A program made the position numbers and the translations under genes. The notes below the pieces were generated by a model. The model was not told the DNA's origin, did no database searches, and was given only the letters and a program-made list of their open reading frames with translations. Below are positions 1-64,000 of a DNA stretch of 64,000 nucleotides, piece by piece. Source of the stretch: Faecalicoccus acidiformans (GTDB taxonomy: Bacteria; Bacillota_I; Bacilli_A; Erysipelotrichales; Erysipelotrichaceae); NCBI RefSeq assembly GCF_014202635.1, contig NZ_JACHHD010000002.1, forward strand, positions 62,001 through 126,000. The letters run 5' to 3'. The stretch's first letter is position 1, and every line of letters begins with the position of its first letter.

Positions 1-286
1 TGGATTCAAAAATTTCCTTGGTCTCAATATTCTCGTTGACTAATTTTGCTCCTTGAGAATAGATCTGTCCACAACCGATTGCGTTGTGTCCAACTTCTGA
101 GTTTCCCATATCTCCATCACTAGGCAGACCCACTGCCAAACCATGAGCACGAAGTTGTGTGTGCGGGCACTCATTCCATAACTTATCCAATGTTGGTTTA
201 TTCGCTAAGGCTACGGCATTTCCAAAGTCGCTTTTATTGATGCCGACACCATCCATTACCACTAGGATCACAGGTCTTTTGTTCAT
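1..286 (-). CDS. gpmI: 2,3-bisphosphoglycerate-independent phosphoglycerate mutase, N-terminal part (cut by window edge)
   Basis: The reverse strand from 286 reads an N-terminus with VMDGVGI, then GLPSDGDMGNSEVGHNAIG. This is the metal-binding and catalytic-serine signature of the alkaline-phosphatase-superfamily mutase that interconverts 3- and 2-phosphoglycerate in glycolysis. The serine in MGNSEVGH is the one that carries the phosphate in this family. A GGAGGAAC ribosome site lies 4-5 bases before the ATG. Only about 95 residues are visible and the rest runs off the left edge. In many Bacillota gpmI follows gapA-pgk-tpiA, so a housekeeping tpiA may lie elsewhere, which matters for the TIM at 52832-53518. 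Confidence 0.93.
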   Translation of the reverse strand, partial: MNKRPVILVVMDGVGINKSDFGNAVALANKPTLDKLWNECPHTQLRAHGLAVGLPSDGDMGNSEVGHNAIGCGQIYSQGAKLVNENIETKEIFES

Positions 287-355
287 AAATGTTCCTCCAT
301 TTTATCGTTCTTAATATACCACTAACAAGGGCCGAATTCAACGAATTCGATAAGA

Positions 356-1114
356 CTAACCAGCGATCCATCCTCCATCTACGATCAATGTATCGCCGCT
401 GACATAGGAAGATTCATCACTGGCCAAAAAGAGAGCAGCATTGGCAATGTCTTCAGGCATTCCTGGTTCAGGCGCAGCTGCCAGAACTTTCTGTACCCGA
501 CCATAACCTTCCATATTAGGCATTCCCATGGAATGGCTGATCTCTGTCTGAATTCCGCCAGGCGCAATGGCGTTACAACGAATCTTGTCTGGAGAATACA
601 TAAAAGCAGTATTTTTCGTCATAGATAAAACGGCAGCTTTGCTGGCGCAGTAGATCACACCCGCAACCGAACGCATGCCGCCAACACTGGCAACATTGAT
701 AATGTTACCGCCGTTTCCTTGTTCTTTAAAAACAGAGACGGCCTTTCGCATAGCACACATAGGTCCATAAACATTGACTTTCATGACCTGTTCATATTTT
801 TCATCTGTCGCATCCTTGATGCCGGACATATCATCCATGATTCCGGCATTATTGACCAGGACATCCAATTTACCAAATTCAGAAACAGCCAAATCGATCA
901 TTTTTTCATTATCTTCCCGTTTGGAAACATCTCCTTGGAAAATTACAATCTTTCCAGGCTCTTCTTTTAAGCTTTCTTTTAACGCTTCCAGTCTTTGATA
1001 TCTTCTGGCCACGGCCACGACATAGGCGCCTTCTTTGACAAAACGTTCCACGATGGCTTTCCCCATTCCGGAACTTGCACCAGTTACAACAATTGATTTT
1101 CCTTCTAATCGCAT
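356..1114 (-). CDS. Short-chain dehydrogenase/reductase (SDR), substrate unknown
   Basis: This is a classical SDR of 252 residues, the usual length. It has the N-terminal NAD(P)-binding TGASSGMG motif, NNAG around residue 88, a catalytic Ser in the NVASVGG region, and the YCASK Tyr/Lys pair. The C-terminus SGDTLIVDGGW is typical of the FabG/glucose-dehydrogenase-like group. An arginine pair after the second beta strand (ARRYQR) hints at NADP(H), which is inference. It follows gpmI's start by about 70 bases on the same strand, with no obvious functional link. It could act on a sugar, a hydroxysteroid or a 3-oxoacyl substrate; sequence alone does not decide. Confidence 0.9.
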   Translation of the reverse strand: MRLEGKSIVVTGASSGMGKAIVERFVKEGAYVVAVARRYQRLEALKESLKEEPGKIVIFQGDVSKREDNEKMIDLAVSEFGKLDVLVNNAGIMDDMSGIKDATDEKYEQVMKVNVYGPMCAMRKAVSVFKEQGNGGNIINVASVGGMRSVAGVIYCASKAAVLSMTKNTAFMYSPDKIRCNAIAPGGIQTEISHSMGMPNMEGYGRVQKVLAAAPEPGMPEDIANAALFLASDESSYVSGDTLIVDGGWIAG

Positions 1115-1184
1115 AGTATGACCTCCGTTACCTATATTATATCAAAGATTTCAGGCAAGAAAAAAAGTGCTGCTCAGCACTTTT

Positions 1185-2612
1185 CTATTCTATCGGAGAA
1201 GCTTCCGCTTTGTTTTTCCCCCACATCTTTTCCCCTTTTGTATTCCAAATTCCAATTCCCGTTACGGCACATAAGATCGAGAAGACAGGGACCAGGAAGA
1301 TAAACCAACAATATGGAATATAAGAGGCATCGACGCTCAACACACTCATAACATAGATCGTAGCGACTCCCCAAGGAACAATAGGAGCACTTAAGGTTCC
1401 GGCGTCCTCTAAAGTCCGCGACAGCACTTTTCGATGGATGCCCATCCGATCATAAGTTTCTTCAAACGTCTGTTCTGTAACAATGATGGAGACGATCTGT
1501 CCGCCAGCTGCCAGAAAATTGACAATGTAACAATACACTAAAGATGTAAAAACTAGGATTACGCGATTTTTAATAAACCGCAATAATACATTTTTGGCAA
1601 TCACATCCAAAATTCCGGTTGAGGTTATGACTGCTCCCATCACTGAGGCCACCATGAAGATCCCTAAAAGTTCCATCATGCTGGTAACGCCGCCGCGATT
1701 GAGCATCGGATCGACAATGGATACACCCGTTTCAATACTAAAGCCATTAAAAGCATAGTTCATCAATTCAACAAACCCAACACCTTGAAACAACATCGCA
1801 AACCCGGCACTGACAATGACAGTCAATCCCATTCCCAAGATGGCCGGCATCTTGAATACCGACACCAAAAGCACCAGAATGGCCGGCACGATCAAGATAA
1901 GACTCATATTGAAGTTGTTTTCCAGCGTTGTCATGATCAGCTGAGATTGACTGGCATCCATACTTCCGCCTCCAGAAGCAAATCCGGCAATGGCGAATAA
2001 TACTATCGCCACAGCAGCCGCTGGTAAAGTTGTATACATCATTGAGCCAATATGATCATACAGCGGCACCTTGCTGACGCCGCTAGCCATATTAGTCGTA
2101 TCCGATAAAGGTGACATTTTATCACCCAGCCATGCTCCTGAAACTACCGCCCCGACTACTAACGGAATCGATAAATCCGTTGTCATCGCTATTCCGACCA
2201 TCGCAAGTCCCATCGTCGCTACAGAACCAAAAGAAGTCCCGGTAAAAATAGAGGTGATGCTCGATAGAATAAATGCCAGGGGAACTAAAATCGAAGGCGA
2301 GATCAACTTCATGCCATAATACATCAATGCCGGCACTGTCCCTCCGGCCATCCAGATTCCTACAAGCATTCCAACCATGATGACGATCAGAAAGGTAGGT
2401 GTACTGTCGGCAATCACTTGTTTGATTGTACTCTCGATCTCATCCCAGGAGATTCCCAAGGCCAAGGCGATCCCTACCGCAACCACAGCTCCAATAAAAA
2501 TGGAAACCGTCGTATTGACTCCCAGATTGATCAGTACGACCAAAACGGCAATGATCAATAAAAACGATCCTAACGCAAAGGCTGTTGTCGGTTTTTTCTT
2601 TTCTCTTTTCAT
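1185..2612 (-). CDS. nhaC: NhaC-family Na+/H+ antiporter
   Basis: The 475-residue integral membrane protein carries the NhaC signature GAWLGDKMSPLSDTTNMASG about 160 residues in and many hydrophobic segments along its length. NhaC proteins exchange Na+ for H+ across the cytoplasmic membrane; some relatives exchange organic acids or amino acids (malate/lactate, tyrosine), so the substrate is not fixed. Its ATG overlaps the stop of the upstream hydrolase gene by four bases (ATGA), which implies translational coupling and a two-gene operon. Confidence 0.88.
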   Translation of the reverse strand: MKREKKKPTTAFALGSFLLIIAVLVVLINLGVNTTVSIFIGAVVAVGIALALGISWDEIESTIKQVIADSTPTFLIVIMVGMLVGIWMAGGTVPALMYYGMKLISPSILVPLAFILSSITSIFTGTSFGSVATMGLAMVGIAMTTDLSIPLVVGAVVSGAWLGDKMSPLSDTTNMASGVSKVPLYDHIGSMMYTTLPAAAVAIVLFAIAGFASGGGSMDASQSQLIMTTLENNFNMSLILIVPAILVLLVSVFKMPAILGMGLTVIVSAGFAMLFQGVGFVELMNYAFNGFSIETGVSIVDPMLNRGGVTSMMELLGIFMVASVMGAVITSTGILDVIAKNVLLRFIKNRVILVFTSLVYCYIVNFLAAGGQIVSIIVTEQTFEETYDRMGIHRKVLSRTLEDAGTLSAPIVPWGVATIYVMSVLSVDASYIPYCWFIFLVPVFSILCAVTGIGIWNTKGEKMWGKNKAEASPIE

Positions 2613-3391
2613 TTTGATTCCCCCAATCTGCTTCCTAAGAATTCAAGAGCACTGTCCATCCGAGCCTTACGGTAATCCATCGATAAAAACCGATGTTCCG
2701 CACCCTCGACAATTGTCAACTTGGCACGCTCCTGATAGATCTCTTTTAAATGATAAGATACCTCTGGACTTGCCGTAATGTCCTGATCGCCATGCACAAG
2801 ATTGACCGGTCCATCGTATTGGCTTGCGATGCGATACGGATCTAACCTTAAACAATCCTCATAAAAATCCAAACTGAGACGCAGCCCTTCTACATCGGCA
2901 TATCCTTTCTGGTCAATATCTGAAACATCCATACCGCAAAGCATTTTATTTTTCAGATTATAGACAAGATCCAGCGCCGGACACCACAAGCTCAAAGCAC
3001 AGACACTCTCTTTTCGCAAACCCGCCACCATGCTGGCAACGCACCCTCCAAGGGAGAGTCCGTGCAAGGCAACACGATTTGCGTCCACAAAGTCCAGATT
3101 TAAAACATAATCCAAAATATCGATTCCGTTTTGGATCTCTTTCGATACCGTGATATCCGAAAATGTTCCATCGCTTTCCCCGCTTCCCAGAAAATCAAAA
3201 CGCACCGATCCAATACCCGCCAGACACAGCCGGCGAGAAAGTTCTGTATGTACAAAGTTGATCTCATTTCGGTCATCTTGAAAACCATGAAATAAGATCA
3301 CAAACGGAACTGGACCAGATATCCCGTCAGGAATATGCATCATTCCTCGCAGTACATTTCCTTGACTGTTCAGTTCGACATATTTTTCCAT
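2609..3391 (-). CDS. Alpha/beta hydrolase, cinnamoyl-esterase-like
   Basis: This serine hydrolase of 260 residues has an oxyanion-hole motif LFHGFQDDR, the nucleophile elbow GLSLGG, and candidate Asp (HGDQDIT) and His (EGAEHRF) members of the triad in the right order. This layout matches the carboxyl-esterase/feruloyl-esterase-like family of gut Bacillota. I chose the second ATG (3391) because AAGG lies 7 bases upstream; the ATG at 3406 has no ribosome site. It is the first gene of an operon with nhaC, overlapping it by 4 bases. The substrate is unknown; esters of hydroxycinnamates are one possibility for the family. Confidence 0.87.
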   Translation of the reverse strand: MEKYVELNSQGNVLRGMMHIPDGISGPVPFVILFHGFQDDRNEINFVHTELSRRLCLAGIGSVRFDFLGSGESDGTFSDITVSKEIQNGIDILDYVLNLDFVDANRVALHGLSLGGCVASMVAGLRKESVCALSLWCPALDLVYNLKNKMLCGMDVSDIDQKGYADVEGLRLSLDFYEDCLRLDPYRIASQYDGPVNLVHGDQDITASPEVSYHLKEIYQERAKLTIVEGAEHRFLSMDYRKARMDSALEFLGSRLGESK

Positions 3392-3497
3392 ACTGAGTAC
3401 CTTCATTTCTAAAAATATGTTTTATTTTAAGCCTAGCCGTAATTATTGTCAACATTTCGTGAATATGTGTTTATATTCTGTGTACATATGACTGTGC

Positions 3498-3528
3498 AAA
3501 AAAAGGATCTCCTTTTACAGAGATCCTG
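3498..3528 (-). terminator. Intrinsic terminator of the cstA-family gene
   Basis: On the minus strand the eight-base arms AGGATCTC and GAGATCCT form a hairpin followed by seven T residues, just after the stop of the gene that ends at 3536. Confidence 0.9.
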
Positions 3529-3535
3529 AAATGTT

Positions 3536-5245
3536 CTATGCTTTTTCTTTTGCTTGTACAAGTTTCTTGCCAGAACCTAAAGTAATCATCAGGCCCAGCA
3601 GAACTAATAAGATCGCAACGATCAGCTGCAGACCATCTGTCAGGAAGACAAAGCCTCCAGTCACAAATAACTTCATACAAATGTTATAGATGGACATCAA
3701 TAAGCTGGTCATTGTGATGATCAACATCAACGTCATCGGCACATACAACATGAATCCTTTTCTTCCGGTCACTTTTAAGAATACAGACAAAGTGATCAAT
3801 ACCATGGCCGCCAACAACTGGTTGGCACTTCCAAACAATGGCCAGATGTTATTGTATCCTCCAATGCTCAACAAGTATCCGCCAAGCAAACTGATTACCG
3901 TTGCGACATATTTATTCGTCAAGAACTTCACAACACTGCTTGGTTCACTGCCGTCTGTCACTTCAAAGAATTCCTGGAAAGACATACGAGAAATACGAGC
4001 TACCGCATCCAGCGAAGTCAATGCCAAAGCCGATACAAACATCGTCATGATACAAAGTCCCCATTCCTGCGGGAATCCAAAAGAAGACAACAAACCGGTA
4101 ACACCGACAGAGAACTGTGTAAACGGAGTAGCTCCTTCTGCCAAAGCCATCCCGGAAAGAGTTTCATTCAATACGCCAGTTTCGCTTAAATTGGTCAAAG
4201 ATCCTACTACAACAATAACCAATACAGCCAACAAAGACTCCAATAACATACTGCCGTAACCAACCTGCAACATATCCGATTCATTTTCAATCTGTTTAGA
4301 GCTGGTTTCACTGGACACCAAAGAATGGAATCCGCTGACGGCTCCACAAGCGATCGTTACAAACAAGGTTGGGAACAGATAGCTTCCCGTGCTGGAAACA
4401 AATCCTGTGAAAGCCGGTGTCGTAATGGTCGGATTGCTGATGAAAACACCTAATACAGCAGCTGCGATCATCGCAACGAACAAGAATGTAGTCAAATAGT
4501 CACGAGGCTGCTTCAAGAGCCACATCGGCGTGATGCTCGCAAAGAAAATATAGATAAATACCAGATAGATCCAAGTCTGTTTTGTCAAATACAATGGGAA
4601 CGCGATACCTAATGCCAACATGGCTACGATCAACGCAATACCTAAAACTACTTTTTTCCAACCTTCCCATTTTACCTTCTTTAAGAAGTAGCCAAAGGCC
4701 ATGGCCACGAAAACATATAAGATTGAGATCGATCCGGCCGAAGCACTCGGTGCTAAAGCTTGTCCTTCCGCATTAAATCCGTTGAAAGAGCCGGCAACCA
4801 TATCCGCAAAAGCAGCAATAACGATCAGTGTGAACAACCAGGCAAAAATAAAGAATAATTTTCTTCCTGTTTTCCCAATGTAGTCTTCAATGATTTGTCC
4901 CATGGATTTTCCATCGTTTTTAACAGAAGCATACAAGGAACCGAAGTCTTGTACAGCCCCAAAGAAAATCCCTCCTACAACAATCCATAAAAAAGCAGGC
5001 AACCATCCGAAAACCAACGCCATAACCGGTCCGGTTACAGGTCCAGCTCCGGCAATCGATGAAAACTGATGAGCAAAGACAGACCATTTGTTGCTCGGAA
5101 CAAAATCTGTACCGTCGTCTTTTCGCACAGCCGGCGTCTTTGCTTTCGCATCGATCCCCCAAGTTTTGACCAGATATCGGCCATAGGTCAGATAAGCCGC
5201 CACCAGAATCACGATCGTGATTCCTAATAAGGCTAATCCATTCAT
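3536..5245 (-). CDS. cstA: CstA-family carbon starvation/pyruvate-peptide transporter
   Basis: The 569-residue protein has many transmembrane segments and the CstA-type N-terminus, with TYGRYL and the conserved stretch AHQFSSIAGAGPVTGP. CstA family members take up peptides or pyruvate across the inner membrane. It is shorter than E. coli CstA (about 700 residues), which is common for the Bacillota type. GAGGAAGAGAGT precedes the ATG. The gene stands alone between a T-box leader upstream and a strong terminator downstream. Control by an uncharged tRNA points to a job in amino-acid or peptide acquisition rather than carbon starvation. Confidence 0.87.
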   Translation of the reverse strand: MNGLALLGITIVILVAAYLTYGRYLVKTWGIDAKAKTPAVRKDDGTDFVPSNKWSVFAHQFSSIAGAGPVTGPVMALVFGWLPAFLWIVVGGIFFGAVQDFGSLYASVKNDGKSMGQIIEDYIGKTGRKLFFIFAWLFTLIVIAAFADMVAGSFNGFNAEGQALAPSASAGSISILYVFVAMAFGYFLKKVKWEGWKKVVLGIALIVAMLALGIAFPLYLTKQTWIYLVFIYIFFASITPMWLLKQPRDYLTTFLFVAMIAAAVLGVFISNPTITTPAFTGFVSSTGSYLFPTLFVTIACGAVSGFHSLVSSETSSKQIENESDMLQVGYGSMLLESLLAVLVIVVVGSLTNLSETGVLNETLSGMALAEGATPFTQFSVGVTGLLSSFGFPQEWGLCIMTMFVSALALTSLDAVARISRMSFQEFFEVTDGSEPSSVVKFLTNKYVATVISLLGGYLLSIGGYNNIWPLFGSANQLLAAMVLITLSVFLKVTGRKGFMLYVPMTLMLIITMTSLLMSIYNICMKLFVTGGFVFLTDGLQLIVAILLVLLGLMITLGSGKKLVQAKEKA

Positions 5246-5283
5246 ACTCTCTTCCTCACTCTCTTACTCTTCATCCAACAAAC

Positions 5284-5535
5284 AAAAAAAGTTCCCGTCA
5301 CTAAGACGAAAACTTTGCTTCGCGGTACCACTTAGTTTGCAGCCATCAAACTGCCCCTTTCTCATATCCAACAATATGAGTTCCTTTAACGCAGGACAAA
5401 CGGATTTTTTTACTAGAAGATCGTTCAAAAAACCAGCTCACAAGGGATAATGCTTTATTTCCTTCCTGCACTGTTTCCACCATCCAGCGCTCTCTTTCAG
5501 GGGTGTAACACAAGCACCGTATCTTGCTCATTGCT
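5284..5535 (-). promoter_or_regulatory. T-box riboswitch leader controlling the cstA-family gene
   Basis: The minus-strand transcript carries the T-box core AAGTGGTACCGCG (5321-5333). It is followed directly by an 11-pair terminator hairpin (about 5290-5317) with a run of seven T (5284-5290). About 130 bases upstream is a Stem I with AGAGAG and a distal loop GGATGGTGGAAA. This is the known tRNA-sensing transcription attenuator of Bacillota: uncharged tRNA binding favours the antiterminator. From my hand folding the specifier loop lies near 5425-5440 and AUC (Ile) is the best codon candidate, but neighbouring frames (UAU, UUA) are not excluded. Confidence 0.9.
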
Positions 5536-5551
5536 TATTGAATGTGAATAA

Positions 5552-5580
5552 ATAGTATCTCTAAAGAAAATGAAAATCAA
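5552..5580 (-). promoter_or_regulatory. Sigma-A promoter of the T-box/cstA transcript
   Basis: The -35 box TTGATT (5575-5580) and -10 box TACTAT (5552-5557) are spaced by 17 bases on the minus strand. They lie just upstream of the T-box Stem I. Confidence 0.75.
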
Positions 5581-5827
5581 GTCTTTTTTGAAATAAATTC
5601 ATTCTTTTTCATGAAAATTTTTCATCGTTATTCATCGCTTCTGAAAATCAATTATTCTTTTCCTTTTGAGCAAATCGACTGACAAGAATCAAAGCCATAA
5701 CTTATAATTACAGTACAAGTTTTTATTCTTAAAGAGTTGAATTTGTACATTTTAACACGTGAAAAATTTCTTTTTCACCATCTCCCTTTACTTATGGGAT
5801 TTTCAAAAAAGCGGACCAAACTGGCTC
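5581..5827. other. AT-rich intergenic region between cstA leader and nrdD promoter
   Basis: No open frame with a ribosome site and no RNA gene was recognised here. It holds several TTCAT runs and a TTTTCATGAAAA palindrome. I looked for NrdR boxes (ACACNATATNT-like) ahead of nrdD and did not find a convincing pair. Confidence 0.5.
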
Positions 5828-5855
5828 TTGTTTTTTCATCAAAAAAACGTATACT
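5828..5855 (+). promoter_or_regulatory. Likely sigma-A promoter of nrdD
   Basis: TTGTTT (5828-5833), a 16-base spacer and TATACT (5850-5855) lie about 65 bases before the nrdD start. The -10 box overlaps a TACTT-AG-AAGTA dyad. Confidence 0.6.
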
Positions 5856-5872
5856 TAGAAGTACATCGAAAA

Positions 5873-5896
5873 AAATAGTTGAACCTTCAACTATTT
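5873..5896 (+). repeat. Perfect 24-base inverted repeat in the nrdD leader
   Basis: Arms AAATAGTTGAA and TTCAACTATTT flank CC. It sits 9 bases before the AAAGGAG ribosome site (5906-5912). There is no T-run, so it is not an intrinsic terminator. It could be a repressor operator or a 5'-UTR stem. Confidence 0.7.
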
Positions 5897-5921
5897 CAAT
5901 AAAGAAAAGGAGCAATACAAT

Positions 5922-8096
5922 ATGAAAGTTATCAAACGAAGCGGCGAAGAAGTTACTTTTGATGTCCAAAAAATCGAAAACGCGATTCGAAAAGCCAACA
6001 AAGCAACTTCCCATTCCCAAATGAGCGAAGCAACAATTTTAAGGATCTCAAAGAGCGTTGAGGGTCAATGCGAATCCATGAACCGCAGTCCAAGCGTCGA
6101 AGAGATCCAAGATATGGTCGAAACAGCCATCATGAAAGAACAATACTTTGCGGTGGCGCACAACTATATCACTTATCGTTACGAAAGAGCCTTGGTTCGT
6201 AAAGCCAATTCCACTGACCAGCAAATTTTGAGCTTGCTGGAAAGAAATAACGAAGAGGTAAAACAGGAAAACTCAAACAAAAACCCTTTGGTGAACAGCG
6301 TTCAACGCGATTATATGGCCGGAGAAGTTTCTAAAGACATCACAAAACGTTTCTTGCTGCCGCAAGATATCATCGAAGCTCATGAACAAGGTTTGATCCA
6401 TTTCCATGATTCAGACTATTTTGCTCAGCACATGCATAACTGCTGCTTAGTCAACCTGGAAGATATGTTACAAAATGGAACCGTCATTTCTGAGACAATG
6501 ATCGAAAAACCTCACAGTTTTTCAACTGCCTGCAATATTGCTACGCAGATCATCGCACAAGTTGCCAGCAGCCAATATGGCGGACAAAGCATCACCCTGT
6601 CTCACCTCGCTCCTTTTGTGCAAGTCAGCCGCGAAAAGGCACGACGTGAAGTCAAAGACGAATTTGTCGCCATGAATATGGATGTCGACGAAAACAAGAT
6701 CAACCAGATTGCAGAGATGCGTGTACGCCGCGAAATTGAAAAAGGCGTCCAAATGATCCAATACCAAGTCATCACTTTGATGACAACTAATGGACAAGCC
6801 CCTTTCGTGACCGTCTTCATGTACTTAAACGAAGTTCCAGAAGGCCAGACGCGCGACGACTTGGCTTTGATCATTGAAGAAGTTTTGAAACAGCGTATGC
6901 AGGGCGTAAAAAACGAAAAAGGCGTATGGATCACTCCTGCCTTCCCAAAACTGATCTACGTCTTGGAAGAAGATAATATCCGAAAAGGAAGCGAATACTA
7001 TTATCTGACAGAATTGGCAGCCAAATGTACCGCAAAACGCATGGTCCCAGATTACATCTCCGAAAAGATGATGCTGAAATTAAAAGTGGACCAAAACGGA
7101 AACGGACAATGTTATCCATGTATGGGATGCCGCTCATTCTTAACCCCTTATGTAGATGAAAACGGCAATCCAAAATATTATGGACGCTTTAATCAAGGTG
7201 TCGTTACGATCAATCTAGTAGACGTAGCCTGCTCGTCTAAAGGAGACGAAAAACGTTTCTGGCAAATCATGGACGAACGTCTTGACTTATGTTATCGCGC
7301 TTTGATGTGCCGCCACAACCGCTTGAAAGGAACTCCAAGCGATGTAGCGCCGATTCTTTGGCAAGATGGTGCTTTAGCTCGTCTAGAAAAAGGCGAAACC
7401 ATTGACAAGCTGCTTTACGGCGGATATTCCACGATTTCATTAGGGTATGCCGGCTTATGTGAATGCGTTCAGTATATGACGGGCGTTCCGCACACAGAAG
7501 AACCGGGCACCTCTTTCGGCCTAAAGGTTATGCAGTATTTAAATGACGCCTGTGCTAAATGGAAGAAAGAAAACAACATGGATTTCTCTCTTTACGGAAC
7601 TCCGATGGAATCAACAACTTATAAGTTTGCCAAGAAGCTTCAAGATCGTTTTGGCATCATTCCTAAAGTCACAGACAAGAACTATATCACAAACAGCTAC
7701 CATGTACATGTTACAGAAGAAATCAATGCTTTTGATAAACTGACTTTTGAATCGCAGTTCCAGAAGTTATCTCCAGGCGGAGCAATCAGCTATGTTGAAG
7801 TCCCTAATATGGAAAACAACATTCCGGCCGTTTTGGCTTTGATGGAACATATCTACGATAACATCATGTACGCTGAACTGAATACTAAGAGCGATTATTG
7901 TCAGGTTTGCGGTTATAGCGGCGAGATCCAAATCGTGGAAGATGAAAATCATAAATTAGTCTGGGAATGTCCAAATTGTAAAAACCGCGACCAGGAAAAG
8001 ATGAATGTCGCACGTCGTACTTGCGGATATATCGGAACGCAATTCTGGAATCAGGGACGTACCCAAGAAATCAAGGAACGTGTATTACATCTATAA
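5922..8096 (+). CDS. nrdD: Anaerobic (class III) ribonucleoside-triphosphate reductase
   Basis: NrdD reduces ribonucleoside triphosphates to deoxyribonucleotides without oxygen. The 724-residue protein starts with an ATP-cone (KVIKRSGEEVTFD, residues 2-90) that senses ATP/dATP, then the ten-stranded barrel. Near the end is a four-cysteine zinc site (CQVCGYSG, then CPNC) and the C-terminal glycyl radical motif RRTCGYIGTQFWNQGR, with the radical glycine at about residue 702. AAAGGAG lies 9 bases before the ATG. It is followed by nrdG after a hairpin, the usual pair. All key motifs are present, so an active enzyme is expected. Confidence 0.97.
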   Translation: MKVIKRSGEEVTFDVQKIENAIRKANKATSHSQMSEATILRISKSVEGQCESMNRSPSVEEIQDMVETAIMKEQYFAVAHNYITYRYERALVRKANSTDQQILSLLERNNEEVKQENSNKNPLVNSVQRDYMAGEVSKDITKRFLLPQDIIEAHEQGLIHFHDSDYFAQHMHNCCLVNLEDMLQNGTVISETMIEKPHSFSTACNIATQIIAQVASSQYGGQSITLSHLAPFVQVSREKARREVKDEFVAMNMDVDENKINQIAEMRVRREIEKGVQMIQYQVITLMTTNGQAPFVTVFMYLNEVPEGQTRDDLALIIEEVLKQRMQGVKNEKGVWITPAFPKLIYVLEEDNIRKGSEYYYLTELAAKCTAKRMVPDYISEKMMLKLKVDQNGNGQCYPCMGCRSFLTPYVDENGNPKYYGRFNQGVVTINLVDVACSSKGDEKRFWQIMDERLDLCYRALMCRHNRLKGTPSDVAPILWQDGALARLEKGETIDKLLYGGYSTISLGYAGLCECVQYMTGVPHTEEPGTSFGLKVMQYLNDACAKWKKENNMDFSLYGTPMESTTYKFAKKLQDRFGIIPKVTDKNYITNSYHVHVTEEINAFDKLTFESQFQKLSPGGAISYVEVPNMENNIPAVLALMEHIYDNIMYAELNTKSDYCQVCGYSGEIQIVEDENHKLVWECPNCKNRDQEKMNVARRTCGYIGTQFWNQGRTQEIKERVLHL

Positions 8097-8122
8097 AAAA
8101 GAGAGAGGTTCTCTCTTTTTTT
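8095..8122 (+). terminator. Hairpin with T-run between nrdD and nrdG
   Basis: AAAAAAGAGAG and CTCTCTTTTTT flank a short loop directly after the nrdD stop. With seven T residues it looks like an intrinsic terminator that lets only part of the transcripts continue into nrdG, which would set the activase below the enzyme in amount (inference). Confidence 0.8.
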
Positions 8123-8142
8123 CGCAATAGAAAGGGATTCTT

Positions 8143-8664
8143 ATGTATTACGGAAATATAAAAAAATATGATATTGCTGACGGAGAAGGTGTCCGCGTCA
8201 CACTATTCGTTTCAGGATGCACCAATCACTGCCCCGGATGTTTCCAGCCCGAAACCTGGGACTTTCAATACGGGAAGCCTTATACCAGTCAAACCGAACA
8301 AGAGATCTTAGAAGCTTTGCAACCGAATTTCATTCATGGTTTGACCTTGCTGGGTGGCGAACCTTTTGAATTTGATAACCAGCGAGAACTCATCCATTTG
8401 TTGCGAAAGGTCAAAAAGGACTTCCCACAAAAAACCATTTGGTGTTATACCGGCTTTGTCTTGGATCAAGATTTATTGGAAGGCGGAAAACGACACTGTG
8501 AAGTCACGGATGAGATGTTGTCTTATATCGATGTTTTGGTGGACGGCCCATTTATCCAGGAAAAGAAAAACATCTCGCTGGCCTTTCGCGGCAGCGAGAA
8601 TCAGAGAGTGATCGACCTGAAAAAAAGTCTACAAGAAAAGGAAGTTATCCGTTATTTGGATTAA
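8143..8664 (+). CDS. nrdG: Anaerobic ribonucleotide reductase activating protein (radical SAM)
   Basis: The 173-residue radical SAM protein has the cluster motif CTNHCPGC (CxxxCxxC) at residues 26-33 and a glycine-rich SAM-binding stretch LLGGEPF. NrdG uses a [4Fe-4S] cluster and S-adenosylmethionine to generate the glycyl radical on NrdD. The length and motif spacing are normal for the family. AAAGGG precedes the ATG. It lies 46 bases after nrdD, behind an attenuator-like hairpin. A terminator overlapping its last codons separates it from the convergent glycerol dehydrogenase gene. Confidence 0.96.
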   Translation: MYYGNIKKYDIADGEGVRVTLFVSGCTNHCPGCFQPETWDFQYGKPYTSQTEQEILEALQPNFIHGLTLLGGEPFEFDNQRELIHLLRKVKKDFPQKTIWCYTGFVLDQDLLEGGKRHCEVTDEMLSYIDVLVDGPFIQEKKNISLAFRGSENQRVIDLKKSLQEKEVIRYLD

Positions 8665-8676
8665 CTTCCTTTTTTT
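8636..8676 (+). terminator. Terminator of nrdG, possibly bidirectional
   Basis: The arms AAGGAAGTTATCC and GGATTAACTTCCTT surround the stop codon and are followed by seven T on the plus strand. The reverse strand reads TTTTCTTG after the stem, so weak termination of the convergent gene is possible. Confidence 0.85.
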
Positions 8677-8677
8677 A

Positions 8678-9775
8678 CTATTTTCCTAAAAAGCGATGAC
8701 CATAGGCATCAGCGGCCAAGATCGCGTTATAAGTGGATTCCACAGTAACTTCAAACGGCATATTATGTAAGGTATCGCTTTCGGCACAAGCCAGTTCGGC
8801 CACTTTACGGATCTTTTCTTCCGTGATCTTCTTAACGCCCAATTGTTTCAACGTCACCGGCAGATCCACCGAGATGCAGAATTCAATGATCTCTTCTAAT
8901 TCATCCATCGGAACATTTTCCAAAACCAGTTGAACGATCGTACCAAAGGCAACCTTTTCTCCGTGGTACATCGAATGACATTCTTCCAGCACTGTCAAGC
9001 CATTATGGATCGCATGCGCACCGGCAAGACCACAAGATTCAAAACCGATCCCCGAAAGCAGTGTATTAGCTTCCACGATCTTTTCCACGGCGGGTGTCAA
9101 AGCGCCGGCTTCCAAAGCGACCTTCGCTTTATATCCTTCCTCTAACAAAGTATTCAAGCACAATTCCGCCAAGGCAAAGGCAGCACTCGTCGCTTTTCCA
9201 TTGGCGCAAGTCGTCGCTTCACTTTCTACACAGGCACGCGCTTCAAAATAAGTGGCCAGGGCATCCCCGATGCCGGCCATTGTCAAGCGAACCGGCGATT
9301 TGGCAATGATCTCGGTATCCAATAAGACGATATTCGGATTGCTTGGTAAGAATAAATATTCTTCAAAGACCCCGGCATCCGAATAAATCACCGACAAGGC
9401 ACTGCAAGGGGCATCGGTGCTGGCAATCGTCGGGCAGATGATCACCGGTGTCTTTTGATAATAAGCCACGGCTTTGGCGGTATCAAAGATCTTTCCGCCC
9501 CCAATGCCGATCACCAAATCGCATTCCTTTTCTTTTACGATCTTTTCAATGCGGTGGATCTCATTATACGAACACTCGCCATGAAAGATCTCAAATTCTG
9601 CCGTACAGTCAACGTTTTCAAATCCCGAAAGAACGTTCTCTCCGCTGCGTTTCTTTCCGCCGGCACTGATCAAGATCAACGCCTTCTTTCCTAATGCAGC
9701 TGCATAGGAACCTAGATTTTTGATTTCGCCTGGACCTTGAATATACTTTCCAGGACTAAATAAGATTTTTGCCAT
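8678..9775 (-). CDS. gldA: Glycerol dehydrogenase (iron-containing alcohol dehydrogenase family)
   Basis: This 365-residue NAD-dependent glycerol dehydrogenase interconverts glycerol and dihydroxyacetone; the family also reduces hydroxyacetone to 1,2-propanediol. It has GIGGGKIFDTAKA for NAD binding and the metal ligands Asp in GIGDALATYFEAR, His in AHAIHNGL and His in MYHGEKVAFG. I start at 9775, where AGGAGGT lies 9 bases upstream; an upstream frame extension has no ribosome site. A TTGACA promoter lies at 9812-9838. No dihydroxyacetone kinase is nearby. Its position downstream of the glycyl radical enzyme operon suggests it might serve as that pathway's NADH-recycling reductase (inference). 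Confidence 0.93.
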   Translation of the reverse strand: MAKILFSPGKYIQGPGEIKNLGSYAAALGKKALILISAGGKKRSGENVLSGFENVDCTAEFEIFHGECSYNEIHRIEKIVKEKECDLVIGIGGGKIFDTAKAVAYYQKTPVIICPTIASTDAPCSALSVIYSDAGVFEEYLFLPSNPNIVLLDTEIIAKSPVRLTMAGIGDALATYFEARACVESEATTCANGKATSAAFALAELCLNTLLEEGYKAKVALEAGALTPAVEKIVEANTLLSGIGFESCGLAGAHAIHNGLTVLEECHSMYHGEKVAFGTIVQLVLENVPMDELEEIIEFCISVDLPVTLKQLGVKKITEEKIRKVAELACAESDTLHNMPFEVTVESTYNAILAADAYGHRFLGK

Positions 9776-9811
9776 AATTGTATGACCTCCTACTTTCATT
9801 CTATCAAAACA

Positions 9812-9838
9812 AGAATAGGAACTCATCCTGTTTGTCAA
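9812..9838 (-). promoter_or_regulatory. Putative promoter of gldA
   Basis: A perfect -35 TTGACA (9833-9838) and TATTCT (9812-9817) are found on the minus strand. The spacer is only 15 bases, so strength is uncertain. It suggests gldA can be expressed apart from the genes upstream. Confidence 0.5.
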
Positions 9839-9860
9839 TTATTGATCAAGCGAAACATCC

Positions 9861-10484
9861 TCACCGTTTTTGTGTTGCCGTCAACTCACGAATACGATAG
9901 ACATTATACCCTTCATAATGGTAACTTACATCTATCCCTTTCATATAGACATCTCTATCATCTATTTTGTCTGTTAATGCACGTTTTAATAAAACTTTTA
10001 TTTCTGTATCACGAACTGGGCTGCGTTCCATAGCGAAAAGATAATCTTGCTTGTTCACTTTACTCCAATCGACAACTTTATTGATCTCTTTCTTCAGAAT
10101 AGCATCCAGCCATATTCTAGCGCTTCTTCCATTGCCCTCCCTAAATGGATGAGCCACATTCATCTCCACATATTTTTCAATAATTTCTTCAAATGTAGAT
10201 TGAGACATGTTACTGATTTTTTCAAGAGCCTCCTCTAAATACATCACAGATGCAAAACGAAAGGCTCCTTTTGCGATATTTTCTGTTCGAATTTTCCCTG
10301 CAAAATCATAAATATCTTCGAATAAGTACCTATGTATATCCGAAAGGCCTTTGAAGGTCCCCACTTCAAACGTATCTATTAATCTTGTATCAAAAAGCAA
10401 TGCAGCCTTCTCTTTACTGATTTTCTCTTCAGCTTCTGCCAATTGCACAGAATTAGTAATTTCTAATTTATTTTTTAAAGTCAT
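9861..10484 (-). CDS. Fic-domain AMP transferase-like protein
   Basis: The 207-residue protein has the complete Fic active-site motif [12 protein letters not shown] (residues about 113-124). This motif normally transfers AMP from ATP to a hydroxyl of a target protein. The start at 10484 is chosen because AAAGGG lies 8 bases upstream; two in-frame earlier starts lie too close to it. I see no clear inhibitory (S/T)xxxE(G/N) helix in either terminus and no small antitoxin frame directly upstream or downstream on the same strand. It may be a class I Fic whose partner is elsewhere, or a solitary regulator. It lies behind the terminator of the glycyl radical operon. Confidence 0.88.
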
Positions 10485-10563
10485 CCACATCACCCTTTCG
10501 AAACAAGAAGCGGATCATTTCCATCTCGAATTCCTATATTTTCATTCCTTAGAAACTATTATA

Positions 10564-10626
10564 CAAAAAAAGAAATCTTCTCACTATAGTTTGAAGGACG
10601 TTTTGCCTTCTACTATAGGAGAAGAT
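10564..10626 (-). terminator. Large hairpin terminator after the nanE-like gene
   Basis: The outer arms ATCTTCTC-CTATAG pair across an inner GAAGG/CCTTC stem (10575-10626). On the minus strand this is followed by a T-rich run (10564-10574). It ends the glycyl radical enzyme operon. A TATAAT box immediately beyond it may serve the Fic gene. Confidence 0.8.
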
Positions 10627-10660
10627 CATTTTGAAAGATTTCAAATCTTTGTTTTCTTCG

Positions 10661-11428
10661 CTATTTTAGTTCATTCGTATGATGGGCTTTTTCCACTTTG
10701 CGCCAATCATCTTGATATTTGCTTAAGCAATCGACAAAGCGTTTGGCCACATAATGCGGACGAGTAATGGCAGAACCGACAACAACCGCATGACAACCTA
10801 AGAAAATGCATTTCATCGCATCTTCCGGCGTATACAAATGACCTTCCATGATCACACATGCCTCATCACCGAGCTCACGACACATCTGGGCCACCATGCG
10901 ATAATTTGCCCCTTCGATGTTTTCGGTAGCGGGGGTATATCCATAAAGCGTCGGCGCCACGATCTCCGCTCCGTTATCCGATGCTCTTTTGGCTTCTTCA
11001 ATTGTGGCACAATCCGCAAAGATCAAATGATCTGGATATTTTTTCCGCACTTCCTTAATCAGATCCCAGGCTTGCGTTCCTTCGTGCGTCGTTTCATTAG
11101 TGCAGTCCAAAGCAATGATATCCGCTCCCGCTTCTACGATCGCATCAACTTCTTTCATGGTCGGCGTAATAAAAACACAGGTATCATCGTGCCATACTTT
11201 GTACAACCCGATGATCGGCAAGCCAAGGTTTGCTTCTTTGACTTGGCGGATCTGTTCCGGAGAATTGATGCGCAAACCAACTGCACCGGCCCACTTGGCA
11301 CATTCAGCCATCTTTACGACCATATCCGGCGTATAGATCGGTTCATCTTTTTGTGTTTGACAAGAAACAATCAATCCTCCCTTTAAACTCTCTAATAATG
11401 CTTTTTTCTTTGGATCTTGTGTCTTCAT
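10661..11428 (-). CDS. nanE: NanE-like N-acylglucosamine-6-phosphate 2-epimerase
   Basis: This TIM-barrel protein has the NanE marks GGLIVSCQ at the N-terminus, VGLRIN, LPIIGLYK and a C-terminal phosphate-binding VVVGSAITRP. NanE converts N-acetylmannosamine-6-phosphate into N-acetylglucosamine-6-phosphate in sialic-acid breakdown. At 255 residues it is about 25 longer than common NanE proteins. AGGAG lies 7 bases before the ATG. No other sialic-acid gene (nanA, nanK, nagA, nagB) is in the window; instead it closes an operon of a glycyl radical enzyme, activase, DeoR regulator and HAD phosphatase. The real substrate may therefore differ from ManNAc-6-P (inference). Confidence 0.85.
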   Translation of the reverse strand: MKTQDPKKKALLESLKGGLIVSCQTQKDEPIYTPDMVVKMAECAKWAGAVGLRINSPEQIRQVKEANLGLPIIGLYKVWHDDTCVFITPTMKEVDAIVEAGADIIALDCTNETTHEGTQAWDLIKEVRKKYPDHLIFADCATIEEAKRASDNGAEIVAPTLYGYTPATENIEGANYRMVAQMCRELGDEACVIMEGHLYTPEDAMKCIFLGCHAVVVGSAITRPHYVAKRFVDCLSKYQDDWRKVEKAHHTNELK

Positions 11429-11446
11429 GCGTTCGCTCCTGTTTCT

Positions 11447-12220
11447 CTATATCAAATCAAAATGTTTCAAAGCACTGACAACACCATTTTCTTCGACGGT
11501 TTTTGTCGTATAGGTTGCGATTTCTTTTACACTATTCAAGGCATTTCCCATCGCCACACTGAGTCCTGTCGCCTGCAACATATCAATGTCATTGCCGCCA
11601 TCGCCAAAAGAGATCGCTTCTTCTTTAGAAAAGCCGTATGCCTTCAAAACTTCTTCGACGCCTTTGCCTTTCCCACCGTTGGCCGGAATCAAATCACAAG
11701 CATATGGCCACCAGCGAACCACCTGAACATTTTTAGTATCATCCAAAAGACGGTGTTCCTCTTCCGGCGAGATGGCGCACATCATTTCATAGATGGATTC
11801 TTCTTGTAGAAACCCTACAAAATCATCCACCAATTCATATCGCTGACTGGCGGCCTGAAAATAGTCCATCAAGACGTCATCCCGATAATTGGAGGCAAAC
11901 CTTCCCGGCTGGCATGCCACAACCGCCTTATTGATTCGTTTTGAATTTTCAAAAACTTGAAGAACATCCTGCGGGTGTAAAGCATTTTCAAAAAGCGTTC
12001 GCTCTTGATCAAAACAAAGCTGGCCATTAAAAGACAAAGCTCCGTCAAATTCAATGCCTTTAAATTGGGGCAAGACAAATTTTGGACGACCCGATGCCAA
12101 AAACAATTTGACCCCGTTTTTTTGAAGCTGTAACAAAGCTTCTAAAACCGGAGGATTCAACTCCAGTTGTTTTAGGGGCAACAAGGTCCCATCCACATCG
12201 AAAAATGCAATTTTGATCAT
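11447..12220 (-). CDS. Cof-type HAD-superfamily phosphatase
   Basis: The 257-residue protein has motif I FFDVDGTLLP at the N-terminus, motif II LASGRP, a conserved Lys region, and motif IV FGDGGNDIDML, all in HAD order with a C2-type cap between. Such enzymes dephosphorylate sugar phosphates or other phosphometabolites. Its ATG overlaps the DeoR gene's stop by four bases, and GAGGAG lies 8 bases upstream. The operon context suggests it removes phosphate from an intermediate or a dead-end product of the glycyl radical pathway, but the substrate cannot be read from sequence. Confidence 0.9.
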   Translation of the reverse strand: MIKIAFFDVDGTLLPLKQLELNPPVLEALLQLQKNGVKLFLASGRPKFVLPQFKGIEFDGALSFNGQLCFDQERTLFENALHPQDVLQVFENSKRINKAVVACQPGRFASNYRDDVLMDYFQAASQRYELVDDFVGFLQEESIYEMMCAISPEEEHRLLDDTKNVQVVRWWPYACDLIPANGGKGKGVEEVLKAYGFSKEEAISFGDGGNDIDMLQATGLSVAMGNALNSVKEIATYTTKTVEENGVVSALKHFDLI

Positions 12221-12990
12221 AAATTGTTCTCCTCACTCACGACAAAATTTTGCGGCACTGGTTTGCCTTGGGGAAATGTATCTAAGAATACATTGGTAAA
12301 TTGTGACAGGTTGGCCCATGTACAAAAGCCTTTGGTGTATAACTTGGAATGATCGGCCATTAAATACGCTTTCTCGCTTCGTTTCAGAACGGCCTTTTTG
12401 ATCCCGGCCACATTGAGATCAAACGCCATCACTTCCTGACTTTCAAGATCCACTCCATTGGCGGTCATAAAACAGGCATCAAAATGAAAATGCTCGATCA
12501 GATCCAACGTCATTGATCCATACGAAGTATCATACTTCTTTGAAAATTCTCCGCCTAAAAGATAGATCTGCCCTTTAAAGTCCAACGGGAGTTTCTGAAG
12601 AAGATAAGTGTTTGACGTCACCATTTCAATATCACGATACCGCAATCCTTCGATCAAACCCAAAGGGGTCGTCCCTGAATCCACAAAGATACAGTCGCCA
12701 TCCTTGATGACTTTCAAGGCGTTTTGGCAAATCATCTTTTTTGCTTCTTTATAGGTGTCTTCCTTGAACATCACGGCCGGTTCATTATACCGGGTCAACA
12801 AGGTGCTGGTATCCACGATGCTGGCGCCACCGCGAACACGGCGAATCAAATGTTGTTCTTCCAGTTCCTGCAAGTCTCGCATGATAGAAGACCGGGATAC
12901 ATCCAGTGTCTCCATCAGATCTTTGATCGAGACGAAGCTTTTTTCCCGAAGCTGGTCCATGATGCGAATCAATCTTTCCTCTGTTAACAT
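12217..12990 (-). CDS. DeoR/GlpR-family sugar-phosphate-responsive repressor
   Basis: The 257-residue regulator has a DeoR-type winged helix-turn-helix at residues 1-60 (VSIKDLMETLDVSRSSIMRDLQEL followed by RRVRGGA, broken here by my spacing) and a C-terminal sugar-phosphate sensor domain with DSGTTPLGL. DeoR proteins usually repress sugar catabolic genes and release DNA when they bind a phosphorylated sugar. It lies inside the glycyl radical operon, one base after the activase gene, and overlaps the HAD gene by four bases. Its likely target is the phased TTCATA repeats at 16183-16220 before the operon. Confidence 0.92.
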   Translation of the reverse strand: MLTEERLIRIMDQLREKSFVSIKDLMETLDVSRSSIMRDLQELEEQHLIRRVRGGASIVDTSTLLTRYNEPAVMFKEDTYKEAKKMICQNALKVIKDGDCIFVDSGTTPLGLIEGLRYRDIEMVTSNTYLLQKLPLDFKGQIYLLGGEFSKKYDTSYGSMTLDLIEHFHFDACFMTANGVDLESQEVMAFDLNVAGIKKAVLKRSEKAYLMADHSKLYTKGFCTWANLSQFTNVFLDTFPQGKPVPQNFVVSEENNL

Positions 12991-12991
12991 C

Positions 12992-13882
12992 TTACCCTCC
13001 GATCTTGACCCGGATGCCTATCTTCTTTCCATATTCGACAGCAGGCATCAGATCTTTTTTATCCATTAACGGATATTGCGCATAGGAATACTTCATTTGA
13101 AGATTTTCCCATTTATTTTTACCTAACGAATGATAGGGCAACAGGTCGACCTCCGGAAAATGCAGAGTGGCTGCCCATTCAATGATCTTTTCTATTTGAT
13201 CTTGATTAAAATCCCAAATGACCGGCATACGAACGATCACTTTCTGCGGACAATGTTTCGATAAATAGGCAAAGTTTTCCATGATCTGATCATAGTCAGC
13301 ACCTGTGACATGGTACAACTTTTCCGGATCCAGATGCTTGCAATCCATCAAGAACAGATCCACATAGGGTTCTACCTTCTGCAGTTTTTCCAGCGAATAA
13401 TTCCCCGTTGTCTCTAACGCAAGATGAAACTCTTCTTCGTGAATCCTCTGGATCAATTCAAAGCTTTCTTCAAACTGAAACAAAGGCTCCCCGCCAGATA
13501 AGGTAATTCCGCCTTGGGAGTTTTCATAATACTTTTTATCTTTTGTGGCCTCATCCAGGATCTCTTCTGCGGTCATCCATTTCCCAGAAATCTCTAATGC
13601 GTTGGGAATACAGGTTTGGGTGCATGTGCCGCATGCCCGACAAAGCGAATAATCAATATGAAAATCCGGCTCAAAGGTGATCGCTTTTTGCGGACAATGT
13701 TTTTCGCAAAGCCGACAATGAACACATTTTTTTTCATCATGCATCAAGACCGGCTGTACACCCCAAGTTTCCGGATTAGCACACCAGGGACAGTGCAGCA
13801 TACATCCCTTTAAAAATACGGTCGTGCGGATCCCCGGTCCATCGTGAATCGCAAATCGCTCTATATTCGATACACTAATCAT
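12992..13882 (-). CDS. Glycyl radical enzyme activating enzyme (radical SAM)
   Basis: This 296-residue activase has the radical SAM motif CMLHCPWC (CxxxCxxC, residues 27-34) and an inserted ferredoxin-like domain with two four-cysteine clusters (CVHCRLCEKHCP and CRACGTCTQTC). It also has a GGEP SAM-binding motif. The two extra clusters separate it from plain PFL activases and are usual for activases of dehydratase/decarboxylase-type glycyl radical enzymes. Its ATG overlaps the stop of the enzyme gene by 8 bases, so the two are coupled. It should install the glycyl radical on the neighbouring enzyme. Confidence 0.95.
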   Translation of the reverse strand: MISVSNIERFAIHDGPGIRTTVFLKGCMLHCPWCANPETWGVQPVLMHDEKKCVHCRLCEKHCPQKAITFEPDFHIDYSLCRACGTCTQTCIPNALEISGKWMTAEEILDEATKDKKYYENSQGGITLSGGEPLFQFEESFELIQRIHEEEFHLALETTGNYSLEKLQKVEPYVDLFLMDCKHLDPEKLYHVTGADYDQIMENFAYLSKHCPQKVIVRMPVIWDFNQDQIEKIIEWAATLHFPEVDLLPYHSLGKNKWENLQMKYSYAQYPLMDKKDLMPAVEYGKKIGIRVKIGG

Positions 13883-16142
13883 ATAAGGTCCTGCTTAACA
13901 ATTCGTCCTGGATATCTTTACTTAAATTCACAAAGACAGCCGAATACCCGGCAACGCGAACAATCAGATCCGGATATTTTTCCGGATGTTTCTGGGCATC
14001 TTCTAACTGGCCATGATCCACGACCGTGACCATCAGCTGACATCCGCCATTTTCAAAATAGGTACGGAACAAGGCTTTGACCTTCTCTTTGTCTTCGTGC
14101 ATCATTCTTGGCGTAAATTTCATATTCTGCACACTGCCGCCATGATACTTGGCATCAAAATGTACCAGAGAATTGAGCACTGCCGTCGGTCCAGATTTGG
14201 CAGCACCTCCTTGAGGATTATTGGCCGGATTCATATACACGCCGCGATTGCGGCCATCCAGACTGGCATCGGTTTGGTGTCCCCAGTCGGTATTGGTCTG
14301 ATTGTTGGAGATCACAATCAGATAATATCCAAGTCCGGCATCGATTCCGCGCTGACGAATGCCTTTGGCAACATATTCATAACAGCGATTAGCCAGTTCG
14401 TCACATTCTTTTTTATCGTTTCCATATTTATCCTGGTTAAGCAATTCTTTTTGAAGCGCTTCATACCCTTTGAAATTTGCCAGAGCGGCTTGATTCAGCT
14501 CTTCCAGCGTGTATTTTTTCTTGTCATAAACGAGTTTCTTGATCGCATATAAGGCATCGCTGGCATTGATATTGCCGTAAGTCTCATTGGTTCCGCCCAG
14601 GATCTCGACACCGCCATCCAACAGGGCTTTTTCCCGTGCGATACAATCGTCCATCAAGATGGAGCTGAACAAGAAGCTGACTTCCTGATTCATGATCTTG
14701 TAAGAATATTTCTGCGCATCAATGCTCAAATCAAAATAGTAGTCTTGGACCGCTTCATATTGTTTCATCAGATCTTCAAAGGTCTTGAGCTGCGATAACG
14801 GCTTGCACGCAACCGGACCCGCTTTATAGATCCCGTCCATCGGATCGATGCCTTCATTGAGGGCAATCTGAAGAAGTTTGAGCATATTCAGTAAAGTATT
14901 CGGCGTTCCGACACTCTTGCCTTGGATCACAAATTCCCCGCAGCCAAAAGGAACATACTGTTCGGCAATCTCTTCTGGGACCCGCATCGCATACTGAACG
15001 GCCGGTACATTGACATCATCATTATATAAAGTAGGATAAGTGGCCCCGGAAGCAATACACTCATAAGCCATATCCAAGATATCGTCCGGCGTCATATGAT
15101 CAAAACGCAAGGTGAACTGCGGTTCCACATAACGAGTTTCTTTGCATACTTTCAAACACAAACGGCAGAACAAATCACAGGCTTCCACATCTTGACGACC
15201 TCTTCCGCCCACAATGATACGGCCATTGACGGTGGTACGGCGGTTTTCGATCATTTTCCAGAGGGAGGCGATATAACGCAATGCCTGTTCCTCGTTTAAA
15301 GGTCCGGAATCCATATCTTTTTTCAGATAAGGCCCTAAGACCATATCCATGCGGCCATAATTGATACAGCCGGCACACAAGGCATAAAGCCAAAACAGCT
15401 GCAAGGCCTGATGGAAGGTGGCAGGCTTATGATCTTTGATCCAAATTAGATCGGCTTCCATCAAATCAAGATCTTGAAGCCATGCCAGATCGGCATTTTG
15501 TTTGGCCTTTTTTACCAGCTCGATCTGTTTTTCGATCACTTGTTTGAATAAAAACAGAGCTTCCTGACTTGCCTGGATAAAAGCATTTTGGTGATGATGT
15601 TTTAATTCTTCCAATAAGCCGTCAATGCCTAAACGCATTAGTTTTTGATAATCCAACATCATCCCGGATAATCTGGCCGTTGCCATAAACGGATATTGGC
15701 AGTCGATAAATCGTCCGGTCGTATCTGGTGTCAGTACATCCTGGCAATAGATGGATTTGACATCATGGTCTTGCCAGTAATCATAAAGAGTATCGACGCG
15801 TTTCTTTTGTTCTTCGGTATGTAAAAGGGATTTAAACGCTCTTAGTTTATGAAAGACACAGTAATGACCAACCCCTCCAATAGAAGTTACACTGCCAAAA
15901 CCAATCGGAAGAAAATCCAATCGACCCGCAATCAGATCACCTGGTTCTAAAGAACGAAACAATCGAGGAAAGATCACTTTTAAACAATTGATTTCACGAA
16001 GGGCCTTATCGAGTCCCGCGCTTTCTTTATGGACCCGAGTATATTCTTCCATGATCTCTAATTGTTCTTCTGGGGATTTCTCACTGGGAATGGGTTTGGA
16101 GACTTCGACATTCTGTTCTCCATCAATATTGATATGAGCCAT
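13875..16142 (-). CDS. Glycyl radical enzyme of unassigned function (PFL/dehydratase superfamily)
   Basis: The 755-residue protein has the C-terminal glycyl loop RVAGYSAVF with the radical Gly near residue 732, and an active-site cysteine in VPFGCGEFVIQGKS near the middle. The motif GCGE differs from GCVE of the choline, glycerol, propanediol and isethionate enzymes and from the Cys-Cys pair of pyruvate formate-lyase. I start at 16142, where AAGGAGG lies 7 bases upstream; the ATG at 16148 is too close. The operon adds an activase, DeoR repressor, HAD phosphatase and NanE-like epimerase, which suggests a sugar or amino-sugar phosphate substrate. E. coli YbiW-type enzymes are one candidate relative (inference). 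Confidence 0.93.
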   Translation of the reverse strand: MAHINIDGEQNVEVSKPIPSEKSPEEQLEIMEEYTRVHKESAGLDKALREINCLKVIFPRLFRSLEPGDLIAGRLDFLPIGFGSVTSIGGVGHYCVFHKLRAFKSLLHTEEQKKRVDTLYDYWQDHDVKSIYCQDVLTPDTTGRFIDCQYPFMATARLSGMMLDYQKLMRLGIDGLLEELKHHHQNAFIQASQEALFLFKQVIEKQIELVKKAKQNADLAWLQDLDLMEADLIWIKDHKPATFHQALQLFWLYALCAGCINYGRMDMVLGPYLKKDMDSGPLNEEQALRYIASLWKMIENRRTTVNGRIIVGGRGRQDVEACDLFCRLCLKVCKETRYVEPQFTLRFDHMTPDDILDMAYECIASGATYPTLYNDDVNVPAVQYAMRVPEEIAEQYVPFGCGEFVIQGKSVGTPNTLLNMLKLLQIALNEGIDPMDGIYKAGPVACKPLSQLKTFEDLMKQYEAVQDYYFDLSIDAQKYSYKIMNQEVSFLFSSILMDDCIAREKALLDGGVEILGGTNETYGNINASDALYAIKKLVYDKKKYTLEELNQAALANFKGYEALQKELLNQDKYGNDKKECDELANRCYEYVAKGIRQRGIDAGLGYYLIVISNNQTNTDWGHQTDASLDGRNRGVYMNPANNPQGGAAKSGPTAVLNSLVHFDAKYHGGSVQNMKFTPRMMHEDKEKVKALFRTYFENGGCQLMVTVVDHGQLEDAQKHPEKYPDLIVRVAGYSAVFVNLSKDIQDELLSRTLYD

Positions 16143-16165
16143 AACCATGCCTCCTTTGTGATTTC

Positions 16166-16194
16166 AGAATAGCACACAGATCATTCATATTCAA
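16166..16194 (-). promoter_or_regulatory. Promoter of the glycyl radical enzyme operon
   Basis: TTGAAT (16189-16194) and TATTCT (16166-16171) are spaced by 17 bases on the minus strand, about 25 bases before the enzyme's start codon. Confidence 0.65.
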
Positions 16195-16220
16195 TCAGTT
16201 TTATTCATAATCGTTCATAT
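16183..16220. repeat. Helically phased TTCATA direct repeats (probable DeoR operator)
   Basis: ATTCATAT at 16183, ATTCATAA at 16203 and GTTCATAT at 16213 are offset by 20 and 10 bases, whole turns of DNA. The first overlaps the -35 box of the glycyl radical operon. DeoR proteins often use such direct repeats. Confidence 0.55.
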
Positions 16221-16238
16221 TTTATCAAGATTTTACAT

Positions 16239-16266
16239 AAAAAAGGAGCTCCTATTCGGTAGCTCC
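16239..16266 (-). terminator. Intrinsic terminator of pyrE
   Basis: GGAGCT and AGCTCC arms flank the last codons of pyrE on the minus strand and are followed by TTTTTTA. Confidence 0.85.
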
Positions 16267-16917
16267 ATATTCAGCGTAATACGCATCGATTCGTGTTTTG
16301 ATCTTTGGATCCAGTGCATTCTTAGATTCTAGGTATTCCACAACCTCCGGCATTGAAACAATAGCCGCTGTCGGGAATCCATACAATTCACTCACTTCCG
16401 TTAAAGCCGTCTTGTTCCCTTTTCCTTTTTCGTTTCGATTCAAAGAAACCATCAGTCCCACGATTTCAACATGGGCTGCCCCGCGTACTTTTGGTACGGT
16501 TTCTTCCATTGATTTACCGGATGTCGTTACATCCTCGATCATGACCACACGATCTCCGTCCTGTAATTTAGATCCTAAGAAACTTCCTTTATCGGCACCA
16601 TGATCTTTTTCTTCTTTTCGGTCCGAACAATAGCGAACTTCCATCCCGTATAGTTCATATAACGCAATCGAAGTGACGACCGCCAAAGGGATTCCTTTAT
16701 AGGCCGGTCCAAATAAAACGTCAAAATCTTTTCCATACGTGTTGACGATCGCATGGGCATAATATTCTCCTAATTTCTTTAACTGATATCCGGTCACATA
16801 CCCGCCGGCATTCATAAAGAAAGGACTCTTTCTTCCTGATTTTAAAGTAAAGTCTCCAAACTTCAACACTTTACTTTCTAACATAAAATCGACAAACTCT
16901 TGTTTATATTGTTCCAT
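16252..16917 (-). CDS. pyrE: Orotate phosphoribosyltransferase
   Basis: PyrE joins orotate and PRPP to give orotidine 5'-monophosphate, the fifth step of UMP synthesis. The 221-residue protein has DVLFGPAYKGI for orotate/PRPP contacts and the PRPP loop VVMIEDVTTSGKS. The length is slightly above the usual 210. GGAGCG lies just upstream of the ATG. It is separate from the other pyr genes (18.5-27.3 kb), which end in pyrF, so pyrE has its own promoter and terminator. No PyrR-type hairpin was seen before it. Confidence 0.96.
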   Translation of the reverse strand: MEQYKQEFVDFMLESKVLKFGDFTLKSGRKSPFFMNAGGYVTGYQLKKLGEYYAHAIVNTYGKDFDVLFGPAYKGIPLAVVTSIALYELYGMEVRYCSDRKEEKDHGADKGSFLGSKLQDGDRVVMIEDVTTSGKSMEETVPKVRGAAHVEIVGLMVSLNRNEKGKGNKTALTEVSELYGFPTAAIVSMPEVVEYLESKNALDPKIKTRIDAYYAEYGATE

Positions 16918-16944
16918 GTGTCTCGCTCCTTTATTTTCTCATTC

Positions 16945-16973
16945 ATTCTATCATGATTTATCTTTTTCCAAAA
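16945..16973 (-). promoter_or_regulatory. Putative promoter of pyrE
   Basis: TAGAAT (16945-16950) is preceded by TTGGAA at 15 bases or TTTTGG at 17 bases on the minus strand. The pyrB promoter has the same hexamers TTGGAA and TAGAAT. Confidence 0.5.
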
Positions 16974-16986
16974 CATATCCTTGAAT

Positions 16987-17427
16987 TTAGCGATGCGCAT
17001 TTCGGTAACAGTCACGGATCGGATCCGGCATTCGAGTTTCAAAATCATGTCGCAGATTCTTTTCCGTTCCTTCTTGACAGGCTGTGTCATAATACCAGCA
17101 TTTATACTCTACCATATCCAATGTTTTCTGAAGCTCTTCCATTTGTTTTTGAATCTGCTGACGCTGTTGATAAAACATTTGTTTTCTTTTTTCCAGAGTC
17201 GCATCCCCTTGAGCACACCAATCCATGAATTCACGGATTTCTTTGATCTGCATGCCCGATTTTTTTAAACATTCAATCACCCGCAAGGCTTCAATGGATT
17301 GATCATTGAATTTACGTATTCCAGATGGCTCCCTTTCCAAATCCCGAAATAAACCCTCTTTGTCGTAATATCGCAATGTGGGAATCGGCAAATCAAACAT
17401 TTTTGATACTTGTCCAATCGAATACAT
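16987..17427 (-). CDS. MerR-family transcriptional regulator
   Basis: The 146-residue protein begins with a MerR helix-turn-helix and wing (YSIGQVSKMFDLPIPTLRYY), then a long coiled-coil dimer helix (about residues 75-110). The C-terminal tail contains two cysteines seven apart (CWYYDTAC) that could sense metals, electrophiles or redox state. It is transcribed away from the hydrolase at 17524. Between them is a promoter with a 19-base spacer and a dyad inside the spacer, the hallmark of MerR activation by DNA untwisting. It therefore most likely activates the hydrolase gene. Confidence 0.92.
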   Translation of the reverse strand: MYSIGQVSKMFDLPIPTLRYYDKEGLFRDLEREPSGIRKFNDQSIEALRVIECLKKSGMQIKEIREFMDWCAQGDATLEKRKQMFYQQRQQIQKQMEELQKTLDMVEYKCWYYDTACQEGTEKNLRHDFETRMPDPIRDCYRNAHR

Positions 17428-17447
17428 AAAATTTCCTCATCTTTCTA

Positions 17448-17478
17448 TTGACCTAAAGTTAGGTTTAGGTTGTACCTT
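17448..17478 (+). promoter_or_regulatory. MerR-type promoter with 19-base spacer and operator dyad
   Basis: TTGACC (17448-17453) and TACCTT (17473-17478) are 19 bases apart. The arms ACCTAAA and TTTAGGT of a dyad (17451-17470) lie within the -35/spacer. This geometry is typical of promoters activated by MerR proteins. Confidence 0.75.
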
Positions 17479-17523
17479 TATGATAGTTCTACTAAAGAAC
17501 CTTGTCAAGGAGGAGGAAAAAGA

Positions 17524-18516
17524 ATGACACAACAATTAAATCTGACCCAAGAATGGGATAAGACATTCCCGCAAAGCGATGAAGTATTCCATCAAAAAGT
17601 TACATTTACAAACCGTTACGGAATCACGTTAGCAGCCGACCTCTACAAGCCAAAAGATCAAAATGAGAACCTGGCAGCCATCGCGATCAGCGGCCCTTTT
17701 GGTGCCGTAAAAGAACAAGCATCCGGACTCTATGCTCAAGAGTTAGCCAAGCGAGGCTTTTTAACTCTGGCCTTTGACCCATCGTATACCGGAGAAAGCG
17801 GAGGAACCCCGCGAAATATCGCCTCGCCAGATATCAATACCGAAGATTTTATGGCTGCAGTCGATTACTTATCCGTACAAGAGAATGTCGATCCAGAAAA
17901 GATTGGAATCTTAGGGATCTGTGGTTTTGGAGGCATGGGATTAAATGCTGCCATCATGGATACCCGCATCAAAGCTACAGTCACATCTACCATGTACGAT
18001 ATGACTCGCGTCAATGCCAAAGACTATTTTGATGCTCAAGATAACGAAGAAGCCCGCCATGAAAAACGAAAAGCCATGTGCGAACAAAGAACTTTAGATA
18101 TTAAAAACGGAACTTACGCCTCTGCCGGCGCCTTGCCCGATGAAGCACCTGAAGATGCACCACAGTTTTTAAAAGATTACATCGCCTACTATCGCAATCG
18201 GCAACGCGGATATCATCCTCGTTCTCAAGGCGAAGGAAAAGGATGGAATGTAACCGGATGTCAATCTTTTATTGATATGCCAATTTTGACTTATGTCAAT
18301 GAGATTCGCAGTGCCGTCTTGATGATTCACGGAGAGAAAGCCCATTCTTGTTACTTCAGCAAAGACGCTTATGCGAAGATGATCGATGGAAACAAATATA
18401 CAGATAATAAAGAATTAATGATCATTCCTGGTGCCGTCCATACCGACCTTTATGATCAGATGGACATCATCCCTTTCGATAAGATCGAAGATTTCTTTAA
18501 AACGTATCTGAAATAA
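17524..18516 (+). CDS. Alpha/beta hydrolase under MerR control
   Basis: This 330-residue protein resembles the YcjY/dienelactone-hydrolase-like hydrolases. It has an N-terminal strand VTFTNRYGITLAADLYKP, a GICGFGGMG nucleophile region in which Cys replaces the usual Ser, and a late His in GAVHTDLYD. The start at 17524 follows GGAGGAGG. A cysteine at the nucleophile position is seen in dienelactone-hydrolase-type enzymes but needs confirmation. It is transcribed from the MerR-type promoter, so it may detoxify or process the regulator's inducer. The substrate is unknown. Confidence 0.83.
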   Translation: MTQQLNLTQEWDKTFPQSDEVFHQKVTFTNRYGITLAADLYKPKDQNENLAAIAISGPFGAVKEQASGLYAQELAKRGFLTLAFDPSYTGESGGTPRNIASPDINTEDFMAAVDYLSVQENVDPEKIGILGICGFGGMGLNAAIMDTRIKATVTSTMYDMTRVNAKDYFDAQDNEEARHEKRKAMCEQRTLDIKNGTYASAGALPDEAPEDAPQFLKDYIAYYRNRQRGYHPRSQGEGKGWNVTGCQSFIDMPILTYVNEIRSAVLMIHGEKAHSCYFSKDAYAKMIDGNKYTDNKELMIIPGAVHTDLYDQMDIIPFDKIEDFFKTYLK

Positions 18517-18541
18517 AAAGCTCGGATCTCATCCAAGCTTT

Positions 18542-18545
<4 letters not shown>
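18514..18545. terminator. Bidirectional terminator between the hydrolase and pyrF
   Basis: AAAAAGCT-GGAT and ATCC-AGCTTTTT arms lie between two convergent stop codons and give T-runs on both strands. Confidence 0.8.
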
Positions 18546-20869
<2,324 letters not shown>

Positions 20870-20872
20870 GCT

Positions 20873-23800
20873 TTATTTCCCCATCTCATTCATACTGATC
20901 ATCGAGAAGGACAACGACTCCAAAACACGAGTCAAGGCTTCTGCCGTATCTAAGCTTGTCATACAAGAGATATTGTTTTCGGCAGCTACACGGCGGATCA
21001 CAAATCCATCACGGCTTGTGGAGTTTGTTTTATTGCTCATCGTATTGATGACAAAGTTGACACGGCCATGGCGAATGATCTCCACAACATTGTTCTCGCC
21101 GCCTTCTTCGATCTTATTGGCATGGTGAACAAACAAGCCATTTTCTTCCAACATCTTGGCAGTTCCTTTTGTCGCATAAACTCCATAACCGATATCCGCA
21201 AAACGTTTCGCCAACTTCAAAGCCTCCGCCTTATCTTCGTCGGCAATCGTCAACAATACATTTCCATGCATCGGTACCGAAATACCGCTGGCAACCAAAG
21301 CCTTATAAAGCGCCTTTTCCAAGTTGACATCCGAACCTAAAGCCTCTCCAGTCGACTTCATTTCTGGTCCTAGCACCGTATCCACAGAACGAAGTTTCGC
21401 AAATGAGAATACAGGCGCTTTGACAAAGACACGATTTTGATCATCCGGATGATAGCCCGGTGTATATCCCTGATCCACGATCGAATGCCCTAAGATTGCC
21501 TTGGTTGCGATATTGGACATTTGAATGCCTGTGATCTTGGACAAGAACGGAACTGTACGGCTGGAACGCGGATTGACCTCCAGTACATAGACATTGTCTT
21601 CTTTATCAACGATGAACTGAATATTGTACAAGCCCACAAAATGGAAACCTTTTCCAATACGAATTCCGTAATCAATGATCTTTTCTTTGACTTCCTGAGA
21701 AATGATCTGGGTCGGATACACACTGATCGAGTCTCCAGAATGGACCCCGGCACGTTCGATATGTTCCATGACACCCGGAATCAGTACATTCTCACCATCG
21801 GCAATCGCATCGATTTCCAACTCTTTTCCTACAATGTATTTATCCACTAGGATCGGTGCATCATGACTGATTTCTTTTACCGCCGTAGCCATATAGATCT
21901 TCAATTCATCATCATTATGTACGATCTCCATCGCACGGCCGCCCAAGACATAGCTAGGTCGAACTAAAACCGGATACCCGATCTTCTGGGCAATGACTAA
22001 AGCCTCTTCCACAGTGATTGCCGTTTCTCCTTGCGGCTGAGGAATATCCAATTTCTTCAACATGGCTTCAAACTCATGACGATCTTCCGCACGGTCAATA
22101 TCTTCTAAAGACGTTCCCAAGATCTTCACTCCATGTTCTACCAGAGATTCTGCCAAGTTGATGGCCGTTTGTCCTCCAAACTGTACGATCACTCCTAATG
22201 GCTTTTCCAGTTCAATGACATGCATCACATCTTCTGTCGTCAAAGGTTCAAAATACAACTTGTCACTGATTGAGAAATCTGTCGATACCGTTTCCGGGTT
22301 GTTGTTGATGATAATGGCTTCATAACCGGCATTGCGCAAAGTTTCTACACAGTGTACGGTCGCATAGTCAAATTCAACCCCTTGTCCAATGCGGATCGGT
22401 CCAGACCCTAATACAACGATTTTCTTCTTATCCGAACAAATCGATTCATTTTCTTCATCATAGCTGGAATAGAAATATGGAGTAGCGCTGGTAAATTCAC
22501 CGGCACAAGTATCGACCATCTTGAATACCGGAATGATTCCATTGGCTTTGCGCAAATCGTATACTTCTTTTTCCTTCATATTCCAGCTGCGGGCAATATA
22601 GCTGTCCGCAAAACCGAAAGTCTTTAATCTCTTCAAAACCTCAACATCTTTAGGATGCGCCTGCATCTCTTTTTCCAGTTCAATAATGCGCTTGATATGA
22701 GAGATAAAGAAGGCATCCATCTTGGTTTCCTCAACGACCAAAGCCATGTCATAGCCATTGCGCAACCATTGGGCGATCGCAAAGATTCTTTCATCATCGT
22801 TCTTTTTGATCTTTTCCATCAGCTGCATCTGATCCATCGCAGTAAATTCAGCCTTCTCGATATGATCTACCTTCATCTCCAAAGAACGCACAGCTTTCAA
22901 GAACGATTCTTCAAAATTGCGGCCAATCGACATTACTTCTCCTGTCGCCTTCATCTGTGTACCTAAACGACGATCGGCATTTGGAAATTTATCAAACGCA
23001 AAGCGCGGAAATTTAGTGACCACATAATCGATAGCCGGCTCAAAACAAGCATAGCTAGTCTTCGTGATCGGATTCAAGATCTCATCCAAAGTCAGACCCA
23101 CAGCCAGTTTGGCAGAGATTTTCGCAATCGGATAACCTGTCGCTTTGGAAGCCAGGGCCGAAGATCGAGATACACGAGGATTGACCTCGATAACATAATA
23201 TTTAAAGCTCTGCGGATCCAACGCCAACTGTACGTTACAGCCTCCGCAGATCTTCAACGCACGAATGATCTTCAAAGATGCACTTCGCAACATCTGGTTT
23301 TCACGGTCTGTCAAAGTCTGTACCGGCGCCACGACGATACTGTCCCCCGTATGAATCCCGACAGGGTCCACATTTTCCATATTACATACAACGATCGCGT
23401 TATCATGCGCATCACGCATAACTTCATATTCGATTTCTTTATAGCCGGCAATACTTTGTTCGATCAGACACTGCCCTACCGGAGAAATCTTCAAACCAGC
23501 CTCACAAATCTCACGAAGTTCTTCTTCATTATCCGCAAAACCGCCGCCGGTTCCTCCCAAAGTGTAAGCAGGACGCACAACAACCGGATAACCATGCGTA
23601 TTACAGAATTCTACAGCCAGATCCACCGTATGGACAATGGCACTTTCCGGTACCGGTTCTTTGATATCCCGCATCAAAGAGCGGAACAATTCACGGTCTT
23701 CAGCACGATTGATCGCATGAAGATCCGTTCCTAAGATTTCAACACCACATTCATCCAAGATTCCATCGTTATGGAGTTCAACGACCAAATTCAGTCCAGT

Positions 23801-24079
23801 CTGCCCTCCCAGAGAACCTAAAATGGCATCCGGTCTTTCTTTATAAATTACGCGTTTGGCAAAATCCAGCGTGATCGGCTCAATATAAACACGGTCAGCA
23901 ATCGTCGTATCCGTCATGATCGTTGCCGGATTGGAGTTGATCAAAATAACTTCATATCCTTCTTCACGCAACGACTGGCAAGCCTGACTGCCGGCATAAT
24001 CAAATTCAGCAGCCTGACCAATGACGATCGGCCCAGAACCAATGACTAATATCTTATGTATATCTTGACGTTTAGGCAT
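20873..24079 (-). CDS. carB: Carbamoyl phosphate synthase large subunit
   Basis: The 1068-residue protein contains two ATP-grasp halves. The first, starting [22 protein letters not shown], makes carboxyphosphate and carbamate. The second, starting [20 protein letters not shown], phosphorylates carbamate. A C-terminal MGS-like allosteric domain follows (about residues 930-1068). I start at 24079, where AAAGGAG lies 8 bases upstream, overlapping the carA stop by 8 bases. The MGS domain normally binds UMP or PRPP/ornithine, so feedback control is expected. Placement inside the pyr operon suggests a pyrimidine-dedicated enzyme. Confidence 0.97.
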
Positions 24080-25151
24080 AGTGATTCTCCTTTTCCAATA
24101 CATCCATGAAATGATCAAACAAGTTTTCAGAATCTAACGGTCCGGCACTGGCTTCCGGATGGAACTGCATACTAAAACATGGATAATCCTTATGCTGCAC
24201 TCCTTCACAGCTCTTATCATTCAAAGCTTGATAAGTCATCTCTAAGCGAGTGTTCTTCAAAGAATCAATATCCACCGCAAAACCATGGTTTTGGCTCGTA
24301 ATCAAAACCGTACCCGATTTCAGATCAACAACCGGATGATTGGCTCCTCGATGACCAAATTTCAATTTATAAGTCTTAGCACCGCAAGCCAAAGAAATCA
24401 GCTGATGCCCTAAACAAATTCCAAATACTACAGTTTGAGGAATCAGCTGGCGCACCGTTTCGATCGCCTCCGGAACATCTTCCGGGTTCCCTGGACCATT
24501 GGACAATACCACTCCATCGGGATGAAAGCCCATGATTACATCAGCCGGTGTGTTATATGGAACGACGATCAGATCGCAATTCCGTTTAGAAAGCTCGCGA
24601 ACGATTCCCATCTTTGCCCCAAAATCCATCAAGACAACTTTCTTGCCCCGGTTCGGGATAGGGAAGATTTTGGAAGAGCTGACACGCTTTACCTGATCAT
24701 GTAAGAAATCCGTTTCCTTTAATGTATGAACGATTTCTTCAACGTCGGCATCCGGTGCTGCCAAAGTCGCACGCATCGTTCCCTTTTCACGAAGCTTACG
24801 TGTGATTGCACGCGTATCAACGCCATAAATTCCAGGAATATCAACACGTTTTAAATAAGCATCCAACGTTTCCTGACTTCTCCAGTTGTTTGGTTCATCA
24901 CAATAATCCTTTACGACAAAGCCAAACACTGCCGGGATAATACTTTCATTATCATCACGATTGACACCATAATTTCCAATCAGCGGATATGTCATCAGTA
25001 CGATCTGACCGCAGTATGAGTTATCTGTCAAGATTTCCTGATACCCGGTCATTGAAGTATTGAAGACCAATTCCCCAATTTGGAAGTTATCACTTCCAAA
25101 GGCAGTCCCTTTATAGACACTGCCATCTTCTAAAATCAACAGTCTTTCCAT
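24072..25151 (-). CDS. carA: Carbamoyl phosphate synthase small (glutaminase) subunit
   Basis: CarA hydrolyses glutamine and channels ammonia to CarB. The 359-residue protein has the N-terminal CPSase small domain ([13 protein letters not shown]) and a class I glutamine amidotransferase domain with the nucleophile in VFGICLGHQ and the His-Glu pair in QFHPEAS. It sits 6 bases after pyrC and overlaps carB by 8 bases. Confidence 0.97.
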
Positions 25152-25157
25152 ATTTTT

Positions 25158-26429
25158 TTATCCTTTCCACACCGTTTTTGATGAAACGATCGTTTCCTTG
25201 ATCGCTCCAAAGACTTTCCAGCCATTAAAAGGTGTATTTGACCCTTTTGACAAGAACTGAGTTTTGTCGATCGTTGTTTCGTGTTCCAGATCGACTAAAA
25301 CAAAATCAGGACGATATCCTTCCCGGATCTTTCCAATGCCTTCGATACCAAAGCGTTTTGCCGGTGCTTCAGACATCCAGTAGACAAGTTGTCCCAAAGT
25401 CCAACGCTCTTGTTTCTTTACAAATTCAGTATATAAGAGGGGAAAGCTCGTTTCCAGAGAAACAATGCCAAATGGAGCTTGATTCATCGGTTTGTTCTTT
25501 TCTTGCTCTGTATGCGGAGCATGATCGTTCGCGATCATATCCAAAGAACCATCCTCCAAGCCTCTGATCAAAGCCATGCGGTCTTCGTGAGCGCGCAATG
25601 GCGGATTCATCTTCCAGTTAGGACCTTCTACATCGATATCTTCCAGTAAAAGATGATGTGCGGTCACTTCTCCAGTAACATCGGCCCCTTTTTCTTTATA
25701 AGCTTTCAAAGCCTCCACACTCTCTTTAGCGCTGATATGACAAGCATGATAACGATTTCCAACCTCTTGGGTCAATGCCAAGTCGCGAATCAGCTGAGAG
25801 CTCTCGCAAGCACTCGGGATTCCTAACCAGCCTCTATCGCGATTGACTTGACTATCATGGACACAGGCTCCCGGCTTGCGATATTTCATATCTTCTGTAT
25901 GGGCTACGATCATGCAGTCATTGGCTTTGGCCTTTTCCATGGCTTCATGCATCACTTCAGCCGTAGCCACACCCACTCCATCATCACTGAACCAGCGAAT
26001 ACCAAAGCTTTCCTTGATTGCCTTCATATCCACTACTTCTTTGCTCGCCTCTTCGGTTGTGATACAGGCATAAGGATATACCCTGACCACCGCTTCTTTT
26101 TCAATTCGATGGAGATACTCTTTGATCGTTTCCACATCATCCGGATACGGAATCACATTCGGCATGCAGAAGATGGTCGTAAACCCTCCATGCGCTGCCG
26201 CCAAAGTTCCGGTATGGATCGTCTCCTTCTGGGTATATCCCGGTTCTCTTAAATGAACATGAACATCCACCAGCCCCGGCAATACCGTCAAGCCCGAAGC
26301 ATCGATCACTTCTGCTTCTTCGCATTGAATATGCTCATCGATCTGTATAATTTTCTCTTCGTCAAATAAAATGTCCCTGCGCAACACTTCCTGACCGATC
26401 AAAACCATTCCATTCTTTATGACCCGCAT
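25158..26429 (-). CDS. pyrC: Dihydroorotase (type I)
   Basis: PyrC cyclises carbamoyl-aspartate to dihydroorotate. The 423-residue amidohydrolase has the metal motif DVHVHLREPG, a later catalytic Asp in ANDHAPHT, and the C-terminal beta-sandwich strands typical of type I enzymes. It starts 3 bases after the pyrB stop and ends 6 bases before carA. All metal ligands appear present. Confidence 0.96.
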   Translation of the reverse strand: MRVIKNGMVLIGQEVLRRDILFDEEKIIQIDEHIQCEEAEVIDASGLTVLPGLVDVHVHLREPGYTQKETIHTGTLAAAHGGFTTIFCMPNVIPYPDDVETIKEYLHRIEKEAVVRVYPYACITTEEASKEVVDMKAIKESFGIRWFSDDGVGVATAEVMHEAMEKAKANDCMIVAHTEDMKYRKPGACVHDSQVNRDRGWLGIPSACESSQLIRDLALTQEVGNRYHACHISAKESVEALKAYKEKGADVTGEVTAHHLLLEDIDVEGPNWKMNPPLRAHEDRMALIRGLEDGSLDMIANDHAPHTEQEKNKPMNQAPFGIVSLETSFPLLYTEFVKKQERWTLGQLVYWMSEAPAKRFGIEGIGKIREGYRPDFVLVDLEHETTIDKTQFLSKGSNTPFNGWKVFGAIKETIVSSKTVWKG

Positions 26430-26432
26430 AAT

Positions 26433-27329
26433 CTACTCCTCAAATGGGGCAAATCCAAAAGCCCGCTTTACCACTGCCTTGCGCACCAAAACACCATTGG
26501 CCATCTGCTCAAAAATGCGGCTGCGCTCTGCTTCCACCAAATCCGAATCAATTTCTACATTGCGGTTAAAAGGTGCCGGATGCATAACGATGGCATGTTT
26601 CTGCATGCGGCTGTAGCGTTCTTTGGTCAACCCATAACGCTCCAAATACTGCTCTTTCGTCAAATGCGCCAAAGTAGCACCTCTTTCTCTTTGGATACGA
26701 AGCATCATAACAACATCGGCCCATTCCACGGCTTCATCCAGCGGCATTGTCGGATACCCCGGGCGCTCCCATTCTTCCGGTCCGCAGAAGCGTACTTCAT
26801 TGCCTAATCGTTCTAAAGTAAAGCGATTGGATGCCGCTACACGCGAATGAAGAATATCGCCTACAATCGCTACCTTTAATCCATGCAGAGTATGAAATTC
26901 ATTCTGCATCGTCAACAGATCCAACAAACACTGTGTTGGATGATTGCCCGCTCCATCTCCTGCATTTAAGATGGGTACGTTGATTCCTTCCAATTCTTTA
27001 AAGTATTCTGTCTTGGGATGACGAATGACAAAGCAGTCATAGCCTACCATCTCAAAAGTTTTCAACGTATCAAAGAAAGTCTCTCCTTTGGTAACGCTGC
27101 TGGTTTCGGCATTGAAGTCAGCGACTTTACACCCCAGCTGCAGTTCTGCGCTCTCAAATGAATAATGCGTCCTTGTGCTAGGCTCAAAAAAAAGATTAGC
27201 AACCAGACACTTTTTCAAAGGTAATTGCCAATCTGAATAAGAACTATTAAAAAGTCTCGCATCATTTAAAATGCTCATGATCTCATCAACCGATAGATCG
27301 TTCATGGAACATAAGGATCTTTGATTCAT
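26433..27329 (-). CDS. pyrB: Aspartate carbamoyltransferase catalytic subunit
   Basis: PyrB condenses aspartate and carbamoyl phosphate, the committed step of pyrimidine synthesis. The 298-residue protein has the carbamoyl-phosphate site FFEPSTRTHYSFE, a PILNAGDGAGNHPTQ loop and a C-terminal HPAPFNRNVEI aspartate site. I choose 27329 because AAGGAGG lies 6 bases upstream. A second ATG at 27371 is in frame, has its own AAGGGG 8 bases upstream, and lies inside the attenuator hairpin; it would add 14 residues. No pyrI regulatory gene follows. It is the first gene of the seven-gene pyr operon. Confidence 0.96.
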   Translation of the reverse strand: MNQRSLCSMNDLSVDEIMSILNDARLFNSSYSDWQLPLKKCLVANLFFEPSTRTHYSFESAELQLGCKVADFNAETSSVTKGETFFDTLKTFEMVGYDCFVIRHPKTEYFKELEGINVPILNAGDGAGNHPTQCLLDLLTMQNEFHTLHGLKVAIVGDILHSRVAASNRFTLERLGNEVRFCGPEEWERPGYPTMPLDEAVEWADVVMMLRIQRERGATLAHLTKEQYLERYGLTKERYSRMQKHAIVMHPAPFNRNVEIDSDLVEAERSRIFEQMANGVLVRKAVVKRAFGFAPFEE

Positions 27330-27351
27330 AACATGCCTCCTTGATTTCCGT

Positions 27352-27396
27352 AAAAAAGGGAACCAAACCATTTGGTGATCCCCTTCTTTTTTTACT
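27352..27396 (-). promoter_or_regulatory. Transcription attenuator in the pyrB leader
   Basis: The minus-strand leader folds into a stem with arms AAGGGGATCACCAAA and GTTTGGTTCCCTT ending in six T. It starts within about 10 bases of the inferred transcription start. No PyrR binding consensus and no competing antiterminator was seen. The 5' arm holds a ribosome site (AAGGGG) and an ATG at 27371 that reads in frame into pyrB. Confidence 0.8.
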
Positions 27397-27402
27397 AGAA
27401 GT

Positions 27403-27431
27403 ATTCTACCACACTTCATTTCGTTTTCCAA
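27403..27431 (-). promoter_or_regulatory. Promoter of the pyr operon
   Basis: TTGGAA (27426-27431), a 17-base spacer and TAGAAT (27403-27408) on the minus strand place the transcript start near 27396. Confidence 0.75.
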
Positions 27432-27451
27432 TCAGTTTATCGGGAAGTTTT

Positions 27452-27480
27452 TTGTTCCTTTCGAAGTTTCTTATTATATA
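27452..27480 (+). promoter_or_regulatory. Promoter of the DUF1294 gene
   Basis: TTGTTC (27452-27457), a 17-base spacer and TATATA (27475-27480) end only 9 bases before the ATG at 27490, which predicts an almost leaderless message. Confidence 0.55.
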
Positions 27481-27489
27481 CTACTGATT

Positions 27490-27744
27490 ATGATTGGAAT
27501 CTATTTGGCCATCTGGAACAGCTGGACCTTCATTCTGTTTGGCATCGACAAATACAAAGCATGCCATCACCGCTTTCGAATCTCAGAAAACACACTGCTG
27601 ATCCACGCTTGTTTAGGCGGGGCCGTCGGCGGCTTTTTAGGCATGCTCGTGTTTCGCCACAAAACGCGACATCTGAAATTTTGTCTGATCATGCCCTTGC
27701 TTGTATTGATCCAAGTGTTTTTTCTCTGTTTCTTTCTAAAATAA
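27490..27744 (+). CDS. DUF1294 family small membrane protein
   Basis: The 84-residue protein matches the DUF1294 pattern: a first hydrophobic segment, then GIDKYKA, RISENTLL, a GGAVGGFLGML segment, and the FRHKTRHLKF motif, then a C-terminal transmembrane helix. The function is unknown for the family. There is no ribosome site before the ATG, and the predicted transcript start is 3-4 bases upstream, so it may be translated as a leaderless message. It is divergent from the pyr operon and convergent with the ABC permease. Confidence 0.85.
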   Translation: MIGIYLAIWNSWTFILFGIDKYKACHHRFRISENTLLIHACLGGAVGGFLGMLVFRHKTRHLKFCLIMPLLVLIQVFFLCFFLK

Positions 27745-27766
27745 AAGTCTGCCCAAAGACAGACTC
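27741..27766 (-). terminator. Terminator of the GntR-ABC operon, shared with DUF1294
   Basis: AGTCTG and CAGACT arms flank an 8-base loop. The minus strand continues TTTTATTTT, ending the permease transcript. Confidence 0.75.
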
Positions 27767-28566
27767 TATTCCAGATTTAATTTATGATTCGAGATCCATA
27801 CCCCTACGCTGTGGAAGATGCCTCCCAACACGAAGTTGTAGATCGTTAAGGCACCCACCAACATCATGCCAACAACCCATTCATACGATGTGACAAAAAG
27901 CGTGAATCCTTGTTCCAGATGAAAGTTGTCGACAAAATAGGCAAAGATCATCAATAAGATCAACGCCAGGATCTGCAGTCCAAAACTAATCACAAAATAA
28001 TAGACCACACTGAACAGTCCCTTGTGTAAACTATGCAGCTGTCCCAGCATCATCGATAAGAAAAACATCGTGATCGATTGATAGAAAGAAGCTAATATCA
28101 TCAAAACCATTAAGATGATAAATCCAATCGTACGTCCATCCTGGATTGGCAGTCCGGCAAACATCACCTCAAAAGAAAAGTCCGAAGATAAGATCCACAA
28201 TGAAAGCATCAAAACCAGACCGGACAGACAGAAGATGGTCAGTCCTGCCAATTCTTTGCTCAAGAAAAGAATATTGCGCGATACCGGCAGTGTGTTTGTC
28301 AAATAGCCTTCGTCTTTCAACATTGTGTTGAAGAAATCACGAACCGTCACAACGATAGGCCAGATGACCAAAGCGGCCAAAGAGAAGAAATAGATCCCTC
28401 CATACATTAAAGAAATCATCTCAAAGACAAAGGAATCAAAGAAGGGAAGATCCTGAATCCAGTGAAACAGCCGGATCCCGATCGGTAAAACGATTCCTAC
28501 AATATATAATGGCCACACCATTCGAAACAAAGCTTTACAATCATATTTTAACCGCAATCCTAACAT
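27766..28566 (-). CDS. ABC transporter permease (YtrAB-like cassette)
   Basis: The 266-residue protein has about six transmembrane segments and no soluble domain, as in permeases of YtrB/BcrA-type cassettes. Its first codons overlap the ATPase gene by 7 bases. With the ATPase and the GntR regulator it forms a three-gene operon. Such cassettes often respond to cell-wall-active peptides or antibiotics; the cargo here cannot be told from sequence. Confidence 0.83.
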   Translation of the reverse strand: MLGLRLKYDCKALFRMVWPLYIVGIVLPIGIRLFHWIQDLPFFDSFVFEMISLMYGGIYFFSLAALVIWPIVVTVRDFFNTMLKDEGYLTNTLPVSRNILFLSKELAGLTIFCLSGLVLMLSLWILSSDFSFEVMFAGLPIQDGRTIGFIILMVLMILASFYQSITMFFLSMMLGQLHSLHKGLFSVVYYFVISFGLQILALILLMIFAYFVDNFHLEQGFTLFVTSYEWVVGMMLVGALTIYNFVLGGIFHSVGVWISNHKLNLE

Positions 28567-29255
28567 CTGAAATCCTCCCTGAAAATCTGATCGATCGATT
28601 TCCCTGTGCGGATCCTTAAAGAATCCGCCTCTTCCTGGCGTGTGATCTTGCCATGATCCAAGAAGATCACTTCATCCAATACTCTTTCCACATCCGCAAT
28701 CAAATGCGTCGAGATCAAAATCGTCGCTTTTTCATCATAGCTCGAAAGAATGGTATCCAAGATATGATCGCGGGCCGCCGGATCGACCCCGGCCATCGGC
28801 TCATCCAATATGAAGAGTTTTGCCTTTCGCGACATCACCAAGACCAGCTGCACTTTTTCCCGCGTTCCTTTAGACAACGTCTTGATACGGCTGTCTAAAG
28901 AAATAGAGAAATCCTGCAAAAGCGCCTGCGCCTTTTCCATATCAAAATCCGCATAGAAATCGTTAAAAAAATCCAGTACTTCCTTTACTTTCATGCCAGG
29001 ATCCAAATACGAGCGCTCCGGAAGATATGACACGATTTTTTTAGTATCGATCCCCGGCTTTTTGCCATCGATCTGAATCGTCCCTTGATCCGGTGTCAAC
29101 AGATCATTGATCAATTTGATCATGGTCGTCTTTCCGCTGCCGTTAGTTCCCAATAAGCCTACGATTCTCCCTGGCTGTAAAGTAAGATCGATCGTATCCA
29201 AAGCGACTTTAGATCCAAACTTTTTCGTTATGTTGTGCAATTCTAAGATACTCAT
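28560..29255 (-). CDS. ABC transporter ATP-binding protein
   Basis: The 231-residue nucleotide-binding protein has Walker A GTNGSGKT (residues 37-44), a divergent signature LSKGTREK in place of LSGGQ, Walker B LFILDEP and the H-loop in ISTHL. The divergent signature is frequent in YtrB/EcsA-like ATPases. Its start overlaps the GntR gene by 4 bases and its end overlaps the permease by 7 bases, so the three proteins should be made together. Confidence 0.94.
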   Translation of the reverse strand: MSILELHNITKKFGSKVALDTIDLTLQPGRIVGLLGTNGSGKTTMIKLINDLLTPDQGTIQIDGKKPGIDTKKIVSYLPERSYLDPGMKVKEVLDFFNDFYADFDMEKAQALLQDFSISLDSRIKTLSKGTREKVQLVLVMSRKAKLFILDEPMAGVDPAARDHILDTILSSYDEKATILISTHLIADVERVLDEVIFLDHGKITRQEEADSLRIRTGKSIDQIFREDFRC

Positions 29256-29623
29256 TTTTCTTCCCTCAACTTTTCTAATTCCTCTAAGATCTCATCCATA
29301 GTAAATCCCATTTGTTCCATCGAACCTAAAAACGCCGTAGTCTGTTCGCGGGCAAGATCTTTTCTTAACTTAGCGATCTTTTCTTCATCCAGATCGACAT
29401 ATCGTCCGCTCGTTCGATGAGAACGTACCAATTCTTCCGACTCCAGGATGCTGAAAGCCCGCTGCATCGTATTCGGATTAACCTGCATCAAAGAAGCCAT
29501 CTCGCGAACAGAAGGCAACTTATCTCCCGGACGATATTCCTTAGTGATGATCTTGACCTTGATACGATCTACAATCTGCAGATAAATAGGTCGTTCATTT
29601 GAAAACGGATTGTTCAATCTCAT
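29252..29623 (-). CDS. GntR-family regulator, YtrA subfamily
   Basis: The 123-residue protein has an N-terminal GntR winged helix (IYLQIVDRIKVKIIT through LPSVREMASLM, residues 12-75) and only a short C-terminal dimerisation tail, as in the YtrA subfamily that represses ABC cassettes. The ATG at 29623 has AGGAGGG almost touching it; a TTG two codons later would have better spacing, so the exact start is uncertain. A 38-base dyad at 29630-29667 over its own promoter is the likely operator. Confidence 0.93.
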   Translation of the reverse strand: MRLNNPFSNERPIYLQIVDRIKVKIITKEYRPGDKLPSVREMASLMQVNPNTMQRAFSILESEELVRSHRTSGRYVDLDEEKIAKLRKDLAREQTTAFLGSMEQMGFTMDEILEELEKLREEK

Positions 29624-29629
29624 CCCTCC

Positions 29630-29687
29630 TTGTATTACTGTACTAGTTATCTAATACAATAATACAAACAACCCCTTTCCTTGTCAA
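29630..29687 (-). promoter_or_regulatory. GntR-ABC operon promoter with 38-base operator dyad
   Basis: TTGACA (29682-29687), a 17-base spacer and TATTAT (29659-29664) form a strong promoter on the minus strand. An inverted repeat from 29630 to 29667, 15 of 17 arm bases matching with TTGTATTA outer arms, covers the -10 box and start region, which fits autorepression. Confidence 0.8.
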
Positions 29688-29766
29688 CCCAAAAATTTCA
29701 CACGATTTCTTTATTAAATTTCTATAATCTTTTGATAGGATAAGGCCCATAAGGTGGTAGAAAAAT

Positions 29767-30216
29767 ATGCAAGAAAATGTCTTCTTTTTCTTAACGATGA
29801 AAAAGGATGTGACTTTCTTCTATGACGATCTGAATCTGGAAGAAGGCCTCTGTCTCATGCGAAAACATGGTTATACTGCGATACCGGTGATCAACACCAA
29901 AGGCGAATATATCGGTACGATCAACGAAGGGGATTTCCTCTGGTATTTTATCGACCATCCAGAAACAACGTATGAAACGATAAAATCAACCCCGATCAGA
30001 GATTTGATCCGGCCAGATTTTACGCCCGCCATGATGATCGATGCGACAGTAGAAGAACTGTTTGACCAATCTTTGAAACAAAACTTCGTACCCATTGTTG
30101 ATGATCGGAATATATTTATTGGAATCGTTACCCGCAGGCGCCTGCTTCATCATTTGATGAAGACGCAAAAAGAAATCAGAAGGTATCCAGAAGAAGAAGT
30201 CTATGTCCAGAGTTAA
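29767..30216 (+). CDS. CBS-pair domain protein (CbpB/DarB-like)
   Basis: The 149-residue protein is made almost only of two CBS motifs (about residues 12-65 and 80-135), with GYTAIPVINTKGEYIGTI in the first and FVPIVDDRNIFIGIVTRR in the second. Stand-alone CBS pairs of this size in Bacillota include c-di-AMP-binding CbpB/DarB, which tunes (p)ppGpp synthesis. The likeness here is by layout, so the ligand is inference. A strong terminator follows, so it is its own transcription unit. Confidence 0.85.
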   Translation: MQENVFFFLTMKKDVTFFYDDLNLEEGLCLMRKHGYTAIPVINTKGEYIGTINEGDFLWYFIDHPETTYETIKSTPIRDLIRPDFTPAMMIDATVEELFDQSLKQNFVPIVDDRNIFIGIVTRRRLLHHLMKTQKEIRRYPEEEVYVQS

Positions 30217-30240
30217 AAGAGCACGTCGTGCTCTTTTCTC
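30214..30240 (+). terminator. Terminator after the CBS-protein gene
   Basis: Arms AAAAGAGCACG and CGTGCTCTTTT form a perfect hairpin directly after the stop codon. Confidence 0.85.
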
Positions 30241-30290
30241 TTTATCAAAAATAGTGTATGATTGACTCAAATCAAAGGAGAGATGCTGAC

Positions 30291-30338
30291 ATGAAATCAG
30301 AGGATGCACATCCCCGACCCGGGAGGTGTTTTCTATGA
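30291..30338 (+). CDS. Putative 15-residue leader peptide coupled to the CorC-like gene
   Basis: An ATG preceded by AAAGGAG (10 bases upstream) opens a frame MKSEDAHPRPGRCFL whose TGA stop overlaps the ATG of the next gene. The peptide has early acidic residues and prolines. E. coli leader peptides of Mg2+ transporters use acidic and proline codons to sense low Mg2+, so a similar role is possible but unproven. It could also be a chance frame. Confidence 0.45.
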   Translation: MKSEDAHPRPGRCFL

Positions 30339-31537
30339 AATTGATTCTAGGAACCCTTCTATATGTCGTACTTTTGGGGATGTTTTCTATTTTTCAGGGA
30401 ACCCTCAACAGCAATCAGAATGCGAAAAAACGAAAAAGAATGCCTCAGATCGTAACCATGCAGTTTTTAGAAGTGCTTGTTACGGTGGGCTATTCTTTGT
30501 TTCTTTGGGAATCGATCTATTTAGATAAGGACCACTGGATCATCCCTTTGATCATCGTCTTGGCATTTGTCACTTATTCTTTTATGATCATCCATCGTTT
30601 CTGTAAAGGTCTAGGTGTTCGTCAAGAAAAGAACTTAACGCCTCGCATCGGTTTCTTGTACCGGCTTTTACATGTCGTTTGCACACCTTTTACTTTCTTT
30701 ATTCGTATCCCCGTGTTCAATGAAACAGAGGAAGTCACGGAAGAAGATATCCGCGAAATGATCAATACATCGCAAAAAGGCGGCCATTTGGAAGAACCCC
30801 AAAAAGAATTGTTTGAAAACGTGTTTGCCTTTGATGATACTAGTGTCGAAGAGATCTGCACTCATCGCAACGAAGTAGTTTGTCTCTATTTAGAAGATGA
30901 TATGAAAATCTGGAATGACATCATCCAGAAAAACCGTCATACATTTTATCCAATCTGTCAGGAAGATTCTGATGATATCATCGGTGTCCTGGATACTCGC
31001 GACTATTTCCGGATGGATATTCGGGATCGTGAACAGATTTTGTCCCACGCCATGGACAAGCCGCTCTTCATTTTGGAAAACACAAAAGCAGATGACTGTT
31101 TCATGGAGATGAAAAAACGAAAATACTATTTTGCGATCGTCATTGATGAATATGGCGGCATGTCTGGAATCGTCACTCTTCACGATATCGTAGAAACGAT
31201 TTTAGGGGAGATGTACGAAGAAGAAGATGAAGAAGATCCTGAAGAGATCCAGGCGCTGGGTGATCAAACCTATCGCATCTATGGATTTGCAGACCTGGAA
31301 GAAGTACAAAATACGCTAGGCATCTCCTTGCCGGTGGACAACTACGATACCTTTGGCGGCTATGTCTTAGGATGTTACGGTTCGATCCCGGAAGACGGAG
31401 AACGCTTCGAAGTTCACTGTCCAAATATGGATGTCTTTGTCAAAGAGATGAAAAATCATCGCGTCGTGGAAACGATCGTACAAATCAAAAAGAAGAAAGA
31501 GGAAGAAGAACATGAAATTACTGCAGGAAGCCATTGA
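30335..31537 (+). CDS. CorC/HlyC (CNNM-like) family membrane transporter with CBS pair
   Basis: The 400-residue protein has an N-terminal DUF21-like membrane domain (about residues 1-130), then a CBS pair containing TEEDIREMINTSQKGG and YYFAIVIDEYGGMSGIVTLHDIVETILGE, and a C-terminal CorC_HlyC transporter-associated domain (about residues 310-385). Proteins of this class act in Mg2+/cobalt transport or its regulation; old hemolysin names are misleading. The start at 30335 has GGAGG 8 bases upstream. It may be coupled to a short upstream frame, and its last 26 bases overlap xpt. Confidence 0.9.
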   Translation: MKLILGTLLYVVLLGMFSIFQGTLNSNQNAKKRKRMPQIVTMQFLEVLVTVGYSLFLWESIYLDKDHWIIPLIIVLAFVTYSFMIIHRFCKGLGVRQEKNLTPRIGFLYRLLHVVCTPFTFFIRIPVFNETEEVTEEDIREMINTSQKGGHLEEPQKELFENVFAFDDTSVEEICTHRNEVVCLYLEDDMKIWNDIIQKNRHTFYPICQEDSDDIIGVLDTRDYFRMDIRDREQILSHAMDKPLFILENTKADDCFMEMKKRKYYFAIVIDEYGGMSGIVTLHDIVETILGEMYEEEDEEDPEEIQALGDQTYRIYGFADLEEVQNTLGISLPVDNYDTFGGYVLGCYGSIPEDGERFEVHCPNMDVFVKEMKNHRVVETIVQIKKKKEEEEHEITAGSH

Positions 31538-32078
31538 ACAAAGAGGAACGATCATCAACGATGATATTCTCAAAGTGGATTCATTTTTGAATCACCAGAT
31601 CGACTGTCGCTTGATGAAAGCAATCGGCCAAGAATTTGCCGCTCATTTCCAAGATCAAAACGTGACAAAGATCGTAACGATCGAGTCCAGCGGGATCGCT
31701 CCTGCCGTATTTGCCGGCGACTGCATGGATGTCCCCGTGATCTTCATGAAAAAAAGCGAACCCAGCACGATGTTAGACCCAGTCTATACAGAAGCCTTTT
31801 CATTTACCAAGAATCGTAAATATACTTTATGTATGGAGCGCCAATTTCTTTCAAAAAATGATCGTGTTTTATTCATTGATGACTTTCTAGCCAACGGGCA
31901 AGCATTCTTGTCAGCAGAAGATTTGATCCAACAATGCGGTGCTCATGTTGTAGGTGTCGGCATTGTCATTGAGAAGAGTTTCCAAAAAGGAAGAGCCCTG
32001 ATTGAAGAAAAAGGATATGACATTTATTCCCTGGCTCGTATCCAAGCCATGAAAGACAACAAGATCCTCTGGAAATAA
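31512..32078 (+). CDS. xpt: Xanthine phosphoribosyltransferase
   Basis: Xpt salvages xanthine with PRPP to XMP. The 188-residue protein has VTIESSGIAPA and the PRPP loop VLFIDDFLANGQA, at the family's usual length near 190. The gene starts inside the last 26 bases of the CorC-like gene, with GAGGAAGAAGA as ribosome site within that coding sequence. No purine riboswitch is seen before it because it rides on the upstream transcript. A purine permease lies 1.7 kb away on the other strand. Confidence 0.95.
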   Translation: MKLLQEAIEQRGTIINDDILKVDSFLNHQIDCRLMKAIGQEFAAHFQDQNVTKIVTIESSGIAPAVFAGDCMDVPVIFMKKSEPSTMLDPVYTEAFSFTKNRKYTLCMERQFLSKNDRVLFIDDFLANGQAFLSAEDLIQQCGAHVVGVGIVIEKSFQKGRALIEEKGYDIYSLARIQAMKDNKILWK

Positions 32079-32099
32079 CCAGAGGATCTTATTTTTTTT
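32063..32099. terminator. Terminator of xpt
   Basis: GATCCTCTGG and CCAGAGGATC arms surround the stop codon and are followed by eight T on the plus strand, between convergent xpt and nth. Confidence 0.9.
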
Positions 32100-32730
32100 G
32101 CTTATACGCTTCTAGCTTATCTTTTCTGCAAATTTTTACGAAGGGACACGCATCGCAATGCGGATTCCTGGCCGTACAAAGATAGCGGCCAAAGAAAATC
32201 ATATCATGATGACCCTGATTCCATCGATTGCGATCGATCTTGCGTTTTAACTTTTCCTCGACCTTCTCCACAGTGTCCTGCGGCTTGGCCAATCCCAAAC
32301 GCTTTGAAACACGATCCACATGGGTATCGACCGCAAAACTGGGGATATCAAAGGCGACGCTACGCACCACGTTGGCCGTTTTACGACCAACCCCAGGCAA
32401 AGACATCAGTTCTTTCATGGAACAAGGCACTTGCCCTCCATATTCTTCTTCTAAAACAAGGCTGAGATCATGGATCGAACGAGCTTTATTGCGATAAAGT
32501 CCTATGCGCCGGATATAGCTTTCAATCTCTGAAACCGATGCTTGTGCCATCGCTTTGCTTGTCGGATAGGCCGCAAACAAGCCCGGCGTGACTTGATTGA
32601 CCGAGGCATCCGTTGTCTGAGCACTGAGCACAACAGCCACCAAGAGTTGAAAAGAACTTTGATGATGCAGCTCACATTGAGCATGGGGAAAGATTTGTTC
32701 GATTTGATCAAGAATCTCATTGGCATTCAT
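32089..32730 (-). CDS. nth: Endonuclease III
   Basis: Nth removes oxidised pyrimidines and cuts the abasic site. The 213-residue protein has the helix-hairpin-helix LPGVGRKTANVV with catalytic Lys, the catalytic Asp in VDTHVDRV, and the [4Fe-4S] ligands C-x6-C-x2-C-x5-C near the C-terminus. The start at 32730 gives the family length and overlaps the dnaD stop by four bases (ATGA). The tseB-dnaD-nth order matches the well-known Bacillota cluster. Confidence 0.97.
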   Translation of the reverse strand: MNANEILDQIEQIFPHAQCELHHQSSFQLLVAVVLSAQTTDASVNQVTPGLFAAYPTSKAMAQASVSEIESYIRRIGLYRNKARSIHDLSLVLEEEYGGQVPCSMKELMSLPGVGRKTANVVRSVAFDIPSFAVDTHVDRVSKRLGLAKPQDTVEKVEEKLKRKIDRNRWNQGHHDMIFFGRYLCTARNPHCDACPFVKICRKDKLEAYKQKK

Positions 32731-33257
32731 CGTTTCCCACTCTCCACTTCTTCCACGCTCAATCCTTTCTGTCGCCAAGAGAGTAAGATATTTTCGATAT
32801 AATTCAGATTGCGCTTATCATAGACCGCCGCCTCATTCAAAGCACAGATCACCATTCGCGGTTCATATTCATCTCCCAGCTGTAAGATCCGTTCCATCTC
32901 CATCGAAGATAACGGGCGCCGAAACTCCGCTTCAAATTCTTCAATCAGCGATCGATGCTGGGAAGGGTCTTGTTTCAGGCGCTGAGCATAAACACCCTCA
33001 ATATCAAATTTGATGATGCCCTCTTGATAAGCAATCCTTAAATATCCTTTATCGGCCAGCGACAAAAATAAAGATTCAACTTCGTCGGTATCTATCCCTA
33101 GCTTTTGAGCTATCTCTTCATGGTGGATGGGTTGCCGCAAATCATTATACAGATCGATCAACAAAAGCACCAACGCCTCTTTGGGTTCACAATGCAGCTG
33201 TTCTAAATGATCTAAGATCCAGATCTTATGATCCAAATATGGTGCATTCCAATCCAT
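32727..33257 (-). CDS. dnaD: DnaD-domain replication initiation protein
   Basis: DnaD helps load the replicative helicase at origins and restart sites. The 176-residue protein has an N-terminal winged helix (QPIHHEEIAQKLGIDTDEV) and a C-terminal DnaB-like domain (FEAEFRRPLSSMEMERI through LNYIENILLSWRQKG). It is shorter than B. subtilis DnaD (232 residues). It overlaps TseB by one base and nth by four. Confidence 0.93.
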   Translation of the reverse strand: MDWNAPYLDHKIWILDHLEQLHCEPKEALVLLLIDLYNDLRQPIHHEEIAQKLGIDTDEVESLFLSLADKGYLRIAYQEGIIKFDIEGVYAQRLKQDPSQHRSLIEEFEAEFRRPLSSMEMERILQLGDEYEPRMVICALNEAAVYDKRNLNYIENILLSWRQKGLSVEEVESGKR

Positions 33258-33715
33258 TACTGAACCTCCCTTTCATAGACACGGACGAAGCTGTCATAAT
33301 CCAGCAGAAGCATTCGGTCTGCTCCCTGGATAACATAGACCGGGTTGTCATATCCATATCCTAATTCTACGCTTTCTGCTTCGATTCCATAATCTTCCGA
33401 TGCGATATCACGAGCTCTTTGATAATCCAACGTGCTGATATCCCGGGTCGTGATCTCGTTTCCCGTGACATCAAACCAGTATAAAGTTGTTTCCGTATAT
33501 CCTTGAGCGGTCAGATAATCAAACTGATGGATCGTCAACCCTTGGATATCCGGATTGTTTTTTTCAATCTGTGCGATCATCTGCTCTTGATTTTCTTCTT
33601 GGATCCGGTTAGGTCCGCTGATAAACAGCGCCCAAAGAACAGAAAAAAGCACAATAAAGAGGATCCCCAACAAAGCTGTAAATCGTGCTCCATACTTGCG
33701 GTTTTTCTTTGCCAT
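33257..33715 (-). CDS. tseB: Cell-wall elongation regulator TseB-like (YpmB/DUF5590)
   Basis: The 152-residue protein has a short basic cytoplasmic start, one transmembrane segment (about residues 12-33) and an extracellular PepSY-like part, as in YpmB/TseB, which interacts with PBP2A in B. subtilis. The position directly upstream of dnaD and nth matches the conserved order. The family match rests on layout and context more than on strong motifs. Confidence 0.75.
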   Translation of the reverse strand: MAKKNRKYGARFTALLGILFIVLFSVLWALFISGPNRIQEENQEQMIAQIEKNNPDIQGLTIHQFDYLTAQGYTETTLYWFDVTGNEITTRDISTLDYQRARDIASEDYGIEAESVELGYGYDNPVYVIQGADRMLLLDYDSFVRVYEREVQ

Positions 33716-33754
33716 AGGATCCCCCTTTCACTGATTCTAATTATACACGAATCA

Positions 33755-35179
33755 TCATTCCTTTTGATGATCTTTTTCTTTCGGCAAAAACAGGCTCAAC
33801 AACAAGGATACGACAAAAACACCAGCTACGGCATTCCCATTAAAAATATCTCCGACAGCCTGTGGGAAACAAGAAAAGAAGTTTCCAGAAGTCTGTGTCA
33901 ATCCAACTCCTATACAAAAGGACAGAGAAACGATGATCATCGTACGGTCATCAAAAACACATTCCTTCAACATTTTGATTCCTTCGTACATGATCGATCC
34001 GAACATCATCACCGTACAGCCCCCTAAAACAGACTGAGGAATCGAATTGAAGAAAGCTCCCAGAGGCGGAAATAAAGAAGCCAGGATCAAGATCAAAGCT
34101 CCCATAAAGATCGTAAACCGGTTGATTACACGCGTCATCGTGACCAGGCCGACATTCTGGCTGAAGGATGTCAGCGGCAAACAGCCAAAACACCCTGAAA
34201 TGGCACTGGAAAAACCATCAACTGCCAAAGAACCTTGTAATTCCTCGGTCTTGATATCACGATTGAGCGCTCCTGTACAAACTGCTGTTGTAGCTCCTGT
34301 CGTTTCCGCAGCCGAAACCAAAAAGACGATGGCAATCGTAAAAAAGGCACCTACATCAAAAATCGGTTTGTGTTCCGTCAAGAACACCAGCTTAGGAAGG
34401 CTGAAAACACCCACTTGGGAAACAGTTTGACCAATCGTAGAAAGATCGATCATAGGTGCGATTCCGGTAAATGTAAAAACAGCGGCCAATAAATATCCAG
34501 CGATCAAACCGACAAGAATATTCAAATTTTTATACACGCCCTTTAAAAGATAGCGGGAGACCAAACAAACGATCAAAGTAAAGGCCCCGACGAATAAATG
34601 ATACCAGGCCCCGAAATCTTCGACACCGCTGCCGCCGCCCCAGGAATCCATTCCCACGGACAAAAGCGAAAGCCCTATGGCAATAACGACACAAGCCGAA
34701 ACGACCGGAGTCAAAAAGCGCCTCCAATATTTAGCGCTCAGACCCACTAAGCCTTCAAAGATACCGCCAAGGATCACGGCTCCAATCATTCCTTCGTATC
34801 CCAGCGCCGGATTGGTGCAGATGATCAACAAACTTCCTAAGAACGTAAAGCTGACCCCCATAACGATCGGTAAACGCGAGCCGATCTTCCAAAATGAATA
34901 AAGCTGCATCGTTGTCCCGATACCAGCCGCAAACATTGCACATTGTAAGATCTGTGTGATCTCGGCAGGAGTCAAGCCATGGTCCGTTCCTTGAACCACT
35001 GCGGCTCCACATACGATCAAAACCGGCGCCAAGTTTGCGACAAACATGGCCAAAACATGTTGTAAACCAAAAGGAATGGCCTTGCGCAAAGGAACACGGC
35101 CATTCAGACAATACAGGTTCTCTTCACAAACCTCCTGAATCGGCGTTTCCTTGTCGATTTTTACATTTTCTTTCTTCAT
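33755..35179 (-). CDS. NCS2-family purine permease, xanthine/urate type
   Basis: The 474-residue protein has 12-14 predicted membrane segments and the NCS2 marks AETTGATTAVCTGAL and TSFSQNVGLVTMT. The SFSQNVGLV form is the one found in xanthine and urate permeases (PbuX/XanQ), not in uracil permeases. It catalyses proton-coupled purine uptake. I start at 35179, where AGGAAAGGG lies upstream; an N-terminal extension would overlap ybaK. xpt nearby would use the imported xanthine. Confidence 0.9.
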   Translation of the reverse strand: MKKENVKIDKETPIQEVCEENLYCLNGRVPLRKAIPFGLQHVLAMFVANLAPVLIVCGAAVVQGTDHGLTPAEITQILQCAMFAAGIGTTMQLYSFWKIGSRLPIVMGVSFTFLGSLLIICTNPALGYEGMIGAVILGGIFEGLVGLSAKYWRRFLTPVVSACVVIAIGLSLLSVGMDSWGGGSGVEDFGAWYHLFVGAFTLIVCLVSRYLLKGVYKNLNILVGLIAGYLLAAVFTFTGIAPMIDLSTIGQTVSQVGVFSLPKLVFLTEHKPIFDVGAFFTIAIVFLVSAAETTGATTAVCTGALNRDIKTEELQGSLAVDGFSSAISGCFGCLPLTSFSQNVGLVTMTRVINRFTIFMGALILILASLFPPLGAFFNSIPQSVLGGCTVMMFGSIMYEGIKMLKECVFDDRTMIIVSLSFCIGVGLTQTSGNFFSCFPQAVGDIFNGNAVAGVFVVSLLLSLFLPKEKDHQKE

Positions 35180-35198
35180 CTCTTTTCCCTTTCCTGAT

Positions 35199-35663
35199 TT
35201 ACTCCTTGCAGACATCGACCCAGGCGATGGGATTCGTGATTTTTTCAAGTTCCTCGATCGTCATTCTGATACAAGAATTTGAACTTCCGCAAGCCGGATA
35301 AACAATATTCATAGACCGCAAAGAAATGTCCAAATAGATTTGAACCTCTGGATTAACGGCAAACGGACAGACGCCGCCAGGCGAGTGTCCAATCTGATGT
35401 TCTACGTTTTCTTTTGCGATCATATGTGGCTTTTTGTGAAAAAAGCGTTTGAACTTGGCATTATCGATGCGTGCATCTCCACTTGCCACGACCAGCACAG
35501 ACCGCTCTTCCACTTGGAAAGCCAAGGTCTTGGCGATTTGTCTTTCTTCACAACCTAAAGCTTGGGCAGCCAGTTTGACCGTGGCTGAACTTTGATCCAG
35601 CTCTTGGATCCGATTTTCGATACCCCATTGCCGAAACTGTTCTCTTACGCGTTCTATAGACAT
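35199..35663 (-). CDS. YbaK/EbsC-family aminoacyl-tRNA deacylase
   Basis: The 154-residue single-domain protein has the family core GHSPGGVCPFAVN and an early conserved Lys in RQIAKTLAF. YbaK-type proteins hydrolyse mischarged tRNAs such as Cys-tRNAPro. It lies 19 bases upstream of the purine permease on the same strand and may be cotranscribed; I see no functional link between the two. Confidence 0.92.
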   Translation of the reverse strand: MSIERVREQFRQWGIENRIQELDQSSATVKLAAQALGCEERQIAKTLAFQVEERSVLVVASGDARIDNAKFKRFFHKKPHMIAKENVEHQIGHSPGGVCPFAVNPEVQIYLDISLRSMNIVYPACGSSNSCIRMTIEELEKITNPIAWVDVCKE

Positions 35664-35698
35664 TGTTTTTCTCCGTTTAGACCTCCATTATATTTCGC

Positions 35699-35727
35699 TT
35701 GCGCCTCAAAGTAAAATAATTTAGGAT
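35699..35727 (+). promoter_or_regulatory. Promoter of the YigZ-family gene
   Basis: TTGCGC (35699-35704), a 17-base spacer and TAGGAT (35722-35727) end 6 bases before the ATG, so the transcript should start at or next to the start codon. Confidence 0.6.
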
Positions 35728-35733
35728 AAAATT

Positions 35734-36333
35734 ATGCCACGGATCAAAGAGGATATCACCCATACGCTCGAAATTAAAAAAAGCCGTTTCATAACCTATC
35801 TGCATCGTACAGAAAGTGAAGAAGATGCTCGAGATTTTATAAAATTCATCAAGAAAAAACATCCGGATGCCACTCACCATTGCACAGCCTTGATCATCGG
35901 TGATCTCTGTCGTTCCAACGATGATCACGAACCGGCCGGAACGGCTGGTCGTCCGATGCTCAATGTGTTGTTTAAACAAGAGATGGATCAGATCTTGGCC
36001 GTTGTTGTACGTTACTTTGGAGGTATCAAATTAGGAACCGGCGGTTTGGTCAAAGCCTACTCCGATTCTGTCAAAGAAGCTTTAGATTTGGCGACGTTGA
36101 CCACCGTTTCTCTATGGAAAGAATATATCCTGACTTTTGACTATACTTGGATCGGAAAGATCGATGCGGCATTGCATCGGATGGATTGCCAAATTGAATC
36201 CAAAGACTACGATCAAAAAGTAGTTTATCATGTCCTTTCTTCTCAAAGCCTGGAAACTTCTTTTATGGAACTGACAGGAGGGCAATGCACCTGCGAGTTT
36301 GTCAAAGAGAAAGCTCATGAAACTGTGTTATAA
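35734..36333 (+). CDS. YigZ/IMPACT family protein
   Basis: The 199-residue protein has the UPF0029 N-terminal core with KSRFITYLHR, NDDHEPAGTAGRPML and VVRYFGGIKLGTGGL, followed by a C-terminal DUF1949 ferredoxin-like domain (about residues 135-195). The biochemical role of bacterial YigZ is not settled; the eukaryotic relative IMPACT regulates translation control. There is no ribosome site before the ATG, and the promoter abuts it, which suggests a leaderless message. Confidence 0.92.
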   Translation: MPRIKEDITHTLEIKKSRFITYLHRTESEEDARDFIKFIKKKHPDATHHCTALIIGDLCRSNDDHEPAGTAGRPMLNVLFKQEMDQILAVVVRYFGGIKLGTGGLVKAYSDSVKEALDLATLTTVSLWKEYILTFDYTWIGKIDAALHRMDCQIESKDYDQKVVYHVLSSQSLETSFMELTGGQCTCEFVKEKAHETVL

Positions 36334-36350
36334 TAAAGAAGGTGAACAGT

Positions 36351-36605
36351 ATGGCATATTTTGTAGTTTTTTTTGTATTTATTTTGGTTTTGATTGCCTT
36401 ATTTCAATTTTTAGCACCCGTCTTACTTCCTTTATTCCTTCTATGGGCCATCTATTATGTGATCAAAAGCTTTCGCAAGCCAACACAGGAAAATGATCCC
36501 TTCTATTCTGAATATCAAAATGAAAGCTATGCGCGAAAAGAGCCGAAACATGGAGCCATCGATGTAGAATACACGGAAAGAGAGGACGACGGCCATGATT
36601 CTTGA
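36351..36605 (+). CDS. Small membrane protein with hydrophilic tail
   Basis: The 84-residue product has a strongly hydrophobic first 38 residues (one long or two short membrane helices) and a charged cytoplasmic or external tail rich in Glu, Tyr and Lys. I start at 36351, where AAGG lies 8 bases upstream; a GTG at 36342 overlaps that site. It lies between yigZ and a GNAT gene, overlapping the latter by 11 bases, so the three are probably one operon. I do not recognise the family. Confidence 0.7.
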   Translation: MAYFVVFFVFILVLIALFQFLAPVLLPLFLLWAIYYVIKSFRKPTQENDPFYSEYQNESYARKEPKHGAIDVEYTEREDDGHDS

Positions 36606-37509
36606 TCATTCTTACGGTAAAGAGAAAGAAATACGGCGTCTGATTGCCCGCTCTTGTCTTCACATGGACAGTTTGGATGTCAGTGCATGGATGAAATATA
36701 AATATGACCCTTCAGGCATGTTTTGTGCTGTGGAAGACAAAAAGATCGTCGCCTGCCTGCAAACGAAAAAGCGCACTTTTTTTTATCAGGGAAAAGCTTG
36801 TGAAGCCTTAGTTCTCAGCTTGGCATGCACTTTGCCTGACTATCGGCAACGCGGCTATTTCAGCGAACTTTTAGAGGCCTGCATGAATTATGCCGCCTGT
36901 AACCATCTGATCACTTTGGCCTATACCAACTTCCCGAAGCTTTTGGAGTCCAAGAGTTTTCAACCCGTCTCTTCAACAAAATATTACTGGTTGGAAATGG
37001 AAAACTGGAATCAAGGATATGCTCAGCACGTGCAGATCTATCGTCCGGACATAGATCTTTATCCGCTTTATCATGAATTTCTCTCTCATTTTGACGGCTC
37101 GATACGCTTGGATCCGCAAGAATTTCAAAATGCGATCCGCCTCTATCTCAATTGTAACCATCGCGTGATCACAGCCGTGGATGATCAAAGAGAATTACGA
37201 GGATTTGCGATCTATCGCATCAACAAAGAACACATCGAAATTCAGATCCTGGTATACTTGGATGCAGATGCGATCTTAGACTGTTTCGCCTATCTCAAAG
37301 AGCGCTGTCAAACTTTAAGTTTTATCGTTTCAAATCAGGAGCGATTCGATAAACTGTTCCCCATGGAAATTCCGCGCAAGCAGGGAACGGTTCTGGCTCG
37401 ACTGAACAACTATAAGCTCTTCTCTGTTTGGTCCAAAGAAAACGTCCATCATGCCAAAGAAGCCTTTGCGGCATTAAAAAAGCCGATCTGGAATCACATG
37501 ATCGACTAA
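36595..37509 (+). CDS. GNAT-family N-acetyltransferase (two-domain, Eis-like layout)
   Basis: The 304-residue protein has a GNAT acetyl-CoA site at residues 70-95 (CTLPDYRQRGYFSELLEAC) and a second, weaker GNAT-like half in the C-terminal part. Proteins of this layout acetylate small molecules or aminoglycosides; the substrate here is unknown. It overlaps the small membrane protein gene by 11 bases and ends against a convergent small gene at 37506. Confidence 0.83.
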   Translation: MILDHSYGKEKEIRRLIARSCLHMDSLDVSAWMKYKYDPSGMFCAVEDKKIVACLQTKKRTFFYQGKACEALVLSLACTLPDYRQRGYFSELLEACMNYAACNHLITLAYTNFPKLLESKSFQPVSSTKYYWLEMENWNQGYAQHVQIYRPDIDLYPLYHEFLSHFDGSIRLDPQEFQNAIRLYLNCNHRVITAVDDQRELRGFAIYRINKEHIEIQILVYLDADAILDCFAYLKERCQTLSFIVSNQERFDKLFPMEIPRKQGTVLARLNNYKLFSVWSKENVHHAKEAFAALKKPIWNHMID

Positions 37510-37769
37510 AGATAGCGGCTCGCCCATTGATAATAATCTTCATCTTTTTCGGAAGAGATCTTCTCTTCCTTTTTTTCATAAACCCAGAAAGTGTTCTGAT
37601 CAAAGAGTCTTTGAAAATCATTTGGGGATAAAGCAGCCTGCCACGAGATTCCTTTGGCATAGAGCTGCTCCCCTTTTTGAAACAAGATCACCCGTGAATC
37701 TGAAATCAGGATCTGTCCTTCTTTAAGAAGACGCAACGCTTCCGGGGTGGTTTGAACTGATTGATTCAT
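37506..37769 (-). CDS. Small hypothetical protein
   Basis: The frame encodes 87 residues without any recognised motif and with a charged Lys/Glu stretch near residues 65-78. It has no ribosome site, and its ATG follows the rubrerythrin terminator by about 5 bases, so its expression is unclear. It overlaps the convergent GNAT gene by four bases. It could be a real gene that depends on read-through or a chance frame. Confidence 0.45.
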   Translation of the reverse strand: MNQSVQTTPEALRLLKEGQILISDSRVILFQKGEQLYAKGISWQAALSPNDFQRLFDQNTFWVYEKKEEKISSEKDEDYYQWASRYL

Positions 37770-37774
37770 ATGTC

Positions 37775-37800
37775 AAAAAAAAGCTGTCAATTGACAGCTC
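37775..37800 (-). terminator. Rubrerythrin terminator with 18-base perfect palindrome
   Basis: AGCTGTCAA and TTGACAGCT form a perfect palindrome (37782-37799) followed by eight T on the minus strand. Confidence 0.85.
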
Positions 37801-38343
37801 CTATTCATAGTATTCTTTTAAGATCTGGAAATAAGCTTGTGAGTGTGCACAAACCGGGCATTCTTCCGGTGCTTTGTCGCCAAAATGAATATGACCGCAG
37901 TTCAAGCAGATCCAAACTGTTTCCGTAGGGCTGGTAAAGAATGTATTTTCTTCCACTTCTTTCAACATGGCACGATAACGAGCTTCATGATGTTTTTCGA
38001 TGGCCGCAACCCCTTCCATCTGTTCGGCAATTTGATCAAAGCCTTCTTCGCGGGCTGTTTTTGCCATTTCTTTATACATATCTGTCCACTCGTAGTTTTC
38101 TCCATCGGCGGCATCACTCAAATTGACCGCAGTTGTTGGAACTTTTCCTCCATGCAGTGCCTTAAACCATAATTTTGCATGTTCTTTTTCATTTTTTGAA
38201 GTTTCTTCAAAAATGTTCTGGATCTTTACATATCCGTCCTTTTTTGCCTGCGAAGCATAATATTGATATTTCATGCTGGCTTGACTTTCTCCGGCGAATG
38301 CCGCTAATAAATTTTGCTCTGTTTTTGAACCTTTTAATTCCAT
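37801..38343 (-). CDS. rbr: Rubrerythrin
   Basis: Rubrerythrin reduces peroxide with electrons from rubredoxin-like donors and protects anaerobes from oxygen. The 180-residue protein has the diiron domain with ExxH-type ligands ([25 protein letters not shown]) and a C-terminal rubredoxin domain with CLNCGH and CPVCAH. Length and domain order are normal. GAGGAGG precedes the ATG, and a TACAAT box lies about 25 bases before the start. Confidence 0.97.
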
Positions 38344-38390
38344 GATTGAACCTCCTCATCTGTTTTCATTGTACCATAAATCCTATCAAA

Positions 38391-38780
38391 TCAATCATTA
38401 TTTGCCCAGCCAGGAATCTGATTCCCTCTCTGGATCAAAATGGCTTTCTGGAACTGAGTCTGATTTAAAAACTCCAGGATCTTTAACTTTTCATCCTCAT
38501 TGCATCCAATCAACAATTTGACTTCGCAATCCTTTTTTAAGATATCCGCACTGACGACGATCGCATCCACATTTTGGGCTTTCAAACTGCCTTTATATAC
38601 ATGGATCGGTTGGGAATCCGTTCCTACCGTATCCTGGAGATATCCATAGTCCACAGGATAGATCAAATTAGGATATTTGGGATGAGCAGAACCTTTTTCA
38701 TGAGCAATCTTACACGTGCTGCTCAATAAAAGAGTATCCATTTTCTGCCAGAAATAGGCGTTATTTTCTAATTGTTCCAT
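38391..38780 (-). CDS. Degenerate family I inorganic pyrophosphatase-like protein
   Basis: The 129-residue protein keeps the pyrophosphatase-like pattern KGSAHPKYPNLIYPVDYGYL but lacks the aspartate-rich metal loop (DxDPxD) expected right after; here the segment reads GTDSQPIHVYKGS. The protein is also shorter than the family (about 170-210 residues). This suggests a non-catalytic or altered protein. A TTGATT-TACAAT pair that may serve rubrerythrin overlaps its end. Confidence 0.6.
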   Translation of the reverse strand: MEQLENNAYFWQKMDTLLLSSTCKIAHEKGSAHPKYPNLIYPVDYGYLQDTVGTDSQPIHVYKGSLKAQNVDAIVVSADILKKDCEVKLLIGCNEDEKLKILEFLNQTQFQKAILIQRGNQIPGWANND

Positions 38781-38836
38781 GATAGAGTTCCCCTCTTTTC
38801 TGTGATGTAAATTATAACAGATTCTAGAAAAGATTT

Positions 38837-39355
38837 CTATTCGGCTTGTCCGCTTTCCACAAAGGACCAGAACTCCTGTCCCTTGGCCTGATCAAAATCA
38901 ATCGTAGAATCCACATCCCATAATGACACTTCCTTCGTTGTCTCATCATAGCCGATTCCGGCTTGGGTCGCTTCTCCATTTTCAATGATGTAAAGCGTTG
39001 GAGTATATAAGAAATAAGGGGCCATATCGAGCAGAATCTGGCCTTCTTCGCTTTGAGAGACCAAAGTCATATCGTCTTCTTCCTGGCGAACCAAATCAAA
39101 ATCCGTGATATCTAAACGATATAAAACAATGCCTGGATGTTCCTCTTGCGTCGTTTCAATATAGGAATCGATCGCTTCGCAATACGAACAGCCTTCTCGT
39201 TCAATAATCAAAACAAAATCTTCTTTCGCATCTAACTTTTCTTGAAGTTCCTGTGCACTCACATCGATTTCTTGAAAAGCTTCCTGACTCATCGTGCAGC
39301 CAAAGCACAGGAAAGAAAGAAAAACCAGACTTAAACACTTCTTTAAAAACTTCAT
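38837..39355 (-). CDS. Thioredoxin-fold lipoprotein, bacteriocin-accessory-like
   Basis: The 172-residue protein has a hydrophobic signal (residues 5-18) ending in CFGC, a weak lipobox, and a thioredoxin-like motif EREGCSYCEAI near residue 55 with a CxxC pair. This resembles PedC/BrcD-type accessory proteins and other thiol-disulfide lipoproteins. It overlaps glycerate kinase by four bases. It probably works outside the membrane on disulfides; its partner is unknown. Confidence 0.78.
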   Translation of the reverse strand: MKFLKKCLSLVFLSFLCFGCTMSQEAFQEIDVSAQELQEKLDAKEDFVLIIEREGCSYCEAIDSYIETTQEEHPGIVLYRLDITDFDLVRQEEDDMTLVSQSEEGQILLDMAPYFLYTPTLYIIENGEATQAGIGYDETTKEVSLWDVDSTIDFDQAKGQEFWSFVESGQAE

Positions 39356-40500
39356 TGATCGTCCTCCATTCTTACGATCGCATCGATCGTCCTGGTAATC
39401 GAAAAAGCTAAATTTTCTAATTTTTCCGGACCGTTTTTTAATGCCGTCATAAAATCCATGGCCCGATCCGCACTCGCATATAACCCGTCAAATCCATCCT
39501 GGTACAATTCCTGATATCCCAAGCCAAGCGCTCCACTCAGGCAAAGTACCGGCTTATGATACTTCTTGGCCAGTTGAGCAACACCAAAAGGAACTTTCCC
39601 ATATCGTGTCTGAAGATCGGTCTGTCCTTCTCCGGTCATCACGATATCCGCTTCTTGGATCACTTTTTCTAACTGATAGCCTTCCATGCACATCGTGATT
39701 CCAGACTGCATCTGAGCATGTAAAATGCCCACCAGCACAGCACCGATCCCGCCAGCCGCTCCTCCGCCGGGAATCGCATCCAAATCGACACCGAATGTCT
39801 TCTGCATCACATCACGATAACGCCGCATCCAATGATCGACCATCGTCAGCTGTGATGGAAAAAGCCCTTTTTGACGGCCAAAGGTAAAAGTTGCTCCTTT
39901 CGGTCCTAATAGCGGATTGCGCACATCGGCTGCCGCCAAGATCTGTACATGATCAAGATCTATTAAGCGGCTTGCATCAATATGATGAATCTTTCCTAAA
40001 CTGTAAGCCCCGCATATAAGAGATTTATTCTCTTTATCATAAAAACGAAGGCCTAGCTCCTGCAAAAGTCCCATACCGCCATCGTTGGTCGCAGTCCCTC
40101 CTAAACCGATCACGATCGTCGTACACCCTTTTTTGAGAGCGTCCTTGATCATCTTCCCAATACCACGGCTATTCGCAATCATCGGATTACGACGTTTCTT
40201 TTCCGTCATGCTTAAACCGATGCAGCTGGCAACTTCCATGATCGCTTTCTTCTTTTCCGGCAAGATCCCATATGAGGCAATGACTGGTTTCCCATACGCA
40301 TCGACGGTTTCAACCTCAGTGATCTGCGCTTTTTCGATCTGGCAAAGGATTTCCATGGTCCCTTCGCCTCCATCGCACATTGGAAAAGCAGCGACTGTAT
40401 GATTTGGATTTGCGTTTTGGATTCCTTTGGAAATGCGCTGGACGGCTTCCTGAGAAGTCATACAGCCTTTAAAAGAATCGCAGGCGACTACAAACTTCAT
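39352..40500 (-). CDS. Glycerate kinase (GarK/GlxK type)
   Basis: The 382-residue protein has the family N-terminus VVACDSFKGCMTSQEA, CDGGEGT, and the conserved GLGGTATNDGGMGLLQELG. It phosphorylates D-glycerate, usually to 2-phosphoglycerate, feeding it into glycolysis. It overlaps the thioredoxin-fold lipoprotein by four bases. Nearby genes for glyoxylate or tartronate routes were not found, so the glycerate source is unknown. Confidence 0.95.
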   Translation of the reverse strand: MKFVVACDSFKGCMTSQEAVQRISKGIQNANPNHTVAAFPMCDGGEGTMEILCQIEKAQITEVETVDAYGKPVIASYGILPEKKKAIMEVASCIGLSMTEKKRRNPMIANSRGIGKMIKDALKKGCTTIVIGLGGTATNDGGMGLLQELGLRFYDKENKSLICGAYSLGKIHHIDASRLIDLDHVQILAAADVRNPLLGPKGATFTFGRQKGLFPSQLTMVDHWMRRYRDVMQKTFGVDLDAIPGGGAAGGIGAVLVGILHAQMQSGITMCMEGYQLEKVIQEADIVMTGEGQTDLQTRYGKVPFGVAQLAKKYHKPVLCLSGALGLGYQELYQDGFDGLYASADRAMDFMTALKNGPEKLENLAFSITRTIDAIVRMEDDQ

Positions 40501-40539
40501 ATTCTTAGTTTATCACACTCTTCGCGAATCTAGAGAAAA

Positions 40540-40572
40540 ACCACTTTTCGAGCTTGATTTTCGTGCTATAAT
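40540..40572 (+). promoter_or_regulatory. Extended -10 promoter of coaBC
   Basis: TG-C-TATAAT (40564-40572) is an extended -10 box; the -35 region is weak. It lies about 26 bases before the coaBC start. Confidence 0.55.
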
Positions 40573-40597
40573 CTGAATGTTGAAAGGTAAGGACCCT

Positions 40598-41791
40598 ATG
40601 AAAAAACACGTTTTAATCGGTGTTACGGGAGGTATCGCAGCCTACAAGGCGCTTGATATCGTCAGTCAGCTTAGAAAAAGCAATCTGGAAGTCCGCGTCA
40701 TGATGACCGAACATGCTGCCCGGTTTGTTTCACCGCTTTCTTTTTCTACTTTATCCAAGAATCGTTGTGAAGTGGATCTGTTTGACCCCCATGCACCCGA
40801 CCCTATTGCCCATATCAATTTAGCAGCTTGGGCCGATCTTGTGATCTTGGTCCCTTGCACTGCCAATGTACTCGCAAAAGTCGTTCACGGTATCAGCGAT
40901 GATCTTCTGACTTCTACTTTTTTAGCTTGTCATTGCGATAAGATGATTGCTCCTGCCATGAATACTCATATGTATGAAAATCCTGTTACGCAGCAAAACC
41001 TGCAAAAAGCCAAAGATTTCAACATACAGATCATTGAACCAGAAACAGGCCACTTAGCCTGTGATGTGGAAGGGAAAGGAAAACTGGCTGCGGTAGAGAC
41101 GATCGTAGAAACGATCCGAAACTACTTCCTGGATGAATCTCTATTGGAAGGAAAACGCGTCTTGATCAGTGCCGGTCCGACACAAGAATCCCTGGATCCG
41201 GTGCGATATATCACGAACCATTCGAGCGGGAAACAGGGCTATGCGATAGCCAAAGCCGCTAAGCGCATGGGAGCCGAAGTGACCTTGGTCAGCGGTCCTG
41301 TTCATTTGCCGATTCCGGAAGGCGTCAAACCGGTTTTTGTGACAAGTGCCCAAGAAATGTTTACTGCCATGAAAGAAGAGTCTGTTCAGGCAGACTACAT
41401 CATCATGGCCGCTGCCGTGGCTGATTACCGGCCGGCTGTCGCCGCTCAGGACAAAATCAAAAAGACCGGCGAGGATCTTGTCTTAAAAATGGTTCGCAAC
41501 CCGGATATCCTGGCCTGGATCGGTCAGCACAAGGCTCCAAACCAAATCGTCTGTGGATTTGCGATGGAAACACGTGATCTGGATCAAAATGCCCGCGAAA
41601 AAATGATCAAAAAGAATTGTGATCTTTTGATTGCCAATAACCTCAAGACACCGGGCGCTGGTTTTCAGACAGACACCAATGTCGTAACCATAATAACTCA
41701 AGATCATTTGGAACATTTGCCTAAGATCGCCAAAGAAGACTTAGGTGTTCTAATCTTAAAAACCATGAAAGAAATAGAAAAGGAACGATAA
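40598..41791 (+). CDS. coaBC: Bifunctional phosphopantothenoylcysteine decarboxylase/phosphopantothenate-cysteine ligase
   Basis: CoaBC converts phosphopantothenate to phosphopantetheine on the way to CoA. The 397-residue protein has an N-terminal flavin decarboxylase domain (VTGGIAAYKA, HINLAAWAD, PAMNTHMYENP) and a C-terminal ligase domain (ISAGPTQESLDPVRYITNHSSGKQ split here as GPTQESLDPVR and NHSSGKQGYAIA). The start at 40598 follows AAGG; an ATG at 40577 lies at the predicted transcript start. coaX follows after one base. Confidence 0.96.
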   Translation: MKKHVLIGVTGGIAAYKALDIVSQLRKSNLEVRVMMTEHAARFVSPLSFSTLSKNRCEVDLFDPHAPDPIAHINLAAWADLVILVPCTANVLAKVVHGISDDLLTSTFLACHCDKMIAPAMNTHMYENPVTQQNLQKAKDFNIQIIEPETGHLACDVEGKGKLAAVETIVETIRNYFLDESLLEGKRVLISAGPTQESLDPVRYITNHSSGKQGYAIAKAAKRMGAEVTLVSGPVHLPIPEGVKPVFVTSAQEMFTAMKEESVQADYIIMAAAVADYRPAVAAQDKIKKTGEDLVLKMVRNPDILAWIGQHKAPNQIVCGFAMETRDLDQNAREKMIKKNCDLLIANNLKTPGAGFQTDTNVVTIITQDHLEHLPKIAKEDLGVLILKTMKEIEKER

Positions 41792-41792
41792 G

Positions 41793-42569
41793 ATGTTAGT
41801 AGCGATCGATATCGGTAATACCAATATTACCATCGGTATCTTTGATCAGGATGAGCTGATCGGAAATTACCGGTTAACTACGAAAGTACGTCGCACCAGC
41901 GATGAATACGGATTTATGTTGAAGACTTTCTTAGATAACTCCAAAGTTTATAAAGAAGATATCCAGGACGTGATCGTCTCCAGTGTAGTACCCAAAGTCA
42001 TGCACTCATTTCAAAACGGAATCAAGAAGTTTTTAGGAATCGAGCCGATCATTGTCGGCCCGGGTGTCAAAAGCGGAATCAGCGTTCAGCTAGAGAACCC
42101 GAAAAGTGTCGGTTCGGATCGCATTGCCGATTGTGCCGGTGCTTTCTTTGAATATGGCGGTCCTGTTCTGATCATCGATTTCGGCACGGCGACAACATAT
42201 GACTACGTAGATGAAAACGGCTGTTTTAAAGCCGGCTCGATCAGTGTCGGCATCGAAACCGGTGCCAATGCCCTTTGGACCCAAACAGCTCAATTGCCTG
42301 AAATCGAGATCAAGCGTCCAAACACCATTCTTTCGAAAAACACAAAGACGGAGATGCAGGGCGGGATCTTCTACCAGTATTTAGGCGGAGTCGAATATAC
42401 CATTCGTCAATATCGGAAAGAATTAGGCAACGACTTCAAAGTTGTCGCAACTGGCGGATTGGGGCGTGTTGTTTGTTCTCACATCCCGCAAATTGATGTT
42501 TACGATCCCAATTTGATCTTTAAAGGATTAAAAGTCATTTATGATAAAAACAAAGAGACAGCCGAGTGA
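41793..42569 (+). CDS. coaX: Type III pantothenate kinase
   Basis: CoaX phosphorylates pantothenate, the first CoA step, and is not feedback-inhibited by CoA. The 258-residue protein has the ASKHA phosphate motif AIDIGNTNITIGIF at the N-terminus, the GSDRIADCAGA region and IDFGTATTYDYV. It starts one base after coaBC, so the two CoA genes are coupled. A strong terminator follows. Confidence 0.97.
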   Translation: MLVAIDIGNTNITIGIFDQDELIGNYRLTTKVRRTSDEYGFMLKTFLDNSKVYKEDIQDVIVSSVVPKVMHSFQNGIKKFLGIEPIIVGPGVKSGISVQLENPKSVGSDRIADCAGAFFEYGGPVLIIDFGTATTYDYVDENGCFKAGSISVGIETGANALWTQTAQLPEIEIKRPNTILSKNTKTEMQGGIFYQYLGGVEYTIRQYRKELGNDFKVVATGGLGRVVCSHIPQIDVYDPNLIFKGLKVIYDKNKETAE

Positions 42570-42587
42570 TTCGCTGTCTCTTTTTAT
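42553..42587. terminator. Terminator after coaX
   Basis: GAGACAGC and GCTGTCTC arms surround the coaX stop, with five T after; the reverse strand also gives a T-rich run for the convergent gene. Confidence 0.85.
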
Positions 42588-43402
42588 TCTGATTCATCCA
42601 ATGCCGAAAGGTCGATGGACTCGATTTGATACTGTTGTCCAAAAACACGATTGACATAGCTGGCATAATCACCAGATTCGATTTCGGCATCGCTTAAGTA
42701 GGCGCGTTCCCCGAAAATATCTTGAGTCTGGATTTCCATTCCATCATTGATTTCCGGAACACAAACCAAGTAATACAACGTGAAAACTTGATCATTCTGT
42801 TTGAAATCCAATTGATAGATCTGGATCACGCGATCGCTGGCCGATGTGCTTTTTGACTTCAAAAACGCTCCATAACAAGGCTGCAGGCGAGTGAGTTCCC
42901 ATTGTTCTTCCTTAGAGGTCTCATGATTCAAAGAGAAAATATCATTTTCATGATCCCATACATAGGTTTCAGAAGCATCCAATATGGCGCTCAGATAATC
43001 ATGATCAATCTGTTCTAAAGATGCATATCGGTCTTGCAGCCCTTCCACCGTGATTTCCATGGTCGCATTTTTGACCTCGTAATGATATCGTTGTGCCAGA
43101 TTCTCGTCATAGGTTGCGGTAATCGTGATCACATCGCCATTGGAAAGATTTGTATTCGGGCTCACTTCAAAAAGTACTGTATCTAAAAACTCCTGGACCC
43201 GCTGATTGAGATCATCCCCTATGACTTCCACTTCCAGGGAAGCCATGCCATTTTCTCCGGTATAATGTAAAGATATACTTTTTTGCAGATCAATTTGAAT
43301 GGTTCGCAAGAAGAAAAAATAGGCAACGCTGACCAAGAGAATACACATGGATAAGATTCCGGCAAAATACAGAGCTTTATCTTTGATTCTATCTTGTTCC
43401 AT
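42584..43402 (-). CDS. Membrane-anchored protein of unknown function
   Basis: The 272-residue protein has one transmembrane helix near residues 12-32 and a large, mostly beta-rich, acidic domain that should lie outside the cell. I do not recognise a family. It starts 9 bases after recG stops on the same strand and may be cotranscribed with it. Its C-terminus is rich in Asp/Glu. The function cannot be inferred from the sequence. Confidence 0.7.
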   Translation of the reverse strand: MEQDRIKDKALYFAGILSMCILLVSVAYFFFLRTIQIDLQKSISLHYTGENGMASLEVEVIGDDLNQRVQEFLDTVLFEVSPNTNLSNGDVITITATYDENLAQRYHYEVKNATMEITVEGLQDRYASLEQIDHDYLSAILDASETYVWDHENDIFSLNHETSKEEQWELTRLQPCYGAFLKSKSTSASDRVIQIYQLDFKQNDQVFTLYYLVCVPEINDGMEIQTQDIFGERAYLSDAEIESGDYASYVNRVFGQQYQIESIDLSALDESE

Positions 43403-43411
43403 ACGCCTATT

Positions 43412-45391
43412 CTAATCGAAATACGAAGCGTTTTCCAGTGCTTGCGACACATACGCTAACAAAGCCTGATCTTCTTGTCGGCGCAAGATCTCCTTGGCAT
43501 CCTCAATACAGCAGGACATCATGGCCACATCTTTTGCGGGGTCTGCAAATAAAAATCCGGGAATCCCGCTTTGTCGAACCCCTAAAACATCTCCTGGTCC
43601 TCGAGTCTGCAGATCATAAGCTGTGATCGAAAAACCATCCGTATTCTTTTCCAGCATCTTTAAACGTTCGATTGCCTGCGGATTTTTGGTTGTGCTCAAC
43701 AAGAAACAATGCCCCTGGTCTGCACTTCGTCCCACACGTCCGCGCAGCTGATGCAGAGTGCTTAGACCAAAACGATGTGCATCATAGATGACCATCCATG
43801 TCGCATTGGCCACATCGACCCCCACCTCTACCACAGTCGTGGAAACCAGGATATCGATTCTATGCTGTGAAAAATCCATCATCACTGCTTCTTTTTCTTC
43901 CGCTTTCAATCTTCCATGCAGCAAGCCGAAGCGAAACTGCGTCAAGGTGTTTTTCATCCCTTCATAAATCGAGATCGCATTGCGCAGATCCATCTCTTGC
44001 GAGTCTTCAATGGACGGACAAACCACATATCCTTGATGGCCTTCTTGCGTATACTGAATAATCTCTTGTAAAATCGGCTTCATCGTCTTTCCAGTCACAT
44101 ATCTTGTGATCACTGGTTTTCGTCCCGGAGGCATGGTCTTGATATTGGAAACACTCAGATCGCCAAATAAGAAATGAGCTGCCGTTCGGGGAATCGGTGT
44201 GGCTGACATCATCAACACATCAACCGCTTTTCCTTTTTCCAACAAGGCGCGACGCTGGCGAACTCCAAATCGCTGTTGTTCATCGATCACCGCCAAACCA
44301 AGATCTTTAAAAGTCACACCCTCTTGAAAGAGGGCATGCGTCCCTACGACCAGCTGGATTTTCTGCGTCCGCAAAGACTCCAGAATCTCTTTCTTTTGAC
44401 GAACAGGAAGACTGGATACATAAAGAGAAACAGGCAGGCCTTGCGCTTGTAATGTTTTATAATGCTGGCGAGCCAAGATCTCTGTCGGCGCCAAAAAGCA
44501 GGCTTGCTCTCCGGATAGAAGACACGCATATAAGGCAACACTGGCCACCATGGTTTTTCCGCATCCTACGTCTCCTTGTACCAATCGGAATAAGATTCTT
44601 GAGCTGGCCATATCTTCTAAAACTTCATGAATGGCTTTTTCTTGGTCGGGAGTCAACGCATAGGGAAACTGATTGATAAACGAAAGAATTTTATCGTGGT
44701 CAAACTGCTTTGGAGACTTGATGTCGCCTCTTTGTTCATGAGAAAGTGCCTGCATCACACATTGAAAACGCAAGAATTCTTCATACTTCAATGTTCGGAT
44801 CGCCGCTTTTAGATCGGCATCGTTTTGCGGCTGGTGGATGGCTTTTAAACACGAAGCCAGATCCATCAATCGATATTTATTGATATATCGTTTGGGAACC
44901 AGGCTCTTGACCTGATCGGCCAACGATAAAGCGCCCTGCATGATCGATATCATATCCGATTGTTTCATTCCATCACGAAGCGGATAGATCGGGCGAATCC
45001 CTTCTTGCAGGTGCAATGGTTTAAAATTATATTGCGAGACCGTAACCTTATTTTTCCCTTGGTACGTTCCAAAACACGTGATGGTCTTGCCAAAGTGAAA
45101 CATCTCTTTCCAAGGGCGGTTGAACAAAGTGATCTGGATTTCCTGATCCCAGCTGATGACAGTAAATCGCGTCATGGATCTTCTTCCCTGCAAGCGAATG
45201 ATCGTAACCGAAGAACTGATCAAGCCCTCAAAACAAACCGAATCGCCCTCTTGCCATGACGAAAAAGGAATGGCTTGAATCGTCTCATAACGCAAAGGAT
45301 AGATTCGCAAGACATCTTCTACTGTTTCCACATCATATTTTTTTAATAATTCACTTCTTCTTTTTGTGAGTTTTAGTTTTTTTAGTTCCAT
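43412..45391 (-). CDS. recG: ATP-dependent DNA helicase RecG
   Basis: RecG rewinds and reverses stalled forks and Holliday junctions. The 659-residue protein has an N-terminal wedge/OB domain, Walker A GDVGCGKT, the DEQQ box in VIDEQQRFGVRQR, SATPIPRT, and a C-terminal GRVGRSADQG motif VI. It is slightly shorter than the 680-690 residues of common RecG, with the shortening at the N-terminus. Its start lies inside the end of the membrane-protein gene with a 41-base overlap. Confidence 0.96.
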   Translation of the reverse strand: MELKKLKLTKRRSELLKKYDVETVEDVLRIYPLRYETIQAIPFSSWQEGDSVCFEGLISSSVTIIRLQGRRSMTRFTVISWDQEIQITLFNRPWKEMFHFGKTITCFGTYQGKNKVTVSQYNFKPLHLQEGIRPIYPLRDGMKQSDMISIMQGALSLADQVKSLVPKRYINKYRLMDLASCLKAIHQPQNDADLKAAIRTLKYEEFLRFQCVMQALSHEQRGDIKSPKQFDHDKILSFINQFPYALTPDQEKAIHEVLEDMASSRILFRLVQGDVGCGKTMVASVALYACLLSGEQACFLAPTEILARQHYKTLQAQGLPVSLYVSSLPVRQKKEILESLRTQKIQLVVGTHALFQEGVTFKDLGLAVIDEQQRFGVRQRRALLEKGKAVDVLMMSATPIPRTAAHFLFGDLSVSNIKTMPPGRKPVITRYVTGKTMKPILQEIIQYTQEGHQGYVVCPSIEDSQEMDLRNAISIYEGMKNTLTQFRFGLLHGRLKAEEKEAVMMDFSQHRIDILVSTTVVEVGVDVANATWMVIYDAHRFGLSTLHQLRGRVGRSADQGHCFLLSTTKNPQAIERLKMLEKNTDGFSITAYDLQTRGPGDVLGVRQSGIPGFLFADPAKDVAMMSCCIEDAKEILRRQEDQALLAYVSQALENASYFD

Positions 45392-46163
45392 CTGTAATCC
45401 AATTTTTCTTTATCATTGACAAATAATTACATTCTACGATCAGATATACCATCCCGATGCCAAACAACAAGATCAGATATGCGATAATGCTTGAAGTCAT
45501 CCCCAATCCCGCAGCCATGGTAAACGCAAACATCCAGGAGAACATCGGATTGGCATAGAATACAAGCCCCGATAAGATTGAAAACGCATCCAGCCCGCTC
45601 GCCATCGATAAGGGAGCCCCTACCAAACTGTCTAAAAAGATCACCATCAGTAAAATCAAGGCATACCGATTCCAAATGGGTTTGAATGAGCGCTTCAGTT
45701 TTTCTTTCATATCCGTTTTGATTTGCGAAAAGGTTGTCTTTCCTTTGGCTAAACTGGTAAACATGCATAGTTCTATAGGTTGTGCCAGGACGATCAACAA
45801 AGCACAGACGATCTGATAAGGAAGAGTCAGATACCAAAGATCCATACTGGCGATCACCGTATGCAAAGGAGAAAGGATCCCCATGGTTAAGGTAATTAAA
45901 ATCCCCTGATATACAACAATCGGCAGCAAAGCCGCCTTGTCCAGCTTGGGATGATCTTGCCAGGCACACAGGCAGATCCAATAGAATCCCACGGCCGAAA
46001 CCAGGCTTAACAAAACAATCAAAAAGTAAAGTGCTAAACTGGCCCCCAGATAAGCACTTCCAAAAATATAAACGATATTGTACAAAAAGCTCAATAAGAT
46101 CGCCCATCCCATTGGTTTGGACAATTCTTTAAATTGATAAGAAAGATTGACCTTTGATTTCAT
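45351..46163 (-). CDS. Integral membrane protein, about six helices
   Basis: The 270-residue protein is mostly hydrophobic with about six membrane helices and a lysine-rich tail (KKTKTHKKKK). I start at 46163, where GGGG lies 7 bases upstream, rather than at 46205. It follows the S66 peptidase by 4 bases and overlaps recG by 41 bases, so the three are one transcript. It resembles DUF624-like membrane proteins loosely; I cannot assign it. Confidence 0.72.
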   Translation of the reverse strand: MKSKVNLSYQFKELSKPMGWAILLSFLYNIVYIFGSAYLGASLALYFLIVLLSLVSAVGFYWICLCAWQDHPKLDKAALLPIVVYQGILITLTMGILSPLHTVIASMDLWYLTLPYQIVCALLIVLAQPIELCMFTSLAKGKTTFSQIKTDMKEKLKRSFKPIWNRYALILLMVIFLDSLVGAPLSMASGLDAFSILSGLVFYANPMFSWMFAFTMAAGLGMTSSIIAYLILLFGIGMVYLIVECNYLSMIKKNWITDGTKKTKTHKKKK

Positions 46164-46167
46164 ACCT

Positions 46168-46899
46168 TCACCCCTTGATCCACAACGCTTTGGAAAACCG
46201 GCCATGCCCGACTTCTTCAGTCAGTTTGACCGGAAAATTCTGTCGTCTGGCCCATTCTTTGAGCCATCTTCGATCTTCTTTCAACATCGTAAACTCCCCA
46301 AATGTCAAAGAACGGATCTGTGAAAATCCTGGCATCCATTCAAACTGCTGGATATACGATCGAATACGATAAAGATCTCCCGAATAACTTTCTAAAAAAA
46401 TATCTTTTCCCGCCAGAACCGGAAAATATGGCGAGCCTGCCAGTTTGAGAAAACAACGAATATTTCCGCCCACATACGCCTTCGAATCCCAAAACAAGTC
46501 CTGGGATCCGTGTTCCAGAAATTCCAGGCATTGTTCCATACGCGTCTGATGGCGAATCTGAAAAAGGATCGTTTTTCGAATCTTTCCCAGTACATTTAAA
46601 ATCGGAGTCAAATCACTATAACCGAAAAAAAGAGTATGACTTTTCTGATATTGATCCAGGTCAATATACTCTAATGTCTCTATAGAAAGATCTCCTCCGG
46701 AAACATCAAAAACAGCGTCTACATCTTGAGAAAACCAATCATTCAAAATGGAAGCTCGAGTTTTTCCATCCACATCCTGTTCCAGCACAGGACTGACTAA
46801 GACTCGTACTTGCCGATCTTGAAAAAACTGAATCACGCCTTCCAGATCTTTTCTTTTAACAGGATTCGATAAACGAGACAAAGCAATCGTTTTCGTCAT
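46168..46899 (-). CDS. S66-family LD-carboxypeptidase-like protein
   Basis: The 243-residue protein has the S66 catalytic Ser in FFGYSDLTP, a GGN loop, a Glu in IFLESYSGD, and a His in EVGHGRFSKALWIKG, the Ser-Glu-His order of the LdcA/MccF family. The family cuts LD bonds in peptidoglycan tetrapeptides or inactivates microcin C7-type compounds. It is about 60 residues shorter than usual at the N-terminus. It is the first gene of an apparent operon with a membrane protein and recG. Confidence 0.82.
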   Translation of the reverse strand: MTKTIALSRLSNPVKRKDLEGVIQFFQDRQVRVLVSPVLEQDVDGKTRASILNDWFSQDVDAVFDVSGGDLSIETLEYIDLDQYQKSHTLFFGYSDLTPILNVLGKIRKTILFQIRHQTRMEQCLEFLEHGSQDLFWDSKAYVGGNIRCFLKLAGSPYFPVLAGKDIFLESYSGDLYRIRSYIQQFEWMPGFSQIRSLTFGEFTMLKEDRRWLKEWARRQNFPVKLTEEVGHGRFSKALWIKG

Positions 46900-46909
46900 G
46901 GTTTCCTCC

Positions 46910-46937
46910 TTTACACGAATGTTGATGATGTTATAAT
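46910..46937 (+). promoter_or_regulatory. Promoter of the degV operon
   Basis: TTTACA (46910-46915), a 16-base spacer and TATAAT (46932-46937) lie about 40 bases before the degV-family start. Confidence 0.7.
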
Positions 46938-46976
46938 ATTACCATCTTCAAGCTAGAAAACAAAGAAGGGAGCCAT

Positions 46977-47834
46977 ATGGAAAAAATTGCAGTTGTAACC
47001 GATACCGGATCCAATATGTCTTTTCAAGAGGCTGCACAAAAAGGAATCCACTTATTACCGTTACAAATCACCTTTGGTGAAAAGTCTTATCAAGATATCG
47101 AAGAGATCTCAACCCAGAAAATCTATCATAAACTAAAAAACAAAGAAATGCCCAAAACCAGCATGCCGGTCTATTCAAGGATAGAAGAATGCTTTCTTCA
47201 TTTGAAAGAAAACGGCTATGACACCATCTTGGGCGTCCCTTTGACAACGGGTCTTTCAACGACCGCATCCACAATGGAATCGATTGCCCGGGAGTTGGGA
47301 CTGCGATTTGTCTTGATTGACTGTTACAGCACATGCCAGATCCAGAAGTACGTATGCCTGAAAGCGAAGGAATTAGTCGATGCGCAAAAAAGTGCAGATG
47401 AAATCGTCCAAATCTTAGAACCAAAGATCCAAAATGCAAATTCTGTGATCTTAGTCAAAGATTTGGATCATCTCAAACGCGGTGGGCGCTTAACACCGGT
47501 CGCAGCACGAATGGCTTCGCTTCTCAAAATTTTTCCCATCTTGCAGATCAATCGATCCACGCAGGGAAAGATCGATGTTTTATCTAAGGTTCGCACAGAG
47601 ACAAAAGCGTATCAGTATGCCATGGAACAGGTGATCGGCCAGATGAAAAATCTAAAAACAACCAAAGTATTTCTGATCGATACCGAATATCCCGCTGGTC
47701 TTGAGCAGATGGAGAAAGCCTTGATCCAGGCTGGCATGCCTAGAGAAAACATCACACGTGAAGTCATCAGCAGTGTGATTGCGGTTCATACGGGAATGGG
47801 CTGCACTTGTATCCAATTTATCGAGGAGGTTTAA
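46977..47834 (+). CDS. DegV family fatty-acid-binding protein
   Basis: The 285-residue protein has the DegV start VVTDTGSNMS, the TSMPVYSRIEE binding-site loop and the C-terminal HTGMGCTCIQF. DegV proteins bind fatty acids and, as FakB, present them to the FakA kinase for phospholipid synthesis. No fakA is seen here. It is the first gene of an operon with a cyclophilin and a flavin reductase, with a 3-base gap. Confidence 0.93.
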   Translation: MEKIAVVTDTGSNMSFQEAAQKGIHLLPLQITFGEKSYQDIEEISTQKIYHKLKNKEMPKTSMPVYSRIEECFLHLKENGYDTILGVPLTTGLSTTASTMESIARELGLRFVLIDCYSTCQIQKYVCLKAKELVDAQKSADEIVQILEPKIQNANSVILVKDLDHLKRGGRLTPVAARMASLLKIFPILQINRSTQGKIDVLSKVRTETKAYQYAMEQVIGQMKNLKTTKVFLIDTEYPAGLEQMEKALIQAGMPRENITREVISSVIAVHTGMGCTCIQFIEEV

Positions 47835-47837
47835 AAA

Positions 47838-48323
47838 ATGGAAACAATTAAAATTTGTATCACGATGGAAAATGGAAAAGAGATCCACGCCGAACTCTAC
47901 CCTTCTGTCGCCCCAAAAACAGTTGAAAACTTCGTGAATTTAGTCAACGATCATTTTTACGATGGTCTGATTTTTCATCGCGTGATTCCTGGGTTTATGA
48001 TCCAAGGCGGTGATCCTCTGGGAAATGGCATGGGCGGAAGCAAGAAAAACATTCCGGGAGAATTTGCAGCAAACGGTTTCCAAAACAATCTAAAACATGA
48101 ACGCGGTGTTCTCTCCATGGCACGCGCCATGGATCCAAATTCCGCAAGCTCTCAGTTTTTCATCATGCATGAAAATGCTCCCCATTTAGATGGTCAATAC
48201 GCTGCTTTTGGAAAAGTGACAGACGGCATGGATGTTGTCGATGAAATCGCCGGGACAAGAACTAATTTTCAAGATCGACCATTGACCGAACAAAAAATGC
48301 GTTCCATTACCATTGAGGAATAA
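47838..48323 (+). CDS. Cyclophilin-type peptidyl-prolyl isomerase
   Basis: The 161-residue cytoplasmic cyclophilin has FHRVIPGFMIQGGDP with the catalytic Arg, the GVLSMARAMDPNSASSQFFI stretch and QYAAFGKV. No signal peptide is present. It speeds cis-trans isomerisation of prolyl bonds in protein folding. GAGGAGG lies upstream. It lies between degV and a flavin reductase with gaps of 2-3 bases. Confidence 0.96.
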   Translation: METIKICITMENGKEIHAELYPSVAPKTVENFVNLVNDHFYDGLIFHRVIPGFMIQGGDPLGNGMGGSKKNIPGEFAANGFQNNLKHERGVLSMARAMDPNSASSQFFIMHENAPHLDGQYAAFGKVTDGMDVVDEIAGTRTNFQDRPLTEQKMRSITIEE

Positions 48324-48325
48324 GT

Positions 48326-48862
48326 GTGAAAAAAGAAATCAATATCCTGCAAGAATCTCATCGAGTTCTCTATCGCTTGGCAAATGGTGCGCTTTTGACC
48401 ACGAAACTCCAAGAAAAAGTCAATACGATGACCATCGGCTGGGGAACGATCGGTATTGAATGGAAGGAACCTGTGTTTATCGCCTTTGTCCGACAAAGCC
48501 GCTACACAAAAGAAATCTTGGCTGCGACGGGAGAGTTTACAATCAGCGTTCCCAATCAAGAAACCGACCCTCGTATTTTGAGCTATTGCGGAACTCATTC
48601 CGGCAAGGACACCGATAAGATACAAGATTTGGGTTTGACCTTGGTAGATCCTGAACAAATCAACGTTCCGGCAATCAAAGAGCTTCCGTTAACTTTAGAA
48701 TGCCAGGTTCTTTATTCTCAGGCCCAGGAATATGATCTGCTTCCTGAAACAATTCAAAGACAGTATTATCCAATCGATGATTCAAAGCCGGTCAAAGAAA
48801 AACCAGATGTACATACCATGTATATCGCTAAGATAATCAAGGCTTATGAAATCATAGATTAA
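48326..48862 (+). CDS. Flavin reductase-like (flavoredoxin) protein
   Basis: The 178-residue protein belongs to the FMN-binding flavin-reductase-like family, with NTMTIGWGTIG and FRQSRYTKE-like binding segments and a FTISVPNQ strand. It begins with GTG at 48326, with GAGGAA just upstream and the cyclophilin stop two bases before. Such proteins transfer electrons between flavins or to metal centres in anaerobes. A terminator closes the operon. Confidence 0.87.
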   Translation: MKKEINILQESHRVLYRLANGALLTTKLQEKVNTMTIGWGTIGIEWKEPVFIAFVRQSRYTKEILAATGEFTISVPNQETDPRILSYCGTHSGKDTDKIQDLGLTLVDPEQINVPAIKELPLTLECQVLYSQAQEYDLLPETIQRQYYPIDDSKPVKEKPDVHTMYIAKIIKAYEIID

Positions 48863-48897
48863 AGGCTATCCAAAATATTAAACCGGATAGCCTTTTT
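48861..48897. terminator. Terminator after the flavin reductase gene
   Basis: AAAGGCTATCC and GGATAGCCTTT arms are followed by T residues, between convergent stop codons. Confidence 0.85.
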
Positions 48898-49216
48898 AAT
48901 TCCAATTTTTTGAGTCTTCAAATCTTTCCAAAAAAGAATCTAGTTGAGAAGAATCCATATAGGACAGAACGGTCATAAAGATTTTATGCCAATCTACAGC
49001 TCTGTCGTTTTGCCTTTTCTCTTGCGTAATAAGCGAAACCAGGATTGCGATAATATCTTCTTCCCTTAGATCATATCGAAAAACAGGGACTATAGCTTTA
49101 TCACCAAGCCAGAATAGCGCAAATACAAAAGCTGCACTTTCATTCAGTTCTTTAGCCATCTCCTTAACCTGCCGATGAATTTGTATCCAAAGCTCTTGAT
49201 TTTTATCTTTTTGCAT
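48896..49216 (-). CDS. Hypothetical protein
   Basis: The 106-residue product is mostly helical, with no signal peptide and no recognised motif. A hydrophobic stretch near residues 27-45 (ESAAFVFALFWLGDKAIVPVF) is not long enough for a clear membrane helix. It follows the P-type ATPase by about 40 bases on the same strand. I cannot assign a function. Confidence 0.6.
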   Translation of the reverse strand: MQKDKNQELWIQIHRQVKEMAKELNESAAFVFALFWLGDKAIVPVFRYDLREEDIIAILVSLITQEKRQNDRAVDWHKIFMTVLSYMDSSQLDSFLERFEDSKNWN

Positions 49217-49256
49217 ATTTCGCCTTCTTTCTAATAATAGATACGGCGAAAAATCA

Positions 49257-51575
49257 TCATAATGGAAGTTTTTCCACTTTCTTGGTCACAAACCACACAA
49301 ACCAGAAGATTAAAGGAATATGGATCAAAACATAAAGAATCTGTATGGGCTGCAGCCGATCCAAGGCAATACAGAACCAATCTTGAAAAAACGGAACGAT
49401 GCAACAAATACAAAAAGCGGCAATCATCAAAGTGACCAACACAAACCGGATCCGAGTCATCGGCTTACACACTGTCAACAAAACACATAGCGAGTTGCAC
49501 CCTGCCAATATCGTACACATTGTGGAAAACTGTTCGTGATCCAAGTTTTGATGCCCGAAACGATCAAAACAATACACGCTCAAAATCCCAAATAAAACGC
49601 ACAAAGCACCCGGTAAAGCCCTGGATAAAACCGTGCGAAGAAAATTTCCCTTTACCCGTTCGGTATTGGGTTCCAAAGTCAGTATAAAACTTGGCAATCC
49701 TGTTGCCAGAGAAGAGATCAAAGTCAACTGGATCGGAATAAAAGGATAACTGTCCAAAAGAAAGAGGGTCATTAAAGCAAGTCCTAAAGACATCAAAGTT
49801 TTCACTAAAAAAAGCGAAGCTGTTCTCTGAATATTATTGATTACGCAACGGCCTTGATCCAGGATGGAAGGCATGGCTGAAAACTGATTTTCCAACAAGA
49901 CCAAAGAAGCGATATTCTTGGTGGCCTCACTTCCGGATCCCATGGCAATTGAACAATCCGCTTCTTTCAAAGCCATCACATCATTCACACCATCGCCTGT
50001 CATAGCTACAACATGACCTTGTTTTTTCAAAACCTTGATCATATCGCGTTTTTGTTCCGGCGTTACGCGCCCAAATACAGAGTGTGAATTCACAACGTCT
50101 TCTACGTCCTCAATGGAATCCATATCGATTCCCGTGCCTTGTACACCAGCTTTTCGAGCAATCGCCTGCACAGTATGAACATCATCTCCAGAGATGATCT
50201 TGATCGTCACATCCTGTCGGGCAAAATAATCCAATATGGCTTGAATATTTGGGCGCAAGACATCTTGGATCAAAACCAAAGCCACTGGAATATGATTCCC
50301 TTTAAAATGAGTCTTTAAATCTTCTTTAGCCAGGCAAAGAGTCAATACACGGATTCCCTGTTTGGCATAGTCTTCAATTTTTTTCAAGATCTCAGGATCC
50401 GGATCCGACACCAAAAAAGGGTATGCTCCTATCACATAGGCATCCTCTTCAAAAATAACTCCGCTGCCTTTTCGGGCACTGGAAAATGGAATCTTTTTCT
50501 GATAGGAGATCTCTTGCCTTGGACAATATTCCCGAATTGCCATTGCCGTAGCATTTTGATCATCTAGAACGCTGAACAATTTCGACAATATCTCTTTGAC
50601 CTGCTCTTCTGTATAATCATTGAACACTTCCAGTCCCGACACTTTCATTCGTCCTTCCGTGATCGTCCCTGTTTTGTCCAAACATAAAGTATCGACCCGT
50701 GCCAAAGTCTCTATACAATAAAGCTCCTGAACCAGAACTTTGCGGTTGGCTAAACGCAATGCCCCGATCGCCAAGGCAATGCTGGTCAAGATCACCAATC
50801 CTTCCGGAATCATGCCGACTACGCCAGCCACCATACTTAAAATGGAATCGTTCAAACTCGCATGAGAAATAAAAAAGGATTTGCCAAACAACAATAAGCC
50901 GGCAGGGATCAACAAAAAAGTAATGATTCGAATAATGGTATCCAAGGCATCCCTAAGCATGGAAGGATACTTTTTTTCACGCTTGGCATGTCGCAAGATC
51001 GAATGCGCATACGTCTGATCCCCTACCAGAACCGCCTGCATGCGAATCTTGCCCGCTTCTAGATAGCTTCCGGAATAAACGGTATCGCCGCCCCGTTTCA
51101 AAACCGCATCGCTTTCTCCAGTCAGCATGGATTCATTGCATTCTGCAAATCCGTCAATCACTACACCATCTACAGGAACTTGATCGCCGGTGCGCAAGAT
51201 CAAAATATCATTTTCGACGATTTGATCTACGGAATAGGTTTGTTCCTTCCCTTGACGTACGATGGATACACGTGGCTGATTCAATAAAGCTAGCGCATCC
51301 AATTTCCGTTTTGAGCGAATTTCCTGTACGATTCCAATCAAGGCATTGAAAAAAACGACTCCCATGAACAACATATTTCGCAAAGAGCCGGTCAATAATA
51401 CTAAAAAAGCCAGGAAAACATTGATCGCATTAAACAGAGTCAATAGATTGGACTGAAAGATCGTACGATAAGATTTTCCTGTCTCTTCCTCAATTTGATT
51501 TTTTTTCGCCTGACGGACCTGTTCAGGATTTAGTCCGTTCTGGGGATCCGTCCAGCTTTTCACTTCAAAATTCAT
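49257..51575 (-). CDS. Cation-translocating P-type ATPase (CtpE/Exp7-like)
   Basis: The 772-residue protein has the P-type marks LTGES, the phosphorylation site CLDKTGTITEG, and the hinge GDGVNDVMALKEADCSIAMG. The transmembrane-4 motif is PEGL, as in the CtpE-like group linked to Ca2+ uptake and envelope integrity, rather than the CPC of heavy-metal pumps. About ten membrane helices are visible. Its ATG overlaps the degenerate ispD copy by 4 bases, so it is translated from the ispD transcript. The cation is inference. Confidence 0.9.
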   Translation of the reverse strand: MNFEVKSWTDPQNGLNPEQVRQAKKNQIEEETGKSYRTIFQSNLLTLFNAINVFLAFLVLLTGSLRNMLFMGVVFFNALIGIVQEIRSKRKLDALALLNQPRVSIVRQGKEQTYSVDQIVENDILILRTGDQVPVDGVVIDGFAECNESMLTGESDAVLKRGGDTVYSGSYLEAGKIRMQAVLVGDQTYAHSILRHAKREKKYPSMLRDALDTIIRIITFLLIPAGLLLFGKSFFISHASLNDSILSMVAGVVGMIPEGLVILTSIALAIGALRLANRKVLVQELYCIETLARVDTLCLDKTGTITEGRMKVSGLEVFNDYTEEQVKEILSKLFSVLDDQNATAMAIREYCPRQEISYQKKIPFSSARKGSGVIFEEDAYVIGAYPFLVSDPDPEILKKIEDYAKQGIRVLTLCLAKEDLKTHFKGNHIPVALVLIQDVLRPNIQAILDYFARQDVTIKIISGDDVHTVQAIARKAGVQGTGIDMDSIEDVEDVVNSHSVFGRVTPEQKRDMIKVLKKQGHVVAMTGDGVNDVMALKEADCSIAMGSGSEATKNIASLVLLENQFSAMPSILDQGRCVINNIQRTASLFLVKTLMSLGLALMTLFLLDSYPFIPIQLTLISSLATGLPSFILTLEPNTERVKGNFLRTVLSRALPGALCVLFGILSVYCFDRFGHQNLDHEQFSTMCTILAGCNSLCVLLTVCKPMTRIRFVLVTLMIAAFCICCIVPFFQDWFCIALDRLQPIQILYVLIHIPLIFWFVWFVTKKVEKLPL

Positions 51576-52051
51576 ATTTCGTTCTCGATTTTCATCAAAG
51601 GCGTATTGGACAGTTTCTCAATGGCTGCCGCATAGGAATCGATCTGTACGTTGGTCTCAATGGCCAGCTGTAAAGAAAACATCAATAAACGAGTATCAAA
51701 TGCCTGCAGATCTTTATCATGATAAATTGCCGGATAGGTTTCCAATGAATCCAGAACTCGATCCAATTGATCCAACTCTATATCGCGTCCCAATCCAACA
51801 ACAACGACATTCTCTTGCGTGATGGCTTTCAAACCATTTAACAAAGCGATATAAGGGGCAGAAGACATTTGTACCAGCATCATTTTAGAACGTGGTTTTT
51901 GAGCCAGCTGAAGAAGCCATTCTGTCGAACAGCTGACAACAATTTGGCGACATCGAAGATCCCGCACAAAAAGATCTGCCGTGGTTTCCAAATGTTCAAA
52001 AGAATCCTCGGCATCCGTACAATCATCAAAAATCAGTGCTGAATACTCCAT
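51572..52051 (-). CDS. Degenerate IspD-like paralogue lacking the nucleotide-binding motif
   Basis: The 159-residue product starts MEYSALIFDD, aligned with MEYSVCLLAAG of the intact IspD just upstream. It shares CRQIVVSC with IspD's CKQIIITC, and its C-terminal part (QAFDTRLL to NTPLMKIENE) parallels QCFETKLI to DVPVKVVVGD. The P-loop-like LAAGQGSR and the HDAARP and TDDAQL motifs are gone. It is about 60 residues shorter. The ATG at 52051 has AAGGG 6 bases upstream. It is probably a catalytically dead duplicate kept between ispD and the ATPase gene. Confidence 0.7.
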   Translation of the reverse strand: MEYSALIFDDCTDAEDSFEHLETTADLFVRDLRCRQIVVSCSTEWLLQLAQKPRSKMMLVQMSSAPYIALLNGLKAITQENVVVVGLGRDIELDQLDRVLDSLETYPAIYHDKDLQAFDTRLLMFSLQLAIETNVQIDSYAAAIEKLSNTPLMKIENEI

Positions 52052-52070
52052 ATTCATCCCTTCGCTCTCT

Positions 52071-52730
52071 CTATGTAAGATCTTTTGGCAATGTGATCTT
52101 GATATTTGAACTGTCTCCAACAACGACTTTGACAGGGACATCCGAATACCATTCTACCAATTGTGCATCATCCGTACCGATGCGTCCTTCTTCGGCCGCC
52201 TTCTGATGGCATTCTTGAATGAGCTTAGTTTCAAAGCATTGCGGTGTCTGCGCATTGAATGTCAATGCCCGATCAGGAGTAGATTCTACATACCCGTTGC
52301 GGACGATCTTAACTGTATCTGTACTAGGCACCATCAAAAGACAGGCCCTTTCTGTTTTTAATGTCTTTTTAAGATCTTCGATCTGTAATCTTTTTAAATA
52401 GGGACGGGCCGCATCATGAATAAACACATAAGGATAACGAACTTGGCGTAATCCATGCGCCACGCTTTCCTGACGTGTTTGTCCTCCGACGATCACTTCC
52501 ACCCGATCATCTTCTTGGTAAAGAGCTTTCACAAACTCTAACTCTTTTTCCAAACAAGTAATAATGATCTGCTTACATTCTCTATCTTCTAAAAAAACAT
52601 GCAGACTGCTTCCCAGAATAGTCTGCCATTCGGGATCGCGGGGATCGGATAAAATATAATGAACTTTATTAAAATGTAGATTGGTCCGGGAGCCTTGTCC
52701 GGCCGCCAACAAACATACACTGTATTCCAT
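52071..52730 (-). CDS. ispD: 2-C-methyl-D-erythritol 4-phosphate cytidylyltransferase
   Basis: IspD couples CTP to methylerythritol phosphate in the MEP isoprenoid pathway. The 219-residue protein has LAAGQGSR, GGQTRQESVAHGL, IHDAARPYL, AQTPQCF and NIKITLP, all IspD marks. The usual lysine region PKQ is changed to NKVHYIL. I start at 52730, where AGGTG lies 8 bases upstream. A TATAAT box lies about 35 bases upstream. It is the first gene of an operon with a degenerate copy and a P-type ATPase. Confidence 0.93.
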   Translation of the reverse strand: MEYSVCLLAAGQGSRTNLHFNKVHYILSDPRDPEWQTILGSSLHVFLEDRECKQIIITCLEKELEFVKALYQEDDRVEVIVGGQTRQESVAHGLRQVRYPYVFIHDAARPYLKRLQIEDLKKTLKTERACLLMVPSTDTVKIVRNGYVESTPDRALTFNAQTPQCFETKLIQECHQKAAEEGRIGTDDAQLVEWYSDVPVKVVVGDSSNIKITLPKDLT

Positions 52731-52764
52731 GCAAGTCACACCTATTCTTTTTTCTTTGATATAT

Positions 52765-52793
52765 ATTATACGATTTTTTTCTTCGATGTTCCA
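52765..52793 (-). promoter_or_regulatory. Putative promoter of the ispD operon
   Basis: A perfect TATAAT (52765-52770) with a weak TGGAAC at 17 bases upstream lies on the minus strand, beyond the TIM terminator. Confidence 0.45.
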
Positions 52794-52796
52794 CAT

Positions 52797-52828
52797 AGAA
52801 AAAGAATCAGCCTTTTGGCCGATTCTTG
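52797..52828 (-). terminator. Terminator of the aldolase-YjbQ-TIM operon
   Basis: AAGAATCGGCC and GGCTGATTCTT arms around an AAAA loop are followed by TTTTTC on the minus strand. Confidence 0.8.
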
Positions 52829-52831
52829 AAA

Positions 52832-53518
52832 TTATTTTTCCTGATTCGCTTTTACGATCGCTTCTGCCATTTCACGAACACGAACAGCCGGATCAGGTGC
52901 TTTTAAGATTCCGGAAGTAGCCCCGGTACCATCTGCTCCTAATTTGATCACGTTATAGCAATCTTCAGCAGTGCTTACACCAGAAGCGATCATAACCAAC
53001 ACATTAGGATCGATCTCGTGAAGTGCTTTGACCGTCTCTACCGTATAAGAATCATCCGCTACCTGACCAGTTCCAATCAAATCGGTTGGTTCCGCCAATA
53101 CGATATCTGGTCCCATACAGGCAACCGCTTTAGCTTCCACGGTCGAATCTGCACAGACAACCGTGATCATTTCCAATTCTTTGGCACGTTTGATGGTCGC
53201 GTACAGATCGCTCAATGTTTTCGGGTTTTCCGCATGATTCAAAAACAGCGCCTGTGCTCCGGCTTCCTTTAAGGATTCCCCTAATACATGGCCCATGCCT
53301 CTTCCCGGTACCAGCGGATCCATAGACTGCGCACAAACGATCACATGTTCGGTATTTTCCGCAATCATCCGAATATCGGCATAAGGACAAGTAAAATAGA
53401 TCTGAAGTCCTGTGTCTTTTGCCACCTGATCGGCAGCCTTAGCCAATTCTAAGCTTTTTTCACCATAGAGATACGATTTAGGATTGACGATCAAAAAGGG
53501 AGATTGTGCTTTTATCAT
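52832..53518 (-). CDS. Triosephosphate-isomerase-family protein, archaeal-like short type
   Basis: The 228-residue protein has the TIM catalytic positions: Asn/Lys in IVNPKSY, His in LNHAEN and Glu in LAEPTDLIGTGQ, plus a phosphate loop GATSGI. The short length and AEPxxLIGTG form recall archaeal TIMs and the TIM homologues that act on erythrulose phosphates in tetritol pathways. It sits in an aldolase-YjbQ-TIM operon near a polyol PTS. A separate housekeeping TIM would be expected near gpmI, so this one may be pathway-specific (inference). Confidence 0.88.
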   Translation of the reverse strand: MIKAQSPFLIVNPKSYLYGEKSLELAKAADQVAKDTGLQIYFTCPYADIRMIAENTEHVIVCAQSMDPLVPGRGMGHVLGESLKEAGAQALFLNHAENPKTLSDLYATIKRAKELEMITVVCADSTVEAKAVACMGPDIVLAEPTDLIGTGQVADDSYTVETVKALHEIDPNVLVMIASGVSTAEDCYNVIKLGADGTGATSGILKAPDPAVRVREMAEAIVKANQEK

Positions 53519-53529
53519 GTAAATTCCTC

Positions 53530-54051
53530 CTATTCCCCAATCACAATGATCTTACATTTACGAGTACGCGGACGAGTGCGGTCAAAATCCGCAAAGTAAA
53601 CATAGCCGGTCGTTCCCACACCTAGTTTTCCTTCATCGACTTCGAAAGTAGCGCTGGATCCAATCAAAGTCGCTTTTAAGTGCGCATCGCCATTGAACAA
53701 AGCTGTACGATCCCCTCCCGGAAGATAGGCTTCGGCATCCGGCCAGCTTTCAACCGCTTTATAGTGTTCTTCTCCAGGATAAGTATACTGATCCTTGGTA
53801 TTATGATCCGGAATGATTTTCGCCAGCACATTATTTAAATCAACCTGTAAGAATTCATCACCGTTTTCATTGATATCGTGACTGTATTCTTCAAAGAATA
53901 CGGAACATGTCGTATGCGGAGAAATCACTACACAGATTCCATTTTGAATGCCGCTTTCTTCGATCACACGGCGAACATCTTTTGTGACGTCGATGTAGGT
54001 TGGTGTTTTGCCATGCGATTGAACTTTGATTGTTTCCTTATACACTGCCAT
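53530..54051 (-). CDS. YjbQ/UPF0047 family protein
   Basis: The 173-residue protein shows the YjbQ core: SPHTTCSVFFEEY near residue 45, a DHNTKDQY segment and NGDAHLKATLIGSS. A C-terminal strand carries GTTGYVYFADFDRTRPR. It is longer than the common 140-residue YjbQ because of an insertion near residues 60-105. YjbQ has been linked to a secondary thiamine phosphate synthase activity and is often found in sugar catabolic operons. The role here is unknown; spacing of 11-14 bases to both neighbours shows one operon. Confidence 0.88.
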   Translation of the reverse strand: MAVYKETIKVQSHGKTPTYIDVTKDVRRVIEESGIQNGICVVISPHTTCSVFFEEYSHDINENGDEFLQVDLNNVLAKIIPDHNTKDQYTYPGEEHYKAVESWPDAEAYLPGGDRTALFNGDAHLKATLIGSSATFEVDEGKLGVGTTGYVYFADFDRTRPRTRKCKIIVIGE

Positions 54052-54065
54052 ATTTTTTCCTCCTG

Positions 54066-54938
54066 TTATTTTATTTTCTGAAAAACACGAATGGCTCTTT
54101 TTACATCTTCTTTGATTGCTTCGGTAGCCGCCAAAGACATCGAGTCATAGAAATTATTTGTATCCTTTTCCCAATATGCCTTAGAGGCCTTGCCGCCAGC
54201 CTGGTTCATATAGGTGTAATAATTTACTTTACAAATTCCATTTTCAATAGCCACCGCATAATCTTCATCCGAAACACCAGATCCGCCATGCATAACCAGC
54301 GGTACATTGGTCGCCTCTAAAATTCGTTTAACGCGAGGCAGATCCAGTTTTGGCTCAGTCAGATAAACACCATGTGTCGTTCCAAAAGCGACAGCCAAAC
54401 AATCGACACCTGTTTTTTCCACAAATTCTTTGGCAACCTGAGGATCTGTATAAATGTCATCCAGATCTTCGTAATCGTCTTTACTATCTGCATTTCCTCC
54501 TTCACCATGGACGATCTCTGATGTAAAGATATGGCCTAGTTCTGCTTCCACACTGACATTGCATGCATGTGCAATCTTAACGATTTCGGCAGTTTCTTCA
54601 ACATTTTCTTCGAAGCTTTTCGCGGAAGCATCATACATTACAGAAGTAAAGCCAAGACGAATCGCCTGTACACAACGATCAAAGGAACTTCCATGATCCA
54701 GATGCAAAGCGACAGGTACACTCGCTCTTTGGGCATAATATTTCATGATAGGACCGATTTCTTCTAAATCGATAATGTCGTCATGACTTTGTGCGTGCTG
54801 TAAGATCACAGGACTGTTCAACTCTTCTGCTGCTTGAATGATCCCGCGGATGGCTTCCAGTGTTGTTCCGTTAAAAGCCCCGACCGCTTTCTTTTCTTCT
54901 TTTGCCTGATCCAGTAATTCTTTTAATGTAACTAGCAT
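54066..54938 (-). CDS. Class II fructose/tagatose-bisphosphate-type aldolase
   Basis: The 290-residue zinc aldolase has HLDHGSSFD with the first Zn ligand, EAELGHI, a GTTHGVYL loop and LVMHGGSGVSDED, the usual class II pattern. Class II aldolases cleave ketose-1,6-bisphosphates or related ketose phosphates to two trioses. Being in a SorC-controlled operon with YjbQ and a TIM, next to a polyol PTS operon, it likely cleaves a pathway ketose phosphate; fructose-bisphosphate is not proven. Confidence 0.93.
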   Translation of the reverse strand: MLVTLKELLDQAKEEKKAVGAFNGTTLEAIRGIIQAAEELNSPVILQHAQSHDDIIDLEEIGPIMKYYAQRASVPVALHLDHGSSFDRCVQAIRLGFTSVMYDASAKSFEENVEETAEIVKIAHACNVSVEAELGHIFTSEIVHGEGGNADSKDDYEDLDDIYTDPQVAKEFVEKTGVDCLAVAFGTTHGVYLTEPKLDLPRVKRILEATNVPLVMHGGSGVSDEDYAVAIENGICKVNYYTYMNQAGGKASKAYWEKDTNNFYDSMSLAATEAIKEDVKRAIRVFQKIK

Positions 54939-54963
54939 TCTTTTCTCCTTTTGTTTTTTTTAA

Positions 54964-55007
54964 TAACAATTACATTTGTTATCTAAATTATATTCAGTTA
55001 ACATTTG
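54964..55007. promoter_or_regulatory. Candidate SorC operators near the aldolase promoter
   Basis: A dyad with arms TAACAA and TTGTTA (54964-54981) and an AACATTTG half site (55000-55007) lie at the start and spacer of the aldolase promoter. The same AACATTTG core recurs at 55162 and at 62852. Confidence 0.55.
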
Positions 55008-55015
55008 ATAGTCAA
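54987..55015 (-). promoter_or_regulatory. Promoter of the aldolase-YjbQ-TIM operon
   Basis: TTGACT (55010-55015), a 17-base spacer and TATAAT (54987-54992) form a strong minus-strand promoter. Confidence 0.8.
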
Positions 55016-55085
55016 TGCGTTTTTAAAAAAGTAGAAATGCCATAGTATTTATTGAACTTTTTTAGAGAAATTCCCGCTTTTTAAA

Positions 55086-55097
55086 GAACATATGTTC
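55086..55097. repeat. Palindrome GAACATATGTTC (possible SorC operator)
   Basis: A perfect 12-base palindrome lies between the two divergent promoters. It contains the AACAT/ATGTT core of the AACATTTG sites. Confidence 0.5.
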
Positions 55098-55115
55098 CTA
55101 AAATAAACATTATTA

Positions 55116-55144
55116 TTGATTTTATCTTTAAAATCGTCTATAAT
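55116..55144 (+). promoter_or_regulatory. Promoter of the first SorC regulator gene
   Basis: TTGATT (55116-55121), a 17-base spacer and TATAAT (55139-55144). An AACATTTG site at 55162 lies just downstream, where a bound protein could block transcription. Confidence 0.75.
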
Positions 55145-55187
55145 CCTCTTAAATATTGAGTAACATTTGTGCCTTATCGGAGGAACC

Positions 55188-56138
55188 ATGACAAAACTAA
55201 AATCAAAAGCATCCGACCCTATGTTGGATAAGATCATCCTGACTGCTCAGCTTTACTACAATAACCATTTTTCTCAGCAAGAGATTGCCGATCGTCTGCA
55301 CATCTCGCGACCCTGGGTTTCCAAACTTCTGAATAAAGCCCAAGAAATGGGGTTCGTCAAAATCTCCATCGATACGCCGATTTCCGGGATTCCTTCTATC
55401 GAGGAAAGATTAAAGGAAAGGTATCCCGTTTCTTTGATCCGGGTCGTTAAAGCGCCAGATCAAAACCATAACTACGTCGCCTTGTCGGCCGCAAATTATT
55501 TTGTATCTCAAGTTCAAAATAACGATACGATCGGCATCGGTTGGGGCAATGCCATCAGCCAATTCATTCAAGAGCTGACTCCTTTAAATACCAAGAATGT
55601 AAAAGTGATTCCCATGGCGGGCAGCTTTGGCGCCACCTTCGAAACTTTGCCCAACTACAGCGCTATTGAACTGGCCAAAAAAATCAACGGAGAAGCCCAA
55701 ACTTTGCATGCCCCGGCCTTCTGCAGCTCGAAAGAGGAATACGAAACATTAGCCGCAAGCGAATCTGTTCATACAGTTTTAGACCAGGCTGTCCACGCCG
55801 ATATCGCAATTGCGGGTATCGGATCCTTTGCCGCCTCATTTTTGACACGATATAACATCCTCTCCCAAGAAGAGATTCATCAACTGCAGGAAAAAGAAGC
55901 GGCTGGCGACATCTTGTTGCGGTTCTTAAACGCAAAAGGAAAACCCGTAGAAACCGAATGGACGCGTCATACGATCCGTGCCGATATCTTTGAAGTCAAA
56001 AAACACGCCCGTAAGATCATCGCTTTGGCTTGGGGCACCGAAAAATCACAGATCATTCATACAGTTCTGTCTGCTCATCTCATTGATGCTTTTTTCACAG
56101 ATGAAAAAACAGCTTTGGATCTTTTAGAACGATTTTAA
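55188..56138 (+). CDS. SorC/DeoR-C-type sugar-binding transcriptional regulator (copy 1)
   Basis: The 316-residue protein has an N-terminal helix-turn-helix (HFSQQEIADRLHISRPWVSKL, written to mark residues about 28-48) and a C-terminal SorC sugar-phosphate domain with IGIGWGNAI and PMAGSFGATF. The start at 55188 has GGAGG four bases upstream. It is divergent from the aldolase operon and lies between the two halves of the polyol locus. It probably controls one or both; AACATTTG-type sites surround its promoter. Confidence 0.92.
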   Translation: MTKLKSKASDPMLDKIILTAQLYYNNHFSQQEIADRLHISRPWVSKLLNKAQEMGFVKISIDTPISGIPSIEERLKERYPVSLIRVVKAPDQNHNYVALSAANYFVSQVQNNDTIGIGWGNAISQFIQELTPLNTKNVKVIPMAGSFGATFETLPNYSAIELAKKINGEAQTLHAPAFCSSKEEYETLAASESVHTVLDQAVHADIAIAGIGSFAASFLTRYNILSQEEIHQLQEKEAAGDILLRFLNAKGKPVETEWTRHTIRADIFEVKKHARKIIALAWGTEKSQIIHTVLSAHLIDAFFTDEKTALDLLERF

Positions 56139-56167
56139 AAAAAAAGGGGGAAATCGAACCCCCTTTT
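56137..56167. terminator. Bidirectional terminator between SorC copy 1 and transketolase
   Basis: GGGGG and CCCCC arms with an ATTTC/GAAAT inner part are flanked by nine T on the minus strand and TTTT on the plus strand. Confidence 0.85.
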
Positions 56168-56178
56168 CATATGCATAA

Positions 56179-57102
56179 CTATTGGACAAAATCCATTATC
56201 TTTTTCGCAATGCTGGAGGCATCCAAACCATAGTAGGCCAGCAGATCTTTCGGCTTTCCGCTCTGCCCAAATTCATCGTTCAGCCCGATCATCTTCAGTC
56301 GGCATCCGCTTCCTTCCTTGGCCAGCACTTCCGCTACCGCCGATCCCAGGCCTCCGATCACGGAATGCTCTTCTGCCGTCACGATCACTTCGTGTTCTTT
56401 TGCCAGCTTCTTGATCAGCTCTTCATCGATCGGTTTGATGCTTGAGATGTTCACGATTGTCGGTTCGATCCCTTCCATCTCTTTTGCGGCCTTCAAACTC
56501 TCCTGCACCATCATCCCGGTCGCTACGATCGCCACCTTGCTTCCTTCTTTCAGTACGCTTCCTTTTCCAGGCTGCCATAGGTAGCTTTCATCATACACAT
56601 CTTCCACGCTCGCTCTTCCCAGGCGTACATAACATGGTCCATCGATCTTTGCTATGCTTTCGATGATCTGCTTCGTCTCTTCGGCATCACAGGGCTGGAA
56701 CACCTTCATGTTCGGAATGCTTCGCATCAGGGCCAGATCCTCTACGCTTTGATGACTTGCCCCGTCTTCTCCGACCGTGATCCCCGCATGCGTTGCACAG
56801 ACCTTCACGTTCAGATTCGGATAACAGATGCTGTTCCGGATCTGTTCGAATGCTCTGCCGGCCGCAAACATCGCAAAGCTGGAGGCATAGGCGATCTTGC
56901 CGCTGGCTGCCAGTCCGGCTGCCACTCCCATCATGTTGCCTTCGGCGATCCCCATATCGAAATGTCTTTGCGGACATACTGCCTTGGCATCCCCGGTCTT
57001 CGTCGATCCTGCCAGGTCGGCATCCAATACTACGACATCCTGATTCTCCTGTACCAGTTTCGCCAGGGCCTTCCCATACGCCGCTCTTGTTGCCATTGCC
57101 AT
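56179..57102 (-). CDS. Transketolase, C-terminal subunit (split enzyme)
   Basis: The 307-residue protein covers the middle (pyrimidine-binding) and C-terminal domains of transketolase, with the catalytic Glu in GIAEGNM, HAGITVGEDG and ASSFAMFAAGRAFEQ. Split transketolases need both subunits to form the ThDP site. I choose 57102, where GGAGG lies 8 bases upstream, rather than a GTG at 57111. It follows the N-terminal subunit with a one-base gap. By eye the gene is GC-richer than its neighbours, as is its partner. Confidence 0.93.
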   Translation of the reverse strand: MAMATRAAYGKALAKLVQENQDVVVLDADLAGSTKTGDAKAVCPQRHFDMGIAEGNMMGVAAGLAASGKIAYASSFAMFAAGRAFEQIRNSICYPNLNVKVCATHAGITVGEDGASHQSVEDLALMRSIPNMKVFQPCDAEETKQIIESIAKIDGPCYVRLGRASVEDVYDESYLWQPGKGSVLKEGSKVAIVATGMMVQESLKAAKEMEGIEPTIVNISSIKPIDEELIKKLAKEHEVIVTAEEHSVIGGLGSAVAEVLAKEGSGCRLKMIGLNDEFGQSGKPKDLLAYYGLDASSIAKKIMDFVQ

Positions 57103-57103
57103 T

Positions 57104-57913
57104 CTATTCACCTCCCAGCTCTTTCATAGCTGCCTCATACTGTTCCTGGTTCGGTGCACTTCCGTGCCACTTGTAGTTGTTCTCCATAAAGGATACCCCT
57201 TTTCCTTTGATCGTATGTGCTATGATCATCGTCGGCTGTCCTTTTGTGTTCCGCGCTTCTTCGAATCCCTTGGCCAGCGATTCGAAATCATGACCATCCA
57301 CTTCCACCACATGCCATCCGAACGCCTCGAACTTTTCCGGAAATGGTTCCGGTCCTACGACATCCTCAATGTTTCCGTCGATCTGCAGATGGTTGTAGTC
57401 CAGGATCCCGCACAGGTTGTCCAGTTTGTAATGACCGGCCGCCATGCACGCTTCCCAGACCTCTCCTTCTTCGCTTTCTCCATCTCCCAAAAGAAAATAG
57501 ATGCGATGATCGTTCTTGTCCAGCCGATTGGCCAGCGCCATCCCTACGGCTGCCGAGATCCCCTGTCCCAAAGATCCGGTCGACATATCGATTGCTTCGA
57601 TATAGTTCATGTTCGGGTGTCCCTGCAGCGGTGAATGCAGCTGACGGAACGTCTTCAGTTCTTCCTTAGGGATGAATCCTTTTTCGCACAAGGTTGCATA
57701 ATAGCCAGGTGTGATATGTCCCTTGCTCAGGACAAATCGGTCCCGGTCCTGGCTTGCCACGTTGTCTTTGTTGATATCCATCTCCTCGAAATACAATGAG
57801 GTCAGGATATCGGCTGCCGACAAGGATCCGCCCGGATGTCCGCTTTGTGCCGTATAGACCATCGTCAGGATATTCTTTCGTATATTCAATGCATGTTGTT
57901 CTAATTCTGTCAT
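57104..57913 (-). CDS. Transketolase, N-terminal subunit (split enzyme)
   Basis: The 269-residue protein is the ThDP-diphosphate-binding half, with SGHPGGSLS, SKGHITPG, TGSLGQGIS and the ThDP motif LLGDGESEEG to ILDYN. It pairs with the next gene. Transketolase moves two-carbon ketol units between sugar phosphates. It is the seventh gene of the polyol operon, behind a hairpin that may reduce its expression. GGAGGAG lies 11 bases before the ATG. No housekeeping transketolase was seen in the window for comparison. Confidence 0.94.
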   Translation of the reverse strand: MTELEQHALNIRKNILTMVYTAQSGHPGGSLSAADILTSLYFEEMDINKDNVASQDRDRFVLSKGHITPGYYATLCEKGFIPKEELKTFRQLHSPLQGHPNMNYIEAIDMSTGSLGQGISAAVGMALANRLDKNDHRIYFLLGDGESEEGEVWEACMAAGHYKLDNLCGILDYNHLQIDGNIEDVVGPEPFPEKFEAFGWHVVEVDGHDFESLAKGFEEARNTKGQPTMIIAHTIKGKGVSFMENNYKWHGSAPNQEQYEAAMKELGGE

Positions 57914-57942
57914 GTTCTATCGGTCTCCTCCTTTTTAATAAA

Positions 57943-57975
57943 CAGAAAACCAGCAGGATCTAAATCGCTGCTGGT
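57943..57975 (-). terminator. Hairpin between the SAF oxidoreductase and transketolase genes
   Basis: ACCAGCAG and CTGCTGGT arms are followed by TTTTCTGTTT on the minus strand. It could be a partial terminator inside the operon or its end. Confidence 0.65.
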
Positions 57976-58034
57976 CCTTTGCCTGGAAACAGGATCATTT
58001 AAACGTCCTGATTTCCCGATCCATCTGGCAAGAA

Positions 58035-59327
58035 TTATCCAAAGATCTTGTCTTGTTCCTGACGGATCTTATAAATCAACGTATTTGTATCGATTTCAAC
58101 GTCATCATAAGTCAACAGCTGACCTTTTTTAACGTCTTTTTTCAATACAGCATTCTTGTTGATGAGTCCAAACGGAACATAACCTTCTTGTTTAGCATGT
58201 TCATGCGTATCGATCGATCCATAAGTTGTATATCCACCGATACCATCCAGTTTTTCTCCGGCTTTCATATCTTTCTTAGCCACTGTGATAACCTCAGATA
58301 CTAATCCGCCTTTTGGTACGATTACGCCTTCATGATAGATGACGGCACGTCCAATCGTTAATGGAGTTTCAAGGTTGCACAAGTGATATGGACGATACAG
58401 AGTCCATAATGGTCCAGGACCCATGCTGTGGTATTGCATCTGGTAAGCAATTTCTTCGTTATCTGTTGAAACGGTTACGAATACACCTGGAGCGATACCA
58501 CGAACATATTCAACAACGCCGTGTTTATTCAGGATACCATCATCCTCTTTTAAACGATACATATCGTTCAAGCCCTTCACGTCACAAGCGATACCATGAC
58601 CACCGATTACATCTGGAACTAAACCAGTTGCATTGGACATAGCGGCCATTTCAACCATTGTTTTCGTACCATCTTTAAATGCACACAGCATCTTTGGAGA
58701 CATTTTACGACGTGTAGCTTCTTCAAGAACTGTATCTGGGTTACATTCGCGATCGATACGGTTGTTCTTTCCTTTACCGATAACTTCAACTTTCAAGCCC
58801 ATTGCTTCTGCGAAGTCATACAATTCCATAACAGCACCTGGTTCGTCACCATTTGTACCTGTGTAAACAACACCAGCTTCTTGCGCTTTCTTATACAAGT
58901 AAGGCCCGATAACAACATCAGATTCAACATTCATCATAATGATGTGTTTCTTAGCAGCGATAGCATCCAATGCGATCTTAGCGCCAACATCCGGCACACC
59001 GGTAACATCAACGACTACATCAATTTCAGGAACTTTCGTTACTAAATCAGAATCATTTGTCGCAACATATTTTCCTGCTTTGATTGCTGCAGATGCTTCT
59101 TCCACGTCTGTTGTCTTTACGATTTGATCTGGATGAACTCCACCATATTCAAATGCGTGTACAGCTAAGTCAATATTGATATCGGCACAGATGGCAGGTC
59201 TTTCACCTTTGATCATTACCAATTCTGTAACCATACCGCGGCCCATCTGACCAGCACCAACGACACCGACCTGGATAGGTTTTCCTTCAGCTTCTAAAGC
59301 TGCTAATTTTCTGTTCATGTTATACAT
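58035..59327 (-). CDS. SAF-domain oxidoreductase of the COG4091 (DRL-like) family
   Basis: The 430-residue protein has an N-terminal NAD(P)-binding GVVGAGQMGRGMV (residues about 21-33), a homoserine-dehydrogenase-like central part with TGTNGDEPGAVMELYDFA, and a C-terminal SAF domain (about residues 340-425). COG4091 includes Brucella DRL, which converts 1-deoxyxylulose 5-phosphate to methylerythritol 4-phosphate; other members have unknown roles in sugar and polyol loci. Here it takes the place of a polyol-phosphate dehydrogenase behind a glucitol-type PTS. GGAGG lies 10 bases before the ATG. The actual reaction is unknown. Confidence 0.87.
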   Translation of the reverse strand: MYNMNRKLAALEAEGKPIQVGVVGAGQMGRGMVTELVMIKGERPAICADINIDLAVHAFEYGGVHPDQIVKTTDVEEASAAIKAGKYVATNDSDLVTKVPEIDVVVDVTGVPDVGAKIALDAIAAKKHIIMMNVESDVVIGPYLYKKAQEAGVVYTGTNGDEPGAVMELYDFAEAMGLKVEVIGKGKNNRIDRECNPDTVLEEATRRKMSPKMLCAFKDGTKTMVEMAAMSNATGLVPDVIGGHGIACDVKGLNDMYRLKEDDGILNKHGVVEYVRGIAPGVFVTVSTDNEEIAYQMQYHSMGPGPLWTLYRPYHLCNLETPLTIGRAVIYHEGVIVPKGGLVSEVITVAKKDMKAGEKLDGIGGYTTYGSIDTHEHAKQEGYVPFGLINKNAVLKKDVKKGQLLTYDDVEIDTNTLIYKIRQEQDKIFG

Positions 59328-59381
59328 AAATATCTTGCCTCCTTTTTTTCCTTATCGATCACTGATTATTTATGTAACAGA

Positions 59382-59759
59382 TTAATCTTTAGTGATAATT
59401 TCGATTGTACCGCCTTTTTTGAGTTGTTCTTCTGTGATTCGCTCCCCAACCAGCTCGATCATTCCTGGACGTTCAGCTTCTGGAGTTCCGTTGAAACAAA
59501 GCGTACAATGGCCCAATTGCCTCAAGGTATTCAAAGCTTCCCAGCCTACTGCACTGATTGTGTACTCAACGCCGCAAATCTTCATGATATCCCCGGGAGC
59601 CGGATCTGCTTTCAATTCACTCTTGGAATGAAGAACGCAGATCTCCGCTAATTCCGGTGGTGCATCATCGTTAAAGATGATGATGAAGTTGCATGCGTCG
59701 TTCAAGAAATCACAGGCATAATCTCCCATTCCGGTAACAGTAGCCTGATATTTGATCAT
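59382..59759 (-). CDS. srlB: PTS glucitol/sorbitol-family EIIA component
   Basis: The 125-residue protein matches the glucitol EIIA family (YQATVTGMGDYACDFL at the start, CVLHSKSELK with the likely phospho-His, and GVEYTISAVGWEALNTLRQLG). It receives phosphate from HPr and passes it to the IIB domain. The start at 59759 has AGGGG upstream; a TTG at 59765 is less likely. It is the fifth gene of the PTS operon. Confidence 0.93.
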   Translation of the reverse strand: MIKYQATVTGMGDYACDFLNDACNFIIIFNDDAPPELAEICVLHSKSELKADPAPGDIMKICGVEYTISAVGWEALNTLRQLGHCTLCFNGTPEAERPGMIELVGERITEEQLKKGGTIEIITKD

Positions 59760-59771
59760 ACGCAACCCCTA

Positions 59772-60761
59772 CTATGAATACAATCCAATACTGAATACAA
59801 AGGCGATGGCTACAGCTAACGGACCTGTGATAACACGAGAATACAATACAGCTGGAACCCCGTATTCGATCGTTTCTGGCTCAGCTTCTCCTAAAGACAA
59901 ACCTACTGGAACGAAGTCGCCACCTACCTGAGCATCGATTGCGAACAAGGCTGGCAAGGCGAATTGAGCCGGAATATTTCCTAAACCAATCTGAGCACCT
60001 AACAATGTTCCTACAACCTGTGCAATTACAGCACCTGGACCAAGGATCGGCGAAAGGAACGGAAGGGCACAAACTAATGAAATAACAAGCATTCCTGGCA
60101 ATGTAGAACACATTGGAGAAATTGTATTGGCAATAACATCGCCTAAACCACTATAAGAAATGATACCTAAAATTGTAGAAGTAAAGGCCATGAACGGCAA
60201 TACGTTCTTGATAACCATATCGATGGTTTCACGACCAGCCGCAAAGAATTTATTAACGACTTTACCAACACCAATACCGATACGAGTGATGATATTCGGT
60301 TTCTTTTGAGGTTCTTCAGAAGTTGTTTTTGGAGCTTCTTCAGCCGGTTTTTCTTCAGCTACAGCTTCAGAAGCTGCAGGCTGTTCTACAGTTTCATCTG
60401 TAAATGTGATATTTTCTTCTTTAACGTCGGAAACATAAAGTTCTTCAACGATAAACTGTGCCAAAGGACCCGATTTACCAACCGGTACTAAGTTTACAGT
60501 CTTAATTCCTTTTTTACAGTAAACACCGCAACGAGCAACTCCGCCACAGTCGATGACAGCCAAGCAGATTTGTTCATCTGGTGCAGTGGTTTTGAATCCA
60601 TCCAATACTTCACAACCGGTCATTTCCCCGATTTTCTTAGCTAAAGGATTCACACCGCCTGTTGTAACACACAAGATCTTGTTACAAGTTTCTGTTGGAG
60701 CAATTACTAACGGTCCACCCCAACCGCTGTTTCCACGAGTAATTTTTACATTTCTATACAT
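59772..60761 (-). CDS. srlE: PTS glucitol/sorbitol-family EIIBC component
   Basis: The 329-residue protein has an N-terminal IIB domain (residues 1-120, with GWGGPLVIAPTE and the cysteine-rich DCGGVARCGVYC), then an Ala/Glu/Pro-rich linker (about 125-155) and a membrane IIC1 part with LPFMAFTSTILGI and GPGAVIAQVVG. It phosphorylates the sugar during import. The linker is longer than usual. It sits between srlA and srlB. Confidence 0.94.
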   Translation of the reverse strand: MYRNVKITRGNSGWGGPLVIAPTETCNKILCVTTGGVNPLAKKIGEMTGCEVLDGFKTTAPDEQICLAVIDCGGVARCGVYCKKGIKTVNLVPVGKSGPLAQFIVEELYVSDVKEENITFTDETVEQPAASEAVAEEKPAEEAPKTTSEEPQKKPNIITRIGIGVGKVVNKFFAAGRETIDMVIKNVLPFMAFTSTILGIISYSGLGDVIANTISPMCSTLPGMLVISLVCALPFLSPILGPGAVIAQVVGTLLGAQIGLGNIPAQFALPALFAIDAQVGGDFVPVGLSLGEAEPETIEYGVPAVLYSRVITGPLAVAIAFVFSIGLYS

Positions 60762-60780
60762 CTGTCATTCCCCGCTTCCT

Positions 60781-61299
60781 TTAGGCCTTGTTTCTCGTTA
60801 AGATCGCAAAGATCTTTTCTGTTAATAAACCACGAATGAAAATTACGATAACACCTACGATAAAGTAACGAATGGCTAACTCACCAGTGTTCAAACCTAA
60901 AGTAGTGATACCGGCAGAAATACCCATGTAGACAAACAATTCACCAGCATTTGCATGTGGGAACAAACCTGTAACTGGGTGAACGAAACTTACAGCTGCA
61001 TCGTAGTAGGCTGGTTTGTATTTTTCTTCTACGAAACGTCCGAAAGTGTAGCACATCGGGTTACCTAAACAGATAACCGCTAAGATAGGCAGAACCGTAT
61101 AACGACAAATCGTATACTTGGTAATTTTACGAGCAAAGTTTTCTACCTTTTCTTCACCAATCAGTTTGATTACGGAGTTGATGGCAGTCATCAAGCAGAC
61201 CAGCGTAGGAATGATTCCGGTTACCCAAGAAACAAACTGTTCGCCGCCGGCTGAGAAGAGTCCCATAAAACCTTCAGCAATCATCGAAATAAATTCCAT
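60781..61299 (-). CDS. srlA: PTS glucitol/sorbitol-family EIIC component
   Basis: The 172-residue integral membrane protein has four or so hydrophobic segments and the SrlA pattern (FISMIAEGFMGLF at the start, YCFGRFVEEKYKPAYY-like loop and SFVHPVTGLFPHANAGE). Together with SrlE it forms the membrane channel for the polyol. TAGGAGG precedes the ATG. GutM lies directly upstream. Confidence 0.94.
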   Translation of the reverse strand: MEFISMIAEGFMGLFSAGGEQFVSWVTGIIPTLVCLMTAINSVIKLIGEEKVENFARKITKYTICRYTVLPILAVICLGNPMCYTFGRFVEEKYKPAYYDAAVSFVHPVTGLFPHANAGELFVYMGISAGITTLGLNTGELAIRYFIVGVIVIFIRGLLTEKIFAILTRNKA

Positions 61300-61350
61300 A
61301 TGCGCTTCCTCCTAAAATAATAATGGAATTATGAGATGTCTGATGTCGAA

Positions 61351-61785
61351 TCAGTCGGCCGTTACCAATTCATCATCAGCCTCTGCTTTGTCGAAGCGTG
61401 TCTCCAGCGCTTCCAAAGCTTGTATATACCCTCGATAGCGTTTCTGTTCTTTTTCATCCATGGATCTGAAATCTTCTAGAAACGAATCGATTGATACCCC
61501 TACTAACTTCTTCCCTATCAATGTGTCGATAGGATGGCACTTGGCCAGGAAGGTTTTTCCATCCATAACCTCGCATCCTGTAATAATGCGATTGTTGTCA
61601 CAAGCAAGAATGACCAAATATCCATTAAAGAATCTTCCTCGCTTTTGGCCGATTCCTACGTTTCCTAATTTGTGAACGCGGCGAATCGACTTTTTAAAAT
61701 TACGGATCTGAAAGACCCCTCCAAGACTTTGCATGAGAAACAGCACAAAGACAAAGATAAACAATCCAATCAGTTCTCTTGGCAT
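61351..61785 (-). CDS. gutM: GutM-family glucitol operon activator
   Basis: The 144-residue protein has one N-terminal membrane helix (residues 6-22) and the GutM core with GNVGIGQKRGRFFNGYLVIL. In enterobacteria GutM activates the glucitol operon, though its mechanism is unsettled and the membrane helix is hard to reconcile with DNA binding. AAGGAGG lies 7 bases upstream. Its first 16 bases overlap the end of the second SorC regulator. Confidence 0.9.
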   Translation of the reverse strand: MPRELIGLFIFVFVLFLMQSLGGVFQIRNFKKSIRRVHKLGNVGIGQKRGRFFNGYLVILACDNNRIITGCEVMDGKTFLAKCHPIDTLIGKKLVGVSIDSFLEDFRSMDEKEQKRYRGYIQALEALETRFDKAEADDELVTAD

Positions 61786-62765
61786 TCTGCCGCCTCCTTA
61801 TCTAATAACTCAATCATCTTTTGCACACAGCTGACGTCTGTGATCAGAATATTGACTTTTTGTGAACGAATAACACCTAATACAGCTTGTCCTTTATTGC
61901 GTCCCACTGCGATACCGACACGGTTAGGGATCGTGACAAGCTGTTCCTTGCGTAATCCCATCACACGATCATTGAAATCGCTGAACGCTTCTTCATTTCC
62001 GTTGGCATCAACCAGCTTTAACAAGCAGTCACCTACCACACCCTTTTTTGAAAACTCTTGAAGTTCTTCGGGTGTCAGGTATCCGCTTTGCGATAATGTA
62101 CCATCACGATCCGTGCATCCGATACCCATCACGACGGTATGAAGTTTGGCAAAAAGATCAGTAACTTTACGAATCGATCGTTCTTCCAAGAAACCCTTCA
62201 TGATATCGCGATTGTTGAACATCGCTGGTGCATAAAAAGGAATTGAAGAACCGCCAAATTTTTTCGCAAAGGCAGCGGCGATATCATTGGCATGAAATCC
62301 CTCGTTAGATTGTCCATACCCGACTCCGCCAACGACCGGCACAAAAATCGCATCTCTTTCATCTGCGAGTTCTTTCGAATTCGCGATATTAAACAAAGTC
62401 CGTCCCATCGAAACACCGATATAATCTTTGTCTCGAAAGATCCGTGACAGATATTTTAAAGCTTCTTCATTCACACGTTCCTGGTGTTCGAACTGTGTCT
62501 CAAATTCATTTTCATCTATGATCAAAACTTCTTTTAGATGAAGCCGATCTTCTAACTTACGCTCCAGATCGTCATACATGCTTCCATACACATTGATCAC
62601 GTCGATCTTAACGATCCCTTTTTCTTTTCCGGCCTGCAAAAGACGAGATACCGTTGTTCTGGAAATCCCTAAACGGTCACTAATTTCTTTTTGCCCTAAT
62701 CCATCTTTGTAGTAAAAGTGGCAGCATTTGTAAATTAATCTTTCATCATCAATTATCTTTTTCAT
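61770..62765 (-). CDS. SorC/DeoR-C-type sugar-binding transcriptional regulator (copy 2)
   Basis: The 331-residue protein has a helix-turn-helix at residues about 25-48 (QKEISDRLGISRTTVSRLL) and a SorC ligand domain with IGVSMGRTLFNI and PVVGGVGYG. SorC regulators bind phosphorylated sugars and repress or activate polyol operons. It is the first gene of the operon it probably controls. Its sequence is clearly different from the SorC at 55188. A perfect cre site lies 15-30 bases upstream of the ATG. Confidence 0.93.
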   Translation of the reverse strand: MKKIIDDERLIYKCCHFYYKDGLGQKEISDRLGISRTTVSRLLQAGKEKGIVKIDVINVYGSMYDDLERKLEDRLHLKEVLIIDENEFETQFEHQERVNEEALKYLSRIFRDKDYIGVSMGRTLFNIANSKELADERDAIFVPVVGGVGYGQSNEGFHANDIAAAFAKKFGGSSIPFYAPAMFNNRDIMKGFLEERSIRKVTDLFAKLHTVVMGIGCTDRDGTLSQSGYLTPEELQEFSKKGVVGDCLLKLVDANGNEEAFSDFNDRVMGLRKEQLVTIPNRVGIAVGRNKGQAVLGVIRSQKVNILITDVSCVQKMIELLDKEAAECQEN

Positions 62766-62778
62766 TTTTTGGCCTATA

Positions 62779-62793
62779 ATGTAAGCGTTTTCT
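62779..62793 (+). promoter_or_regulatory. Catabolite-responsive element (cre, CcpA site)
   Basis: The 15 bases ATGTAAGCGTTTTCT match the cre consensus WTGNAANCGNWNNCW at every fixed position. It lies downstream of the predicted start of the PTS operon, so CcpA would repress the operon when preferred sugars are present. Confidence 0.8.
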
Positions 62794-62808
62794 GCTTTTT
62801 CCAGATAT

Positions 62809-62838
62809 AGCGTACCCCTTTTTTCTTGATGTTGTCAA
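62809..62838 (-). promoter_or_regulatory. Promoter of the SorC2-GutM-PTS operon
   Basis: A perfect -35 TTGACA (62833-62838), an 18-base spacer and a weak TACGCT (62809-62814) on the minus strand. The weak -10 box and upstream half sites fit an activator-dependent promoter. Confidence 0.65.
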
Positions 62839-62851
62839 TATTTTAGAGCTG

Positions 62852-62925
62852 AACATTTGTTTAAATTAATTTGATATTTATTTAACTTATACAATTGTTT
62901 ATTTTCGTCGTTTTTTAACATGTTA
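62852..62925. promoter_or_regulatory. Candidate SorC sites upstream of the PTS promoter
   Basis: AACATTTGTT (62852-62861) and the palindrome TAACATGTTA (62916-62925) lie upstream of the -35 box, a position typical for activator binding. They share the core of sites near 55000-55170. Confidence 0.5.
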
Positions 62926-62992
62926 TGAATCAAATCTCCTTGAAAATATACATATTCGTGATCATTTTCCTCTAAAATACCGCTCATTCCCA

Positions 62993-63021
62993 TTGATTCT
63001 GATGCTGTTCGTTTTTATAAT
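62993..63021 (+). promoter_or_regulatory. Promoter of the two-TM protein gene
   Basis: TTGATT (62993-62998), a 17-base spacer and TATAAT (63016-63021) end 25 bases before the start codon. Confidence 0.75.
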
Positions 63022-63046
63022 GAAATGGTCAAAGGAGTTTTACCAT

Positions 63047-63811
63047 ATGAAAAAATCTTCTATTCTTGAGGTTCGAAGTTTTATCCTCGGTGTGCTATAT
63101 CTTATTTTTGGAGTGTATTGTCTCAGCACGATCTTTTCTCCTGTATCCCTTTTAACCAAGGTGTTCTATGCCGCACTTTTCATTTTCGTCTTTGCGGTTG
63201 CTCTCTATACCGAATACTTGCGCATGCTTTATAATAAAGCAATCAAATCCATCGCCAACGAAGCAAAACCGCAGAAAGGACAGGAACAATACGAATATCT
63301 TCTAAAAAGAGATCCTTTTGATTCTTATAAACAATCCAAGATTTTATTTGATACATTGTATTATGCAGACATGTTAGAGCCTAAACAGCTGTTAAAATCG
63401 GTCGAAGACAATAAAAAGTACTATAAAGAGCATGAAGAAAACCTAATCGTTCTCTATTACAATCAGTATTATGCTCATTTTCTTTTAAATGATCTGGAGG
63501 CCATGAAAAAAGATTACACTCCGCTTGTCCGCCTTGAGAAAAAAGAAAGAGACAGACAGGATCTCTCCCCTCTTTATGGGAAAAAATTTATCGATGCCCT
63601 TTACTTATTCATGACAAAAGAGTATGACCGCAGTTATGAGTTTTTCCAGGCAATGAACCCTGAAACAATGAATGCTCGTGAAAAGCTTCATTATTATTAC
63701 CACTTTTATCGTTTATGTATGGCAATGCATAAAGATGAAAAAGCAGAAAACATCAAAAAGAAAATGTTGAGAATCAAAGGGACATCTCCTATTCTTGATA
63801 AAATACAGTAA
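63047..63811 (+). CDS. Membrane protein with helical (TPR-like) cytoplasmic domain
   Basis: The 254-residue protein has two transmembrane helices (about residues 10-30 and 36-58) and a long helical soluble domain with repeated Tyr-rich helices that may form TPR-like hairpins. I start at 63047, where AAAGGAG lies 9 bases upstream; an upstream in-frame ATG lies on the promoter. I recognise no family and no link to the PTS locus. It is a single-gene unit with its own promoter and terminator. Confidence 0.78.
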   Translation: MKKSSILEVRSFILGVLYLIFGVYCLSTIFSPVSLLTKVFYAALFIFVFAVALYTEYLRMLYNKAIKSIANEAKPQKGQEQYEYLLKRDPFDSYKQSKILFDTLYYADMLEPKQLLKSVEDNKKYYKEHEENLIVLYYNQYYAHFLLNDLEAMKKDYTPLVRLEKKERDRQDLSPLYGKKFIDALYLFMTKEYDRSYEFFQAMNPETMNAREKLHYYYHFYRLCMAMHKDEKAENIKKKMLRIKGTSPILDKIQ

Positions 63812-63836
63812 AAAGTCGGATTCCCCGACTTTTTTT
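63810..63836. terminator. Bidirectional terminator
   Basis: AAAAGTCGG and CCGACTTTT arms with T-runs on both strands separate the convergent genes at 63811 and 63835. Confidence 0.85.
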
Positions 63837-64000
63837 AATTTGAATATGCCCACAGGCCTTGTGTTTGTGACGATATAGTATCCAGGTCCCATAGTTTTTC
63901 ACTTCGGGATGGACTATTCGGATCATGAACAACTACTTTCCCGTCTTGAAGACCGGCCAACACGATAAAATGGCCAATTCTTGTGAAGTCTCCCGGAACC
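63835..64000 (-). CDS. C39-like papain-fold peptidase, C-terminal part (cut by window edge)
   Basis: The minus strand ending at 63835 reads a C-terminus with GHFIVLAGLQDGKVVVHDPNS followed by a Trp-Asp rich tail (SEKLWDLDTI). The GHFIVL His and the DPNS Asn/Asp are the usual late catalytic residues of C39_2-type peptidases. About 54 residues are visible; the cysteine and N-terminal part lie outside the window. Confidence 0.75.
   Translation of the reverse strand, partial: VPGDFTRIGHFIVLAGLQDGKVVVHDPNSPSRSEKLWDLDTISSQTQGLWAYSN

Follow-up and report, generated by a model that had tools for sequence, protein, structure and literature searches.

Why would a gut bacterium keep what is apparently its only copy of an essential isoprenoid enzyme, DXR type II (DXR-II), within an operon for sugar-alcohol import? 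The question is raised by a locus of Faecalicoccus acidiformans, which we analyzed within a 64,000-nucleotide stretch of one contig (the window). An initial annotation had described the encoded protein, a DXP reductoisomerase-like oxidoreductase (DRL), as an enzyme used in place of a polyol-phosphate dehydrogenase.

The window protein is a DRL of the DXR-II type

The DRL open reading frame (ORF) extends over exactly 58035-59327, starts with ATG and is unbroken, which bears out the full-length protein of 430 residues given by the initial annotation and adds the strand (minus), which was absent from it. The NAD(P) motif is intact as annotated (GxGxxG, G24-A-G26-Q-M-G29). The SAF domain lies in the right position, but its Pfam score of 20.8 is just below the cut-off of 21, so that the domain is marginal by Pfam. 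Pfam also gave 216.7 bits for DRL_cat (PF21135, cut-off 27) and 30.9 bits for NAD_binding_3 (PF03447, cut-off 24).

The closest solved protein was Brucella abortus DRL (3UPL/3UPY, E about 1e-98), with 40% identity over the full length, a match far beyond chance. We obtained an AlphaFold2 model, run without rows from plasmid records, with a mean pLDDT of 84.9 (lowest at 258-279). The comparison with Brucella DRL, as suggested in the initial annotation, gave a TM score of 0.93 to 3UPY over 430 columns, indicating the same three-domain fold, while the next different enzyme by fold was homoserine dehydrogenase, with a TM score of 0.42.

A 2013 survey named residues that distinguish DXR-II from the DLO families or bind the substrate (PMC3847144). 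All ten key sites, in Brucella numbering Lys191, Lys193, Thr229, His250, Arg320, Tyr322, Val351, Gly121, Glu174 and Phe178, are conserved, being found by alignment mapping as Lys185, Lys187, Thr223, His244, Arg312, Tyr314, Val343, Gly115, Glu168 and Phe172 of the window protein. The survey lists further divergence sites, and at a few of these the window protein and Brucella DRL have different residues. In a quick tree of 68 proteins, which contains some long branches, the window protein fell among Firmicute DRLs, on the same side as the Brucella and Listeria DRLs and within a clade of 27 rows (SH-aLRT 99), 26 of them linked to a gut PTS; the outgroup was formed by DLO-like proteins (L084-L086), which are without Thr229 and Arg320.

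Loss of the DRL substrate residues and grouping with homoserine dehydrogenase were the two outcomes said to speak against the initial annotation. The residues are retained, and the grouping is excluded by tree, fold and profile score (NF004976, 26.8 bits against a cut-off of 205; best TM 0.42). Membership in a DLO family is also ruled out by residues, tree and fold. The phylogenetic split that had been proposed between MEP-type and PTS-linked DRLs did not hold up: nearly all PTS-linked relatives keep the key DXR-II residues, no change sets them apart, and they are often the only DXR of their genome.

Taken together, the window DRL resembles Brucella abortus DRL in fold, in all reported residues for fosmidomycin or substrate binding and dimer contacts, and in belonging to a MEP genome without DXR-I, but differs from it in lying inside a glucitol-type PTS operon and in a separate, PTS-linked Firmicute subclade (SH-aLRT 99). 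A Deinococcus homologue (L078:6001-7308) is without several of the DXR-II residues and lies in a nucleotide-sugar cluster with rfbF and rfbC, which suggests a further, different function within the superfamily.

DRL is the last gene of a glucitol-type PTS operon

DRL closes one tight row of genes, SorC-gutM-srlA-srlE-srlB-DRL, with intergenic gaps of -16, 51, 19, 6 and 54 bp, respectively (Table 1). Each PTS gene was confirmed by Pfam, and IIC and IIBC scored above their NCBIfam cut-offs. DRL does stand directly behind srlB, as annotated, 54 bp after it (59382-59765) and in the srlD place of such operons; no ORF for an srlD-type sorbitol-6-phosphate dehydrogenase was found between 56179 and 62765 in the ORF list or with Pfam and NCBIfam.

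Table 1. Features of the DRL locus and its surroundings in the window
Feature	Position	Strand	Evidence
SorC/DeoR-type sugar-binding regulator, first gene of the operon	61770..62765	-	PF04198, 188.6 bits
GutM-like activator	61351..61785	-	PF06923, 87.2 bits
PTS glucitol-type IIC (SrlA)	60781..61299	-	NF049923, 242.5 bits (cut-off 150)
PTS glucitol-type IIBC (SrlE)	59772..60761	-	NF049924, 468.2 bits (cut-off 400)
PTS glucitol-type IIA (SrlB), divergent	59382..59765	-	PF03829, 110.3 bits; TIGR00849, 83.7 bits, below cut-off 189.55
DRL / DXR type II, 430 aa	58035..59327	-	PF21135, 3UPY fold, key residues
Transketolase, N-terminal subunit	57104..57913	-	Split transketolase 6YAK, E 5.9e-97
Transketolase, C-terminal subunit	56179..57111	-	6YAJ, E 6.5e-109; donor site GEDGxxH kept
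Terminator-like hairpin with T tract, end of DRL-transketolase cluster	56147..56163	-	Terminator scan
Putative cre-like (CcpA) site CAGAAAACGCTTACAT, just upstream of SorC	62779..62794	-	Two mismatches; weak
Class II ketose-bisphosphate aldolase, nearby cluster, possible partner	54066..54938	-	TIGR00167, 262.3 bits (cut-off 215.6)
YjbQ family protein, possible partner	53530..54051	-	TIGR00149, 83.4 bits (cut-off 67.75)
Archaeal-type triose-phosphate isomerase (TIM), second TIM of the genome, possible partner	52832..53518	-	NF003302, 186.5 bits (cut-off 132)
IspD, MEP enzyme following DXR	52071..52796	-	TIGR00453, 188.2 bits (cut-off 181.3)

The split transketolase begins 121 bp behind DRL. In the gap, CCAGCAG and CTGCTGG make up an inverted repeat, accompanied by a stretch rich in T; both were read off the sequence itself and were not listed by the terminator scan. 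The cre-like site upstream of SorC may be a weak CcpA site; the number of cre-like sites across the window was no higher than chance, and similar sites precede the operon in four other loci (L010, L012, L068, L069).

The window has the srlA-srlE-srlB-gutM PTS genes in common with the classic glucitol (srl/gut) operon, but is without srlD, carries a SorC-type regulator instead of SrlR, and has DRL in the srlD place. Bacterial erythritol catabolism (eryABCD) involves a phosphorylated tetritol, the SorC-type regulator EryD and a TIM-like isomerase, features that the window may share; eryABCD uses a GlpD-type dehydrogenase, whereas the window has DRL. In the 'gut' operon of Listeria (LMOf2365_0571-0574; PMC11176438, DXR-II listing in PMC3847144), SorC, GutM, the gut PTS and DRL occur together as in the window, but in a different order, with DRL directly behind SorC (L. 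innocua, L068). Listeria carries MEP, DXR-I and mevalonate genes (PMC3847144).

DRL as the probable sole DXP reductoisomerase of the genome

The genome (1.77 Mb, completeness 99.7%) was found by profile search to encode Dxs (708.9 bits), IspD, IspE, IspF, IspG and IspH, and neither DXR-I (Dxr) nor HMG-CoA synthase was found in it. It has the make-up of class A DXR-II genomes, with a complete MEP pathway and DXR-I absent. Since it carries a single DRL, this gene content makes the window protein very probably a DXR-II and the only DXP reductoisomerase of the cell. The initial annotation was right in placing a full-length DRL where srlD would be, but its reading of DRL as a substitute for a polyol-phosphate dehydrogenase left out the MEP-making role.

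Among 148 genomes of the order, DXR-I was found in 126 and DRL in 4, and never both; two genus-mates have DXR-I and no DRL. When the 132 IspH-bearing genomes were considered, DRL was present in 3 of 6 without DXR-I vs 0 of 126 with it (Fisher p 5e-5, relatedness ignored). Two near-complete genomes of the order (G020 and G075) have IspH and neither DXR-I nor DRL, possibly reflecting a third DXR type or an assembly gap.

Linkage of DRL to PTS genes across bacteria

We compared 49 related DRL loci from bacterial genomes. Gut-PTS genes lie beside DRL in 27 of them, in several gene orders and in Erysipelotrichia, Negativicutes, Clostridia, Bacilli and Brachyspira; plasmid records add gut-PTS-DRL loci of Listeria innocua (L068) and Ligilactobacillus salivarius. 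Eleven of the 27 PTS-linked loci belong to genomes that also carry DXR-I, where DRL would be superfluous if it served the MEP pathway only. With L044 left out, DRL is PTS-linked wherever a genome has both DXR-I and a true DXR-II, while it is unlinked in 16 of 30 IspH-bearing genomes without DXR-I (contrast p 0.003, relatedness ignored). L044, with DRL and DXR-I but no PTS, was set aside as its ORF joins unrelated sequence mid-gene and looks misassembled. The DRLs of Tissierella and Eubacterium have neither PTS nor transketolase genes adjacent. Even with a MEP role for DRL in the window genome, its PTS linkage appears meaningful.

In Selenomonas ruminantium (L029 and L055; 11441-14161 in L029), ispD-ispF-cysS directly follows PTS-DRL, though DXR-I is present.

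Genes near DRL in the window

The transketolase pair has a second, about 99% identical copy in the genome (98-99%; 99.1% over 56197-57913), located on contig C16 between prfB and cysK. The identity starts exactly at the start codon and does not extend beyond the two genes' coding sequences, which suggests a recent event of duplication or gene conversion. The window pair keeps the His (GHP) and Asp/His (GEDGxxH) suited to a donor with a C1 hydroxyl; it was rejected as a DXP-specific or DXS-like enzyme on account of these ordinary donor-site motifs and its 98-99% identity to the other copy. In Ligilactobacillus salivarius, fructose-6-phosphate aldolase and transketolase belong to the same gene run (DRL-PTS-fsa-tkt), and the order in L016 is PTS-DRL-FSA/transaldolase-transketolase. 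No transketolase was seen beside DRL in the loci examined of the relatives Absicoccus, Catenisphaera and Faecalitalea.

Class II aldolases recur next to DRL in other loci, and YjbQ adjoins gut-PTS-DRL in many Selenomonadales. The paired genes for YjbQ and the archaeal-type TIM (52832-54051) recur next to gut-PTS-DRL in Selenomonadales, Megasphaera and Catenisphaera, where their identities are 71-79% and 61-71%. The function of YjbQ is poorly known; it may be part of the same pathway as PTS-DRL. The window TIM, a second, archaeal-type copy, was ruled out as the housekeeping enzyme (64 bits for the TIM family vs 321 for the other genome copy). A 189-aa ORF without a Pfam match (51572-52141) has a 71-bp overlap with the end of ispD and is weakly similar to an IspD of another genome; it is perhaps a degenerate IspD relative.

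DRL clusters with an E1/E2 complex

E1a, E1b and E2 come immediately after DRL, at a spacing of 0-23 bp, in Agrobacterium, Rhizobium, Sinorhizobium, Shinella, Aminobacter and Pseudoroseomonas. This arrangement was present in 9 of the 11 alphaproteobacterial (rhizobial and related) plasmids opened; in the other two, both Phyllobacterium records, no E1a-E1b-E2 followed DRL. Some of these clusters also contain dihydrolipoyl dehydrogenase and lipoyl synthase. Upstream of DRL, the import genes encode a gut PTS accompanied by a separate enzyme I, or else an ABC transporter with a sugar kinase (the kinase where the stretch reaches it); no such import genes were seen within the stretches opened for Shinella and Aminobacter. 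Priestia has E1b, E2, lpdA, an MFS transporter and an FGGY kinase near DRL. An E1a/E1b/E2 complex accompanies DRL in L070-L073, L075-L077, L079-L081 and L096. Pyruvate dehydrogenase is the best-scoring assignment for the E1 subunits, which could simply act on pyruvate.

An Erysipelotrichaceae genome (G147), of the same family as the window, brings together DRL, a gut PTS, lipoyl transferase, E3, E1a, E1b, E2 and transketolase. Searches for IspH and DXR-I found neither in this genome, which is only 90% complete, implying, with that caveat, that its DRL hardly serves isoprenoid synthesis. A Chloroflexota DRL (L052) has an FGGY kinase, a class II aldolase and an isomerase adjacent, in a genome without IspH or DXR-I.

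Acetoin dehydrogenase operons (acoABCL) offer a parallel, as E1a-E1b-E2, often with E3, stand beside DRL in rhizobia, Priestia and G147; the substrate here would be DXP, not acetoin, and no such operon was found in the window genome. There, the genome search gave no acetoin- or pyruvate-dehydrogenase E1, with only a weak transketolase match for E1a and none beside DRL.

A branched tetritol phosphate as the possible link

From family, operon, genome content and neighborhoods, as read from sequence, and from established enzyme chemistry, we infer a substrate, a direction, a cleavage step and an evolutionary order. DXR chemistry is a ketol rearrangement joined to a reduction. In its forward role, DRL would convert DXP and NADPH to MEP for isoprenoid supply, while the other and probably older job of the family would be to act on a branched tetritol that has been imported and phosphorylated. 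The glucitol-type PTS may import 2-C-methyl-D-erythritol or a closely similar compound (apiitol, for instance) and release it in the cell as the 4-phosphate; with methylerythritol, the product would be MEP itself. DRL could interconvert the branched phosphate and the straight-chain ketol (DXP) in either direction; in reverse, 2-C-methylerythritol 4-phosphate would yield DXP. Acetoin and DXP are both methyl ketols, and in the original, catabolic context a complex of the acetoin-dehydrogenase type would split DXP into acetyl-CoA and glyceraldehyde-3-phosphate. One scheme would thus explain the import, phosphorylation, DRL and lipoylation genes and the E1-E2 complex. Reverse chemistry on a branched polyol phosphate had been suggested by the initial annotation; the neighborhoods in other phyla make it likelier, though in substrate and direction it is still a hypothesis.

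We consider it probable that the PTS link is functional by way of a branched tetritol phosphate, and equally that the sole reductoisomerase is found in a PTS operon because the other job of its family concerns this imported compound. More tentatively, and with slightly less than even confidence, we propose that DXR-II evolved as the catabolic oxidoisomerase of a methylerythritol route, running from import and phosphorylation (by a gut PTS, or a transporter and FGGY/PfkB kinase) through MEP and DXP to acetyl-CoA and glyceraldehyde-3-phosphate, and was recruited more than once to replace DXR-I. The window genome would be one such case: DXR-I was presumably lost, leaving isoprenoid supply to DRL, and MEP could then be fed from outside by the PTS or from DXP by DRL. 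With E1 not found, the proposed cleavage step would be without an enzyme here; methylerythritol might be salvaged straight into MEP, with the PTS as entry, and DRL in reverse might provide DXP for thiamine or pyridoxal.

The PTS genes could instead be an ancestral leftover or a chance neighbor, with DRL serving the MEP pathway alone and its position having no present metabolic meaning. The complete MEP pathway without another DXR, the cleavage complex not found in this genome and the unlinked DRLs in DXR-I-less MEP genomes of Tissierella and Eubacterium agree with this, but we regard it as unlikely, because the link persists at PTS protein identities down to 36-77% and across several rearranged gene orders, DXR-I-lacking genomes included.

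Two other readings change the substrate. Where transketolase and transaldolase replace the complex, a hydroxymethyl analogue would fit better: the PTS would import apiitol (2-C-hydroxymethyl tetritol), and from its phosphate DRL would form xylulose 5-phosphate, to be passed to central metabolism by transketolase and transaldolase. The transketolase behind DRL, its donor-site residues and the gene runs of L016 and Ligilactobacillus salivarius fit such a route, although the relatives without an adjacent transketolase and the E1/E2 operons, which indicate an acetyl unit, i.e., a methyl ketol, make it doubtful for this locus, and more so than a MEP role alone. The open literature searched held nothing relevant on catabolism or a PTS for apiitol, apulose or methylerythritol. 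That DRL is a plain dehydrogenase of a linear polyol phosphate (glucitol or pentitol), replacing SrlD without ketol rearrangement, seems very improbable. It would suit the place of DRL behind srlB in an operon without srlD, and the homologous Listeria cluster has been taken as a sorbitol operon (PMC11176438). However, the active-site residues, by which the PTS-linked members are not marked off, are those of the DXR-II clade, of which eleven members were functional in complementation tests, converting DXP to MEP or rescuing a dxr mutant (PMC3847144).

Implications for the DXR-II family

According to a 2026 review, the distribution of DXR-II has no defining pattern besides overrepresentation in certain pathogens (PMC13001223), and the 2013 survey reported it also in genomes with DXR-I, using mevalonate, or with neither pathway (PMC3847144). 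A shared neighborhood of polyol import, phosphorylation and ketol cleavage would supply both a pattern and a testable second function for DXR-II. The related operons elsewhere suggest that the DRL family normally belongs to a pathway, not described so far, by which methylerythritol and other branched sugar alcohols are used. If the branched-tetritol proposal is true, it would illustrate the way in which an essential biosynthetic enzyme gets displaced by a catabolic one, and it predicts methylerythritol uptake into the MEP pathway, which would bear on fosmidomycin-type inhibitors and isoprenoid engineering.
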